From contig FMBT01000525.1 of NCBI GenBank assembly GCA_900095095.1, positions 1-62,600 of the forward strand: a stretch of 62,600 nt of DNA, given 5' to 3'. Shown piece after piece: positions 1 to 62,600 of the stretch. Under the pieces are notes generated by a model. That model was given only the letters and a program-made list of their open reading frames with translations, made no database searches and was not told the DNA's origin. Within the stretch, counting starts at the first letter, position 1. Every line of letters starts with the position of its first letter. The DNA is from Fragilariopsis cylindrus CCMP1102. Lineage: Eukaryota > Bacillariophyta > Bacillariophyceae > Bacillariales > Bacillariaceae. Both the position numbers and the translations under genes were made by a program.

Positions 1-886
1 GTGTTTCTGAGGTACGTGTTGAGTTACTTTGCTAACTTGTTGTTCTACATACCTCATGTCGTAAAAAATTGTCATACTCGTCTCTCAACGAAGCAAAGTC
101 AGTTGCCGCCATCTTTATATTCTTTCAGGAAAAACCAACTACACAGGTTTCAATACGATGCACAACAGGAAAATACTACTATGCTGACGAAAATGTTTAA
201 AAGGTAGAAAGAAGTTGCTTTTCGTTACGATGGTCAATGCTAGTATATCTTTGTTGAATGAATACAAAGAGAGAGAGCAGAGATCAAGCGGAATGAGCGA
301 CAATTTGATTTTTGTCGAGGAAAGTGTCGGTGATGTTGGATTAATCATAGCACTGCTGTAACATTTACGCAGTACTAAAACTTTAGCGAATCATCGTGTA
401 AAATTTGAACACGCATTTTTTTAGCGCGGGGAGGGGGAGAGGTGGACAGCCACCTTTTTTTGTTGTTTGTTGCTTTTTTTGACGTCAAAAACATGCCGAC
501 GCTCGAAACTTTTTTTTTTTGAAATCAGTCTCAACAACGAGCGCACGATACGACCAGTATAAAACAAAGAATATAATTCAAACGGCGCGCGAACCGGGCT
601 AAACCTTAGCCTTAATTGAGCATTAGGAGGGTGCGATTATTTTTAATAATTCGTATCATTTTTTCATTAAAAATTTGATTATTATATTGTTCGCTCGTGT
701 CAGAAATCAGAAATCAAAATCAACACAAAGAACATCCTACTACGGTACTTCTACTAATACTACGGGTATTGTACGTAGTCCTAACTTAGTAGTACAGGGT
801 ATCATCTTGTACAAGAACTTACGATGAGATTAAAAAAATAATTACGCTGCTGATTTTCATTGATTCACATACAGTAACCATAAGCA
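1..886. other. Intergenic, no supported gene
   Basis: AT-rich sequence with homopolymer T and A runs. The short open frames at 1-348 have no recognisable domain, no low-complexity pattern like the neighbouring genes and no convincing start context. I see no RNA gene or long repeat here. Confidence 0.6.
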
Positions 887-1429
887 ATGAACGAAACGAA
901 GCATATGGATATGCATATGAATATGCACCTCCACGGCATCAGTTTGATACTGGTAATCTTGATTAGTTTCTTTTTCCTGGCAATACTTTGTTTAGCATGT
1001 TCCTTAAAGCCTAAAGAATTGATAGAGGAATGTTGTACCATCTTTCGTTCCTGTTGCAATCGACGACGACAGAATGAACAATACGATGATAATGATGATG
1101 ATGATGATGATGATGACGAAAATAATGAACCATCCCCACAAGTCTTTGAAACATTAAATGAACTTATATTTTTTGAGTCACCGGATGATGATGACGACGA
1201 TAATGATGGCAGTGCTGGATTTTGGACTACTACTACTACTACTACGAATAATACAAGTAATGATAACGATGATGTTGATAACAATAATGCACTGCCTGCA
1301 AAAAGAACGATGGATCAGATATTTCCGGATTTGTTTGGTACAGGGGCAGCTAACAACAGCAATGATATTGAAGAAGGAGTAGAACAAGACGGAACCAATA
1401 ATAATGCACTGAGAGAACCGTTGCTCTAA
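887..1429 (+). CDS. Hypothetical single-span membrane protein with acidic tail
   Basis: 180 codons; I do not recognise a family. Residues 1-18 are Met/His-rich, residues ~19-41 form one strong hydrophobic span, followed by a Cys cluster (ECC, SCCNRRR) that could be palmitoylated and a basic stop-transfer patch. The rest is very acidic (two Asp runs) with a poly-Thr tract and ends in EPLL, which resembles an acidic dileucine sorting signal. The frame stays open through Asp and Thr repeats that are also open on the opposite strand, so part of the coding signal could come from trinucleotide repeats. The ordered layout of membrane span, Cys/basic patch and acidic tail supports a real gene. Membrane location is inferred. 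Confidence 0.5.
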   Translation: MNETKHMDMHMNMHLHGISLILVILISFFFLAILCLACSLKPKELIEECCTIFRSCCNRRRQNEQYDDNDDDDDDDDENNEPSPQVFETLNELIFFESPDDDDDDNDGSAGFWTTTTTTTNNTSNDNDDVDNNNALPAKRTMDQIFPDLFGTGAANNSNDIEEGVEQDGTNNNALREPLL

Positions 1430-2581
1430 TGAATGTTGATGGTTAATGTGTGATGGTGCGTGCAGTAGTGTCAAACAAACAATCACATCAATGGTATGAC
1501 ATGGCATGGTATGGCAACAATGTCTTGGTTCTAGTCCTGTCATCGGGGAATAGGGACAGGCGAAGCACTCTTTTATGTATTCTATATATCGTATTATCTG
1601 TCTTTTAATAGCATAATGTATTTGTATATATATATCTAATAATCATTTCTTTTGTCTGCTGTAGAAGTATGGATACTATACCAGTAACATGTAGATACTT
1701 TCACAGTGTAATATAGTAGAGAACCACTCAAATAGACTGCTACTTTACCTACCCTTCACCATAGAATAATAGCAAATTTCTATTTGTAATATATACGAAA
1801 GAATTAGAACCAAAGTTGGGTGGGTGTATTTTGCAATCAATTTCTTGATGGGCCTAATAAGGCATTAGGAAGGGGGGCACATATATTGCATGTTATGTAT
1901 AAACAAACTTCTAAACTTCCATTAAGACACATATCAATACAATAGTTTCTAGTGGTGAGTGGAATACAGGAGTGCTGCAAGGAGGATGGATCATTACTTC
2001 CTTTGTGGTGATGGTGTATTGTATGTGGCATCCAAATCCCACTGTTTTTTTAATTGTGCTCAGCTGTAGCACATCTTGGTGAGTGAGCACCCCTGCATAA
2101 CACATGAAACAATATAGTACTGTTAGTTGCCATTAAAGGAGAGCCTCATCAATTATACTTTTTACAGTTCACCATCCTAAAACTTCATACATTTTTAGAA
2201 AATTAGCTTGAGATCAAGTCAAGTTTCTACTCTGAGTAATTACAGGCCTCCAGCTGATTAGCTAAATCTGCCATGTGTGTACCTTTCTGTACTGCTACTG
2301 GGTTATGATCTTCTTTTCTTTTCAGAAATTTCATGACATGTAGGATTGTTATTACTGCATAAGATTTTATGCATGAAATAAGAACTATTTCAGTCTCAAA
2401 TCAACGAAGACATTCGAAATCTGCCGAACACGAGAGATACAACGGATGAATTGAGCACTCACTAGAATGAACATCGAAACTCAGGACAAATCAAAACCAA
2501 GATAGTTAATAGAATAGTAGTAGTACTTAGATAGATAAGAACCGAAGCAGCAGCAACAACAAAAACAGAACGACGACAATC
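1430..2581. other. Intergenic, nothing recognised
   Basis: About 1.15 kb between the membrane-protein stop and the RPN10 start. AT-rich with short unsupported ORFs on the minus strand (1837-2105). The last ~60 bases before the RPN10 ATG are A- and CAA-rich, as expected of a 5' leader. Confidence 0.55.
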
Positions 2582-3961
2582 ATGCCACTCGAATCATGTA
2601 TGATCCTATTGGATAATTCCGAATTTATGCGGAATGGTGATTACGTACCAACACGACTTGAGGCTCAACAGGATGCCGCTAATTTGTTAGTAGGAGCTAA
2701 AACACAATCTCATCCCGAATCGACTGTGGGAATTAGTGCCGGAACGGAGCTTTTGGTCAGTCCGACTGAAGATGTTGGAAAATTATTAAATGCCGTACAT
2801 GATCTTCAAATAAGTCGTACTGGTGGTGGGTTTGGTCCATCGTCGTCGTCGTCGTCGACTGCCGCTACTGCCGACAAGACAAAGAAACTGAAATCTATTT
2901 CTGATATCACAGCTGCCATCCAGGTTGCATCTCTTGCTTTGAAACATCGAAAAAATAAAAATGGTTCCCAAAAGATTGTGTTATTCGTCGGATCTCCTCT
3001 CGAAGAAGTGGACGGTAAAGCCTTGGCCAAGGCTGGACGGCAACTTAAAAAGAATAACGTATCGATTGATGTTGTTGCAATGGGAGAGATAGAATGCAAT
3101 GAAGAAAAACTAAAGGAATTAGTCGATGCGGCTAATGGAAGAGCTGCGACGGCTGGAGATGAAGGAGCAGAACGGTCGTGTCACTTAGTTACGATCCCAG
3201 CCGGTGTTTTACCCAGTGATGTTTTGGCATCATCTCCTATCGTTCACGGAGGATCGGGAGGTTCCGCGTTCGCTGCATCTGCTGCCGCTGGAGCTGTCAC
3301 AGGTGGAGACTTTGGTGGTAGTCCCGGTGGAGGTGGTGGTGGTGGTGGTGGTGGTGGAGACTTTGGTGACTACGGCGGAGTCGATCCCAACATGGACCCC
3401 GAACTTGCTATGGCATTACGTGTTAGTATGGAAGAAGAACGGGCCCGACAGGAACGGATGACAGCGGCGGCGGCGGCAGAGACTGCAAGTGGCGAAGAAA
3501 GTAAGGATGCTGAGATGCAAGACGCTGCGGCACCTCCAGCAGCTTCTCCATCGGCTATGGATTTAGGTTTGAGTGAAGAAGAGGCACTATTACAACAGGC
3601 ATTGGCTATGTCCATGAACGAGAACGAACCAAAGGAAGGTGGAACTGTAGAGGATACCAAACCCGCTGCTGCTGCAGCCGCCGCTTCTATGGAAACCGAA
3701 GAGGACGATGAAGCCGCTGCAATGCAAATAGCCTTACAGATGTCACTTCAACAGGCAGAAGAAGAAGGGGGAGGAGGTGTAAAGACAGAAGATCAGAAAC
3801 AACAATTCCAGGACCCGCAATTCGTCAATCAGCTATTAGGTTCACTACCTGGAGTTAATCCAAACGATCCTGCCATTCAAAGTGCTCTTCAAAATCTCAA
3901 TAAAGACGATGATGGCAAGAAAAAGGATGACGATAAGAAAGAGGAAGATAAGAAGGAATAA
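2582..3961 (+). CDS. RPN10: 26S proteasome ubiquitin receptor RPN10/PSMD4
   Basis: 459 aa, single exon. The N-terminal ~200 residues are a von Willebrand A domain opening with the family-typical MPLESCMILLDNSEFMRNGD and continuing through VGISAG and IVLFVGSP. Three ubiquitin-interacting motifs follow: ~residue 271 (ELAMALRVSMEEE), ~330 (EEALLQQALAMSM) and ~375 (AAAMQIALQMSLQQA). The C-terminus (FVNQLLGSLPGVNPNDPAIQ) matches the conserved RPN10 tail. RPN10 sits in the 19S regulatory particle and captures polyubiquitin chains. Length is somewhat above the ~380 aa common in the family because of Gly (residues ~243-260), Ala and Ser runs between domains. The frame is intact and the start lies in a normal AATCATGCC context. 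Confidence 0.97.
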   Translation: MPLESCMILLDNSEFMRNGDYVPTRLEAQQDAANLLVGAKTQSHPESTVGISAGTELLVSPTEDVGKLLNAVHDLQISRTGGGFGPSSSSSSTAATADKTKKLKSISDITAAIQVASLALKHRKNKNGSQKIVLFVGSPLEEVDGKALAKAGRQLKKNNVSIDVVAMGEIECNEEKLKELVDAANGRAATAGDEGAERSCHLVTIPAGVLPSDVLASSPIVHGGSGGSAFAASAAAGAVTGGDFGGSPGGGGGGGGGGGDFGDYGGVDPNMDPELAMALRVSMEEERARQERMTAAAAAETASGEESKDAEMQDAAAPPAASPSAMDLGLSEEEALLQQALAMSMNENEPKEGGTVEDTKPAAAAAAASMETEEDDEAAAMQIALQMSLQQAEEEGGGGVKTEDQKQQFQDPQFVNQLLGSLPGVNPNDPAIQSALQNLNKDDDGKKKDDDKKEEDKKE

Positions 3962-4790
3962 ATAAATAAATATCGAGTGCTAATATTGGGTAGTAAGAAT
4001 AATATAAAAATAGTTCTCTCAAATATCCTTTCGTTAGCTATAATTCAAATATAAATAGCACGCGTTATTAAGACGTTCAACGGCCAATCTTGATTTTTTT
4101 AACCTGCATTTCACACATGCTAATCTAGTCTATCAGGTTGCCTATTTCAGCTAGGGTAGAACCTTATGGATGTTGATATATGAAATCTGTGTAGAATACT
4201 AGTTTAGATGGAACCTTCAAATTTTGAAAGATATTGCTTATTGATAGAGTTGCACACAATTTGAATGATGTATAGTTTTACTAGTATTTGCTAGTTATTT
4301 TTTGGGCATTATTTAGTTTTTTGAGTGATATCGTGTCAATTACACGCTAAATTTTTACGTGATAGCCCGCGCGGCACTTAGCGTTGACTGGAGGAAGTAC
4401 TTCAAGTATTCAATACTGTAGAATATCAATAAGTATTCATGTATGAAAGGCGGATGCTCGTAAATAAACTTACTGTCTGAGAAAAGGAACTCTATAATCA
4501 CAAGCGCGGCATGCATCTATAATAGAAAAATATAGGAGATTGTACTAGCATCAAACCACATTAGGGTTGATAGTATATAATTTATTATTATAATAATCAA
4601 TTCAAATTATATTATTTTGACATGGCGTTGTCAATACAAGGAAGATTGCTCTTTTAAAGAGAAGTAGTCGCCCATGACCAAGGAAATTCCCAAGCTTTAC
4701 TGTTTTTGTTTCCGCGTGTGTTGAAGTGTAATAAGTATCCCATAGCTTTACAGTACACAAGAAACTGATTCTATACATTATTTATCTCAT
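3962..4790. other. Convergent intergenic region
   Basis: About 830 bp between the convergent RPN10 and polo-kinase stops. AT-rich, probably holding both 3' UTRs. No ORF, RNA gene or repeat of note. Confidence 0.55.
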
Positions 4791-7728
4791 TTAACGTTTT
4801 GAACCACCGCCAACAAGCTGCTGAAGAATTTCTTTCGTGTACTTGAGACGTTTCAGAACTTCCGCATTACATCCAACTAGCTCGTCCGTCATGAAGTATG
4901 TGTTTCGATTCTTTGACTTATCGATGTATGTGATATAACGTTCGTCAGGAGTTAATTGTATCTCAGTGTGATCGTAGAAGACAATCTGTACAGTCTGGTC
5001 ACTCAATCGAAAGAAAATTGCATGCTTTGTTCGCACCCATTTCTTCAAAAACACCATGTTTCGGCCCACATCGACCTCTGTCTTTTTAGCAGAAGCAGAT
5101 AGTGTTGGCAAATCACCCTCATCTGATTTTTGCTGTTGCTCAATCAGATAGTTACGAAAATGCTTCAAAAGTGTGACTTTTTTCTGCAATGGATCAGGGT
5201 AATTAGCTAGTGTATGGGAAGCTATCACCGGTTCACTACTACGTGGACTTTCCCCTGAGTTTCTCTTTCTCTCGATGTATTGGAATTCGTCACCATCAGC
5301 TTCTAGGATAGTTTTAGTCGAATCATTGAAGTAAACCCCAGAGCTGTGAAGAATAGTTGAAGAAGAAGAAAGCAATAATCGAGGTTAGCACAACTGAGAA
5401 TTTACTTCCACTTTTTATTTTTATTTCCGTTCTACTACAAATATATAAACTTACCTCCCATCACTTAATAAATACCCAAGACCATATTTGCTCGTATAGT
5501 CAACGTATCTTTCAACCCATTTCACAGGACCGGCATTCATGATGGGTACGAGAGATGGAGAATCGGCTGGAACACTCGAATAGTCTCTCGAGGCAACAAT
5601 ATCTAACACAATGCTGACACGTTCAACCATATTGTTCAAAATATATGTGTCCATATTAGGAGTAGCAATATTGCGTGGTGATGGTCTAGCGACAGCGTAC
5701 GGCAATGCATCTTGCTGCGATCGAAGTCCTAAGTTTGCAGTTCTTGATGCAATGTCACTACTTGGTTGTTTATTATTGGATGTTTCGTCGAATACTTGGA
5801 ATTTACTGCTAGATTGGGTAGGGGTAGTAGCAGTTGTAGCATTAACTACTACAGACCAAGCATTCTTAACAGCTCCTTGTACGTCCATAATAGGTGATGA
5901 GGAGGTAGCAGTCGTTGCTGTTGATGTTGTGGGTGCACTCTGTGCTGCTTTCTTCTCAACCCGTTCCGAGCCGACACCACGATTATCAATATTTGCATCC
6001 CGTGCTCCAAATGGTCGTCGTACAGATTGTGAATTTGATTTTGGAAGAGCAGGTCGCCCATTGTACGCAGCACTGTTAATACTGGAAGTGGTAACGAATC
6101 CATTCTTCGCACCCCATTGTGGAGCAACATGTGTCGCGTTGGAAGGTAACGATTCCGGAATGTAGCCTGTCGTCAAGAATGGATGGCAAGAAATTTCTTG
6201 CAAATTGGGACGGTCCAATGGTTTAGACTGAAGCATACTAACGATCAGATCCTTTGCATCTTCGCATATAGAAATGTTTTTAGGAAAACCATATTCGTTG
6301 TTTATAATTCGCTGATATGTCGCTTTGACATCCTTTGCTTCGTAAGGAGGTTTCCCAACTAAGCATGTATACATGATTACACCCATCGACCAGATATCAA
6401 CTTCAAAGGAATGTCCACGGGTTGCCCGATCACCCTGAATAACCTCGGGAGCAATATAGTTCGGTGTTCCACATATAGTCTTACGTTTTTCGTCAGCAGA
6501 TTCCAATTTTGTTGCTAGACCCAAATCACCTACTTTGATGTTCATATTCCTGTCCAAGAAAAGATTACCAAGCTTCAGATCTCGATGAATGACAAGTTGT
6601 TCGTGAAGATATTTTGTCGCTTCAACAATTTGTCTCATTAAAAATGCAGTCTCTGGTTCTGTTAAGCGCTTTCGACGTTTGATCATTTCATTCATACTAT
6701 GGTTATGACATAATTCAAGTAAGATGTAGCAATTTTGTCTATCCTCAAAGAAATGTTTGTATTCGCAAACATTCGCATGTTTCAGTGTACGATGGATTTT
6801 GATTTCAGCTTGCAACTAAAAGATGTGATGATATCAGTACGCGTAGTAGTAAAAGAAAAAAAGATTAACATTAGAAGTTGTGGGTGCTTGTAGATTTAAA
6901 AAGATTCTGCACAAAACGAGAACACAAGATTAATAATATATAAGGTTGAATTTTTCTTACCTTTTGTCGTGCTCGTGCCTTTACTAGATTTGCTTTAGGG
7001 ACAATTTTGATTGCATATGCCTTGTTGGTATCGAGTGCTGTACATAAATAAACCTTAGCAAATCCACCCTTACCAAGCAGCTTACCACGAAGATACCGAT
7101 GCAAGGTATATCCCTCTCCATTAACCTTACGACGTTTCTCTTCAATGATGACACTATCTTCATCTATATTAGCAACACCTGTAGGAAGTGAATTGGATCG
7201 TTTTGTATAACTTGGTCGTGGGTTTCCTGCCGCTGCTCCTGAAGCACCAATATTTGATGCCAATGCTGACGACGATGATTCTACACCGTCACGTAATTCC
7301 GTTGTTGATACACTTCGTTTGGGAAGGACGGTACTACTATTACTTGTACTAATACCAGTCATGGTATGGAAGTTACTACTACTGTTGTTAGTAGAATTCG
7401 ATATACGTTTATTGTTTTCATTGTGAGATGATTCTAAATTTGATAATCGATTCATTGACAACATCTCTTTTGAATTATATTCCTCTGTAGTATTATGACT
7501 TGATGATGATCTATGCGAACCACCAATCGTGTTGGGATTGCGTGACTGTAATGGAACTCGTCCTGATGAGGCAGACGATTTCTTCGTTCCTAATCCTAAT
7601 CCTCCTCGTCCGTCTACAAAATTACTACTAGTACTCATCATCCTTGTACTATGCTTTGGTGCTGGTTGTCCTAGTCCGACTGGTGGTGCGGTACTGACAA
7701 GAGAAGATTGATATATATCCACGGTCAT
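4791..7728 (-). CDS. PLK: Polo-like kinase (three exons)
   Basis: CDS complement(join(4791..5343,5455..6815,6961..7728)), 893 aa. Exon 1 encodes a ~210 aa Ser/Asn-rich leader, then the kinase start: glycine loop GKGGFAKVYLC and AIKIV lysine. Exon 2 continues with HRDLKLGN (catalytic Asp), GDLGLA (the DFG position reads DLG, as in several PLKs), the activation segment GTPNYIAPEV and the rest of the kinase. The exon 2 end plus exon 3 give two polo-box-like segments (VKWVERYVDYTSKYGLGYLLSDG...; FLKKWVRTKHAIFFRLSDQTVQIVF). Intron borders are GTAAGA...TTTTAG and GTAAGT...CACAG in minus orientation and keep frame exactly. Expected role is mitotic entry, centrosome/MTOC function and cytokinesis. All exons are intact. 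Confidence 0.95.
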
Positions 7729-9159
7729 GGAATATTACTGGAAGCAAAAAAGGAATTGAACAGCAGTAACTACGTTTGTCGTTGTTTGTATTGTATCGTT
7801 TCTGGTTCGTCAGCAGTTATCAGTGAGACTAAGTCTGGAGATAACAAAGTTTGCTTTGTGGCTGATGATTGAGTAATGAAGATAGGCAGTTGAAGAAAGA
7901 GCACGTTGGAGGAAACAATCTTTCTAAAACAGCGAAGTAACCGTGGGAGTCTTGAATAGAACGGAAAACCTGACTTTTCGATGATAGTTTATTTTTTGAA
8001 ATCGAACGTTTTTTTGCTTGAAAGCACAAGCCGCGCACCTCAAACGATAAATTTTGCGAATCGCCTCGCATTACTACTAATAAAGATTTAAATTTTAGGT
8101 CGCAAAAAAATCTGAACGCGCGTGGTGGGCGAGCTGGTGTCAAATTCATATCATAAAATAGATTTTGAAAAAGTTTGCCTCCAAGATCAGGGGTCATTTA
8201 TTACCCAGTTTTCCAAGATTAGATGAATTTACTTGAGAGTAAATACGATTACGAAAGCATTGTATCAACAGAATGTTGATACTCACTCTCCGTATGACTT
8301 ATTGCTGGTAGTGTAAATACATAGCTACATTGATGTTTTCATTCGTCTTTCCTACTATGTCTTCGTTTTCAATGTGGTCGTCACATCTCGAGATGAAGAT
8401 CAACCAGGAAAAACCCAAGATACAGAGCAATGATGTATAAGTATTGTTATGAAGCAACTTTGTCTCTTGCAAAGTCTTTACAGGGTGCATGGATATGCCT
8501 TATGCCTTATGATGTGACAGAATACATGTATGCATAGAAGTGAGAAATTGAGACGAGTCGAGAAATAGCAACTGCGATGATGTTGCGATCGTTGGGTTTG
8601 GGATGAGGTGATGATAGAAGAAGTCGCAAACAAATGACAAACACAAATTTCTTTTCGAGGGAGGAATGAAGGATGTTGGTTACACTCACTAAAGCAAAAC
8701 ATCGCCTGTCTGACACACACATAACAATTGCGACGACTATTTACTGACTTGATCTTTTGGTCAAGGATAGAATGGGCAACATCCCCAAAAACAAAGCTAA
8801 TTATTACTTGAGGGCAATGACGACGACGACGACAGCGAGTACGACGAAAAACTTCCATAATAATACAATCTTGTGTGCAATTAATTATCGTTCGGCTCGA
8901 AAATTGGTAATTTTATTCTGTAATACTTTTATTATCTCTAAATCAGCAGGAAATAATGGAATGGAATGTAGCGCTACTCGAATTCGGCGTAGGCTCGACT
9001 CGACTCGACTCGACTCGACTCGACGGAAGAAAACAAACAAATAATGACGCCAACTTACTTCATATATTCTTTTTAGTTCTATTTACAATGATGTACTGTA
9101 TCGATATATTTATAGTCTGACTACCACATTTATGTATTGAAGGTTACAAGAATAATATC
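7729..9159. other. Intergenic with pentanucleotide microsatellite
   Basis: About 1.4 kb between two minus-strand genes, presumably the kinase promoter and the 3' region of the pseudouridine synthase. The short ORFs (7829-8197, 8478-8858, 8757-9044) have no domain or bias that supports them. A (CGACT)n tract lies at ~8996-9024. Confidence 0.5.
8996..9024. repeat. (CGACT)n microsatellite
   Basis: About five to six perfect tandem copies of the pentamer CGACT, in intergenic DNA. Confidence 0.9.
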
Positions 9160-11083
9160 TTAATTTGATTCGTCACCTAGCCATTTTTCTCGAGCTTCCT
9201 CCTTTCTTAGAAAGCTATGAAACTTGTTCGGTAAATCAATACTCGCATGTACTTCCACAGTCGTGCCGTCCTCAGACAAGGTAAGAGTACCATTTGCCCA
9301 TTTTTCATTCGAAGGGAGATTGTCCCATTCTTTTCGTCCCTCTAGAGAGTTGTAATGTGGATGTTCAAGACGGACTTTATTGGAACATAAAAATAATCCT
9401 CTACCACGTAAGTTCATCGCATCTCCACCACCATCGTATATGGTATCACCAGCGATCGGACAATCATTTATCCAACTCATATGTCGTCTTAGTTGATGGA
9501 ACCTTCCCGTCTTTGGTTTCATTTCAACGAGGGTTAGAATCCCATCCTTTGCCTTCAGAGATTTTACATACTTTAATGGTTTCCATACTGTAATAGCATT
9601 TTTCTCATCAAGCGGAGAATCGATAAGTTGCCATGTCGTACTACTATTAGTATTGCCATAAGTACCATTAGTAGCAGTAGTAGTGGTATTTTTATCGCCA
9701 TCATCCATGACGTCAACTCCTAACTCCAAAGCTTCTTCTACTGTGATACTAGTTTCAATTGGTTCACTAGGAATACCATTGACGATTGCAGTATATGTTT
9801 TCTTTATTCTACGATCAGCGAATTGAGTACTTAAATCCAGCATGGCAGGTTTCGTCTTTGCGATCAATAATAACCCACTTGTTGGTTTATCTAATCGATG
9901 TACACCAACAGGTCTACGAATGATAGATAATGTTCCACGTTTGGGAGGTTTAAGTGCAAATGGCAATGCGTTCCGCACCGTCATTATACCATGACTGCTT
10001 AGACTACCTTTGTCATTACGCTGTGAGTAGCACACAATCCCAGCGGGTTTATTAACGATTGCAAAATGATCATCTTCGTATACTACCGGTAACTCGAAGG
10101 GTGGTTTTGTGGTATCGAAGCCTGGGTAGAAGCCGCCATGCATCCGGCATTGAATTCCAATAACATCTTTTATATTGTTTGGGGAGACGTATAGATTTGT
10201 TTTGAAAGGAAATAGGATAAATATGTCGTCAGATCAATTAATTTTTTCAGCGTAGTATTACGGTAGAACGATCGTATATTGATGGATAGTGGGGGAAACT
10301 TAACTAACTTACCACCAGGAAATACGCGATCAATTACACGACCTCGAATGCATGTCTTTTGGTCGAATTCTTCTTCTCCAGTTTCATTGTTAACGACCAA
10401 CGGCCCGCGGTTTATAACAATATATCCTTTCCTAAATTCATATGGAAAAAGAAAACGAATAGTACTATGCTGTGAGTATACGTGTACAATATACAGAATG
10501 CAGTAGCATTCGAAGCATATCACTAACTACCTAACGTTACTAACCTGCATGATTTTCTAGCTCTTGACATAGATGGATATACATCCTTATCTAATAGCAT
10601 CAACGCAATGGGTAAAGTAAGATTCTTTCCATTTATATCCAATCGAATAACTTCTTCTTTTGTGATTCCAAAAACTTCATCTGTACTACCATCCTCCTTA
10701 GCAGTTGCAGTTACAAGATTCTTAAAGCCATCAATTGGGATAATATATTGTTTTGTTACATAAAATCCTTTTGGTGTGCCCTTGGGATAATTTATGCGAT
10801 CCGCATCCCGTTCTGCTTCACGGAAGAATTCGTCTGTGAAGTTATCATCACCATCATTATTATTGTCTTCGTCGTCGTCATTGTCGCTATCTTTATAGTT
10901 TTTAGTAGTATCAGATAAGTCATAAATTGTACTTGTGCACGACGTAGTCGATCCTCCACATGAACTTGTAGAACGTTGTCTGATGATGGATTGTTGGAAT
11001 GCATTCGTCGTTGTCGTCGGCAAATCCATTGCACATACAAAGAATAAAAGAACCAGGAAAAATTGTCTCGTCATCGTGTTCAT
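9160..11083 (-). CDS. S4 + RluA-type RNA pseudouridine synthase, plastid-targeted leader
   Basis: CDS complement(join(9160..10166,10313..10431,10545..11083)), 554 aa, all three exons in frame. The leader has a hydrophobic signal (FFLVLLFFVCA) and TNAFQQS, an F at the probable cleavage site as in diatom bipartite plastid signals, then an Asp/Asn-rich spacer. An S4-like RNA-binding segment spans exons 1-2 (ALMLLDKDVYPSMSRARKSC joined to RKGYIVINRGP). The catalytic domain has GVHRLDKPTSG with the nucleophilic Asp, LTLVEMKPKTGRFHQLRRH and CPIAGDTIYDG. RluA-family enzymes convert uridine to pseudouridine in rRNA or tRNA; the target site is not predictable here. Donors GTTAGT and GTAAGT and acceptors TTTAG and AAAAG restore FPG-DVIGIQ at the last junction. 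Plastid location is inferred from the leader. Confidence 0.9.
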
Positions 11084-11867
11084 TTATTTTCTCTCTGTGT
11101 GTGTCTCTTCTTCTTTAACTGAATCAGTGGGACAGCCGCCGAGAGTTCGATGGCTATATCTTCGTTGTCCGACACTTGTATCATCTGATGATGTTGTTAT
11201 GTGAGATGTGAGATACTTTTTTGTCAAACTTCGAAACTAAAAACACGGAATTTTTTGATGGCTAAGGAACCATCTTCCGTTCATACGTGGATAAGCAAGG
11301 GGGATTAGAGAAAATATGACTTTAGCTCAATTTGTTTTACCGCATGTTATTCTGAATACTTCGTAGCGAGAATCTAATTTATGATAATGTGTGTGTGTGT
11401 GTGTGTGTGTGTTGACTGACTAACTAGATATAAGCGATATCTTATCTATGATATTGCTGTGTGCTATGATACTATTGTACTCTGTGTTGACTGATCATAG
11501 AGGGTTTACAGCATTCAAATATATATACATTGATACTATATATTTTGTAATTCGTAACTCTTAGTCCTAAGACTTGTACGACTAATACGATTAGATCTTA
11601 CAAGCAAGTTTAGCGCGGTAAGCACGCGCTATCATTCTTTTACCATCAAAAAAATCTTAAAAATTGAAGATCAGCGATCGGATGAGCAGAGACGAAGAAC
11701 AAGAAGGCATCAAAAAGATTTCTACCGGTTACATTACTTCATTCTTAGTTCTTAGTCGTCCAGATTTACAACGATATATCTTGCCGTAGCTAGCTAGTTT
11801 TCATCCCCGAGGTGTCACATATTACTATACCAAACACCGCTACTGCTAAACGAAACGAAACGCAATC
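11084..11867. other. Divergent promoter region
   Basis: About 780 bp between the divergent pseudouridine synthase and TspO starts, so it must hold both promoters. Contains a (GT)n run at ~11391-11411. No ORF supported. Confidence 0.55.
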
Positions 11868-13095
11868 ATGAAGATCTCGATTCATTTAACATACCTCGTT
11901 GCTTCCCTAAGCTTCAATGGGATTCTTGCAAAGGAAGGGGGGACACCCATTATTTCGTATATAGCGCTTGCGCGGGCTACATCGTTATCGTCAAAGACCA
12001 CCGTAGCGAACAACAAGAAGACCGTTATCATCGGAAAGAAAAATAATGACAACAAGCCAGCTTTCTTTTCTAATTCTGTTTCCGTTGATACTAATAGTAT
12101 TATCAATACTGTTCCTCGTGGTGGAGCATGTAGTGATTCAAATCCTGCTTTATTTGCCAAAATCACAACAACAGCAGTCGCAGAATCGGTTGTATTATTA
12201 GGAGTTTTATTGACAAGTGTAAAGTTATCTGATACTACATTCCCCGGTTCGTCGATGATACCATCTATTTATAATCTACCATTACTTGAATTGATCGCAT
12301 CCTTTATGGTGATATTCGGTTCATCATTTTTTGGTGCATTAGTTGATGGTTCATTATCAGCAGCAACAAAGCAAGCATTGAATCCATCTAAAGTGTTAGG
12401 TGATCCAAATTGGTATGCAAATTTAAAAAAACCAACCTGGAATCCACCCGGATGGATCTTTCCTATTATGTGGTTACTTATTAGTAAACCAACACAACTT
12501 TGTGCCGTTTCACGGATTTTAAAATATGGTAATGGTACCGGTGGTGCTGTAACATCTTCTACTACATCTCATTTATTGGCACTTTTCGTTTATACTACCC
12601 ATCTGGCACTTGGTGATGTAAGTAAAACACGCACAGTATGCAATGCAAATAGTTTCTGACTTTCGATAATCGAATAATACAATGCATCGTTTAGCTAAAT
12701 AATAAAATGTCTACGTTCGTTGCTTGACCTTTAAATATCACTTTCTTCGCATGTTTTCTTTTTGTCCATCTACTGTTTGGTTTCTGATTGATACTGGCTA
12801 ACATACATATTTTCTTCGTCTTCTTTACTATCATGTTCCTCCCCAACACGTCCGTATTACAATATATTCAATTTTTAAGGCATGGAACAAGGTGTTTTTT
12901 GGACTTGAATGTATCGGTAGAGGAACTGTTGTTATTTCAATCTTTCTTAGTTTCTTGTTAGCAAGTACGTATCTATTTTATACTATTGATCCTGCTGCTG
13001 GATATTATATGCTTCCAACTTGTGGTTGGGTATCTGTTGCTACCGCATTACAATACAGTATTTATTTCAAGAACAAGAAATCAATCAAAAAGTAA
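11868..13095 (+). CDS. TSPO: TspO/MBR (translocator protein) family membrane protein
   Basis: CDS join(11868..12617,12880..13095), 321 aa. The N-terminus is a signal-like leader (MKISIHLTYLVASLSFNGILA) plus a ~100 aa spacer. The family core follows with hydrophobic spans and the hallmark PNWYANLKKPTWNPPGWIFP. The intron splits another hallmark, LGD-AWNKVFFGLE, exactly at a codon border (GTAAGT donor, TTTTAAG acceptor). TspO proteins bind porphyrins and other tetrapyrroles and sit in mitochondrial, ER or plastid-associated membranes. Family members are usually ~160-190 aa, so the N-terminal extension is unusual and may target the protein through the secretory/plastid route (inference). Frame intact. 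Confidence 0.9.
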
Positions 13096-15641
13096 GTGAG
13101 TAGTAATACAGTAATAATGGGAAAAAAGGGTCCATATGAGTGTAATCAATACATCATGGGAATTCGATCATCAAGACTACATACATACATGCACGATGGA
13201 TTTTAGTTTCTGAAATCCTGCAGTAACTTGGCACTAGAAATACTGTTTTGTAAGGGTACTATTAAATGTTTTAATGTTAAGATAGACAAACATCTTTAGA
13301 CAGTAGTTTTTATTACAAGTATTAGTGGGAGGCCTCTCGTTAGGTCAGAGTATTGTATTCAATACAACCACTGCCGTCTTGGGCAGTTTATTATTACATT
13401 GAAGTTTTTACCACCAGTCCGTGCAACTTTCTTTTTTGTCAAAGGAAATGCGTGATAATAGCTTAATAATAATACATTGTGGTATACAAATACAATACTA
13501 GTGCATAACCCTCTCCTTATGGTTTACATTTGTTAGACTACACTGTGCACCCAAATCAAATGCCAAATTAGAGTTTTCAATTGAAAAAAATAGGAATGAC
13601 AGTAGGAGTCCAAATAGATACAGACATGCTATTACTAGAAGGTATTCTACACAACAAAAATAAGAAAGAAGATAGTCTGATGTATAATCCCCGTTAAACA
13701 GAGGTAGTAATTAGTTGGTGAAATTATGGTTCTTCTTCACTCAAATCAGGAATAGCACTACTTCAGCAACCTAACTATGAGAAAAATATCCAGATGAAAA
13801 CTCAAGTGACAACTGACTACTGCAGACGTTCTATCTATTGTCTTGACTGTATTACAAAACCAAACATTTGCTCCCTTCTCCATGCACTACACTCATCACA
13901 TCAATATCATGGTCATTTTTTCTTCTTCTTAATATCTAGACCAGAAGTTTCTTTGTATCTACAGTATGGACCACTTCCTTCTACTATCATCAGTACTGAT
14001 TGATGACGTATCAATGGTTACTCCCTCTTCTGTCCATTAAAAGCAAGTTGTTGTTTGTACATACCCCTACTACTAACATCAGAAGTTTATGAATGAGTAG
14101 CACCGGCATGTACTGCTCCAGTCTCATGGATGGGCAATCGGTGGTGGGGTGGTGAATAGTTGCCAGTTGCTGAAGAGAATCCATTTGAAATTTTCTACCA
14201 TCACTATACTGCCATCACTATACTGCCATCACTACAAGCAGAGGTTGCCATATCCTTGCTAGCACTTAGTGCAACTCATTATCCTTTCTGTCTCATTTCA
14301 TCACCTTGTTGAAGGTTTGAGTGAGTCAAATTTTGTTGTATCCAGTCTTGCAATGGCATTACAGTGTTTGGATGATGGTGTTTAGTTTGTGGTACAGACA
14401 GACGAGTTCATACTTTGGAGGAATTATTGCTACTATTGACATTGTAAGAACAAGCAGATAACTTTGGTTGACAGATCATACTTAGCTTCAGCTCCATTCC
14501 CTTTACCAATCAAATGAGAAGTGTAACAGTAGTCAATTTGTTGAGCATTGCAATCAACTTCACTTTGTTCTGTGTCTCTGTAGATCTTTGTTTCTTCTCT
14601 TCATTCCTCCTTGAACAATAGTAGGAGAATGAAAATCAGAAAGTGTCTTGGTATCGTGTTGGTAGATAATTGGTTTGTTAGTTCCCCTGCCAATCTCCTT
14701 TTCTTTGATAGCTTCCTTGGCCAAAGAGCCAGCACCAGAATGTGATGTTTGATTGAACAGTTCCCTCCATATTAATTAACCATTCTTCACTCTCTTGAAC
14801 AGTTCAAAATCAAACATAGAATCATATAAGGAAAGCGCCACAAGTTTAGTTCTGGTATGCTGATTAGTTATGGTGATTGATATCTTCATCAAATTTACCA
14901 CCATATTATGTTCTACCAAATAACTTGTATGTGCAAAGAGATCCTACTGTGATACTGACGGTGTGAAGAGTAGCACGGGTATAAATCAGTTTGAACGTGG
15001 GACCAATAGTGATTCAGACCAATAGTCATGACACCATGGTACCATCCTGCAACTCCACTCTCATCAGTAATAGTCCATTTTCCAGGATAAACTGTAGCGT
15101 GCCAATGCTTTAAGGAGAAGGGAGAGAAGGAAAGAAGTTTAGAGATAGTGAAAGGGAAAGAACAACAACAACAACAACAACACATTACGTGTGTACCTTG
15201 TTATAAAGAACAACAACAACAACAACAACACATTACATACCTTGTTATGTCCGCATGTCTAATGATGAGGATGGTATTACTAAAGCACATCATTTCTTAC
15301 AACAACACTGCATAAACAACATCAGGAGGCATGATGTATAATAATATAATTTAATGTATTTTTTGATGATAATAATAATAATAATAGTACTTAGATCTTT
15401 TTGAATTATAGTAGCAATTATCACAGCTTGCTAGTCATAATAATTCCAGATTTTCAACAGAATAATAGCTTAGTATATTGATTACAGTAGTAGCACTAAC
15501 AAATCAACAGAGAGAGAGGAGAACTCATCTATAGAAGAATTAATTCAAAAAATAATAAGAATGCATTCATCTTACAATAAAGTATGTAATAAAGAGGATT
15601 GATATATTCTAATTTCTGTCCCAATCGGCAGAACAAAACAC
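13096..15641. other. Long intergenic region with small tandem repeats
   Basis: About 2.5 kb without a supported gene. Holds a short ACTATACTGCCATC triplication at ~14203-14236 and a tandem duplication containing (CAA)n at 15158-15247. The ORFs at 13794-14003 and 14913-15185 have no coding character beyond those repeats. A noncoding RNA cannot be excluded. Confidence 0.5.
15158..15247. repeat. Tandem duplication of a (CAA)n-containing ~45 bp unit
   Basis: Two neighbouring units share GAACAACAACAACAACAACA, then CACATTAC and ACCTTGTTAT. They differ by a few bases (GTGTGT present in the first only). Confidence 0.85.
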
Positions 15642-15646
15642 GACAC

Positions 15647-15678
<32 letters not shown>

Positions 15679-15723
15679 ATCAATTGGGTTTATCCCGCGT
15701 AGGTTCGAGTCCTGCCGGTGTCG
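15642..15723 (+). tRNA. tRNA-Ser (anticodon AGA)
   Basis: An 82-nt cloverleaf. The acceptor stem GACACCG pairs with CGGTGTC and the discriminator base is G. Box A is TGGCCGAGCGG. The anticodon arm TTGA-CTAGAAA-TCAA has anticodon AGA at 15675-15677. The long variable arm identifies a class II serine tRNA, and the T loop/box B is GGTTCGAGTCC. A T-run after TCC at 15726 fits Pol III termination. The AGA anticodon would be read as IGA after editing and decode UCU/UCC/UCA. Confidence 0.96.
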
Positions 15724-15980
15724 TCCTTTTTGCTTTTGTCTCTCTCTATCCTGTCTCTAGCCTTGGTTTATCTCTCTATCCTGTCTTCTAGCCCTCTTGT
15801 TTTGTCTCCATACCTTTTCTAGTTTTCTTATCCAGATGTATCAATAGCTAGATTAGAAACAGAAGGTTAAGATAGAGTCCTGCAGGTGTCGGTTCCTTTT
15901 TGATTTGTCTCTCTATCCTGTCTCTATCCCTCTTGTTTTGTCTTCATACCTTTTCTAGTTTGCTTATCCAGATGTATCAA
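15707..15980. repeat. Imperfect duplication of the tRNA-Ser 3' end and its flank
   Basis: Unit 1 (15707-15844) starts within the tRNA T arm, at GAGTCCTGCCGGTGTCG. Unit 2 (15875-15980) starts with GAGTCCTGCAGGTGTCG, a tRNA 3' stub. Both continue through a T run, CTCTCTATCCTGTCTCTA, TTTTGTCT(C/T)CATACC and TTATCCAGATGTATCAA. Unit 2 lacks an internal ~30 bp. It contains no complete tRNA. Confidence 0.85.
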
Positions 15981-16489
15981 CTGTAGAGTATACTACTAGT
16001 AGAGCTAGACAGAAATTGTGTTGTTTGTGATGTTCGAACGTCTCGAAATAGTAGAAATAATGGCAGCGACTGCCAAGAGAGTTACGTAGTCGACGCCGAA
16101 TGTCAATTGGATGTACAGTAGCATAGCTAGCTGTTTTCTCTACCGTAGTCGTCTGTGGCCACCGCCGCCTACCTGTATGTGTTGAGATTATTGAATTATT
16201 ATTGTTATATTATTTATTTGTCTTAGTACTGTACGTGTAATTTATTTTATTTTAATATAATAGCAGTTCTGTACAATATCGGCTTTTTCATGCCTTCATT
16301 GATCGATCATACCGCAGTCGCATTCCTTGCGTCACACACACACACCCTCCGCACTACGCCGCGATGCATGCAGCCATGTTAGGCATGGGCGAGAACAATG
16401 TATGGGTCAGTCGTCCAATTCTTGTCTATCTAATTCTTTTTGGATGTTAAGAGGCGTAGTCTCGTTGGTATTCTTCTACCGAACGGCTT
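15981..16489. other. Intergenic, nothing recognised
   Basis: About 500 bp of AT-rich DNA between the tRNA flank duplication and the lipase remnant, with a short CA run near 16332. The open frame starting at 16327 has no family resemblance. Confidence 0.5.
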
Positions 16490-17155
16490 CCTCGGAATCT
16501 TCTTTCTCAATCTGCAAAAGGTACATGGGCCAGAAGACGAACCATACAGCGAACACAAATCCTAAAGATACGGTCATACCCTCTGTTGACGATGCCTTTT
16601 TAATAACAACCCAGAGGTCACAAAGGACTTCAAACTCTATACCACCGGCCACAGCCTCGGAGGTGGATTGTCAAACCTAGCTTCTTTCCACGTTGCCCAC
16701 AAGAAAGAACAGAACGACGAGAATATTAAGCACTTTCCCAAGAAAATCACCGCAATGACCTTTGCTGCACCCATCATTGGAAACGCAGATTTGCAGACAG
16801 AGTACCAGTCCCTCGAGAAACAAGGATTTCTGCGTCACGTTCGTGTTTCCAATAAAGGGGATCTCGTTCCAACGTATTGCATTTCCTTTCCGTTTTCCCT
16901 TGCCATTAAAGGCGACTCTACCAAGTATGTCCAAAACGGCATGAATCAATCTCTTTTTGAAACCAAAGGGACTAAATGGAAATCGGCTTTGTCAACACGA
17001 AAACCTGCACTTCGCAATTGCATCTCAATCCTATGAATACCATGGCTTGTCATCTATTCCCAATGTACAGAGTACGAGTCACTCTACCGGAAAACGAGGC
17101 ACTTTACGAACAAACCATCGAAGATCTTATACGAGCAAAAGCCTTGATGGATTGA
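16490..17155 (+). pseudogene. Class-3 lipase remnant (5'-truncated, frameshifted)
   Basis: The frame at 16600-17036 carries the class-3 lipase nucleophile elbow GHSLGG (codons at 16647-16664), then ITAMTFAAPIIGN and VRVSNKGDLVPT, the segment that normally holds the catalytic Asp. After KGTKWKS the homologous reading moves to another frame (GFVNTKTCTSQLHLNPMNTM to LIRAKALMD, stop at 17155). Upstream, fragments such as KVHGPEDEPYSEHK lie in a third frame with a stop between. No start codon or N-terminal half is visible. Unlike the isolated frameshifts elsewhere in the window, this locus combines truncation with several breaks, so I call it a pseudogene. An intact gene with poor base calling is the alternative. 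Confidence 0.65.
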
Positions 17156-17812
17156 TTGATTGAGGATGGATGGATGCAGTGTGAATAATGCGATTGCTCA
17201 GTCATGGATGTTATCCTCGCGTTTATGTTTTGCGCGAGCAACTTTGTTTTTTGCTCAATTTTTATTCTCGGCTGCATTTCTTGACACGTCACGCGTCATC
17301 ACCGCGGTTTTTGTCTCATTTCCAAAAAAAATTTCGTTGTGTGATTGGATCTGTTTGATTCGCAATTTTTTTCAATCCGCGCCTAAATATTGTATTGATT
17401 GCGAGCATGACGAGGTCAATAAGACTCGTCAGTCCCATATTCACATTGTAAAAAGCTAAGTAATAAAAGGAAGAAAAATAACTTTCATTTTATTTCATTA
17501 CACAATAAATGAGAGGTTCAAAGCAATATATAATCCGACGATTGTTGTGTGTTGTGAGTATCAATAGTCAACAAGAAAAGACAATAAATAGAAAGACGAC
17601 GCTCCTCCACTATTCCATTCTTCCAATAATCACTCCAATTAATCGGAATTGAACTATATTTTTCTTCTCTTTTGACTTGTCAATCGTTGAGGCTCTCTCT
17701 TCGTTTCAAAAATAATAAAAGGCAAACAATCCCGGTCCCAGAATTCACTTCACTTGACATCTCCGCTTTTCTCTTTGTAGAATAACCCCCCGTACAGCAA
17801 AATCAAAGAAAT
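17156..17812. other. Intergenic
   Basis: About 650 bp leading to the next start. The ORF at 17160-17459 has no recognisable content. The final ~100 bp are the presumed 5' leader of the gene at 17813. Confidence 0.5.
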
Positions 17813-18104
17813 ATGAAGATACCGACCGCTTACACAGCAGCAATGTCAGAATTCGACGCCCTTCATGCCACTTCACTCCTATTGGTCGGAAAGAACAAAC
17901 CTCAATTTTCTTCTTCGTTTTCTTCGTCCACGAAAAGAAGCACCACCGAGGATTGTTCTGGTTTGATTACTCCTTCTTACACAACAACAGTATCCCACAG
18001 AGTAATACCCGAAGGACCCGACGATGAAATCGAAATGAACTATAATAACACATCAACGCAACAAGTGATTAGCAGCAGTATCAACAAAGATTCGAGCCAC
18101 AACG

Positions 18105-18138
<34 letters not shown>

Positions 18139-20017
18139 CGACGACGACGACGACGAAAGGATGATGTCTTTATCAAATACGACAACGACGACGAAGCGAT
18201 TACAGCAACAGCAACATCAACGTCAACAAGATCTTTCCGGTCCTGTCGACGAGTCACGATGGCGTATCCATGGTAGAGAAAGACGAATACAACTATTAGA
18301 AGAAGATAAGAATAAGGGTGGAAGAAGTTTTTCATTAAGTTTTGATTGTTCTGTTCAACGTTATTTTTCTGTTGCACATTGGTACGTAGTTAGTACGAAT
18401 AATGAATTATACTGTACAGTAATCGATTTAGATTAAGTATATTATTGTATCCATATTTCGTTCTCTCACTAAGCGCCTCTAACCCAAACTCGATTTCGAT
18501 TTGTTTTGTATTTCTTGTACTATATTTGTGTTTGTGATTTAAAACAACAATAACATAAACTAATTTTCACATACACAGGGCATTAGAACAATTCCATCAA
18601 TTATATCAAAGTTATCGAAGTCGACAACGACTACAACAACAAAAGATAATGAAGAATTAGAAGAAACTTACATAATGGGACATCGGATTATCTCCTTCCT
18701 AACGGAATGTTTGCCACTACATCCTGGATTAATTCGATCACCAGAAGTTCAACAACGAACTAAGTATGAATTGAGATTGTTACGGGAATGCTTAGAGGAC
18801 GTAGCACTTCAAATCGATGAAAATGCTTGTAATCAATTTGTTGATGATGGAGACTTATTTATAGATACATTGATCGCTGCGTCTATGGATGATGATGATG
18901 ATTCGTCGGCTACCACCGAAGATAGTACCCTACTAGAATTTGATGATGATATTGATGATTTGATCTTTGATAACAGAAGCAAACGCACCTTGAATAATAA
19001 ACCCTCCTCTAATATTCCCACAACTGCCACGAAGATGGTTCGATTCGAAGGGGATTGCGTCCCCTTTCCAAATGAAGAGCTTGGAAATGATTGTCGACAC
19101 GAACGGAAGTTGGCAGAGTCTCCAACATCGGAGACTGTTGGGACGTCGGGAACGGACTCGATTGAGCCTATTGATACGAGTTACATGAGTGGTTTCTCAC
19201 CAGATAACAACCACGAAAATAATTACAACAATGACAATACCATCGTAGAAAGTGTTCTTACGTTAGAACAAATTATGATGGAGAGCGACAGCGACGAGGA
19301 CTTTGAGATAGATGAGGAGTTCCACATAGACGAGAACAACACCTCTTCTTCGTCGTCGTCAAGTGATCGGTACACGACTCTAAAGAGCGTCCGTCTTGAC
19401 TTTCTAGATAGAATTTCTCGTGAAGAAGTTATATACGAGACCGATTCGGAGGCCGCTGATAGCTGGGCCAATGGTGGAGATTCTATCACTTGTGATGGTG
19501 GTCGCAGCAATAAATTTAAATCTTATCTTGCCTCGAGTTCGGGAGTAACCCCAACGTGTGATCCGGCTCGTATCGCCTTTCGCGATTTAATGAATCGGTT
19601 ACCACGAGAATCCGAATCGGTTTTACAGCGAGGAGTAGACGACAACAACATGATTACTGCCGATACTACCACAACCACAACCACCGAAGAGAAGAAAGTT
19701 CCAGACTATCACCAGACTATGACGGAAGAACAAGTTGAAAATGAAATCAAGGAGTATCTCGAGTCAGAAAACAACGAAGATCCAAAGAAATTCATTGATA
19801 ACTGTCAAGAAAAATTTAAAGCGACCAGCACTGATAACGGCAACAACGTAATTCGTCCGCAGAGAAAAGATGGTATATCTTCATATATCTCTTCATCATC
19901 TTCGTCGTCGTCATCATTATCGTCTTCATCGCTGGCATCCCTAAACAGTAGGACGGAAAACCAGACGAGCGCTTTTCGTTCATTCAGCAAGAAGCAACAG
20001 CAAGAAAATCAACATCC

Positions 20018-20052
<35 letters not shown>

Positions 20053-20066
20053 ATACCAAAGAATAA
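17813..20066 (+). CDS. Hypothetical low-complexity protein, two exons
   Basis: Exon 1 is 17813..18381 and exon 2 is 18579..20066, with donor GTACGT and acceptor ACACAG. I do not recognise a family. Exon 1 has poly-Asn/Asp and Gln runs, then an ordered stretch that crosses the intron (RYFSVAH-W-ALEQFHQLYQSYR). Exon 2 continues with an ordered ~90 aa helical segment (YIMGHRIISFLTECLPLHPG, then LRLLRECLEDVALQIDE), followed by ~350 disordered Ser/Asp/Glu/Thr-rich residues. Shortly after the intron (about 18645) the frame must move by one base at an AAAA run to join LQQQ to KDNEELEE. One missing A would do this. Function unknown. Confidence 0.65.
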
Positions 20067-20563
20067 TAATATCCAAAAGTCAAGAACACGAGTACACCGA
20101 AAATCTCAACCATTTGAAATGCCAACACAAAGCTTTCTCGAACAGGACGACTGGATTTCGTTTGATAACTATTCCGATCGATTCTAGTTACTTTTTGTTC
20201 CCTCCAGTAACTAATAAGATCCATCACATGTTACGCTCACACGCTCATAATTATAATATAATAGAAATTTTTTTAAAAGAAACAAAAAAGAGCGACTAAG
20301 CTACTTGAAATTTTGTGGTGCAATTTACAATTTTTCATAATTGCATAGATTTCTGCTCCTCTTTTACTACTGAGCTACTACTTTATCTCTATAGAACTAC
20401 TCCCTAGTGATTCGGCGACGATACAGTATGTACTGTAATAGACATTCTTCGGTAGAGAAATTCATACTAAAATTAGTATATCGATAGATACGTCGTTAAA
20501 AGGATAATGTTTGTGCTCGTGATTATGAAATGATGAATGATATACTTGATAATGTAGTACTAA
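20067..20563. other. Convergent intergenic region
   Basis: About 500 bp between convergent stops at 20066 and 20564. AT-rich, with no feature recognised. Confidence 0.5.
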
Positions 20564-21729
20564 TTAATTCGTTACACGTTCCATAGTAAGTTCATAATCA
20601 TAAAATGCAACTGCCTTACCATTAATTTGTTGCCACAATACACCTTCTCTTGAATTTGGATTGGGTGTCAAATATACCGCTACACGAGATACTGCATTGA
20701 TCAAATTATTATTAATTTGTCGATATTCAGTAACAACCTCTTGATCATTTGCAGATACATTCCCAGTTCCTATCGTAATAGTTCGACTACGTTCCGCTGC
20801 TGCAAAAACACCACCAATATTGTTATTACTATTGTCATTATTATTGTCGGATTCTTTCTGTGGTACTTCTTCTGTTCGTCGTGCTGTTATATAGATTTCT
20901 CCTCGTCGTGGTCCTATCGGTCTCATATCAGCTGATACAGATTCAGTTTGAAATTTTAAATGAGTTGGATCCTTTTGTAATTCCATTCTATCGAATCACC
21001 AATAACTGGTGATAATTGTTGATATCCACGACTTATTGATACCATATTAAATTTTCGATCAGAAATGATTTTATTATTTTTATTGTTATTGTCGTTGTTA
21101 TCATATATAGATGATAAATATCGTACAGAATACGAGGTGCTCTCTCCACCGACTTGTTCTTCACGATTACGCGGTGATCCTTCAATTAAGGACCGGGATG
21201 GTACAAAATCTGTTCCGTATGGAAATATTTTTGAAACAAGTTTAGATTGAACTTTCCATTCACCAGCAAAATAGGATGGATAGTAAATATCTTGTGCAGC
21301 AAATGGTGATAGTGATTGTTGTAATGGTGAAAGGGATAATGATGATAAATTCTGATCACCGATCCGATCCATACCCAATTGAGTAAATAGAGTTGGTGGG
21401 TCCCACCTATCAGCTCTTTGAATAGTTGCTGACTTTGGTAATATCCCACCACCACCAATTGGTAGGAATGCATTGTATGGATCAGCCAGAGCAGAATCGG
21501 GAGAGATTATTAGTACTGAAGACAAGCACGCCGCTGTCACAGCCGTCGTGGAAACAGCAAGTCCACCGAAGTTTCGTCGAGAAACAACATCCGATGACGA
21601 TGTTGTGGCAGTGGATGATGGTGTACGACGATGATGTGGATTAGCCAATCCTGTGACCAATACAGCGCAACATAGGATGGCTGCAATAGAACACACTGTA
21701 AGTACACCTATCCTTCTTTTACCACTCAT
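20564..21729 (-). CDS. Predicted thylakoid-lumen protein with twin-arginine signal
   Basis: Start chosen at 21729 (MSGKRRIG) because a signal-peptide-like hydrophobic stretch (VCSIAAILCCAVLVTGLA) follows directly. A Ser/Thr-rich transit region comes next, then SRRNFGGLAVSTTAVTAACL ending PDSALA-DP, a textbook Tat signal and lumen cleavage site. The mature part has YYPSYFAGEWKVQSKL and a C-terminal half (VYLTPNPNSREGVLWQQ). It resembles the cyanobacterial/plastid DUF6816-type proteins from memory, with low certainty. The C-terminal 140 codons are in another frame; one indel near 20986-21000 joins them. It is divergent from the transpeptidase gene, ~420 bp apart. Confidence 0.75.
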
Positions 21730-22150
21730 TGTAGCGGATGTTTGTTGATATGGTGTATGATATGCTATTGTATGGTGTATGTCTATATCTCCTCGATGAT
21801 GTGCCATGTGCCATGAACCGATAACCGATATTAGTCGATTTTGAAAAAGAAAAAAAATGAGGACGAAAACGGAAATCAAGCTCGTCGCGTCATCGGTGGT
21901 GTTATCGATCAAGTCGAACGAGTCGATTCGCGAGCCACGTTATTATTTCATTCACATTTCATTACAGTGGTATATTTTGTTCTATGCATCCTTCTGCATA
22001 ATTGAAGCACTTTTGATGTATTTTATTCTTTGTATGCCTGTCAACGACAACAAGATATCCCTCCTCTAACAAATAACAACATACTTATTACAGTACAATA
22101 CAGTACACCCGAAAAACATTGTATAAATACCACCAAATAAAGAAAGAAAG

Positions 22151-24152
22151 ATGGCAGATTGGTTTAGGTCTAGTTCCGTTATTGTTCCTATCTCAGAAGA
22201 TGAACTACTTGGTGAGGGTGAAGAAAATAATAATAATGTTGCGCCTGTTGATGAAATTCCTTTTTGTGCACGTCGATCATCAGTGATATGCCGTAATGGA
22301 TGTGTTGCATCAAGTCAACCGTTAGCATCATCAATTGGTATAGATTTACTTAAACAGGGTGCAAATGCTGCAGAAGCCGCCATCGCGGTTTCGGCAGCAT
22401 TATGTGTAACAGAACCATGTTCATGTGGACTTGGTGGAGATATGTTTTGTTTATATTATGATGCAAAAACACAAAAAGTATCAGCTATTAATGGTAGTGG
22501 CCATTCACCTTCAAAATTAACATTAGATTTAGTCCGTAATGATTATCCATCTAAAAATAAAAAGAGTAACGATGCTGCCAACGACGATAATAATAGTAAT
22601 AATAACGATGGAGAAGAAGAAGAAGAAGAATGTGATATTGATGTTGATGAATTTCGTTTTTCACCTCACGCTGTAACAGTACCAGGTGCAGCACGTGGAT
22701 ATGAAGATTTATTAATGAAACATGGATCGGGAAATTTCACATTATCTGAATTATTAGAACCGGCAGCAAAACTTGCAGAAGAAGGTTTCCCTGTTGCACC
22801 TATAACATCCTATCATTGGACGAATGGGATGGATCAAATTAAAAAATGGTTACCAGACGAGGACGATGATAATATTCCACTAACTACAGATGGATGCAAT
22901 CCCCAAAAGCTGGTGATATTATTATTAATACCGATTTAGCGAATGTATTACGTGAATTAGGTGCGAAAGGTGCATCAGATGGATTTTATGGTGGCTATCC
23001 AGGACAGGCTATAGTTGATGTGATCCAAAAACATGGTGGTGTTATGACTCTTGAAGATTTAAAAGAACAAACATGCACATTCCCTGATCCAATTTGTGTT
23101 GATTATTGCGATATAAAATTATGGCAAGTTCCACCAAATGGACAAGGTATTGCTGGATTAATTGCATTAAAGGGATTAGGATACCTACAAGAAGAAAACT
23201 GTCCAGTCGTACCAGGTACTGCAGATTGTTATCATAGTATGATTGAAATGATGAGATTAGGTTTTGCTGATGCAAGAGCACATGTTGCTGATATTGATCA
23301 TATGAATGTATCATGTGATACATTACTGAATACAGACCGTATCGAAAAACGTGTAGATGAATTATTCAATCCAGAAAAGGCAACTATTGCTGGTATGCCA
23401 GATCCGTCAAGTTGTACTGTTAGTTTTCAAGTTGTCGACAAAGCAGGGAATGCTATTAGTTTTGTTAATAGTAATTATATGGGATTCGGTACCGGTATGG
23501 TTCCTAAAAATTGCGGCTTTACGTTGCAAAATCGTGGGTTTGGGTTTAATTTAGAAAAAGGCCATCCAAATGTAATTGCACCACGAAAACGTCCAGTAAG
23601 TTTATTATTTTATGTAATGGTTTTGAATCCATCTTCATTATTTCTGCATGTAATTATTAGTTGACGTATCTTTCTCTCTCTATATATATACAAAAAAAAC
23701 TGACAATGGAACAACTTGTTCTTTTCTTCCTCGCTATCTTTTTATTTCTTCTTCTTAAAGTGTCATACGATAATTCCTGGTATGATTACTCATCGAGAAA
23801 CGAATGAATTATACGCAACAATTTCTAATATGGGGGAAATATGCAGCCACAGGGTCATATGCAACATGTTGTGAATATGATTACTGGTGGGATGGATCCA
23901 CAGGCATCAATTGATTTTCCAAGATTTTGTATCCCCGAAGGTACACAAAATGGTATCGTTCAATTAGAAAATGGTATCGATGAATCTGTAGTTAAAGAAC
24001 TTAAAAGAAGAGGTCATATTTTGAAGAGTGGTATCGTCGGGCATAGCCGGGCAATATTTGGTCGAGCACAAATCATCAAAAGGAATAGAGATAATGGTGT
24101 ATTATGGGCAGGATCAGATGGTCGTGCTGACGGCTGTGCAATAGGATATTAA
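22151..24152 (+). CDS. Gamma-glutamyltranspeptidase family protein
   Basis: Coding 22151..23595 and 23761..24152, intron 23596..23760 (GTAAGT...AAAG). The N-terminal part has CVASSQPLASSIGIDLLKQG, EPCSCGLGGDMFCLYYD and FSPHAVTVPGAARGYEDLL, all family hallmarks. The small-subunit region holds SSCTVSFQVVDKAGNAISFV, whose Thr is the expected autoprocessing nucleophile, then GFGTGMVP, HPNVIAPRKRP and TGGMDPQASIDFPR. The family cleaves gamma-glutamyl bonds, for example in glutathione, or acts as related acylases. No signal peptide is seen, which fits cytosolic bacterial-like members. Two one-base breaks interrupt it, near 22905 (DGC/SPKAGD) and at the G run near 23833. Both are repairable by a single base, so I treat the gene as functional. 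Confidence 0.88.
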
Positions 24153-24244
24153 GAAGAAGATTTTGCGACACGTCAATGGATTGGATGTTAGTAAAAATCA
24201 ATCTACAGTAACATTTTTTAATTGTGTCTTTAAATTATTATTTG

Positions 24245-25882
24245 TTATGAATCGCCCATGAGGGCATCATCGTCGTCGTCATCATCACCGTGTTTGAAGG
24301 GATTACTACGATATCGAAGTAGCATAGGTGTAAACAATTCAATTTGTTTTGCCCAATATTGTAAATGCGTCACTGTAGTTTGTGGATTCTTTTCTGCAAA
24401 TGTTGAATCATCGTCTACCTTCAATACCCATCCTTCCTTCGATTGCTTCCCAACTTGATCTAAAATAAATCCAATTACTTCAGCAGTAACCACATCGTCA
24501 CCATCGTTATTGTTGTTGCTATCAGGATGAGTAATTTCAGGAGTAACAAATACACGCATTAACCGTTCTCGATGAATCACCCTCATAGACTGAAACAAAC
24601 AAAGTATGAATGTTCGTGCTTGTGCCATAGCAGGTGGGTATGATAGTAATTTACTATTCAAACAAAAATTACCACGAACTAAAGTGGCACAACTACCAAG
24701 TGCAGCAAATAATGTTTCATCTGTAATATCATCGGTAGAGAATTGTGCCCTCAATAATGAAAATGGAATCGGCCGACCTTGATGCATAAGTCGAACTAAT
24801 TTCGTTACAATTTTTGTTAATTGCTTCTGCTCATCATCGTCAATATCATCATCATCAGCAGCAGCAGCACCAGAAGAAGTTGTATCATTTCCGTTGTTGT
24901 TATTGTTTTCAAAATCTTCTCGGGGCGGAAGATAATTAAGTGTATTGAGGTATTTGGCATTCATAGCTTCCCGTCCTCCATCTGAGTCATTATTACTACT
25001 GGTTATGGTGGCGGTGGTTTGAATCTTTTGACCACTTTCCTTTTCTAATGTTTTCGCATCGAACAAATTACGACTTTGATAGGCGAGTGGACACGCAACC
25101 TTACCCATAATCAAATTCGCTTGAAGTGTTTTCTCATCATAAACCTCCAGAGAATGCCAACCTTCCGAATCTTCGCTAGCCTTTTTGAACCCATAACTTG
25201 ATTTACGTGCCAATGCTTGTCGTTCTGATTCTTTCTTTTGAAATGAAATAGATTTTCGACCGGTACCACCTGAAGGATCTGACTGTAATTGTGATAGACG
25301 CTTAAGTTCCTCGTCTGTCGTAGCTGACGCTGATGCAACTGCCTCATCTATGTGAGAAAAACTCGGTCTCATTTGTGTCATTCTAGACAACGGTACAAGG
25401 TGCAATCCTAACTGTTTTGGATCTTTGTCATCACCTCCCCCAGATACCATCATCTTACCCAACGCCATATGTGTCGATACGGGAATTGTATGGCTAGTAA
25501 ATGTTCTTGATGCCATAGTATACAAACCATTCCTTTGAATATTAGATGGTGTATCGAAATCAATTTCCATCATACAATGACGTGGTTTAACTCGAGCCGC
25601 TTCGGGTGGAGACGGATGTGCATGCTTTTGGAGTGGATATTGAATCAATTGGATTTGTTTCGAAAGTTCTGGTGACAAAAATACGGGAATTTCTCGTACT
25701 ATTTCATCGTCATCGTCAATTTCTTCGTCGTTGTCGTTACTGCTACTGTTACTATCATCTTCGCCTAGAACTTCAGTAACATTTTTACTGGTGACCGCTA
25801 TTGGTTGATCGATATCGTCATCGCTATCATCAAGATCCATGACGACCTCTGGCTCAGACTTAATTTTTGACCTTGTACTCAT
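24245..25882 (-). CDS. RPC5: RNA polymerase III subunit RPC5 (POLR3E/Rpc37-like)
   Basis: 545 aa, single intact exon. It opens with an acidic leader, then DDDEIVREIPVFLSPELSKQ and IQLIQYPLQ, the conserved start of the RPC5/Sin family, followed by RHCMMEIDFDTPSN and YTMASRTFTSHTIPVSTHMALGK. The central YLNTLNYLPPRE also matches the family. The C-terminal part carries winged-helix-like segments (IPFSLLRAQFS, NFCLNSKLLSYPP, RVIHRERLMRVF). RPC5 with RPC4 forms the TFIIF-like subcomplex of Pol III used in initiation and termination of tRNA and 5S genes. Assignment rests on the N-terminal motif order; the C-terminal half is divergent. Confidence 0.85.
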   Translation of the reverse strand: MSTRSKIKSEPEVVMDLDDSDDDIDQPIAVTSKNVTEVLGEDDSNSSSNDNDEEIDDDDEIVREIPVFLSPELSKQIQLIQYPLQKHAHPSPPEAARVKPRHCMMEIDFDTPSNIQRNGLYTMASRTFTSHTIPVSTHMALGKMMVSGGGDDKDPKQLGLHLVPLSRMTQMRPSFSHIDEAVASASATTDEELKRLSQLQSDPSGGTGRKSISFQKKESERQALARKSSYGFKKASEDSEGWHSLEVYDEKTLQANLIMGKVACPLAYQSRNLFDAKTLEKESGQKIQTTATITSSNNDSDGGREAMNAKYLNTLNYLPPREDFENNNNNGNDTTSSGAAAADDDDIDDDEQKQLTKIVTKLVRLMHQGRPIPFSLLRAQFSTDDITDETLFAALGSCATLVRGNFCLNSKLLSYPPAMAQARTFILCLFQSMRVIHRERLMRVFVTPEITHPDSNNNNDGDDVVTAEVIGFILDQVGKQSKEGWVLKVDDDSTFAEKNPQTTVTHLQYWAKQIELFTPMLLRYRSNPFKHGDDDDDDDALMGDS

Positions 25883-26222
25883 GGTAGGAAAATTTTATGG
25901 TCGTCTCGTTCTTCAATTTTCAATGTTGAAAGGTATTGTGGTGGCGATAGGAATCGATTTTGTTTCGGACAACTTCGATGCCGACAATGGATATGAATGT
26001 GATGCAATGATGGGTGATTATTGGCTTTTCAATTCTTGTGTACTACAGTAGACGTGAACATGATTATGTGATTTTCTCTCTCATTTTCTAACACTGATAA
26101 CTGGAGCTTAACAAGTCGTGACGGGAGACGGACAGGTCAACTTGGCACCGTAGGGGATTCGATTATTTATTTATTTTGTAGAAATTTCTCAACCTATGAA
26201 ACGGAAGATAGATAGTCCTGAG

Positions 26223-26278
26223 TGAGACAGTGACAGTGAGACAGTGACAGTGAGACAGTGACAGTGAGACAGTGACAG
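26223..26278. repeat. 14-bp tandem repeat TGAGACAGTGACAG, four copies
   Basis: Four perfect copies in tandem. The same unit recurs three times at ~26478-26519 (one base changed) and once at ~26766-26779. Confidence 0.92.
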
Positions 26279-26851
26279 GACTTTACATATTATTATTATG
26301 GTGATCTGGGCAGTTACGATTTTTGAGCTCCAGTCCCAGTTCAAGTTTGGGTTCTAAATAACATGGTACTATATTGTTCTATTAATATTTTACTTGCGGT
26401 AGAGGATGAATCCTCTAAATAAATAATCGAATCTTCGATTATTTATTTATTTTGGTAGAGAGATAGATGGTCCTGAGTGAGACAGTGACAGTGAGACAGT
26501 GACAATGAGACAGTGACAGGTGCTTGTCATGAACCATAAAGCAGTAATAGCGTTATCAATCTCTTTGATACCTTTCAATTTTCAGAATTTCTGTATTTAC
26601 GCTTAATTTGCGCTACCATGATATCTTCCCTTCAAAATCTAAGTTAGTAGGATGAAAAATCCTTCCTTTCAAGATCTCAGAATTATGGGATTTGCTTCCT
26701 GTGTGACGTAAGAGAAAGACCAAAGATATCATATCTTCTTTCCTTTCTTTGTCTCTTTCATGATTCGAGACAGTGACAGGACTTTACATATGGTGATCTG
26801 GGCAGTTACGGTTTTTGAGCTCGTGTTCCAGTTGAAGTTTGGGTTCTAAAA
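26271..26851. repeat. Spaced direct repeats upstream of the mutarotase gene
   Basis: A block of ~80 bp (CAGTGACAGGACTTTACATA, then TGGTGATCTGGGCAGTTACG, TTTTTGAGCTC, AAGTTTGGGTTCTAAA) occurs at ~26271-26360 and again at ~26768-26855, with an ATTATTATTA insertion in the first. A second pair, CGATTATTTATTTATTTT with GTAGA, is at ~26159 and ~26437. Confidence 0.85.
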
Positions 26852-26982
26852 TTTGATCATCACCGGTAGACTAACGAGATGAAAAGATCTATCGATACTA
26901 TTATCAGGAGATGAAAACATCTATCTTTATTCTCACAGTTCTAGAATAAATATTCTAACAAAACAAACAGATCAAAATCAAA

Positions 26983-28684
26983 ATGAAATCTGCTCTCCTC
27001 GCCAGTCTCGTTGCATCTGCTGCTGCATTCGCACCTGCGTTCGTACCTGTCAAGTCTCCATATGCCGTATTATCCAAGACTGAATCTCTAGCGTTCAAGG
27101 TATGAGACAATCGACAGGCTTTTGCTTCCTATTTGATCCATATGGAATTACTTTGATAAAAATTTCATGGTGTGAACAGTATGGATTTGATTGAAACATA
27201 TATCTCAACCTTATTTTCTTCTTCTCTTTATTTGTGTGGGTTAGGGACGTCGCCTTCAAGCCACACCTTCTGTAGAAGATGTAGCACTCACAGCAAATCC
27301 TAATGAAACAAAGCTCCCCCCTCGCAGTTCCAGGGAAGGTGTTGTTTCAAGAATGCCAATACAAGACGAAGGTAACGCCGTAAGGATTTCCGAGAGCACC
27401 AAAGAACTTACCTACGTTGCGAGTATTAACAACATCGACAGTGGCCCCATCTCTGCTAGGGAGACTGTTAAAGCATGGGTTCTAGAGAATGAGTTTATTT
27501 CAGTCAAGGGTGTTTTGTTGGGCGGTAATCTTATGGGTTTCGTTGACAAGGAAACTAAAGAAGAGTATCTTTGGCTAAACAAGGAGGGTGCGGTTGGTTA
27601 CGGCGCAAAGTCCAATGCTTTCCCCTTGGCACGAGGTTTATTCCTTCATGGAGGAATCCGTATGGCAGCTGTTACCGCTGAGCATGGCTTGTATTATGAC
27701 ACAGAATGGGATCTCGATCTTGAAACTTCCGCGTCAGGTGATTCAGCTTCGCTTATTTTCTCGATTAAGGATACTGATAAAGCTCGTAAAGAATTGGAAG
27801 ATTCATTGAGTACAGGTGGTTTCTCGAGCTGGGATGCCGAAACACCAATGAAAAATTATCCTGTGACGAATGCTAACTTCATCTTCAAGGTAACGCTGAA
27901 GAAGGGCGAGAAATTTGTTCGCACTGAGTGTATTGTAGATAACACGACCACCGAACCTATTCAAGCTGAAGCCTGGATGCCTCAAACTTGGCCAATCACC
28001 AAGGACTCTCAAATCATCTCTCACCAGAAGAAACGTCGCATCAAAGGCCAAAGTGGTGCTTACGTTACTGACAGTTGGGTCATGACAGAAATGATCAACG
28101 ACAAGTTTGTCGCAACTGACATGAAACTTGGAACTGACCAAAATATTCCCCAGTATGATGGATCAGAACCATATTTTACCAATGGCAAAGAAGGACCAAA
28201 AAATGGATGGGAAATTGCATTCCCTCCTACTCCATTGGATGGACAGTGTGATATGAATTACCCGCTCCAGTGGCCTTCTGCAGCTGGTGGTATTCTATAC
28301 GATTACCCTTACATGGATGGAAATTACCATGCTGTAAGCTTTGGTGATGGTCGTGGAGTAGCATATGTATCTGATGAATCAACACCCAAAAGCCCACGTT
28401 TCACCAAGATGTGGTCATGGGGCGATCCCAACTTATTTGATCGTGACGAAGCAGCGAGGAAGGATCCTCCACTTGCAGCAGGAAGGCCAAAAACTGAATA
28501 CTACGAGCCTTGGGCCAGCGCGTTTAATAGTGCATTCTTTGAGTTGTACCAGTTTCCACCAGGCAAGAGCTCATGGGAAGCACGTTTTGTTCCTATCGCT
28601 AAGGGCCTTAACAAAGACATGAAGCAACATGAGTTGCGTACTGTTGTTGATGATGCTGTAAAGGATGCCGTGGAATCTTTGTAA
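26983..28684 (+). CDS. Plastid-targeted galactose-mutarotase-fold protein (DUF5107-like)
   Basis: CDS join(26983..27099,27245..28684), 518 aa. Exon 1 is a bipartite plastid leader, MKSALLASLVASAAAFAPAF, with the ASAFAP-type motif diagnostic of diatoms and relatives. The 145-bp intron (GTATGA...TTAG) rejoins the frame at GRRLQ. The mature protein is beta-rich, with GVLLGGNLMGFVDKETKEEY, an HGG segment, EAWMPQTWPIT and, near the end, YYEPWASAFNSAFFELYQFP then WEARFVPI. That order resembles the DUF5107/aldose-epimerase-like superfamily of sugar-binding folds. I cannot identify catalytic residues with certainty; sugar-phosphate epimerase or glycan-binding roles are possible. Codons are less AT-biased than in the neighbours, as in a well-expressed gene. 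Confidence 0.8.
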
Positions 28685-29538
28685 TTGGCAAATTAAATTG
28701 ATTGTCAGGTAATTCCACGAGCTTAAAAAACCCTACGGATTCCTCTCCCTCAAGTATATGATGATAAATAATTGGTATTAAGGGAAGGAAAAGAGTCAGT
28801 CGTACCGTACAACAAAAGGAAGAATAACAGCAGCAATCGAAAAAATAGTGATAAATTTTTGTAGTAGTCGGATAAATAGATTGAAACTCCACTGTAAATG
28901 ATTACAAATAAATAATAAGTTAATACAAATAAATTAAACAAAGCTATACTTCTTCTCATTGATCAACAATGATTCCGTCATTAATTTGAATATAGTTATA
29001 CACATTCTTCCCATTGATTTATGATTATGATCGGTAATTAAAATAGTCTAACAATTTTATCATCGGAAGCAACACTAAAATGTAATCTATTGTGAATCCT
29101 CTCTTATTGACACATGCGACTTACGACGAACATATTAAATGGACTACACTGTACTACTAATACTAGAATTGCATTAAATGTATTGATTAACAAAAAAAGT
29201 TGTTGCTTCAGACTCAAAAGTCATGTCTACTTTTTTACTATATATATTATATAATTATTGAATAGAGATGGAGAATGTTCTTACTACAAGAGAGATAGAG
29301 CCTACTGCTATTGACGAGGCAGAGACAGTTTGTTCACCACTATTTATTTGTAATATTCTCTCTGTCACACTATTTTTTATGTATTATTATTCATTCATTT
29401 TGTCATATACGATTTTGTTCCACAGTTCTTTATTATTATTATTATCATTATTATTATTATCTCTGTGTTTTGTTGCTGGTGGGAAGGATCCATTGCCATA
29501 TATCATATATCATATCATAGCTACAATAAAGAACTAAT
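28685..29538. other. Convergent intergenic region
   Basis: About 850 bp, strongly AT-rich with T/TTA runs near 29430-29460. The 89-codon ORF at 29268 is hydrophobic only because of TTA/TTG repeats and is not supported. Confidence 0.5.
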
Positions 29539-30205
29539 CTATTTTGCTACTAGAGTACCATCACTGTTCATCATAACTGCGTCTTCACCTGGAAATACTG
29601 CAAACTTTGGAAGTTCGTCATTGTAATCCGTTCCACGGTTCTCGTAGTTAACATGGAATGCTGGTTTAAGATTTGCTGGTAGGGTATTGTTCTTGCCTTT
29701 TATTTTATTTTATTTATTTCATTTCATTTTAGTTAATATTATATCATATTTTTGACATTCAGATATGAGAAACAAAAACAAAACAAATACAAAAGTGTGA
29801 GGTGGGGTGTTCTTAATTCGTAGGAGAGTAAAAAAAAAGGAGATTACACTGTTTTGTTTTGTTTATTTACGTACCATCAACATACCCATCAAAGTAACGA
29901 GGAAAAAATGCTTTGAATGGAGACTTCTCTAGTCCTTGATAGATAGGACAACTACATTCGGTACATCTACCAATCTTTAAGGTACCACCTTGATTGTAGA
30001 CCTTCATTTTATCTTCCCCATTAATCTTATAGTTGCCATGAGTCATAGCATAAAGATGAATTGGAGTTGTTGTCCCGACTGCGATAGTACATGCCCTACA
30101 ATGACACAGAGCATTCATCAACGGATCACCAGTAAGTTCAAAAGAAACTGCACCGCAGAAACATTTTCCTGTCATAGGTGTTGTTTTAGTAGCGTCGTCG
30201 GTCAT
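29539..30205 (-). CDS. GFA/CENP-V domain protein (glutathione-dependent formaldehyde-activating fold)
   Basis: CDS complement(join(29539..29696,29875..30205)), 162 aa. Exon 1 has the zinc-binding pattern of the GFA domain: GKCFCGAV (CxC), ALCHCRACT (CxCxxC), then IGRCTECSCPIYQG (CxxC). The 178-bp intron (GTACGT...AAAG) joins FDGYVDG to KNNTLPANLKPAFHVNYENR. The C-terminal exon continues to AVMMNSDGTLVAK and ends in TAG at 29539. The family is named for glutathione-dependent formaldehyde activation, but many members are of unknown activity. Frame intact; no targeting signal. Confidence 0.9.
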
Positions 30206-30978
30206 GGTTGATTTGATTTATTGATTGATTATGTGTTTCGATGATGTAATGTGGTACACTTGTAGTTGCAAAGCTTGTTTGGTTTTCGCTTTTTTTTTCC
30301 TGTGATTTTTTTGTTTCGTCGAGGATCTTGTGATTTGTTGTGATTTCTCTGCAGAACACAGGTGTCAGGTGGGTGATGTGTTTCAAAAAAGATATTAGTC
30401 TATGTTGCGCGACGACTCTGCTCTCTGGCTGTCGCGCGAAAAAAAAAATAGCAGAGTGCGATCGCTTTTAAAATCAGAAATCATCTCTAGCTAGATCTAT
30501 GACCTTCGAGATTTTTTTTACGAATTCGAGAATAAATCAATCAATCAATCATCAATATCAATCATGCAACCGAGAGCTATCATCTTATCTTCGCCTACAA
30601 AATGGCACGCATTTTGAAGGTGAAACCCCTTCAACAACGAGCCCATGGTCTAATTTCATCTAACTTACACACATAACATTAATAAGAATACAATGATAGC
30701 ATTTTTTATAACAATAGAAGTAGTATTCGTGAAACAATGTTATTTATTTTAGTGATTGTAATAGGAATGGATATCTTATTTTAATATGATGATATAATGT
30801 ATACACATACCAGGTACAGTAACTAAAGAGTGAGATTATCTTCCTTGTTTATTTTCTTTGTGATTCGTTTAACGAATTATTGAATTTACATACATACGCC
30901 CTTGGCGTCTCACTCCTTCCTCTTTTGATGAATGATGATAGCTGCAGTCCTTTGTTTTTGTGTTTAAACTTCTTATTT
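30206..30978. other. Intergenic
   Basis: About 770 bp, containing the GFA gene promoter and the 3' region of the Spondin_N gene. AT-rich, with a short (ATCA)n run near 30536-30555. Nothing else recognised. Confidence 0.5.
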
Positions 30979-32280
30979 TTATCCTCGTAGGAATCGTTTC
31001 TTCATTCGACCGCCGCCGGTACCTACAGAGGAACGTCGAGAAAGTCCAGCAGCTCCACCCACAGTATTGCCACCTGTACTACTAATTCGAGACGATTCGG
31101 CCCGTCCTGAAGCTCTACTTTTTGCTCGACATTTTTCTCTTTGGCATGATCCAGAGCAGCAATCGCCATTTACAGTACATTCATTGAAATATCTACCACA
31201 AACGCCCACACCATTAACATCACCATCGCCACCTGTATTATCACCATCACCATCACCATCACTACCAACATCAACATCAACATCATCTTCGCCATCACTA
31301 TCACTATCACCACCAGTATCAGTATCGGTAGTAATAGTGATAGATCCTCATCCTCAACATTCTCATTCACAACGGGGATTGTTATTTCTGGTTCAGTTGT
31401 TTTTTGGATGGTACAATTCCATAGGGCCATAGGACGTACGACTGTTTCTGATTCATCAAATAGTATACCATTATCACCGGGGATTGTTTCATTCGTTAGT
31501 TGAAAAATTGGTATATGTGGTTCCTGTGGACTGTTATTTAATGTATACGTATCACCTAATTCAGTTCCAGCATCAAATGGATATGTAGCAATTTCAAATG
31601 ATTCATACCATACATTTAATTCAGGATGGATAGGTGAAAAATTATAGATACCTGTAAACCAATCAGGACTTGGAGCAGCCATAGTGATAGTAGATAGCAT
31701 AGGGAAATTTGATGTCAATTGTAGATCATTAAATGTTTGTGGTGGATCATTGGCATTGAATTGATTATTACCGACAACATATTCTCCAGCAGAACCAATA
31801 GTTTGTGATTCTTTAATTTCATCTTCAAGCGTTAAAGTTTTCCCGGACTTTATATTCATGCGTGTGTTTGTTTGTTGGTTGGTTGGTTCAATATATCGGT
31901 ATCAATTAAGGGTGCGTGTGTAGTGAGTTAGTCAGGTGATGACAGTAGTTTGTGTTTAGTAAGTAAAGGAAGCAAAGTTCAGGAAAAACTGCATGCAAAA
32001 TTATAATAACACGACGATGACGTACCTCTGCCACAATTTCAACACCGGGTGATGCCATTGTATCCGGTGCCCACAATTCATAGTCGGTACCATGCGCAAC
32101 AAGTACCGGTGGCGACCAATGTGCACTATTCGTTATAGTATCATATTCAACAGGATGATTCTTCATTGACCACATATTCGTCAATGTACATGAGTACGTA
32201 GCAGCACTACCATTCTGACCAGCATTACCACCGCCAGCCAATACAGATACAGTACTCGGAATCAATGAAAGGAAATCCAT
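30979..32280 (-). CDS. Spondin_N domain protein with C-terminal knottin-like cysteine module
   Basis: Exon 1 is 32026..32280 and exon 2 runs from 31847 to 30979; intron 31848..32025 (GTACGT...AAAG). Exon 1 has NMWSMKNHPVEY, NSAHWSPPVLVAHG, YELW and MASPGVEIVAE, the Spondin_N signature. Exon 2 continues with PSPDWFTGIYNFSPI. Near 31370-31390 one base shift is needed to pass from NENVEDED into a (Asp/Gly/Ser)n linker. The protein then ends in CGRYFNECTVNGDCCSGSC followed by QREKC and a basic Ser/Arg tail. The six Cys are spaced C-x6-C-x5-CC-x3-C-x4-C, the cystine-knot spacing. Probably extracellular or wall-associated (inference), though no clear signal peptide is visible at the chosen start, so a 5' exon may be missing. 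Confidence 0.78.
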
Positions 32281-33412
32281 ACTACAGTATAAATTTAATA
32301 TATCTTGTTCTTCTTCTATCTTGTCGAAACTATGAGTTAATTTTTTTATGAGAAGAGAAAGAAAGTTTGTAACTTCTTGTTTCTTTCTTTCTTTTGTCTT
32401 GTTTTGTTTTGTTTCTGGAATTCAATTGTACAGTAACGTTAATGGGAAAGGTTACGTGTACAAGTATGTCGATCGTGTGAAAATAAATAAATCCAATGAA
32501 TAAATCAGAATCGAATATCAACCACACTTCAACTTGAAAAATAGTTCTTGGGCCAGGTATTAGATCGAGTTGGAAAAGCGATGGCTGAGAGTTTTATTCT
32601 ATTTCAATAGACAAGAAAGTGTGATGCATATAATTAAGTCTTCTTGATCGTTCATGTGTCGCGGTTCGTGGTCAAATTCCTTCCCAAGCAGTGTGTGTGT
32701 GTGATAGATTTTGTTGTTGATGTTTTACATGATAACTGATGCCAACAAAGAAAGTAAATAAATAAATTGTTTAGCGAGGAAATGAGGGCAATATAGAAAA
32801 TTTAGTATACTACGATACAAAAAATGAGACGTCTATATCGCTTGAGTAAATATTGTCTTGCCACCTATGGCTTTGTAGTATTAACCCGGAGGGTTGGGAC
32901 GAAGTCACCCTCCCCTCCCTCCCCCTCCCTTGTACTTAAAGAAAAGAAGAAGGAGACGTGTACAGAGCGAAAGTTACATAGAAATTGTACATCTCGCTTC
33001 GCTCACGCTAGACAGCTAGTACACCTACTTCGAAGTAGTTAGCCAACTATGTCGTAGTTATTTTTCAAAATAAAACAATACAGTGGTTTGTGATACTACG
33101 TATCACCGCTGCGCCGTGCTAACACTAGTAGAACTATCGCGCGTAGAACTAGAGGCACTCAAAGATCCGGCGAATTCTCTTACGCTTTTTGTTGCTAACA
33201 AGGTTAACTATGTCTTCTTGTGTTCATTTCTTTTCTTGCCGCTTATTTATTAATCCCTCCTTACCGAGAATACGATCGCAAATGAAAATACTGTAGACAA
33301 CCAACCAAACAACTAACTAAGAAAATTACCATCGCAACAATTTTTTATAGTACGTTTATATTATCACGCAACAACGGATTATCTTCTTCAAAATGACGAC
33401 ATCAATACAAAA
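32281..33412. other. Intergenic
   Basis: About 1.1 kb. The ORF at 32824-33042 lacks family resemblance. No RNA gene recognised. Confidence 0.5.
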
Positions 33413-34688
33413 ATGGATAAACGACAGGGAAAGCAGGGCGTGTTAGAGAAGGACGATGTACGACGACTCAAGTCGTTGTTATCATTTGCTTTGCTGTTAT
33501 TTCAAACATTATTAATGATATCGATATTAACCCCAAGTGGTGCTATACTCGGCGACAACAGTAACAATAATTAAGTCCCCCATCACTAAAAAATCAATGA
33601 ACGTATTCGATGTCCCAATAGGACAAGCTATCAATTTACCATCTATACGTCATGAGGATACAAAGTAGATAAAAGAAGAAAGGTACGTGGTGCTACATAT
33701 GGTGGTAAAGGTGATAAAAAACATTTAGGTGGATTTACAGAAATTGATATGCAAGGGATATCACCAGCTGTTTGGAAACATGTAGTAGAGAAATGGACAG
33801 TCCATCAGTACTTGATGTTGGATGTGGTAGGGGTACATCAACATCATGGTTCTATACACATGGCTTAGAACACAATGTGTTGAGGGTAGTCATGATGCAA
33901 TTGAACAAAGTATGGTACCAGACAAATCCTTACTAGTTGACATGATTTTAGTAGAGGACCATGGTGGCCAAAAGAACATTTGATGCTGTTTGGTCTGTTG
34001 AATTTTTAGAGCATGTAAATGTGCAATTCCATTACAATTACATATCAACTTTTAGGAAAGCAGCAATCCTATTAGTGACAAGTAGTGGATGGGGTAAGTA
34101 ATGCAGAAATAAAATAAAGATTCTTGATTGTATTGTGTTGTATTTTTTTGTAGATTACTGAACCAATGACGAACGACTCATCTCATTTATTTCATATCTT
34201 TCCGTTCTTTTGCTGCCTTATTAAAAAATGTACTCGTATGAATATCATAGGAGGTTGGCATCATGTAGAAGTTCATAAGATGATTGGTGGATACGTAAAT
34301 AGAAGCATACGGATTTAAATACGATAGTAAATTAACAAAAGAACTGAGAGGTATTGCTCGCCAAGAAAAGAAGAGTAATCAGACGCAATTCCCACCAAAT
34401 GATGAAAAATATAATGCACAACATGTATGGACATCAATGAAAGTGTTTATCAATCCTGCAGTGGCTGCATTACCACAGCATGCACATTTATTTGGCGAAT
34501 TTGGTTGTTTTGGGGGCAAAATAGGAGTTTCACGTGAATGTAAGAATGCGGAAAAAGAAACATTATTAGATCCATCATTTTATCCATTGAATTTGACAAT
34601 AGCACAAGATGAGGCATGGTATGATATTGTTAAAGCTAATATCAAACAAAAACCCGATCAACCACCGAAGAAAGATCAAGAAAAATAG
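33413..34688 (+). pseudogene. Methyltransferase, degraded tandem copy 1
   Basis: Homologous along its length to the copy at 35456. The start MDKRQGKQGV is followed by a membrane anchor (LSFALLLFQTLLMISIL) and a stop after a (GAC/AAC)n tract. Similarity resumes at NPFDVPIGQAINLP-like codons, LGGFTEIDMQGISPAVWKHV, the SAM motif I DNA, VWSVEFLEHV, an intron with GTAAGT...ATAG (~34094-34254), and the C-terminal exon MKVFINPAVAALPQHAHLFG to LTIAQDEAWYDIVKANIKQK. Many single-base losses relative to copy 2 (for example near 33802, 33863 and 33940) break the frame, and the Ser-rich linker is shortened. It retains some bases that copy 2 lacks. Either a decaying duplicate or a copy with worse base calling. 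Confidence 0.7.
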
Positions 34689-35455
34689 ATATTAGTAATA
34701 ATTAAAACATTGACGACACAAATAATTCGTAATAATGTAGAATAATAAAGTGGTGGGTCGAAGTGTTGACTCGTTAGTATTTCTAAGCCGGTGGGGAGCA
34801 AATGCGACAGCTACATAATATTATGATATTATTTAATCACAGTTATTATTATTATTTTTTCGATTTTTTCCATGTTATCTATATAGTAAGGATTTACTCG
34901 TGCCGTATGTTACTATCTATTGTCACATACCTTCTTCTGTAAACTATTACATTTATACGATTAGCTAGTAGCTAGTAGTAACACAGACTCACATTGTAGG
35001 AATATGTCGGGATACGTTGATTTTTGTTTTAAAATGTACTTTTTGTCAACACGGCGAAACGAATTTTTGATTTCCTTCGCAGATTCGAAAATACTTGTGT
35101 GATCTTGAAAACCTCGAATTTTTACTTAAAGACAAAAATACTATCAGTATGTATGTATTTCCTTTTGAGAATGCGCGCGTGCATTCGATTTTTTTTGTCT
35201 ACTGTACTCACGAGGTACAAGTAAGTATATTTGGTAGGGCGCGTGTCAAAAAAATGTATCACTCTCGTCGAGGAGGTACGTTAAGTAAACTGAAATAAGA
35301 ACAAGCAAGGGTACAAGATGCCGATACTAACCGGGAGTTACAAATTATATGTCGTGATTCGATACATTTTAACATACATGTACGCAGGAGATAGAAATAC
35401 GGCAATAACCAACCAACCCCAAACAAAAACTATCGCAACAGCCATTTGTATCAGA
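34689..35455. other. Spacer between the two methyltransferase copies
   Basis: About 770 bp without a supported gene. The ORF at 35095-35298 shows no family resemblance. Presumably holds the copy 2 promoter. Confidence 0.5.
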
Positions 35456-36861
35456 ATGGTAGATAGCAAGACAAAAAAGAATAAAGACGAAAAGCAGGCC
35501 ATGGGAACGGAAGGGCGGTTTACGCCAATTCAAGTCGTTGCTATTATTTGCTTTGCTCTTATGTGTCAAACATTAATTATATCAACCAGAAGTATAGATT
35601 ATATATCAGGAAAAACGTACGAATTACGTAACGATGACAACAATAACAATGATAATCCCTCTTTATCATCATCATCATCATCGATGTCGACGTCGACGTC
35701 GATAAATCCATTCGATGTTCCAATAGGACAAGCTATCAATTTACCATCTGTACGTCAAGAGGATACAGCAGAAGATGAAAAAAGAAAGGTACATGGTACT
35801 GTATATGGTGGTAAAGGTGATAAAAAACATCTAGGTGGATTTACAGAATTGATATGCAAGGGATATCACCAGCTGTTTGGAAGCATGTAGTAGAGAAATG
35901 GACAGTCCAATCAGTACTTGATGTTGGATGTGGTAGGGGTACATCAACGTCATGGTTCTATACACATGGACTTAGAACACAATGTGTTGAGGGTAGTCAT
36001 GATGCAATTGAACAGAGTATGTTACCGGATAAATCATTGATAGTTGAACATGATTTTAGTAGAGGACCATGGTGGCCAAAAGATACATTTGATGCTGTTT
36101 GGTCTGTTGAATTTTTAGAGCATGTAAATGTGCAATTCCATTACAATTACATATCAACTTTTAGGAAAGCAGCAATCCTATTAGTGACAAGTAGTAGATG
36201 GGGTTAGTGCAAAAATAACAGTAGAATAAAAAAGACAGAACATTTTTTTCACTGGATTAATTTGTTGATACCGCAGGGCCCAGGAAATAGCTCACTATTC
36301 ATAATTTTTCACTTCTTTCTTGTCTTTTTTTCTTCCAAATGAAATTCTATATAGGAGGTTGGCATCATGTAGAAGTCCACAGTGATGATGGTGGATACGT
36401 AAATATGAAGCATACGGATTTAAATACGATGATAAATTAACACAAGAATTGAAACATATTGGAGCGAAAGAAAAGGCTAATCATACATTATTCCCACCAA
36501 ATGATGAAGAATATAATGCACAACATGTATGGACATCAATGAAAGTGTTTATCAATCCTGCAGTGGCTGCGTTACCCCAACATGCACATTTATTTGGCGA
36601 ATTTGGTTGCTTTGAAGCAATTGGAACTTCACGTGAATGTGGAACAAAAGCTGGACGATACAGTATAGAGAATGCGGAAAAAGAAACATTATTAGATCCA
36701 TCATTTTATCCATTGAATTTAACAATACACAAGATGAGGCATGGTATGATATTGTTAAAGCTAATATCAAACAAAAACCGAAAAAGTGGGACGTGACTAC
36801 AGAACTATTACTTCGAGAACGAGAGAAGAAGAATATCGACAACTACCAACTGGAAGATTAA
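35456..36861 (+). CDS. Membrane-anchored class I SAM-dependent methyltransferase, tandem copy 2
   Basis: Start chosen at 35456 (MVDSKTKKNKDEKQAMG), followed by one membrane span (IQVVAIICFALMCQTLIIS) and a Ser/Asn stem, a type II anchor suggesting the Golgi/secretory system (inference). The catalytic domain carries motif I VLDVGCGRGTSTSWF and FDAVWSVEFLEHV. Exon 1 ends at 36202 (GTTAGT donor) and exon 2 starts at 36355 (ATAG). The conserved C-terminus includes NAQHVWTSMKVFINPAVAAL. Three single-base losses break the frame near 35836 (GAATT versus GAAATT in copy 1), 36388 (GATGATGG versus GATGATTGG) and 36728 (AATACAC versus AATAGCAC). Each missing base is present in copy 1. Substrate unknown. 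Confidence 0.75.
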
Positions 36862-37343
36862 GAAAAATAAATATCAATAATAATTATTTAGGTTTAAAAC
36901 ACGACCGTAATTCGTTCCAAAAAAATTCAGTGCAGTAGTACGCAAAAGAATTTAGAAGCTCCCTTATGTTGTTAAACGAGAAGAAGAAGACATTCAGCTA
37001 TGTCGCGCAAAACTACGCAAACATGTATTTGTATCAAATACTGAAGGAAGTAAACTAAAAAAATTGTAACTTTTTTTATTTTGATTCGATTGATGAATAA
37101 GTAAGTAACTGTATTAAAATTTAGAAAATATTTAAGCATACATATTCTGTTTCTTCGGCGATTGAAAATGCAACCACACCACAAAAATGAGATGGACACC
37201 GAAAATAAATTGAAGTTTTCGATATAGTATACATGCTTTGGCTCCAATTCACTCTACATTCCTCGTCGGAATAGAGTGGAATGATAATTGAAGTTGTATG
37301 GGTACTTTTGTGGTGACAATTTCTTTCTTTTACTGTACTTTGA
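36862..37343. other. Convergent intergenic region
   Basis: About 480 bp between the methyltransferase and HslU stops. AT-rich; no feature recognised. Confidence 0.5.
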
Positions 37344-39357
37344 TTACAAAATATACCTAGAAACATCCGCTTTCATAGTCACATCCTTCAAACGTTCTTC
37401 GACCGTTTCTTTCGTAACGGTGACAGTCGATCCATCGTCCATTTCTGCGGCCTCGAAACTAATCTTTTCCATGATGCGTTCCAAGACGGTATGTAATCGA
37501 CGTGCACCAATGTTTTCTACAGTCTTGTTCAATAATGCGGCCATTCGTGCAATTTCTCGTAATGCCTCATCTTCAAAAATCAATTTAACGCCTTCTGCTC
37601 CAATGAGCTCTATCTGTTGACGGACAAGATTAGCGACCGGTTCAGTTAAAATCTTATAAAGATCATCTTCTGTTAGTCCCGCGAGTTCGACACGGATCGG
37701 TAGTCGACCCTGTAGCTCGGGGAGTAAATCACTAACTTTAACAGCATGGAAGGCACCACTAGCAATAAACAAAATATAGTCGGTTCTAACGTTTCCGTGT
37801 TTTGTACTGATAGTCGTCCCCTCGATCAGTGGTAACAGATCTCGTTGGACACCTTCGGCACTAGCATCTGCTGATCGGCCCATTCCCTCCCGGGGAGAAC
37901 AAATTTTGTCGATCTCGTCGATAAAAACAACTCCACTTTCTTCTACGGCCGCAACGGCACTTTTTTTAAGGTCTACATTTTCCAATAATCGTTCTAGTTC
38001 CACTTCTAAAATAACCCCCCTGGCTTCCGAAATGGGTAATTTCTTTCGTTCCGTTGGTTGTTTCTTCCCTCCACTTGCCAATCGTTGCATCAAGTCACTC
38101 ATAGCAACAATCTGTGGATTGCTCTGATCGACTTCGGTTTGATTCTGTTTAGGATTCGGGACGTCGATTTCGATTTCTTGATCGTCAAGTAATCCCTGAC
38201 GGAGCATACCCCGAAACGATTCACGACCCCGAGCAGCATTATCTGAGGATGGTCCTGCTAGAATGTCTAGGATACGTTCTTCTGCCAAAGTCTCAGCCTG
38301 TTCCTTAAAGACCTCGGTGTGTTGTTTCTTTGCTAATGCTATCGCAACGTCCATTAAGTCACGAATAATTTGATCGACATCTCTACCGTGATAACCCACT
38401 TCTGTAAATTTAGTCGCCTCGACTTTGAGAAAGGGTGCATCGTTAATCATGGCCATACGTCGAGCAACTTCCGTCTTACCACAACTGAGGTGCGAAAATA
38501 GTAGATATATATCGGCATTAGTGAAATAAGTATGATAAGGGGAGCAGATGTAAATCAAGTATTTTATTTTTTGGTACGTATGTATTCAACGGAGGGGAGC
38601 AAATCATAAATAGTACAAAAGTGAATAGAAAATGTTGATATAGATTAATTTAAGGTGAGAAATGGAACAATTTATATAGCAAAATTCAATCCGCTAACAA
38701 TTTTTAATCATAATATTTCCATACAAACAACGGAATAATCAAAATAATAAATATATATATATATATATGATGTATATAAACTCACCCCGTCGGTCCAACC
38801 AATAATACGTTTCGAGGTGTAACTTCCTTACGTAAATCTTCATGTAATTGTCGACGACGCCAACGATTTCTCATAGCAATTGCAACAGATTTCTTTGCAG
38901 CAGATTGACCAACGATATGACGATCAAGTGCTTCAACAATTTCAGATGGTTTTAAATTCTTATTTAATTCATTTTTGTCGACAACTCCTTCCGCATCAAC
39001 ATCAACATCATCTGTATCATTTTCTGTGGTGGTGGTGGTAGCTGTAACGTCATCATCAGATTCTTTTTCTCCATCTTCTTCCGTACTATCATCAACAATA
39101 ATATTTTTGTATCAATCACGTCTTCATCAGTTGGAAGGGATGCGAACTGTCGGTTGGATGTTGATGTCAACGTAGAAGCACCACCAGCACCACAGCGGAA
39201 GGTATTACTGGCTCTACCACTACCAACAATAGATGAGCAGCAGATAACGTTCTACAACAACCAATACTATAACAGTTGCACCCGCCGATACGGAAACTGC
39301 GGACGACGTTGTCATCACCATCCTTCGAGCTACCGATCGTGTAGTTGCCAACATCAT
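37344..39357 (-). CDS. hslU: HslU (ClpY) AAA+ unfoldase, probably mitochondrial
   Basis: Exon 2 (37344..38484) and the upstream exon ending at 38786 are joined across an intron (GTGAGT...TCAG) that splits Walker [18 protein letters not shown]. Upstream is the HslU start region, [17 protein letters not shown] and [11 protein letters not shown]. Walker B is VVFIDEID, followed by [21 protein letters not shown]. The C-terminus VSRYIL matches the HslU tail that docks into HslV. The central I-domain is present ([13 protein letters not shown]). The N-terminus from the ATG at 39357 is presequence-like ([15 protein letters not shown]), then a Ser/Arg stretch and an acidic linker. One-base breaks are needed near 39110 (an A run in DTK/NIIVDD) and around 39210-39280. 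HslU unfolds proteins for the HslV protease in mitochondria of many protists; HslV is not in this window. Confidence 0.9.
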
Positions 39358-40521
39358 TTCAGTTATAATTTTATAAGTTACTAATTCACCGTTCAAAAGG
39401 AGAAATATGAAATGTTTAGGTTAACCGCTTCCCAACAAACAATTATTACTTTTTGTGGTAAAAGAAGTCGCTACTTGTTGTAATAGTAGTCGTGCTAGTC
39501 TGAGTGAGTAAGTCGTCGTCGAACCGAGTTGTGCCTACCGCAGGATGCAAAGTCGAGGGTGATAAATTCGTTCGTGTCTTGCGTTCGAGCAGACGAACTT
39601 TTAAGTCTTCACATCAGCCAGCACATGCAGCACACTTCTAAGATCCTTTCTTCACGAGTGACTGCGCCAAAAATCTAACTGACACGATGCGCGTTTCCAT
39701 GCCTATTATCGGTAGACGGACGGACAGGCATACAGTTATCATCTGAAGAAGATTTCACAGTGGAGAGTAAAAATTAGCATAGTATGACTACTCTATAAGC
39801 TCTGGGTCTGTTCATGCTAACAACTATAAAATGGACGACATGCTATATATTAACTTGGTATATGTTATGTGCCATAGGAGAAGTTAAATTTCTTTTGGTC
39901 CCATTTTCAATCCCCATTGTAATTCTTTCGGCTCTTTTCTCTTCAGTCTGTTTTGGAACCTCATTTACTGACTTTCTTTTACCTCTCTGGGCCTTTGCCC
40001 ACCATAGGTTTTGTGGTGTGTTTTACAAGATGGCAAAGCATTCTTTCCACCACATCAAATGCGAAAACTCAATCAAGTTGTTATGTTACCTTTCATATGC
40101 AAAATAAACAAATGTACTCATATTTACTCTATTTAATAACAACTTTTCATTCCAGACAGTGTGACTATGAACTACCAGAGCAGAAGCAACAAAAAAACTG
40201 TGGAAGCAATCTACTTTGAATTCTATAAGCATTCTCACAATGGCATAAGAGCTCTCTCAAAATTAGTCTAAAACTATGCGGGTGTTTCAAATTAATATCA
40301 ACCCAAGTAAGTAACATGCTAGCTAGTTTATATCAGTGTGTGTGATGCCGACTTTAAAACATTGTGATGCGACTTCAAACATTTATTTAGCTCCTAGTAC
40401 AGTATTGTGACTTTTTGTTATAATTTTTGATAGAATATATCCAAGAGGTACCGTACAACAACAACGAAACACAAATTTTTATCATAAGACTACTTCCTAA
40501 TGCTTGTTGCCCCCTGAATCT
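39358..40521. other. Intergenic
   Basis: About 1.15 kb that includes the HslU promoter. The ORF at 39814-40107 is hydrophobic/AT-driven and has no recognisable family. Nothing else seen. Confidence 0.5.
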
Positions 40522-42630
40522 TCATACTTTTTCATCAAATTCCCATTCGTCCAAAGTGAATTCACATCCCAATTGAAATGTCTGTCCGATAAATAATTTC
40601 GACCATTGGTCTTTCTTCTTGGGTAACTTATTATTACACCCCATGCTGTCATTTTCTATCTTTTTTTCTTCCGACAATTTTTCATCTGATGCATCATCGG
40701 ATTCACTTTGGTGAATGTCATCGATATCCATGGCATCATTGCCGTCGTCGTGTTCGGTATCGAATCTAGCTGTGTCAGGTTCTTCTTTTTTAGTTTTAAT
40801 AGAAATCTCATCAACATCATCCTCCTCTTGTGTTCCTTCTGAGTCCATATCAGTCAAATCAATAGAGTTGGAAAAATCTTGCGACACATTCTTCTGGTTG
40901 TTGTTTCGAGTTTTACTTTGATGTAAAAGGAACTTATTCTTCGCGACTTTCCAAATGGAACCAAAATCGCTTGTTGATAGTTCCGAAAACTGATGCTTCC
41001 AGAAATGCCTTCTGCCATTGAGAGTACTCGTAGTATCCTTCGCAACTTTATCAATATGAGAAACGAGGTCGTTAATTATTCTATCAATATCGTTATCAAC
41101 ATTGGCCAATGTAGGTTTTGCTCCAGCTGTTACAGCGACCGCCTCGGAGGAATCCAATTCCTGATGACGATCTTCCTTATTCATATTTGCATTTGCGTAA
41201 TATCCTCCCCACCCTCCTCTGTCTTTGTGTTTCTTTGGTTGTGCAGAAGCTGACCCCGAAACCATTTTTTTCTTACCGAAATTATCGATGTTCGTACTTT
41301 TATCTCGTTTCGCCTTAGGTAATGCTTTCATTAGTCGCAAACTGCCGTCGGGATTGCTGTTGGCGCTGCTGTCGGTGCATTCGTAGGATTTAGCGACGGG
41401 GACGTATTGTTGTTCTATTTGTTGTATTCGTCTTTGTGTTCCTTCATTCTCGGCTTGCTTATTTTGTCTTTGTTTCTTTTTCCGTTCCTCATGCTCCGGA
41501 TCTAAATCTTCGGCATGCAACTTACAGTAACACCATTTACTGTATCAACATTCGCTTTTATGCTACCGTCGTGATTGACAAGCCCCGGAAAATAGTAAAC
41601 CTTTTGAATAGTCGACTGTTGCTCCCCTCCGCATCCCCATCTAGCACAACCTACGTGATGAGCCTGCATACATGGTTCATCCTTGTCATGTTTTGATTTA
41701 TGTTCAGAATATTCATCTGGATTATTCGCAACGCATTGTACTGGAATTCTCATCGAATTTCTATCATCTAAACCACACTCGATACATTGTAATCTACGCT
41801 TCCTATCAATGATAGCTTTCGTCCAATCACAGGGGGACGATCTGTAGGAGTCAGAAAATATCGATAATGAGGCATAGCAGCATCACCGTACATTCTTTTA
41901 AATTCACCCGTTTCAACTAGTTCAGGGTTTGGTGGTCGTCGGTCGACATTATCGTTATCTTCCATGCCAATATAGTCCCCGTCTTTAAAACATGCGTAAA
42001 CAAGAGTATCGGCTGCTGCTAGATACAAAACAACACAATGCGTGGCCCCACGCTAAGGCCATTGCTGAACTCCTCGAGACCTTTTCTTACTGTCCTTTAT
42101 TGGATAACAAATTTGTCTCCCTCCCTCTCCGTGGCAATCAAACAATGGAAACATCGCATGCGTGCCGTGTGAAACATTGCACAAAACGCATTCTTTTGGT
42201 CGTTCCTTCTGTTCGATTTCATAAAAGAGATCACTCAAGTGTGAATCTACCGCTTGGAATTTTTTCCCAACGGCACTTTTTGATTTAATTTTTCACATGT
42301 TTTTTTGATATCGTTTCAAATAAGAAGAAGATGTATGTAACAACATTATTATTTTTGAGTTATTGTCAGATGAACGAACGTCATCAAGACGACAAAGAAA
42401 AAATACAATCTGTTTTATACCGAAATTACTTACGCACAAGCAAAGCAAACGAATTCATTCCTATGGTCGAAATCATCAACTGGGGATACCATGTAACACT
42501 CTCTGTGGACACAAACTTTACATTCGGTACATTGAACGAAATTCATTCCTTTCTTTCCGTCCTTCTGTTCACATATATCGCATCGTCCAGGAATTTTGGG
42601 ATAATTCACGTTAGTGGGAGATGAGAACAT
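40522..42630 (-). CDS. PHD-ePHD (PZP-type) chromatin reader
   Basis: Exon 1 is 42434..42630 (start MFSSPTNVNYPKIPG) with a PHD finger: RCDICEQ, QCTECKVCVHRECYMV, FVCFAC. The intron is 42276..42433 (GTAAGT...AAAAAG). Exon 2 continues AVGKKFQAVDSHLSDLFYEI and enters an extended PHD: ECVLCNVSHGTHAMF, ALAWGHALCC (in a shifted frame near 42060), CIECGLDD, VQCVANN and CMQAHHVGCARWGCGG. This PHD/zinc-knuckle/PHD order is typical of JADE/BRPF/AF10-type histone readers. The 330 C-terminal residues are Lys/Gln-rich, then acidic. At least three one-base shifts (near 42060, 41780-41830 and 41520) are needed to read it through. The exact internal borders are uncertain. Confidence 0.78.
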
Positions 42631-43134
42631 TCTATTCTGATGATTGTATAATTTAATAGACAGCTCTGCGATCCTATTTATTGAATTGATCGAGATATCG
42701 AGGATCGACGTATATATTACATCAACTTCTTATCAATGTTAAACTTGAAACTGTTGACGACTGTTGCACTGTTGCAAAAGTTGTTGTTTTGTTTGTCGTT
42801 GTTCTTGTTTCTTGTGATTTTTGTGCATATTTTCAGATTTTTTTAAATTTCGCCAGAAATTTCAAGTCATGGTGCAGCGGTAAAGTCACGATAGCTTTCC
42901 CGACCGACCACCCCAAAATCTTTTGTGGCGGGCTCAATTCCTCGCATTGCTTTTATTTATTTTGTTTTATGAACAAAACAACACAAACAACACAAAAAAT
43001 AAGAATTGGATGTTATCAAGGATAACGATAGTAATGGAAAGAGTTTGAAAGTAGACGATACGTACAATAATATATCATCCGAAGCACGCATACAGCGTTC
43101 GTATTATCCGAAATCAGGGTTCAAATAATAGATC
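42631..43134. other. Divergent promoter region with tRNA-like stretch
   Basis: About 500 bp between the PHD gene and RFC1, which point away from each other. A stretch at ~42868-42955 resembles a tRNA internal promoter (box A TGGTGCAGCGG, box B-like GGCTCAATTCC), but acceptor and T stems do not pair well. Confidence 0.45.
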
Positions 43135-46100
43135 ATGGATATTCGTTCCTTTTTTGGCAAAAAGCCAGCCAAGAAGAAACCCGCTCTTGCTAATAGTGAT
43201 GCTGCTACTACAGATACTAATACAACAACAACAACAAAAACAACAACAACAAAGACGCCCAAAGAGGAAAAGAAGAAGGCCTCCGTTATTAAGGCCGATA
43301 TTAAAATTCCAAACAACAACAACAAAAATAAGAATAAACGCAAAGTAATTAACGATGACGATGATGAGGAAATCGTTGAAATTTCTCCTCAGGATTATTT
43401 TGCTAAGAGTGCCACCACCAATAAGCCGATTACTGAGGCTACTAATAGAAAGATTACTAGCACCAGTAATAAAGACGATGAAGATGATGATGATATAGAT
43501 GGTGTTGTTAGTGTTCTCCGTTGAAAAAGATCCGCTCATCACCGCGTCGTTCATCTACGACTGCAACTGCATCTGTATCTGCAAAATCGGAAACGGTAGT
43601 AGAAGAGAAAGATCATGGTGGTCGGCGTAAGAACAACAAAAGACGTATTTTGGACGATGACGATGATGACGATAATTTTTTTTCAGATGATGCAACAGAT
43701 GACGGTAACGACGATAGTTATGTGCTCGTTGACAATCCAGATGATGATAATTTTGAGGAAGATGACGATGACGACGACGACGACGACGATTATGAAAGCA
43801 CAAAAAATCCTACCAAACAATTGAAAAAACGGATCTCTCCTACTAAGAGTACACCCAGCAAGAAACAACCACCACCACCATCATCATCGCCAGCATCGTC
43901 CTCGTTGAAAACAAAAACACCCTCTCCGACTAAAGCTAAACGTGCACGCAAATCGCCTGCATTAGCATCAGCATCAAAGACAAAGGCTGTAAAGATTGTT
44001 ATATTAGAACCAACATCGGAACGTAATAGTTTTGATGTTGATAATGATATTGTTGTACCAGAATGTATGACAGGATTGACATTTGTTTTTACTGGGAATA
44101 TGGATGAATTAAATCGGGATGATGCAATTGACTTAATTAAAACATTAGGTGGTCGAGTTACTACTGCAGTTAGTGGTAAAACGAATTATTTAGTTGTCGG
44201 ACCTGTATTAGAAGATGGTAGAGATTATACAGAAGGATCTAAATACAGAAAAGCAACACCTGATGGCGAGGATAGTAAAGTTAAATTAATTATGGGAGAA
44301 AAATATTTGTATGGATTATGTCATTTGTATCATGATCAGGCCATGAAAGAAAAGGGGATTGATATTAATGATATTATTGAGAAGAAGAAAAAAGAAGCAA
44401 CAGCAGCAGCAGCAGTCAAGGCTGCTACTACTACTACTATCACTACAGGTTCGACTGTATCGAATCCATACGCCGAAAAAGGTCCTGTTTCGAATCCGTA
44501 TTCGAAAAGTAAAGGTCCTGTACTATCCAATCCGTATGCAAAAGCTAAAGGTTCTGTAGTATCCAATCCATATGCCAAAAATAAAGGTTCTGTATCCAAC
44601 CCATACGCGAAGAAAAATAGCACCGGTGATTCTTCTTCTTCTGCAGCTGCTCCTATGTTGGTCAGTCAGAATGATACTATTAATTCTTTATGGGTAGATC
44701 GATACAAACCAAGTCATACAAGGGAAATTTTAGGTAATAAAACTAATGTCAAGAAATTACAAGATTGGTTACGAACATGGGAAAAGGTATTCAATAATTC
44801 TAAAAATGCAAACAAGACATTTAGTAACCCAAGAGGGGGACCATGGAAGGCTGCATTATTATCTGGTCCACCAGGAATTGGAAGTAAGTGTTATTTAAAA
44901 CTTTTGTTGTCGTTGTTGTTGCTGTTGTAGATGACAGTCGTCGTCGTCGTCGTCGTCGTTGTAATACGAGAAGATTGAATTGAAAACTCACATTTCTCTT
45001 TCATCTTGCACTTTTTTAATAAAGAGACCACTACGGCCACTTTAGTTGCCAAGGAAGACGGAAGAGATGTTTTGGAATTGAATGCTTCTGATGCACGTTC
45101 GAAGAAGGCGCTCAGCTCCCTTGGGGACTTAACGGGGTCACAAGGTATTTCATTTATTAATATGAAAAAGAGTAACGAAACGAAGAAACCAGCATCCATT
45201 CAAAAACGATGTGTTATTATGGACGAAGTCGACGGAATGGGTGGGGGTGACCGATCAGGAATATCGGAATTGATTCAAATGATCAAAAAATCTAAAACTC
45301 CTATCATTTGTATCTGTAATGATCGTCAGTCGCAAAAAATCAAGAGCTTGTTACCCTACTGTATGGATTTGAGATATTCCCGTCCAACTAAAAACGTTCT
45401 AGCTAACCGTGCAATCCGTATTGCTGAAACAGAAGGTCTGGCTGTGGAGCGGAATGCCGCAGAAGCTATTGCTGAGTCGTGTGGTAACGATGTCCGACAG
45501 GTTATTAACCTATTACAAATGTGGGCCCAAAAGAAGGATGATAATGATGATGGCGAAGGCGAAGGGCAATCGACTGCATTAACGTACAAGAACTTAAAGA
45601 TAGAGGAAAATCAATGCAGAAAGATGAAATGCTACGTGTTAATTTGTTTGATGCTGCCAAGTTAATCATGGAAGGTCCAAGAGATTTGGCACAAGCTGAC
45701 GATAAAACTAAATTGAATAGTCTGTTCAAGCGCAGTGATGCCTTCTTTGTCGATTACAGCTTCACGGGTTTAATAGTCAACAAATTATCCTAAAATCGTC
45801 CAGAGTCAATATCTCCGCGTAAAACAAAAGGGGATCCGGTTGAAGAGCTACGTATATTAGAAGATTACACGATGCGGCCTTAAGTATGTCTGACTATAAT
45901 CTTTGCGAAAGTCAGATACGAGGTGGAGATTTGAACTGGAGTTTACTACCCACGGCAGCCATCCTTGCGGTGAAAACTGGATATCATGCTGGTGGTGAAT
46001 CTGGTGGATTTCTTGGGGGATTTCCAGAGTTTACTTCGTGGATGGGTAAGAATTCAAGTATGGGTAAGAATTATCGTTTGCTGAATGAGTTGTCACAACA

Positions 46101-46593
46101 TATGAATTATAAAGTTTCTGCGAATGCACAAGAATTAAGACGAACATACATCCCCGTTATGCGCGATCGTATATTCACACTCCTCAAGAACGGAGACGCC
46201 GATTCGAATAAGGAGGTGATCGCATTTATGGATGAATATGGTTTGAGCCGAGATGATATTGTAGAAAAGTTGGATTGTTTAGTTCTGGGTAAAAAGGAAC
46301 TATCCTTTGACGATTTAGATAGTAAACAAAAGGCGGCCTTTACTCGTCAATATAATTCTGGCGTACACAAAAGTCAAGCTTTGGTACGAGAACAGGGTGG
46401 TGGTGGTATTAAGAAGAAGAAAGGCAAGAAGGTCGTTGATGATGAAGACGAGGACGATGTATCAGACGATGATAGTTCGGTTGATGAGGTTGACGACGAT
46501 AAGGAGCTAGAAAAGTTAGCGGCACAATTCAAAAAGAAGGGTCGTAAAAAGGCAGCCGCAAAACCAAAAAAGAAAGGCAAGGGAAAGAAATAA
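43135..46593 (+). CDS. RFC1: Replication factor C large subunit RFC1
   Basis: The start MDIRSFFGKK looks like a PCNA-interacting (PIP-type) N-terminus. A Lys/Asp-rich region is followed by a BRCT domain at ~44055-44330 (LTFVFTGNMDELNRDDAIDL, GGRVTTAVSGKTNYLVVG). A cluster of five SNPYA/S repeats (~44458-44615) precedes the AAA+ module: WVDRYKPSHTREILGN, Walker A LLSGPPGIGK-TT split by an intron (44884..45024, GTAAGT...AAAG), LELNASDARSKK, IMDEVDGM and SCGNDVRQVINLLQ. The C-terminal RFC1 domain has QIRGGDLNWSLLPTAAIL and KNYRLLNELSQHM, and a Lys-rich end. Loads PCNA at primer termini with RFC2-5. One-base frameshifts fall near 43520, 45600, 45775, 45828 and 45875, yet similarity continues across each. 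Confidence 0.93.
44458..44620 (+). repeat. Degenerate in-frame repeats encoding SNPYA-KG units
   Basis: Five units of about 10-12 codons: SNPYAEKGPV, SNPYSKSKGPVL, SNPYAKAKGSVV, SNPYAKNKGSV, SNPYAKKN. They sit between BRCT and AAA+ domains of RFC1. Confidence 0.9.
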
Positions 46594-46761
46594 TAACGAG
46601 TAGCAATAGTTTACGGTATGTTTGTTTTTGCTAGTGGATGGTTTCGTAATAAAATACAATATGTTAATAATAAAATTATTAAAATAAATTGAATTTTATG
46701 TTATATAAATTAGAGTCGCTACTGTACAATAATTACCGTATCATCTATCCTATGATTGCTT

Positions 46762-47454
46762 TTACTCGATTCGTGTAGAAAGCCCGTTTCCTTTACTATC
46801 ATCAATGTATTCTTCATCCGAATCATCCTTTTTGTTGTTACCGTTGCTATCGTTAATCACTAGGTACGATGTAATCCAACGATCGAAGTCATCAATTTCG
46901 AATTGTAGATGATCACCTTCAAAGGTTTCAAAGATATTCTTCCCTGCTTCTTGTGCTGTTTTTAATCCAAATAAATCTTTTTGGTACCATTCCGTTTCAT
47001 TCATTGGTAAGATTTTATTTGGACTAAATGGATCATTTAAATCTGGACAACCCCAATGCTCACCCTCTTTCGGCCAGACCATAGAATCTTTGGTTGCCAT
47101 GATCCAGATAAACTTAGATGTCTTACTATAATTTTCATTGTACTTTTGATTATTATTATTCGGTCCCTCATTATTCCATTTTGCTAATTGACTATATTGA
47201 TGATACGAATCCTGTTCCTTTTGACGTGGATCACGCCAATAATTTGCTTGAAAGGAATGCTCTTGTGCAAATTCTGTATATGCCCTTCTCGAAGCTTGTT
47301 CTAATAGCAAATCACAAAATCCACCTACATTTGTTAATGATTCTGACGATGACGATGATATTAAGGACGGAAAACAACCAGGAACAGTTCCTTCACCAGC
47401 ATTCACTCCATTAACAGAGATAAATGTATGTACGGTCGGAGTGTTGTATCGTCT

Positions 47455-47489
<35 letters not shown>

Positions 47490-48253
47490 GGGACATTATT
47501 TGAAATAAGAAATAAGAAAGTGAGCACAGACAGACTGGGAAACCCATATAAAACTAATAATAAAAACGATAATATCAATTTCAATTTCAATATATAAGCT
47601 AACTTTATATAAACTTACGCAATATAACCACGAATAACATTATTGCCCTGAGAAAAACCAATGGCATGGAAACCATTCCGTAACTTCGGATCTTGTGATA
47701 TCTTTTGCGCAAAGATGTCCACGGAGGCATCCATATTTAAAAAGTATCCATTTTTTGTATCTTCAGTTTTTGTATCACCAGTTGGGATACATGTGACGTA
47801 AGCATCATTCAGTAAACTTGATGTATGGTGACCAATATTGATCATCCCATCATTGAAACAGGAATCGCCCATCCCATGTGCAAATACAACCGGGATGTTT
47901 TTAGTCGTGATCGTAGCTGTTGTTGTTGTTGTTGTTGTTTTTGCTAACAACAAATCATCATTATTCGAAGAATCTTTTTTCCATTCAAAGTCATGTCCCA
48001 CCAATAAATTATTCATCCTTGCAAATTCATTCATTTCGGAAGCAATTTCATCTGCATTGTTTTCAACACGATCTAACATATGACAAAGAATAGGATGAGT
48101 TTCATATAATTCTATAGAATCATGACACGGTCCTTTTACCGATGCGGCGGCGGTTTCTGTTTCCGCATTCGTTGTTCTAATAGAAACAACAGCAACGACC
48201 ACCAAACCAACCAAGATATAGTAGTAAAGAGTACAACGGTAACTGACAAACAT
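46762..48253 (-). CDS. PPT1: Palmitoyl-protein thioesterase (PPT1-like)
   Basis: CDS complement(join(46762..47452,47619..48253)), 441 aa, intact. The N-terminus has a signal peptide (YYYILVGLVVVAVVSIRTTNA). The alpha/beta-hydrolase core starts at VVFAHGMGDSC. The nucleophile Ser is in IGFSQGNNVIRGYI, which runs across the intron (GTAAGT...ATACAG; 166 bp, containing an (ATT)n run) into ARYNTPTVHTFISVNGVNAG. The catalytic Asp is likely in NYWRDP and the His in EGDHLQF. PPT1 removes palmitate from Cys residues of proteins in lysosomes/vacuoles. It is ~100 aa longer than animal PPT1, owing to an N-terminal helical segment, a poly-Thr tract and an Asn/Asp-rich tail. The YR retrotransposon ends ~205 bp upstream. 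Confidence 0.93.
47457..47490. repeat. (ATT)n microsatellite in PPT1 intron
   Basis: About eleven ATT/TTA units, starting a few bases from the intron's 3' end in transcript orientation. Confidence 0.9.
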
Positions 48254-48457
48254 GCTGATTTTTTATACTAGTGTTATGTTTTATCTTGTTCTGTGACAAC
48301 CCAAACAATCACAATTGACTTCTTTCAATCTCTTTTCTTATGTCTTTAAAATCTTTAATAATTGATCGGAAATAGAAGAAAGTTTACAGTTCGAAAGTGA
48401 GAATAAAATATGCAGAAATCGAGCTTCGCGGGATTAGATTCGGTGAAAGAGGGCGTG

Positions 48458-48918
48458 GGCACAGGATTTTGTTAGATGAATTACAAGGTGTTTCACACGC
48501 ACAAATATATTAACTTGAACTTTAATTGATTAGAATTATTTAATACCGGAAAGTGTACACTAGTGTTCACCTTTAGAAAGGGGGGGTCTGCCCGGCGACC
48601 GGAGTCGCCAAAAATCGCCATCTGTTAAAAACAGACAATAGTTTCCAGAAAGATGCCAGTCTTTCTGTCTAAAGCATTTCGTCAAAGATAGTGTTGTCAA
48701 AGTAGATATATTTGAAAAGCCCCCGGCTGTATAAATACAACCTTCCCCGCAGGGCCAGCTTTGACAAGGAGAGGTAGTCCTCGTCCTCGTCATTGAATCA
48801 CCAATCGGATGCCTAATCCGTTCAATCATTCAATTTCAATCTAGCTTCGGAACAGATCAGTTTCGTCAAGTTTAGTAAAACTAGAATCCTTTGAACGAAT
48901 CCAAAATCATCTCAATCC
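48458..48918. repeat. Split direct repeat B, outer copy (element 3' end)
   Basis: 461 bp matching 49189-49649 at a constant offset of 731 with no difference noticed. Starts GGCACAGGATTTTGTTAGAT and ends ATCATCTCAATCC. Contains a TATAAATA box on the + strand near 48729 and a shared 89-codon minus-strand open frame (48560-48829). Confidence 0.95.
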
Positions 48919-48936
48919 AGGGTGGGTGGGCGGGAA

Positions 48937-49187
48937 AATAAAAATCGTACAATAGATTCGGCGGATACAGTTCTGATCTGGAATTGTATCTTATAATCTT
49001 GCTGATTAACTGACTCTAGTCCAAGGGTAAGCTGTTGTATTAACCTTGATATTTCAAAGTTGTGAGGATAACAGCACCTTGATAAATTCCAATCGTCAAG
49101 ACGAGACGCATTGGTTCCAAATGTTTGTGTGGTTCACCTTGATATTTCGTCTGTCCTTGTCCCGTACCATCGTAGCTTTCGCATGTT
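48937..49187. repeat. Split direct repeat A, inner copy
   Basis: 251 bp matching 58841-59092. The two copies differ by one inserted T (GGTAAGCTGTTG versus GGTAAGCTTGTTG) and one substitution (TCTGTCC versus TCTGGCC). It is separated from the next B copy by a single base. Confidence 0.95.
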
Positions 49188-49188
49188 T

Positions 49189-49649
49189 GGCACAGGATTT
49201 TGTTAGATGAATTACAAGGTGTTTCACACGCACAAATATATTAACTTGAACTTTAATTGATTAGAATTATTTAATACCGGAAAGTGTACACTAGTGTTCA
49301 CCTTTAGAAAGGGGGGGTCTGCCCGGCGACCGGAGTCGCCAAAAATCGCCATCTGTTAAAAACAGACAATAGTTTCCAGAAAGATGCCAGTCTTTCTGTC
49401 TAAAGCATTTCGTCAAAGATAGTGTTGTCAAAGTAGATATATTTGAAAAGCCCCCGGCTGTATAAATACAACCTTCCCCGCAGGGCCAGCTTTGACAAGG
49501 AGAGGTAGTCCTCGTCCTCGTCATTGAATCACCAATCGGATGCCTAATCCGTTCAATCATTCAATTTCAATCTAGCTTCGGAACAGATCAGTTTCGTCAA
49601 GTTTAGTAAAACTAGAATCCTTTGAACGAATCCAAAATCATCTCAATCC
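49189..49649. repeat. Split direct repeat B, inner copy
   Basis: 461 bp, identical as far as I can read to 48458-48918, including the TATAAATA box (~49460) and the 89-codon minus-strand frame at 49291-49560. On the + strand this TATA box points toward the antisense ORF at 50317. Confidence 0.95.
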
Positions 49650-50316
49650 CCCTCCCGACATTTATACTTCATCAAATCGTGCACCATCCGGTAACTCATA
49701 CCTGATCAAGGAGTCAGCCTCTTTCAGTATTCCAAAGCCTGGTGCATGATCCACATTGGTAAGACTTTAGTGCGTTTTTAATGCACTCGGTGTCTTGCCA
49801 ACCCGATAACAAAACTCGTCTTTTGTTTCCCTTTTCCTTATTTTGTAATCGAAATTATTTCTTCGCTCGCCCTTCTCTCTGTTTTTCAACGTGTCGCATC
49901 TATTCCTTGTCGCGGCATGGCGCGCGCTCCACGATCGGCTCTCTCCTTTCCTTAACTTCCTTTTGGTCGCGCGTGTGACTGAAACAATATGAATTTCTTT
50001 TATTTCATTCCACGCTCTTCACAAAATCTTTTCAAAACGTGTCTTATCCGTTTTTTCCTGTTCGTTTCCTTTTCTGCCTGGACAGTGATCATTCCGTTTC
50101 ATGTTTAGAACCAATTTCGTAAACCACTCCGATACTGGGTGATAGGACAGCACTCGGGATTTTCCATGGCCTGTTTCCTACTTCCTTCATCGTAATTTTC
50201 CTCCTTTCCTTTTTCTCACAATCTCAAAACAAACTACATTCGAAAGCCAACTTTCGATCTGTTTGCTACTTCTCCTGTATTATCGTTTCCGATTCTTTTC
50301 GCTTTCTAACTTCAAA

Positions 50317-51096
50317 ATGGTTGACAACGGTTCCAAAGCAATTGCCTATGAACTCATCGATGCCGTTGACGTTCCTTCTTCTGTCGAGCAGGGCCTCGTC
50401 AACGCTGCGACAACTCGTTGTGCTTCCCAGAAGAGCGAGCTCTTGAAGGATTCCAGTGCTCTTGTTGCAATTGCAACAATTATCACTGCTGACAAGGCGA
50501 AGCTGCTGCATGATGAGACTAGTCGTGACCTCCTTCGGACGAAAATGGACGAACGTCGCGACTCCCGGAATGATTCCAAAACGGTGTTGGACAATGCCGA
50601 GTCAACTCTCGCGGACGGCCGTCGTCTGAACTCTCAAGTTATCAAGAGGTTCCTCAAACGGCACAAGATGAAGCACTGGTCACGAAAACGCCGCAAGTTG
50701 TTTGTCCCTGCTGTTAAATTGTTGACTGACATGATCTCAAGTCCGGGACCTTTGTCTCGACAGATTCGGTGCGATAACACAGGCCTGTCGCCTAGGTGTC
50801 ATACGGTTGGTCCATCCCTGGATCGTTTAGTAGCTGTCGGTGCAGTTATTATGAGCGGGGGCAACAATGAGCTTACCTGGGAGCTTTCTCCGGCGTTCAT
50901 TGCAGAGTTGGTCGTGAAGCCTGTACCTCCTCCAAAAGAACCTGTAGTGTATTCTTCTGGCTCCGATTCGTCTCAAAATTCCAGCGGCTCTGGTTCTTCT
51001 GACGACGATTCCTCTTCTGACTCCTCTAGCGAAGGTTCCTCTTCTGATTCCTCTCGCTCTTCTGACGACGAGGAATCCGATGATGAACAAGAATAA
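50317..51096 (+). CDS. Opposite-strand accessory ORF of the YR retrotransposon
   Basis: 259 codons from an ATG in a good context (TTCAAAATGG), preceded by a pyrimidine-rich leader. No family recognised. Residues ~1-110 are helical and charged. Residues ~115-130 form a dense basic patch (KRFLKRHKMKHWSRKRRK). Residues ~140-195 (GPLSRQIRC, HTVGPSLDRLVAVGAVIMSG, NNELTWEL) look like a winged-helix unit. The last ~50 residues are a Ser/Asp/Glu tail. Codon-phase composition is consistent with coding, whereas the opposite strand is broken. It is convergent with the YR ORF, stops ~160 bp apart. The basic patch, winged helix and acidic tail suggest a nucleic-acid or chromatin-binding accessory protein (inference). 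Confidence 0.78.
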   Translation: MVDNGSKAIAYELIDAVDVPSSVEQGLVNAATTRCASQKSELLKDSSALVAIATIITADKAKLLHDETSRDLLRTKMDERRDSRNDSKTVLDNAESTLADGRRLNSQVIKRFLKRHKMKHWSRKRRKLFVPAVKLLTDMISSPGPLSRQIRCDNTGLSPRCHTVGPSLDRLVAVGAVIMSGGNNELTWELSPAFIAELVVKPVPPPKEPVVYSSGSDSSQNSSGSGSSDDDSSSDSSSEGSSSDSSRSSDDEESDDEQE

Positions 51097-51254
51097 AAGG
51101 TTGACTGTCCGTAATCGCAAACAAAAGGATGTTATGAAGGAATTGCTATTGAACTCGAATGTGACACTGATACAGAATCACGATCATAGAAAAATAGTTT
51201 TTTAACATATAATAGTTATCACTTTTATTTGAAATATTGGAAACACGTATTGCT

Positions 51255-52811
51255 CTATGGCAAATTAGCCGAGAACCGCGTTAGAGCCAGTACTGACACT
51301 CTGGCATCGGTGTATCGTTCCATCATTGATCCACCAGGGGTTAGACCTTTGGCTCTACACAGCTTCCTCCAACGATTGTTTGCTTCTATGACATCTTGTG
51401 GAATTTGTGCATTTTGTGCCTCGGATGTCGCTCCTCGTCGTAACGATCTGTAGACACTGAATTCCTCATAAACTTTCACGGTATCCGCTAATACCCGTGG
51501 AAATTGTCTCTGAACATCCAGCAAAATTGCATGTAAATACTCATCCATTTCAGCAATGGACATGCGCTTTCCGTTGCGGCCTAGGAACATGGGTCCCTTG
51601 ACCATTCCTTCCTGCCCCTGGATGTTCAACAACCGATTGAACCATTTCTCAATGTTTCTTCCTCCTTTTGTCTTAGACACCAACGGTTGGCAAAACAATT
51701 TCTGTCCGATTTCATTTTTGAATGTACCAGCCAGCATCAATGGAATATGTGGATGCGCCTCATGAGTGACCGCCTCCGTCCAATGCTTTCGCATTGCACC
51801 TACGTCTACTCTGTTGATTTCCTCTCCTCGTAATGCCGCGTAATATCCTGCAATGAGGATACACGCTGTGGTACTTACACTCTTTCTACCGACCGGATCA
51901 TTCTCGAACGTTTTCCACTTCGTTTCTAACACTTCGAAGCTGCTGCTCAGTTCGTACTGACTCAGAGCTCTATCCGGCATCCATACGTCTCCCATCCGCC
52001 GATGAACTCCTATCATAAACCTTTTAAACCAGAGTTGATTTGTCTTGGAGTTGGACACCGATGCTCCAGTGCCATCATCCTTGACGAACGTCGATCCTAC
52101 TCCTCCTTGGCACGTATGTACAAAGTTGGAGTAAAACGACCGTTGCTTCCTCAACGTCTCGTATTGAATGGTTGCTGCGTTCCTTCCTGGGTCCTTGGAT
52201 CGCATCAACATGCCGCAGGCGATCGCCATGCCCCACACGTCTCGTGGTGGATGTGGTCCCCTTGGAGGCAAACACTCTCTTTCGAAACCTAGTTCCCTCT
52301 GATTCGAATGAAACTTCTTGCCCTCCAATCTGTTTGAATTCACTGTTGATCTTTCTCTTGCCCAAAAACTATCCAACGTCGCTCTCTTAATACACACCAA
52401 AGCCAAAGCATCGATCGAATTGGTCGCTGCTGGCAGCCTTTTAGTGATGTTGAAGAAATGACAGTCTGGACATTGAAAAGGAGTCATGAGATAGTCTCCC
52501 TCCCTTGCTTCCTTGAACCTCATGGGGTCATCGTCCTCGAGAGCGCTCTCGTCCATGAGTGAATCGTCGAGGTCCTGCACCTGTAGGACTGGGAACTTGT
52601 CCTGTTCGTCCTGCACGAAGCAGGATCCATGCCAAGCATTTCTGCATTCCTTGTTATCGTTCTTGCGACAACCAAAATTTCCGCATATGATTCCTGACAT
52701 CTCGGGGATTGTCCCATCGCATTTCACGCAAATTTCCTTTCCACGTCGAGACTCGATTAAGTCTTCCTGCTTTCCAAGGTCTGGACGATAATAAGGGGCG
52801 AACAAAAGCAA
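51255..52811 (-). CDS. Tyrosine recombinase with N-terminal PHD-like zinc finger
   Basis: 518 codons. Near the N-terminus, Cys/His residues at about 28, 31, 43, 48, 56, 61, 64, 114 and 117 (CVKC, CGNFGC, C-x4-H-x2-C, FQCPDC) give a PHD/RING-like cross-brace pattern. The C-terminal half is a phage-type tyrosine recombinase: YYAALRGEEINR (~residue 324, first Arg), SVYRSLRRGATSEA (~458, second Arg motif), NNRWRK (~479, Trp in the His/Trp position) and MMERYTDA (~499, nucleophile Tyr). The enzyme would integrate the circular DNA form of the element. The first codon of the open frame is TTG and its start overlaps the end of the RNase H frame by ~158 nt. It is either expressed from an internal start or is the C-terminal part of a longer pol polyprotein. 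Confidence 0.88.
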   Translation of the reverse strand: MLLFAPYYRPDLGKQEDLIESRRGKEICVKCDGTIPEMSGIICGNFGCRKNDNKECRNAWHGSCFVQDEQDKFPVLQVQDLDDSLMDESALEDDDPMRFKEAREGDYLMTPFQCPDCHFFNITKRLPAATNSIDALALVCIKRATLDSFWARERSTVNSNRLEGKKFHSNQRELGFERECLPPRGPHPPRDVWGMAIACGMLMRSKDPGRNAATIQYETLRKQRSFYSNFVHTCQGGVGSTFVKDDGTGASVSNSKTNQLWFKRFMIGVHRRMGDVWMPDRALSQYELSSSFEVLETKWKTFENDPVGRKSVSTTACILIAGYYAALRGEEINRVDVGAMRKHWTEAVTHEAHPHIPLMLAGTFKNEIGQKLFCQPLVSKTKGGRNIEKWFNRLLNIQGQEGMVKGPMFLGRNGKRMSIAEMDEYLHAILLDVQRQFPRVLADTVKVYEEFSVYRSLRRGATSEAQNAQIPQDVIEANNRWRKLCRAKGLTPGGSMMERYTDARVSVLALTRFSANLP

Positions 52812-55385
52812 TCGTTAGTGGTTCAAACATGTCCTTCTCCCAAGTCCCATTCTCCGTCGCTTTGATTGTGAAGCTTGTGTCGGCCAGTTTTCCCAGTTGC
52901 TTTCGCCAGTACCCTGTCATCAATGCCGGACAAACGAAGACATGTTTCGAATTCGGAAAAATGTGTTTCGCCTCGCACATTTGCTCCACCGCAACCTTGG
53001 CCAGCGCAGGTGGCGGAGCCCATATCCATGCTCCATTAGGATCCTGGAACACGCCATGGAACCAATCGGCCGTTGTGGCTACTTTCCAATCGTCCGTGAC
53101 CAGCCATCCCTGTATACGACTCTTCAGCTTAGGGTCTCTGTCGAAGGCGGTCTCATTCAGAGGTAAGTAAGGTAGAAAATCTTTTCCCGACATCACTCCA
53201 CTTGAAAGTTCTCCCCTTGACAATCCATCTGTCCCTTGTGCAATCATTCTTTTTCCCGCGATCCACACAAAGTGAATTATCAAATCACCTTCCATTTCCA
53301 TCTTTCGTAATCCCAATATCAATTGATGAAGTTTTGAATTATTGGACGATCCTCTAAAGTATGTGCGTTCTGCAACCATGTTGTCGGTGAACACCCAACT
53401 TCCGATCCTTTGGCAAGTTCTCCTGATGCAACCATTCGCTTCAACCGGATGACTAAATTTCCTGCCTCACGAAAGTTTGATGATTCTCCTTCCGTGACAG
53501 CCTTGCTCCAATTGCCAAAATCCGCATGCACTTCGTCGGTTCCTTCCAACCAACTGGAAGATCCGAATCCAGCTCCTGATGCGTCCCCTACTAAATACAT
53601 TGCATGCTTGTGCTTTGATCGAATAGGAACGTCAGGTGGATGTTTGTAACACGTTAATTCCAATAGCGCTTGCATGTCGTGCTTCAGCCGTGGCACCACG
53701 TCGACCCACTTTGGAGCCTTCTCTCTCTTGTACTTCTTGTTGTTCACTTGTGGCCTGCGTTTCATCTCTTTCCAACCCTCTTTATCTCGGTCAGACCTCC
53801 ATGAATTCAACGTGAGGTATATTCCCTTAAGGTAAGGGATCAATGTTGTGTAGGTCATAGACACGTACACTATGAACCCCACGTATTGTTCTGTGGTTTT
53901 GAAACGTATCTTGCCCTCTGGTGTCTCCTCTGCTCCTTGACTACCCGCTCCAACGTCTTCCTCCGTGAACTCGTCTCTCAGTCCGACTTGGTGAGCGATC
54001 CACCTTATCTTCTTCTGTAACTTGTTCCACCGTTCTTGGGTTACGCCTTTTGTCACCACATCTCCGTCTGAGGCTATAGTAGCTCCTGCCCACGCCCCTG
54101 GTCTCTGACTTTGAGGTCTACGTTTTCTTGCAGCGTCTTGCAACCCTAAATGACACAGTGTCTTCGCGGTTCGACTGCTGCATTGCCACGCCAATTCTTT
54201 TGTAGCTGCTATGATTCTCATATCGTCGACGTACTGTGCAATGTCTGAGGCTGATTTTCCATCTCTCCGCATTTTCATGATCCACGGTAGTGAAGGATCG
54301 TATTCCTGTGTACCAGGAAGATTTTCAATCACCCTATCCCATTGAAAAGGATTGTTCTCATCTGCTGGATCTCCTAGTGCGATGTGTTTCGCCCGCAACG
54401 CTCCTTGGACCGACGCATACGGTGAGCTTCGCAATCCCATGGCGTTTCGCAACCATCTTGCGACCATCACGCTGGCTTCTCCCCCTTTCATATTTGGATA
54501 TAGTTGAGTGAGGTCGATGCCGCAATACTTTTGCAATGAGGCGTGAAGTGGAAAATTGAGGAACATATCGCCATAATCATTATCTGCCAGCCATGAACCG
54601 GCTATCACCCACCTAGACATGGCGTCAATGGTGGGTAAACTAAACCAAGGTGCCCACAGCGCATTGTTTAATCCAGACTTGGAACCATCGTATACCATTC
54701 GGATGTCATCTCCTTTTGGTACATGAAACATATACATATACGCCTCGATTTGCTTGATGTCTACCAGATCCACATAACCCTTCATCATTACACTGTCTAC
54801 TTTCTTCTTCACCTGCTCTCTTATTTTATCATCGTCGTACGGTGGTTGACGATCGCTGTTGGATGGAGGATCCGTATCGAACATTGGAAGGAGACCTTCT
54901 CTGACGACATCTTGGTAGTCGGGAGGCCATCTCCAGAAGAAGATAGTAGATCCTCGTTTCCATTCCCACCACGAAGTTTCTGCTGCTTTCGCAACCGAGG
55001 CTTCGCCAGCTACTTTTATCGCTTCGTGATCCTTATGCTGCTTTCCTACCCGTTCAAACCAATCATGAAAACTCTTCTTGACGAGGTGCTTCCAATATTT
55101 TGACGCTGCTTTTCTCAACATTCGCAACATCCTGTTCAATTTCAACCTGTCCAACGGGACGTCAACATCCAACTTTGGTTGTGTTGTAGCGGGTCGTCGA
55201 CCTGGACTGCCATCTTTCTTTTGAGTTGGTGGGGGATTCTTGTAGTCAGCTGATTTCCAAAATTCCCCCAGCTTACTGGCTATCCTGTCGTTCCATAAAT
55301 GATACGGGATGGACGCGCCATCCGACCTCGTAGCCTTGTCTTGGTCATGCTCTTTACTAGGATCACTCCATTCTCCATTTTCCAT
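52654..55385 (-). CDS. Reverse transcriptase-RNase H of the YR retrotransposon (one frameshift)
   Basis: The main frame 55385-53319 begins MENGEWSDPSKEHD. The RT core follows VPKGDDIRMVYDGSKSGLN: motif A DNDYGDMFLNFPLH (~residue 269), motif B NAMGLRSSPYASVQGAL and motif C QYVDDMRII (~383). RNase H starts with YLVGDASGAGFGSS (~598) and EGESSNFREAGNL, then the frame is lost. The next part of the same domain, VFTDNMVAE and FRGSSNNSKLHQL with HFVWIAGKRM and GTDGLSRGE, continues in the frame 53394-52654. The shift lies within GGAAGTTGGGTGTTC at ~53390, with no classical slippery heptamer, so a one-base loss is likelier than programmed frameshifting. It copies the element RNA and removes the template strand. 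Confidence 0.9.
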
Positions 55386-56368
55386 GACGTATTCCTCACT
55401 TCGTCTTGTTCTGCATCCTCCTCGACTGTGCTTACTTCGACTTCCGACACCTCGGCTTCTATGGGTGCGTTGACTGGATCCGCTCGATTGCGCTTCGTCC
55501 TCCTGTCTTCACATTCACTTGCTGTCTTGTCCCTTGTCCTTTTGCCGGAGGCCGGCCTTCGCCATGTTGTAAGAAAATACATGCTGGCGACTATCACTTT
55601 TCCTGGTACTTCGTTTTCTATCAAGAGGTTTAAATCCTCCTCTATCATTCGATTTGTTCGTGTATCCGGGAAATCTAATACTCGCGCTTTTTCTTTCACT
55701 AACATTGATCTAATCACTCCTCTTCCTGGCCGAAATATTGAAGTAGCGTGAATCCTTCCACTTCGATTTCCCCATTCCAATAACCCACGCGATGAGTTAA
55801 TTTGGTTGTTCTCTGGTTTAACCACATCCCTTCCGGATTGCATGTTATCCAAAGCTTCACCCAGTTTTCCTGACACGCTTGGTTGAGCGATCGGAGTAAT
55901 TGCGTGCATGCAATTGTTAGATCGAATCTCCACCTGAAACTCTCCATCTGTTACTCCTCCAACTTCATGATGGTGTATCGAATATGTGCATTTCTCTACC
56001 CATCCATCTGGGAGCGTGACTTTGGCCTTCTTGCTTCGTCTCCTTTGTTTCACGTGTACTCGGACGGCGACTGTCAAGCTAGCCATGCTCCATATAGGAT
56101 CGTCAATGGCAGGCCAACTGCCTTGTACCAAAATCGCTTCTACATCGGTCATGCCTTTCCCTTCCATCGCATCGCCAATCCATGGAGGATCGTGCTTGGT
56201 ACATCCTCGCGGTTGCTTCGGACTTCGCATCCACTGCACGCTTCCTATCGCACCGACGTGCCACATCCATGTCGAATAGCGATTCGATATGATTCCTAAC
56301 TTTACTGTAGCTTTGATCAGCGATACTTCAGCTCGCTCTGCTATGTAGTTGTCTCCTTCCACATACAT
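55280..56368 (-). CDS. Uncharacterised ORF upstream of RT (possible pol N-terminus)
   Basis: 362 codons, ATG at 56368 with an upstream in-frame stop. I recognise no domain. The middle has PDGWVEKCTYSIHHHEVGG; later come RVLDFPDTRTNRMIEEDLNL and IENEVPGKVIVASMYFLTTW, then a basic/acidic linker. Its last ~35 codons overlap the RT frame. Reading the RT frame a few codons upstream of its ATG gives EEYVMENGEW, so one base near 55395 could fuse both into one pol ORF. Confidence 0.65.
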   Translation of the reverse strand: MYVEGDNYIAERAEVSLIKATVKLGIISNRYSTWMWHVGAIGSVQWMRSPKQPRGCTKHDPPWIGDAMEGKGMTDVEAILVQGSWPAIDDPIWSMASLTVAVRVHVKQRRRSKKAKVTLPDGWVEKCTYSIHHHEVGGVTDGEFQVEIRSNNCMHAITPIAQPSVSGKLGEALDNMQSGRDVVKPENNQINSSRGLLEWGNRSGRIHATSIFRPGRGVIRSMLVKEKARVLDFPDTRTNRMIEEDLNLLIENEVPGKVIVASMYFLTTWRRPASGKRTRDKTASECEDRRTKRNRADPVNAPIEAEVSEVEVSTVEEDAEQDEVRNTSWKMENGVILVKSMTKTRLRGRMARPSRIIYGTTG

Positions 56369-56444
56369 TTCTTCTGTTGTCGATCAATCGTCTTGGCTTC
56401 TCGGCCTGTCCGATCTAAGTCACGACCCTGAAGGATCACTCGTA

Positions 56445-58830
56445 CTACTCTCCTCGCTTGCCCTTTTCTGCCTCTCGGCGGCTAGCTCCTTTTCCTTCTT
56501 CTTCTTCGCTGGACTTGGTTCTCATCCCTTCTTTTGCGATGCTGTCAGTGCCTGATTGGCTTTCTTTGATACCGATCCAGTTCCTTTTCAAGAATTCAAT
56601 TGTCTTAGTGTATTCCGATTTCATCACTGCGGATGCCTGCAAGTGTTGATTTAAGACGTCCACTACTGCACTGTGTCCTGATATATCCTTGGCCAAAATC
56701 GCTGCTTGTGCTTTACCTCCTTTGAAGCATGACCAGACGATTTCATGAATCTCGGTCGCTGAGTTTCCCTCATATCGTTCTTCTGCTAGCTTTTCAAAGA
56801 TTGCGTTTACTGCTTGCGAAATATATTTCCAATTGTCCGTTTCCGTTGCACTTCCGTGCTCTTGTTTCATGGTGATGTTGGTCACTGTCATCCAATTCAT
56901 CAAGTCGTTTACGAAACCCTGTGCATCATTTATACATTCTTTTGCCACATTCTTTGCCTCTCCCGTAAGTAGCTCTCCAGCTTGGCCTCTCAGACTCCTC
57001 ACCTGTTTGTCCAATGCCTTCTTGATCTTCGACTTGAAAGACGTGGACGGTATTCCGAATCGAACTTTTGGGGCGTCATGGCCATCGGTATCAACCTTGA
57101 ATCAGTATCAGCTTTCGCTGTTCCGAATACCTTCGGGAGACTCGAGTCGAAAGATCCCATGAATGCCGCATCTACCTCTCCGTGGTAACCTGCTTTCTTC
57201 GCTATTGCTTTGTACTCCATGGTCCTTGTCAACGATCCTCCGGCAAGAGTGGCTATCCAATAAATCATACCCATCAATCCCAACGCATCTGGAAAAAGAG
57301 TGTGGATCGATGTCTTGCCTTTGACTAAATTCTCCTCTTGTCCTCGAACGTTCAATTTTAACCACGCCTGCAATTCCTCTTCGTGTTAAACCGCACGCCT
57401 CCTACGTCGATTACAGTGTCATCCAATTGTTCCTTAATGGTCGCTACCTCATGTTGGATCGTTCTCACGGCTGCCATGAACTTGCTCCATGGATTCCGTA
57501 CTCCCAGGTTGGTCTTCTGCTTGATTGTGTTCTAGCGAAAGTCCCTGAAGTCCCATTCCATATGATGGCGAAGCTGGTTCTGGTGCTCGTTCATTCAGTC
57601 GAAAATCAAACCTAGCATGTGATTGCTGTTGAGTACGTGGTGCAGCCGCCACTATCGAATTCAACTTGGCTTCCAACATGTCTAATTTTGAAGCCAGTTT
57701 GTCTCCGTACACTTGTGGCCTGGCAGTTAGTCCCTCCCTCGAAGTCCAGTGCTCGAAGAACGCTTCTGGCACCTTGAATCGGTCATTTATTCCTTGGCGT
57801 AGTTGCGACACCAATTGGCTCGTGAGTATAGACAAATCGGATCCATTGATGGCGACCAGGGTTCTGAACGTTTCCACTTCCGAATCGGTCATTTGCGTTT
57901 TTCGCTCCGCTAGGAGCTGCATCACTGACTTCTCTTCTTCTCCTTCACTCCTCGTTCCCACGATTTGTGTCAGATTGTGTACTGATTCCATGACCGACAG
58001 CGGCCCCATTCCTTCTTGACGGGTCCCTACCAAATTTCGCAAACTTACTAGACTCCTATCTGTCTGGTCAGACGGATAGCTCAACTGGTTCATTTCCGTC
58101 TTCTTAACCTTCTTTGTCAAGAATCCCATCTGGGCGTGCAAATCATCGATCGAGTTCGAAATATCTTCCTGAGACTCTGCACCTCCATCTTCGATACAAC
58201 GTGTGTTCACAAATTGACCGAAGGTGTTATACTCTTCTTCAAGGAGCCTGTGGTCGATAGTCCGTTTCTTTGGAGATGCCGATCCCCCGGATGATTCTCT
58301 CTCCTGTGCTATCGCATCAGCATCGTCTGCCGCAAGTCTGACGTCTTCTTTATCTTTCACACCCTGTTTGATGGATCTGAAGAACATGTCCCAGTTATCA
58401 ACCGTACGCCTTTCGTTGGCGTAGGTCTCTTGATCAGCCTTGAAACATTCCACTGGAACTATATGTGACAAGTAAGCTTGGTCCTGTTGAAGTCCCACTC
58501 CCATCAACACATATTGTCCAGACGCCGACTGGCGATGCGTAACGAACGGTGCCTTTAACTTCTTATGACATTGAACATCACACTTATCCTTTGCTTAATG
58601 CACATCTTGGACCCACCTTCTCCTCCGATCTGGCCTCCACAATACTTCGTCGGCAACTCTTTTTCACAAATGAACACAAGCGAACAAAGGCCAGTTACAC
58701 AAACCCCCCCCTCGGACGTACCTTTAGGAGTAGACACCGGCACATTTGCCAGTGCCCCTCCCGCTATGAACCCGCTCTGGCCTGACGAGGCCAAAGGCGA
58801 CTCAAAATTAATGTTAAAATTGCGGTCCAT
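56445..58830 (-). CDS. Gag-like ORF of the YR retrotransposon, interrupted by about four frameshifts
   Basis: Pieces in three frames follow each other without gaps: 58830-58555 (MDRNFNINFESPLASSG; several Cys), 58510-57449 (353 codons, coiled-coil-like, DDLHAQMGFLTKKVKKTE, ending in a Gln/Pro-rich part), 57373-56999 (LQAWLKLNVRGQEENLVKG, FPDALGLMGMIYW) and 57014-56445 (LDKQVRSLRGQAGEL to a Glu/Lys-rich end). Continuity across the breaks is visible, for example SASGQYVLMGVGLQQ, MAAVRTIQHEVATIKEQL then EELQAWLKLN, and APKVRFGIPSTS then ALDKQV. Gag identity is inferred from position, coiled coils and lack of enzymatic motifs. No CCHC knuckle seen. Confidence 0.7.
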
Positions 58831-58840
58831 GATACACTAG

Positions 58841-59092
58841 AATAAAAATCGTACAATAGATTCGGCGGATACAGTTCTGATCTGGAATTGTATCTTATAA
58901 TCTTGCTGATTAACTGACTCTAGTCCAAGGGTAAGCTTGTTGTATTAACCTTGATATTTCAAAGTTGTGAGGATAACAGCACCTTGATAAATTCCAATCG
59001 TCAAGACGAGACGCATTGGTTCCAAATGTTTGTGTGGTTCACCTTGATATTTCGTCTGGCCTTGTCCCGTACCATCGTAGCTTTCGCATGTT
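58841..59092. repeat. Split direct repeat A, outer copy (element 5' end)
   Basis: 252 bp matching 48937-49187 with one insertion and one substitution. Lies just upstream of the gag-like start at 58830, so it probably contains the element promoter. Confidence 0.95.
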
Positions 59093-59661
59093 GTAGGCGA
59101 GCACAAAGATCTTTTTATTTAACGGTTATTATTTATTTTTTGTTCTCTTTCTTACCAATAATTCACAGAGACTTAAAAGATATTTTATTTTTTGTACAAC
59201 GCAATGCAGCAATGCATCTGGGCCTGGTGATCTTGACGTCGTCAGTAATCATCTGGGCCTTGTGATCTTGACTTCTCATTGCGATTTGTGCATGTCGCAC
59301 ATGTGCTACAGAAACCAACAGTTAAGCAAGTCTTCGCCCCGCCCCCTTTCTGAAATATTTTTTTGGACATGACAAAGAACAAGAATCGAATTCGCGAATC
59401 AATCCCAAATGATGTCAATCGTGATTGATTCATTGATTGATGAAGGCAATCATCATTTGCTTGATTGATGCATGCCGTGATTTGAAATCTAGAAAGAATT
59501 CACAGAATAATTCACGTCTATTCGCATCACCTTTTATGACACAAATTCTTTTTTTCTAAGATAAAAGCATACTAGTACCCCATGCCATCACAATCAGAAC
59601 GCTTGAAAGGACAATAGATCAGACTTCTAGTTAGCTGTCATAGCTAGTGACGTCAAAAATA
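59093..59661. other. Intergenic, element flank to ACADSB
   Basis: About 570 bp. Contains a short local duplication of ATCTGGGCCT(G/T)GTGATCTTGAC at ~59216 and ~59250, and GATTGATT repeats near 59420-59470. No gene. Confidence 0.55.
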
Positions 59662-61387
59662 ATGTTCTCAAAACACCGATTTATATATTGTACATTATTT
59701 GAGTCGTCATAATCGTCGTTGTAGCACAGTGGTAACGGCGACGACGGCGACGACGACAGTAGGATCAACATCATTACAAGCTACTACTACAAGTCCTAAT
59801 AAAACTGTACTATTACACAAACCATCATCACGATATAATACTCTTCGTTACAATTATCGTGCATTTTCTTCATCGCCGTCATCTTTCTTCTTCGTTTTCT
59901 TCTGGAGAAATAACGCCATCTCCTCCACCTCCACCTCCATCTCCTCTTCCTATAACATCATTTACCGAAGATGAAATAATGATACAAGAAGCTGTTCGAT
60001 CATGGTCCAAACAAGTATTAAATCCAATCAAGGTACGTCAAATGGACAATGAATCAAAAATATGTCCAATAGTTTTAAAGGATTTATTTACACAAGGATT
60101 TATGGGTATTGAAATTGATCCAGAAAAGTATGATGGTGGATCCGGATTATCATTTACATCGTCCTGTATCATAATAGAAGAACTAGCAAGAATGGATCCC
60201 AGTATTGCTATTCTAGTCGATATACATAATACCTGTATCATCAATGCCATCCGATGTTGGGGTTCGAAACAATTAAAAAAACAATTTTTATCGAAATTAG
60301 CTACAACTTCGGTATCCTCCTTTTGTTTAAGTGAATCCGAGAGTGGTTCCGATGCCTTTAGTTTAAAGACAACTGCCATTCAATCGAAAAAATCGAAAGC
60401 TGAAAAATCGAAGTCGAATGATAATGAATCCTATCATTATATAATTAATGGTACTAAAATGTGGATATCCAATGCAAAAGATGCATCTACGTTATTAGTG
60501 TTTGCGAATGTTGCACCATCATTAGGATATAAAGGTATAACAGCATTCGTATTAGACGTCAATGATTATGAGCATATCCTTCTGAATAATGATAATAGTA
60601 ATGATAATGATAGTAGTAATAATAATAATAGTAAGAAGAAGAATGGTACTATAACAATTGGTATACCAGAAAAGAAATTAGGTTTAAAAGCAAGTTCGAC
60701 CTGTACCATACATTTTGAAAATGTAAAAATTCCATCATCACAAATATTAGGGGAAATTGGTTTCGGATATAAATATTGTATCGAAATATTAAATGAAGGA
60801 CGGATTGGTATTGCTGCACAACAACTTGGTATAGCAAAAGCATGTTTGTATGATATTGCCTTGCCCTATATGAAAGAAAGAAAACAATTTAATACATCAA
60901 TTAGTGAATTTCAGGTAAGAGAAGAAACATAAACGTAAATGTACATTATATTGAATATAGGACTAGTATATATTGTATCGTAGTAACGAATATCAATGCG
61001 TCGGTTATATGATTTATTTCTCATCCTCTACCTTTTTTTCTCGTTTTTTTTTTTTCCTATACTGTGTATCGTATTGTATAGGGTATGGAACATCAGTATG
61101 CACAAATTGCTACCGAGATTCATGCCGTGGAACTGATGACCTATAATGCCTGTCGACGAAAAGAACATGGTATGCCATTCATTAAGGAAGCAAGTATGGT
61201 CAAATTATATTCCGCACAAATAGCTGAAAAAACGGCATCGAAAACAATTGAATGGTTAGGTGGTATCGGATATACACAAGATGTATTAGCTGAAAAATTC
61301 TATAGAGATTGTAAAGTTGGTTCGATATATGAAGGTACAACGAATATAGAATTACAAACTATAGCAAAATTATTACGATCCGAATAA
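59662..61387 (+). CDS. ACADSB: Short/branched-chain acyl-CoA dehydrogenase, mitochondrial
   Basis: Core exons run to 60914 (GTAAGA donor) and from 61082 to 61387 (TATAG acceptor). Motifs in order: LKDLFTQGFMGIEIDPEKYDGGSG in parts, SSFCLSESESGSDAFSLKT (FAD/acyl binding, the family SEP/GSD region), YIINGTKMWISNA, FENVKIPSSQILGEIGFG, LNEGRIGIAAQQLGIA, EWLGGIGYTQDVLAEKFYRD and GSIYEGTTNIE with the catalytic Glu. The leader, MFSKHRFIYCTLFES then SRHNRRCSTVV and RYNYRAFSSS, is a mitochondrial-type presequence but is spread over different frames, with breaks near 59700 and 59885. Start chosen at 59662. It acts in isoleucine/short-chain acyl-CoA oxidation. Lys/Asn-rich loops at ~60395 and ~60590 lengthen it. 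Confidence 0.9.
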
Positions 61388-62600
61388 ATAATTATATATG
61401 TACTCATACTAAAAATCAAAAGGAAACAAAAAAGTCATAATATGAAAAAAGCATACTAGAAAACAAGCTAATACTACTACTGTTCTACCGTAACTGCGAT
61501 AATAAGATTACTTCATGATAATATCACGCAAGATCTTATCTTTTTCTGATTTATATAATGTTAGTGTGTTTGTTTTGGTATATCTATATATCATTCATGC
61601 CCTTCAATTCAACTTTACCTGTCTATGTTCAATTCTATTGTTTTTCTTTTTGTAAGCCTACTGGTATCTCACAATGTAGGCTCACACACAGCACACATCA
61701 TCTTTTTATGAGATATCATGTTCAGGACACAAAGCAGGGTAGAACTTCCAAGAAAATGCTTCTTACCATGTGTGTAACAAATAATGGTTCCAAAATATGC
61801 TGTAGGTGCTCTTTCAATTCATGCACACATTTGTGTACTATGACTAGCGTTAAAATGCACAATGTTACTAGTTAATTTCTTGCGGCTATTATGCTTGCCA
61901 GAAAAATTTTCTTGAAAATATAGTTATGTAACCCAATTTGTGTTTAGTCTTAATACATCTGCCAGACAACATTAGTGAACAGGGGTTTACTTTCTTCGCC
62001 AAGGGCCAAAAACCTATTTTTACCCTATATTAGCTAAAATCCACTAACATTATTTTGCGCAAGGTTTACCATGTAAACCAGCGCCCTATGAATGGGGATT
62101 TTAGATGGGTTAGTTTATTTTGTGAGTTTTGTGTGGATTTTTCTGTCAAAATTGTTGTGTGAGCATTTTCCAACCAACAGTGAGTATTTTAATTATGGTC
62201 CTCGATTGCTTTTATGAGATATTTTTGAAAATAGGGGTAAACTACAATTACATCCAAAAGAATAGTGGGTTGGGATGATTATGCTTTCCATTCACAAGTA
62301 ATATGTCCTAGTGAGGACAATACATCAATTCTGTGTTCTAATTTACCTGGTGGTGTGTGAAGATAAGGATATATCTTACTGTGTAGTGTGGGATGGCCTG
62401 TTTATTTCTTTTTTTAATATAATAAATGGCGGTAACAAATACAAGCTGTATTGGTTTATCTTAGCAAAAGTAGTATGGAGATGGTTAGTTGGTGTTTCAG
62501 TGGGTATGTTTTGAAGTTCATTTCTATTTCACTGTTGTGGAAGGAAAAACAACATCAAGATCTTGATCAGAAATGAAACCACAAAATATCTCAATAAGAG
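61388..62600. other. Intergenic, nothing recognised
   Basis: About 1.2 kb to the window end. The ORFs at 61558-61875 and 62311-62514 show no family resemblance. No RNA gene or repeat seen. Part of a gene beyond the window may start here. Confidence 0.5.

Follow-up and report, generated by a model that had tools for sequence, protein, structure and literature searches.

A 10,635-bp element on the minus strand of a Fragilariopsis cylindrus contig (window 48458-59092; the window is the whole stretch of 62,600 nucleotides that was analysed) is very probably a tyrosine-recombinase (YR) retrotransposon with split direct repeats, representing a low-copy, recently active Fragilariopsis family. Read in coding orientation, the element runs A1, ORFs, B1, A2, B2. 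A first-pass annotation had called a long YR retrotransposon (~10.6 kb) of this type, with extra ORFs, in a diatom genome, and this reading was right; for the host, a database search returned P0005 (Fragilariopsis cylindrus FRACYDRAFT_236751) at 100% identity across 64% of the query. Beyond that first reading, the element has an antisense ORF, a candidate recombinase with Arg in place of His, and a C-rich A2-B2 tract that is common to two element families.

Layout of the element

The features are as follows, in coding order.

58841..59092, minus: A1, left end, 252 bp; starts AACATGCG; also at the left junctions of other copies
56445..58830, minus: ORF1, gag-like by position only; ATG at 58830; several frames in the window copy
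53319..56383, minus: pol, N-terminal part, reverse transcriptase (RT) and first part of RNase H (RH); two overlapping frames in the window copy
54552-54584, minus: RT motif DNDYGDMFLNF
54405-54443, minus: RT motif AMGLRSSPY
54210-54233, minus: RT motif YVDD
52654..53466, minus: pol continued in another frame, remaining RNase H and conserved C-terminal module with W-x-PPP
53368-53394, minus: RNase H motif TDN
53215-53238, minus: RNase H motif QGTDGLSR
51255..52814, minus: candidate YR, 519 aa; zinc-finger-like N-terminus
51828-51830, minus: YR residue R329
51312-51314, minus: YR residue Y501 (further residues: K366, R456-S-L-R459-R460, W482)
50317..51096, plus: antisense ORF of 259 aa counted from its ATG; tail acidic and rich in serine; convergent with YR
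49650..49690, minus: pre-B1 block, partly alike in contig C529; ends GGGAGGG (C529: GGAAGGG)
49189..49649, minus: B1
49180..49195, minus: B1/A2 joint, TGTGCC-A-AACATGCG
48937..49187, minus: A2, internal A repeat
48919..48934, minus: A2-B2 border tract CCCGCCCACCCACCCT, C-rich; its complement has four GGG runs
48458..48918, minus: B2, right end; terminates in TGTGCC

Pairwise alignment confirmed the two ~461 bp B and two ~251 bp A repeats, ordered B-A-B...A, of the first-pass annotation: B1 and B2 are identical at 461/461 bases, and A1 and A2 agree at 99.2% over 252 columns, with one mismatch and one gap. A single base (49188) separates B1 from A2, and 18 bases separate A2 from B2. The long ORFs, with RT-RH and the candidate YR among them, lie on the minus strand between A1 and B1, as had been proposed. 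Split direct repeats of the form A1...B1-A2-B2 are those of PAT-like or Ngaro-like elements, and the position of the internal repeats B1-A2 (48937-49649) downstream of YR is Ngaro-like. The inverted terminal repeats of DIRS1-like elements were not found, as no inverted repeat of at least 40 bp occurs within 46000-62600. The pre-B1 block could be a polypurine primer site.

ORF1 and pol

A near-identical copy in the same genome (C384:513246-523886, 99.4% to the window copy) clarifies the coding region. In C384, ORF1 is an open frame of 772 aa and the first pol stretch is a single 1021-aa frame; in the window copy, frame breaks interrupt ORF1 as well as the first half of pol. The earlier description of the window copy as near-complete thus applies to its layout but not to its frames. 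An additional frame change within RNase H is shared by both copies, and some relatives, for example P0001 and P0003, have the pol pieces fused as one continuous protein. ORF1 has no Pfam domain above cut-off, and the C384 ORF1 lacks a CCHC knuckle.

Profile comparison and conserved motifs both support the assignment of pol as an RT-RNase H. The RT-RH profile matches Gypsy pol of the same genome in order (E 5.7e-4; shuffle 0.32), and comparison by parts gave E 1.8e-4 and 0.0038. Catalytic acids are kept in 92 or 93 of 93 aligned relatives, and Pfam RVT_1 matches 9/40 relatives weakly (best E 0.0015). Pfam recognised neither RT-RNase H nor YR in the window copy, and neither the RT/RH nor the YR profile matched a solved structure at E up to 1. 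The presence of RT-RH rules out a Crypton, which has a YR without RT. No integrase domain was found among the window ORFs, and no Pfam methyltransferase in these ORFs or in 40 relatives; the conserved W-x-PPP module stands after RNase H, where PAT elements have a methyltransferase.

Copies, insertion sites and assembly

A search of the rest of the assembly, as the first-pass annotation had suggested, recovered other copies as well as empty alleles. The B pair is found again in C384, C565 and C462 at 99.8-100%. C529 represents a diverged family, with protein ~65% alike, an A repeat of 279 bp and a B repeat of 478 bp, and it too has the A1-ORFs-B1-A2-B2 layout. Because the B pair recurs in three contigs and the layout recurs in C529, a chance origin of the repeat arrangement is excluded. 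In the C384 copy, A1 equals A2 and B1 equals B2 with zero differences, and allele C499 carries both C384 flanks without the element; the element family has therefore moved recently.

A solo A-B copy in C99, compared with the empty allele C170, reveals an exact insertion without target-site duplication, the break falling where CC meets the A repeat. The C384 and C499 flanks are ~6% different with small indels at the joint, which fits a lack of duplication without proving it alone. CC adjoins the A repeat at 4/5 distinct sites.

The assembly is not free of trouble around these copies. The window contig (C210) and C565 have a common A1 flank (2,608 of 3,508 bases compared) and both end equally far from the element, yet their B2 flanks are unlike; therefore at least one of the element-flank joins is probably an assembly artefact. 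This flank, together with the broken frames, weakens the window copy as the reference that the first-pass annotation had proposed, although its layout is real. C648, a candidate for the empty site belonging to the B2 flank of C565, was rejected, as the similarity is only piecewise (83-96%) and the sequence on its other side shows no relation to the A1 flanks that were retrieved.

These assembly problems, and the fact that Gypsy is closest to the RT-RNase H profile among the few references compared, could suggest that an LTR (Gypsy-like) element whose repeats are rearranged or nested, or else an assembly error, mimics split repeats as B-A-B...A. Such an origin is extremely improbable, since the layout is found in C384, in C565 and in the diverged family of C529, the empty allele C499 holds both C384 flanks, C99/C170 displays no target-site duplication and the window ORFs have no detected integrase domain. 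The split-repeat layout is thus genuine. Viral or prokaryotic relatives were likewise discarded: pattern searches gave 66 stretches for A2 and 15 for A1 in viral_contigs, and 73 for A1 in genome_contigs, and tblastn confirmed none.

The candidate recombinase

A collinear but statistically weak match suggests that the 519-aa protein is a tyrosine recombinase. It aligns with the YR of a second YR family of the genome (L066-L075; 117 of 120 sequences used, with three of at least 450 aa dropped) over 309 columns at E 0.18 (shuffles 0.27-0.49), whereas five column shuffles gave only 18-37 collinear columns. In both families RNase H is followed by YR, and the RH profiles match at E 0.0084. The second-family YR has the canonical H-S-L-R and is recognised by Pfam. 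In contrast, Phage_integrase matches 0/75 relatives of the element YR, and the YR profile gave no signal against single lambda Int, Cre and P2 Int sequences.

R329, K366, W482 and Y501 are conserved in 74 or 75 of 75 YR relatives. The profile match stops short of the Tyr, so that Y501 was assigned by eye, and the Trp-to-Tyr spacing is 19 residues in the element YR versus 8 in the second family. At the His position of H-x-x-R, the relatives have Arg (73/75), Ile (1/75) or Gln (1/75); the His-X-X-Arg reported for Ngaro (PMC8547959) is therefore not found. At the second position, to which R459 aligns, 7/75 carry K or Q.

The Arg at this position, and the presence of canonical YRs in the same genome, leave room for a recombinase-like protein that is inactive, with copies mobilised by the second-family enzyme. 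This is very unlikely given the conservation of R329, K366, W482 and Y501 and the 198 database relatives of the protein. An active YR encoded by the element itself is preferred, and the element probably inserts its DNA copy by this phage-like recombinase.

The antisense open reading frame

The extra ORFs of the first-pass annotation are ORF1 and a plus-strand frame between YR and B1, open over 50146-51096. Its 316-aa length was reached by 0/500 dinucleotide shuffles. C529 and C414 have an ORF of matching sequence in the equivalent place (E 8.3e-7 and 1.4e-6), and the antisense ORFs of the window, C529 and C88 align collinearly over their full length. By sequence comparison, the ORF is retained across two element families. 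Pfam finds no domain in it, and the near-identical copies C565, C384 and C478 give no sign of purifying selection at this depth (8, 9 and 13 of 12, 15 and 17 differences, respectively, are non-synonymous). Both points would fit a chance open frame facing non-coding or regulatory sequence; against this stand the shuffles, the equivalent placement and the full-length alignment, which make such a frame unlikely. The ORF is better regarded as a gene, and its protein may perhaps be a DNA-binding regulator.

A probable life cycle

Transcription of the minus strand would supply the gag-like ORF1 product, the RT-RNase H of pol, and YR. Reverse transcription would then yield a DNA copy that closes into a circle, and where B2 meets A1 in this circle the joint would repeat the internal B1/A2 joint; TGTGCC-A-AACATGCG is indeed the sequence expected where a circular copy closes. 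YR would recombine this joint with the chromosome, in most cases at CC, producing A1...B1-A2-B2 in the chromosome without target-site duplication. Later recombination between A1 and A2 could leave a solo A-B element. We infer the YR activity, the circle and the reverse-transcription steps of this cycle.

The border tract CCCGCCCACCCACCCT is identical in both element families. In DNA folding, neither this tract (z 0.92) nor the B1/A2 joint (z -0.89) was more stable than expected; the program is not known to model G-quadruplexes.

Relation to known families and significance

Likenesses to both Ngaro and PAT-like elements are drawn from layout and published descriptions. Like Ngaro from Cafeteria burkhardae, the diatom element has A1-[ORFs]-B1A2B2 with internal repeats after YR, the order ORF1, RT-RH, YR, and solo A-B repeats (PMC8547959). 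The diatom element is larger (~10.6-11.1 kb versus ~6 kb), has Arg at the His of His-X-X-Arg, has an extra antisense ORF and, in the window copy, an RT and YR that escape Pfam. With the PAT-like elements Pat1, Toc3 and Kangaroo (PMC4157794, PMC3266345), it has split direct repeats and RT-RH plus YR in common, and a conserved module follows RNase H at the position of the PAT methyltransferase. No Pfam methyltransferase was detected, and the C384 ORF1 is without zinc knuckle. In Kangaroo the YR is inverted, whereas here YR is on the same strand as RT and a different ORF is inverted.

Ngaro and PAT-like elements have already been published from the stramenopile Ectocarpus (PMC12477816), and 14 ‘DIRS’ elements from the diatom Phaeodactylum (PMC5859163). 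An undescribed stramenopile lineage, as the first-pass annotation proposed, is possible. A more specific and tentative proposal, somewhat doubtful as a whole, is a separate planktonic (diatom) YR lineage missed by Pfam, with elements of ~11 kb, an Arg-for-His recombinase whose PHD-like zinc finger would serve chromatin targeting, and an opposite-strand regulatory gene expressed from the B-repeat side.

Routine annotation probably overlooks such elements in plankton data, because relatives are numerous (432 and 198 for two protein queries at E up to 1e-3) and a Pfam domain is found on 0/240 of those listed. Two diverged split-repeat families occur here in a single genome, along with a solo A-B copy, a joint of defined sequence and an empty site that matches exactly; for YR retrotransposons such a combination is often hard to obtain. 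Should the antisense gene and the YR lacking His be confirmed, the known cargo of YR retrotransposons would widen.

Repeat architecture and genomic copies

The direct repeats lie as the first-pass annotation described them, two B repeats of ~461 bp and two A repeats of ~251 bp. Because RT and YR (the candidate tyrosine recombinase, 519 aa, 51255..52814) are both encoded on the minus strand, the element reads A1-ORFs-B1-A2-B2 in coding orientation, again as claimed, and the length put at ~10.6 kb measures 10,635 bp. No inverted repeats of at least 40 bp were found at the element.

Repeats and antisense ORF of the element
48458-48918 and 49189-49649, B repeats, 461/461 identical
48937-49187 and 58841-59092, A repeats, 99.2% identical
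between YR and B1, plus strand, antisense ORF, 316 aa between stop codons, 259 aa from the ATG at 50317

A search of the genome (67.9 Mb, 818 contigs; copy counts are lower bounds) for the further copies suggested earlier brought up a full copy on contig C384 (513246-523886, 99.4% identical), a diverged element of the same layout on C529 (8979-20107, 11,129 bp; A 279 bp, B 478 bp) and a solo A-B of 731 bp in C99. The C478 RT is 99% identical to that of the window. The C565 copy is 99.3-99.4% identical in DNA yet has 29 private gap columns, which explains its apparent protein match of ~80% with stops. RT pieces of C529, C279 and C414 are 65-66% identical to the window RT, and those of C580 42-50%. 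C573 and C462 are contig ends carrying the A1 end and the B1-A2-B2 end, respectively. C253 and C760, probably alleles, both contain an old A-B remnant, flanked in each by the same host ORFs, in stretches that agree at 97%.

Flanks and assembly

The A1 flank common to the window contig (C210) and C565 shows zero differences across the 2,608 bp compared, and that of C478 matches it at 99.8%. Both contigs terminate exactly 3,508 bases past the element (window 58-62.6 kb; C565 116-121.4 kb), which points to an assembly join made across the repeat. Their B2 flanks diverge from the first base outside the element; with the A1 flank shared, at least one element-flank join in C210 or C565 is probably an error. 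The window copy alone does not establish that the sequences on its two sides are neighbours in the genome. The layout is nevertheless independent of C210, because C499, an allele without the element, matches both flanks of the C384 copy (93.6% and 93.7%). An assembly artefact, an earlier concern, probably affects at least one of the C210 and C565 joins, but not the layout. Empty sites, likewise proposed for search, were found for C384 (C499) and for the C99 solo (C170); the C210 B2 flank has a single place in the genome, and the search gave no empty site for that element. Host ORFs lie beside the window element at 47615-48262 (minus) and 59763-60932 (plus), the latter acyl-CoA dehydrogenase-like as judged by eye.

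Joints, integration and border tract

Right ends stop at CC in 5/5 window-family cases (C210, C384, C565, C462, C99) and in C529. CC, which makes up 3.8% of window dinucleotides, also directly precedes the A repeat in the left flanks of C384, C573, C99 and C529; the left flank of the locus common to C210, C565 and C478 ends in AC, giving CC at 4/5 distinct sites. Between the C99 solo and its empty allele C170, every target base at the joint is kept once, with no target-site duplication. Together these features are consistent with a model in which strands are exchanged at a CC dinucleotide core common to a proposed circular copy and its target. The B1|A2 joint reads TGTGCC-A-AACATGCG in the window and GTACC-G-AACATGCG in C529. 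An imperfect inverted repeat (TGTGCC...GGTACG, ~20 nt apart; window 49180-49230, coding strand), with the C529 counterpart CGTACC...GGTACG, could be a candidate recombinase binding site.

Between A2 and B2, the window family and the C529 family both have the border tract CCCGCCCACCCACCCT, although their A and B repeats agree at only 71-78% in the parts aligned by BLAST. CCCGCCCACCCACCCT followed by GGATTGAG has nine genomic occurrences with no more than 3 mismatches (reversed control, none): six exact sites at known elements, one each at the C253 and C760 remnants, and one at the start of contig C46, 99% identical to the C529 end. The complement of the tract comprises four GGG runs with single-base spacers, and one might speculate that the tract acts during reverse transcription, or else at the ends of transcripts.

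Reverse transcriptase and RNase H

None of the 8 window ORFs examined carries a credible Pfam domain, and the window family is absent from the genome-wide matches listed (92 RVT_1, 10 Phage_integrase). Database relatives number 432 for RT-RH and 198 for YR; the 240 listed (120 of each) have no Pfam domains, and the three matches listed with a species name are all diatoms (Fragilariopsis cylindrus, one; Fragilaria crotonensis, two). A profile of 93 RT-RH relatives aligns collinearly with a Gypsy pol of the same genome from RT through RNase H (E 5.7e-4 at 30% probability, against E 0.32 for a shuffled control), and its parts do so separately (RT, E 1.8e-4; RH, E 0.0038). RVT_1 is weakly matched in 9/40 relatives (best E 0.0015), an RNase H family in 0/40. 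Each of the RT-RNase H catalytic acids is conserved in 92 or all of the 93 relatives. The reading frame switches inside RNase H in the window and C384 copies, which may reflect damage, programmed frameshifting or an intron; it is uninterrupted in relatives such as P0001 and P0003 and in the C529 copy (1240-aa open frame).

Putative tyrosine recombinase

A second YR element family in this genome (L066-L075, on C60, C81, C635, C306, C523, C166, C532, C341, C774 and C648; ten Phage_integrase matches) encodes a canonical H-S-L-R recombinase downstream of its RNase H. The 519-aa YR aligns with its recombinases over 309 columns, weakly (E 0.18; 117 of 120 listed relatives used, three of at least 450 aa dropped), pairing LRGEE/LRGGE, SLRRGAT/SLRAGGAT and NRW/GRW. 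By comparison, five column-shuffled versions aligned over 18-37 columns (E 0.27-0.49), and a pol-profile control over 42. R329, K366, W482 and Y501 are conserved in 74 or 75 of 75 relatives. Counting against the recombinase reading, the Arg that aligns at the second conserved position of H-x-x-R is K or Q in 7/75 (adjacent R460 is invariant), the alignment ends before the Tyr, so that Y501 was assigned by eye, and 0/75 match Phage_integrase. Near the N-terminus lies a conserved Cys/His pattern (C57, 56/56 sequences reaching it; H62 53/58, C65 58/58, C115 75/75, C118 74/75) whose spacing we take to be PHD-finger-like; the 75 relatives searched gave no Pfam PHD match.

Antisense ORF

The antisense ORF is open in the window, C384 and C478 and indel-broken in C565; its 316-aa length was reached by 0/500 dinucleotide shuffles of 49650-51250. 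ORFs at the same place in C529 and C414 are 23-25% identical (E 8.3e-7 and 1.4e-6). It has no Pfam domain above cut-off, and the near-identical copies show no sign of purifying selection on it. Two further ORFs, 23% alike (E 6.3e-5), lie at C88:729420-730100 and C46:183194-183874, on contigs absent from the listed RT matches; they may represent a relative in the host, a domesticated copy or a remnant. The ORFs of the window, C384, C529 and C88 are collinear over their length, with an H-x-VGP-x-x-x-x-L core and acidic ends in common. Judged by eye, the protein may bind DNA.

Known elements and host annotation

YR retrotransposon groups are defined in PMC4157794, PMC3266345 and PMC6681497; PMC3266345 puts the DIRS1-like elements known at its time under 6 kb. 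In PMC8547959, Ngaro elements of Cafeteria share solo A-B repeats with the window family (731 bp in C99) and have the Ngaro layout, but are ~6 kb with His-X-X-Arg, against 10,635 bp and Arg at the His position in 73/75 relatives. Other papers report DIRS/Ngaro elements in Ectocarpus (PMC3145265, PMC12477816), 14 'DIRS' elements (PMC5859163) and Crypton (PMC3212892) in Phaeodactylum, Gypsy/DIRS1 at 1.11% in Chaetoceros tenuissimus (PMC8613185) and diatom LTR elements (PMC2806351). In the accessible parts of the open-access literature, which leaves subscription journals mostly outside, we recognised no description of a diatom YR retrotransposon with the A1-ORFs-B1-A2-B2 layout or with an antisense ORF.

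The query region matches the database protein P0005 (FRACYDRAFT_236751) at 100% identity over 64% of its length, and the last 38 residues of P0005 are the translation of window 49028-48915, from A2 into the border tract, so F. cylindrus carries the window element family. P0005 is a deposited F. cylindrus gene model in which RT sequence of the element is joined to that of A2 and the border tract, so public annotation lists element sequence as a host protein.
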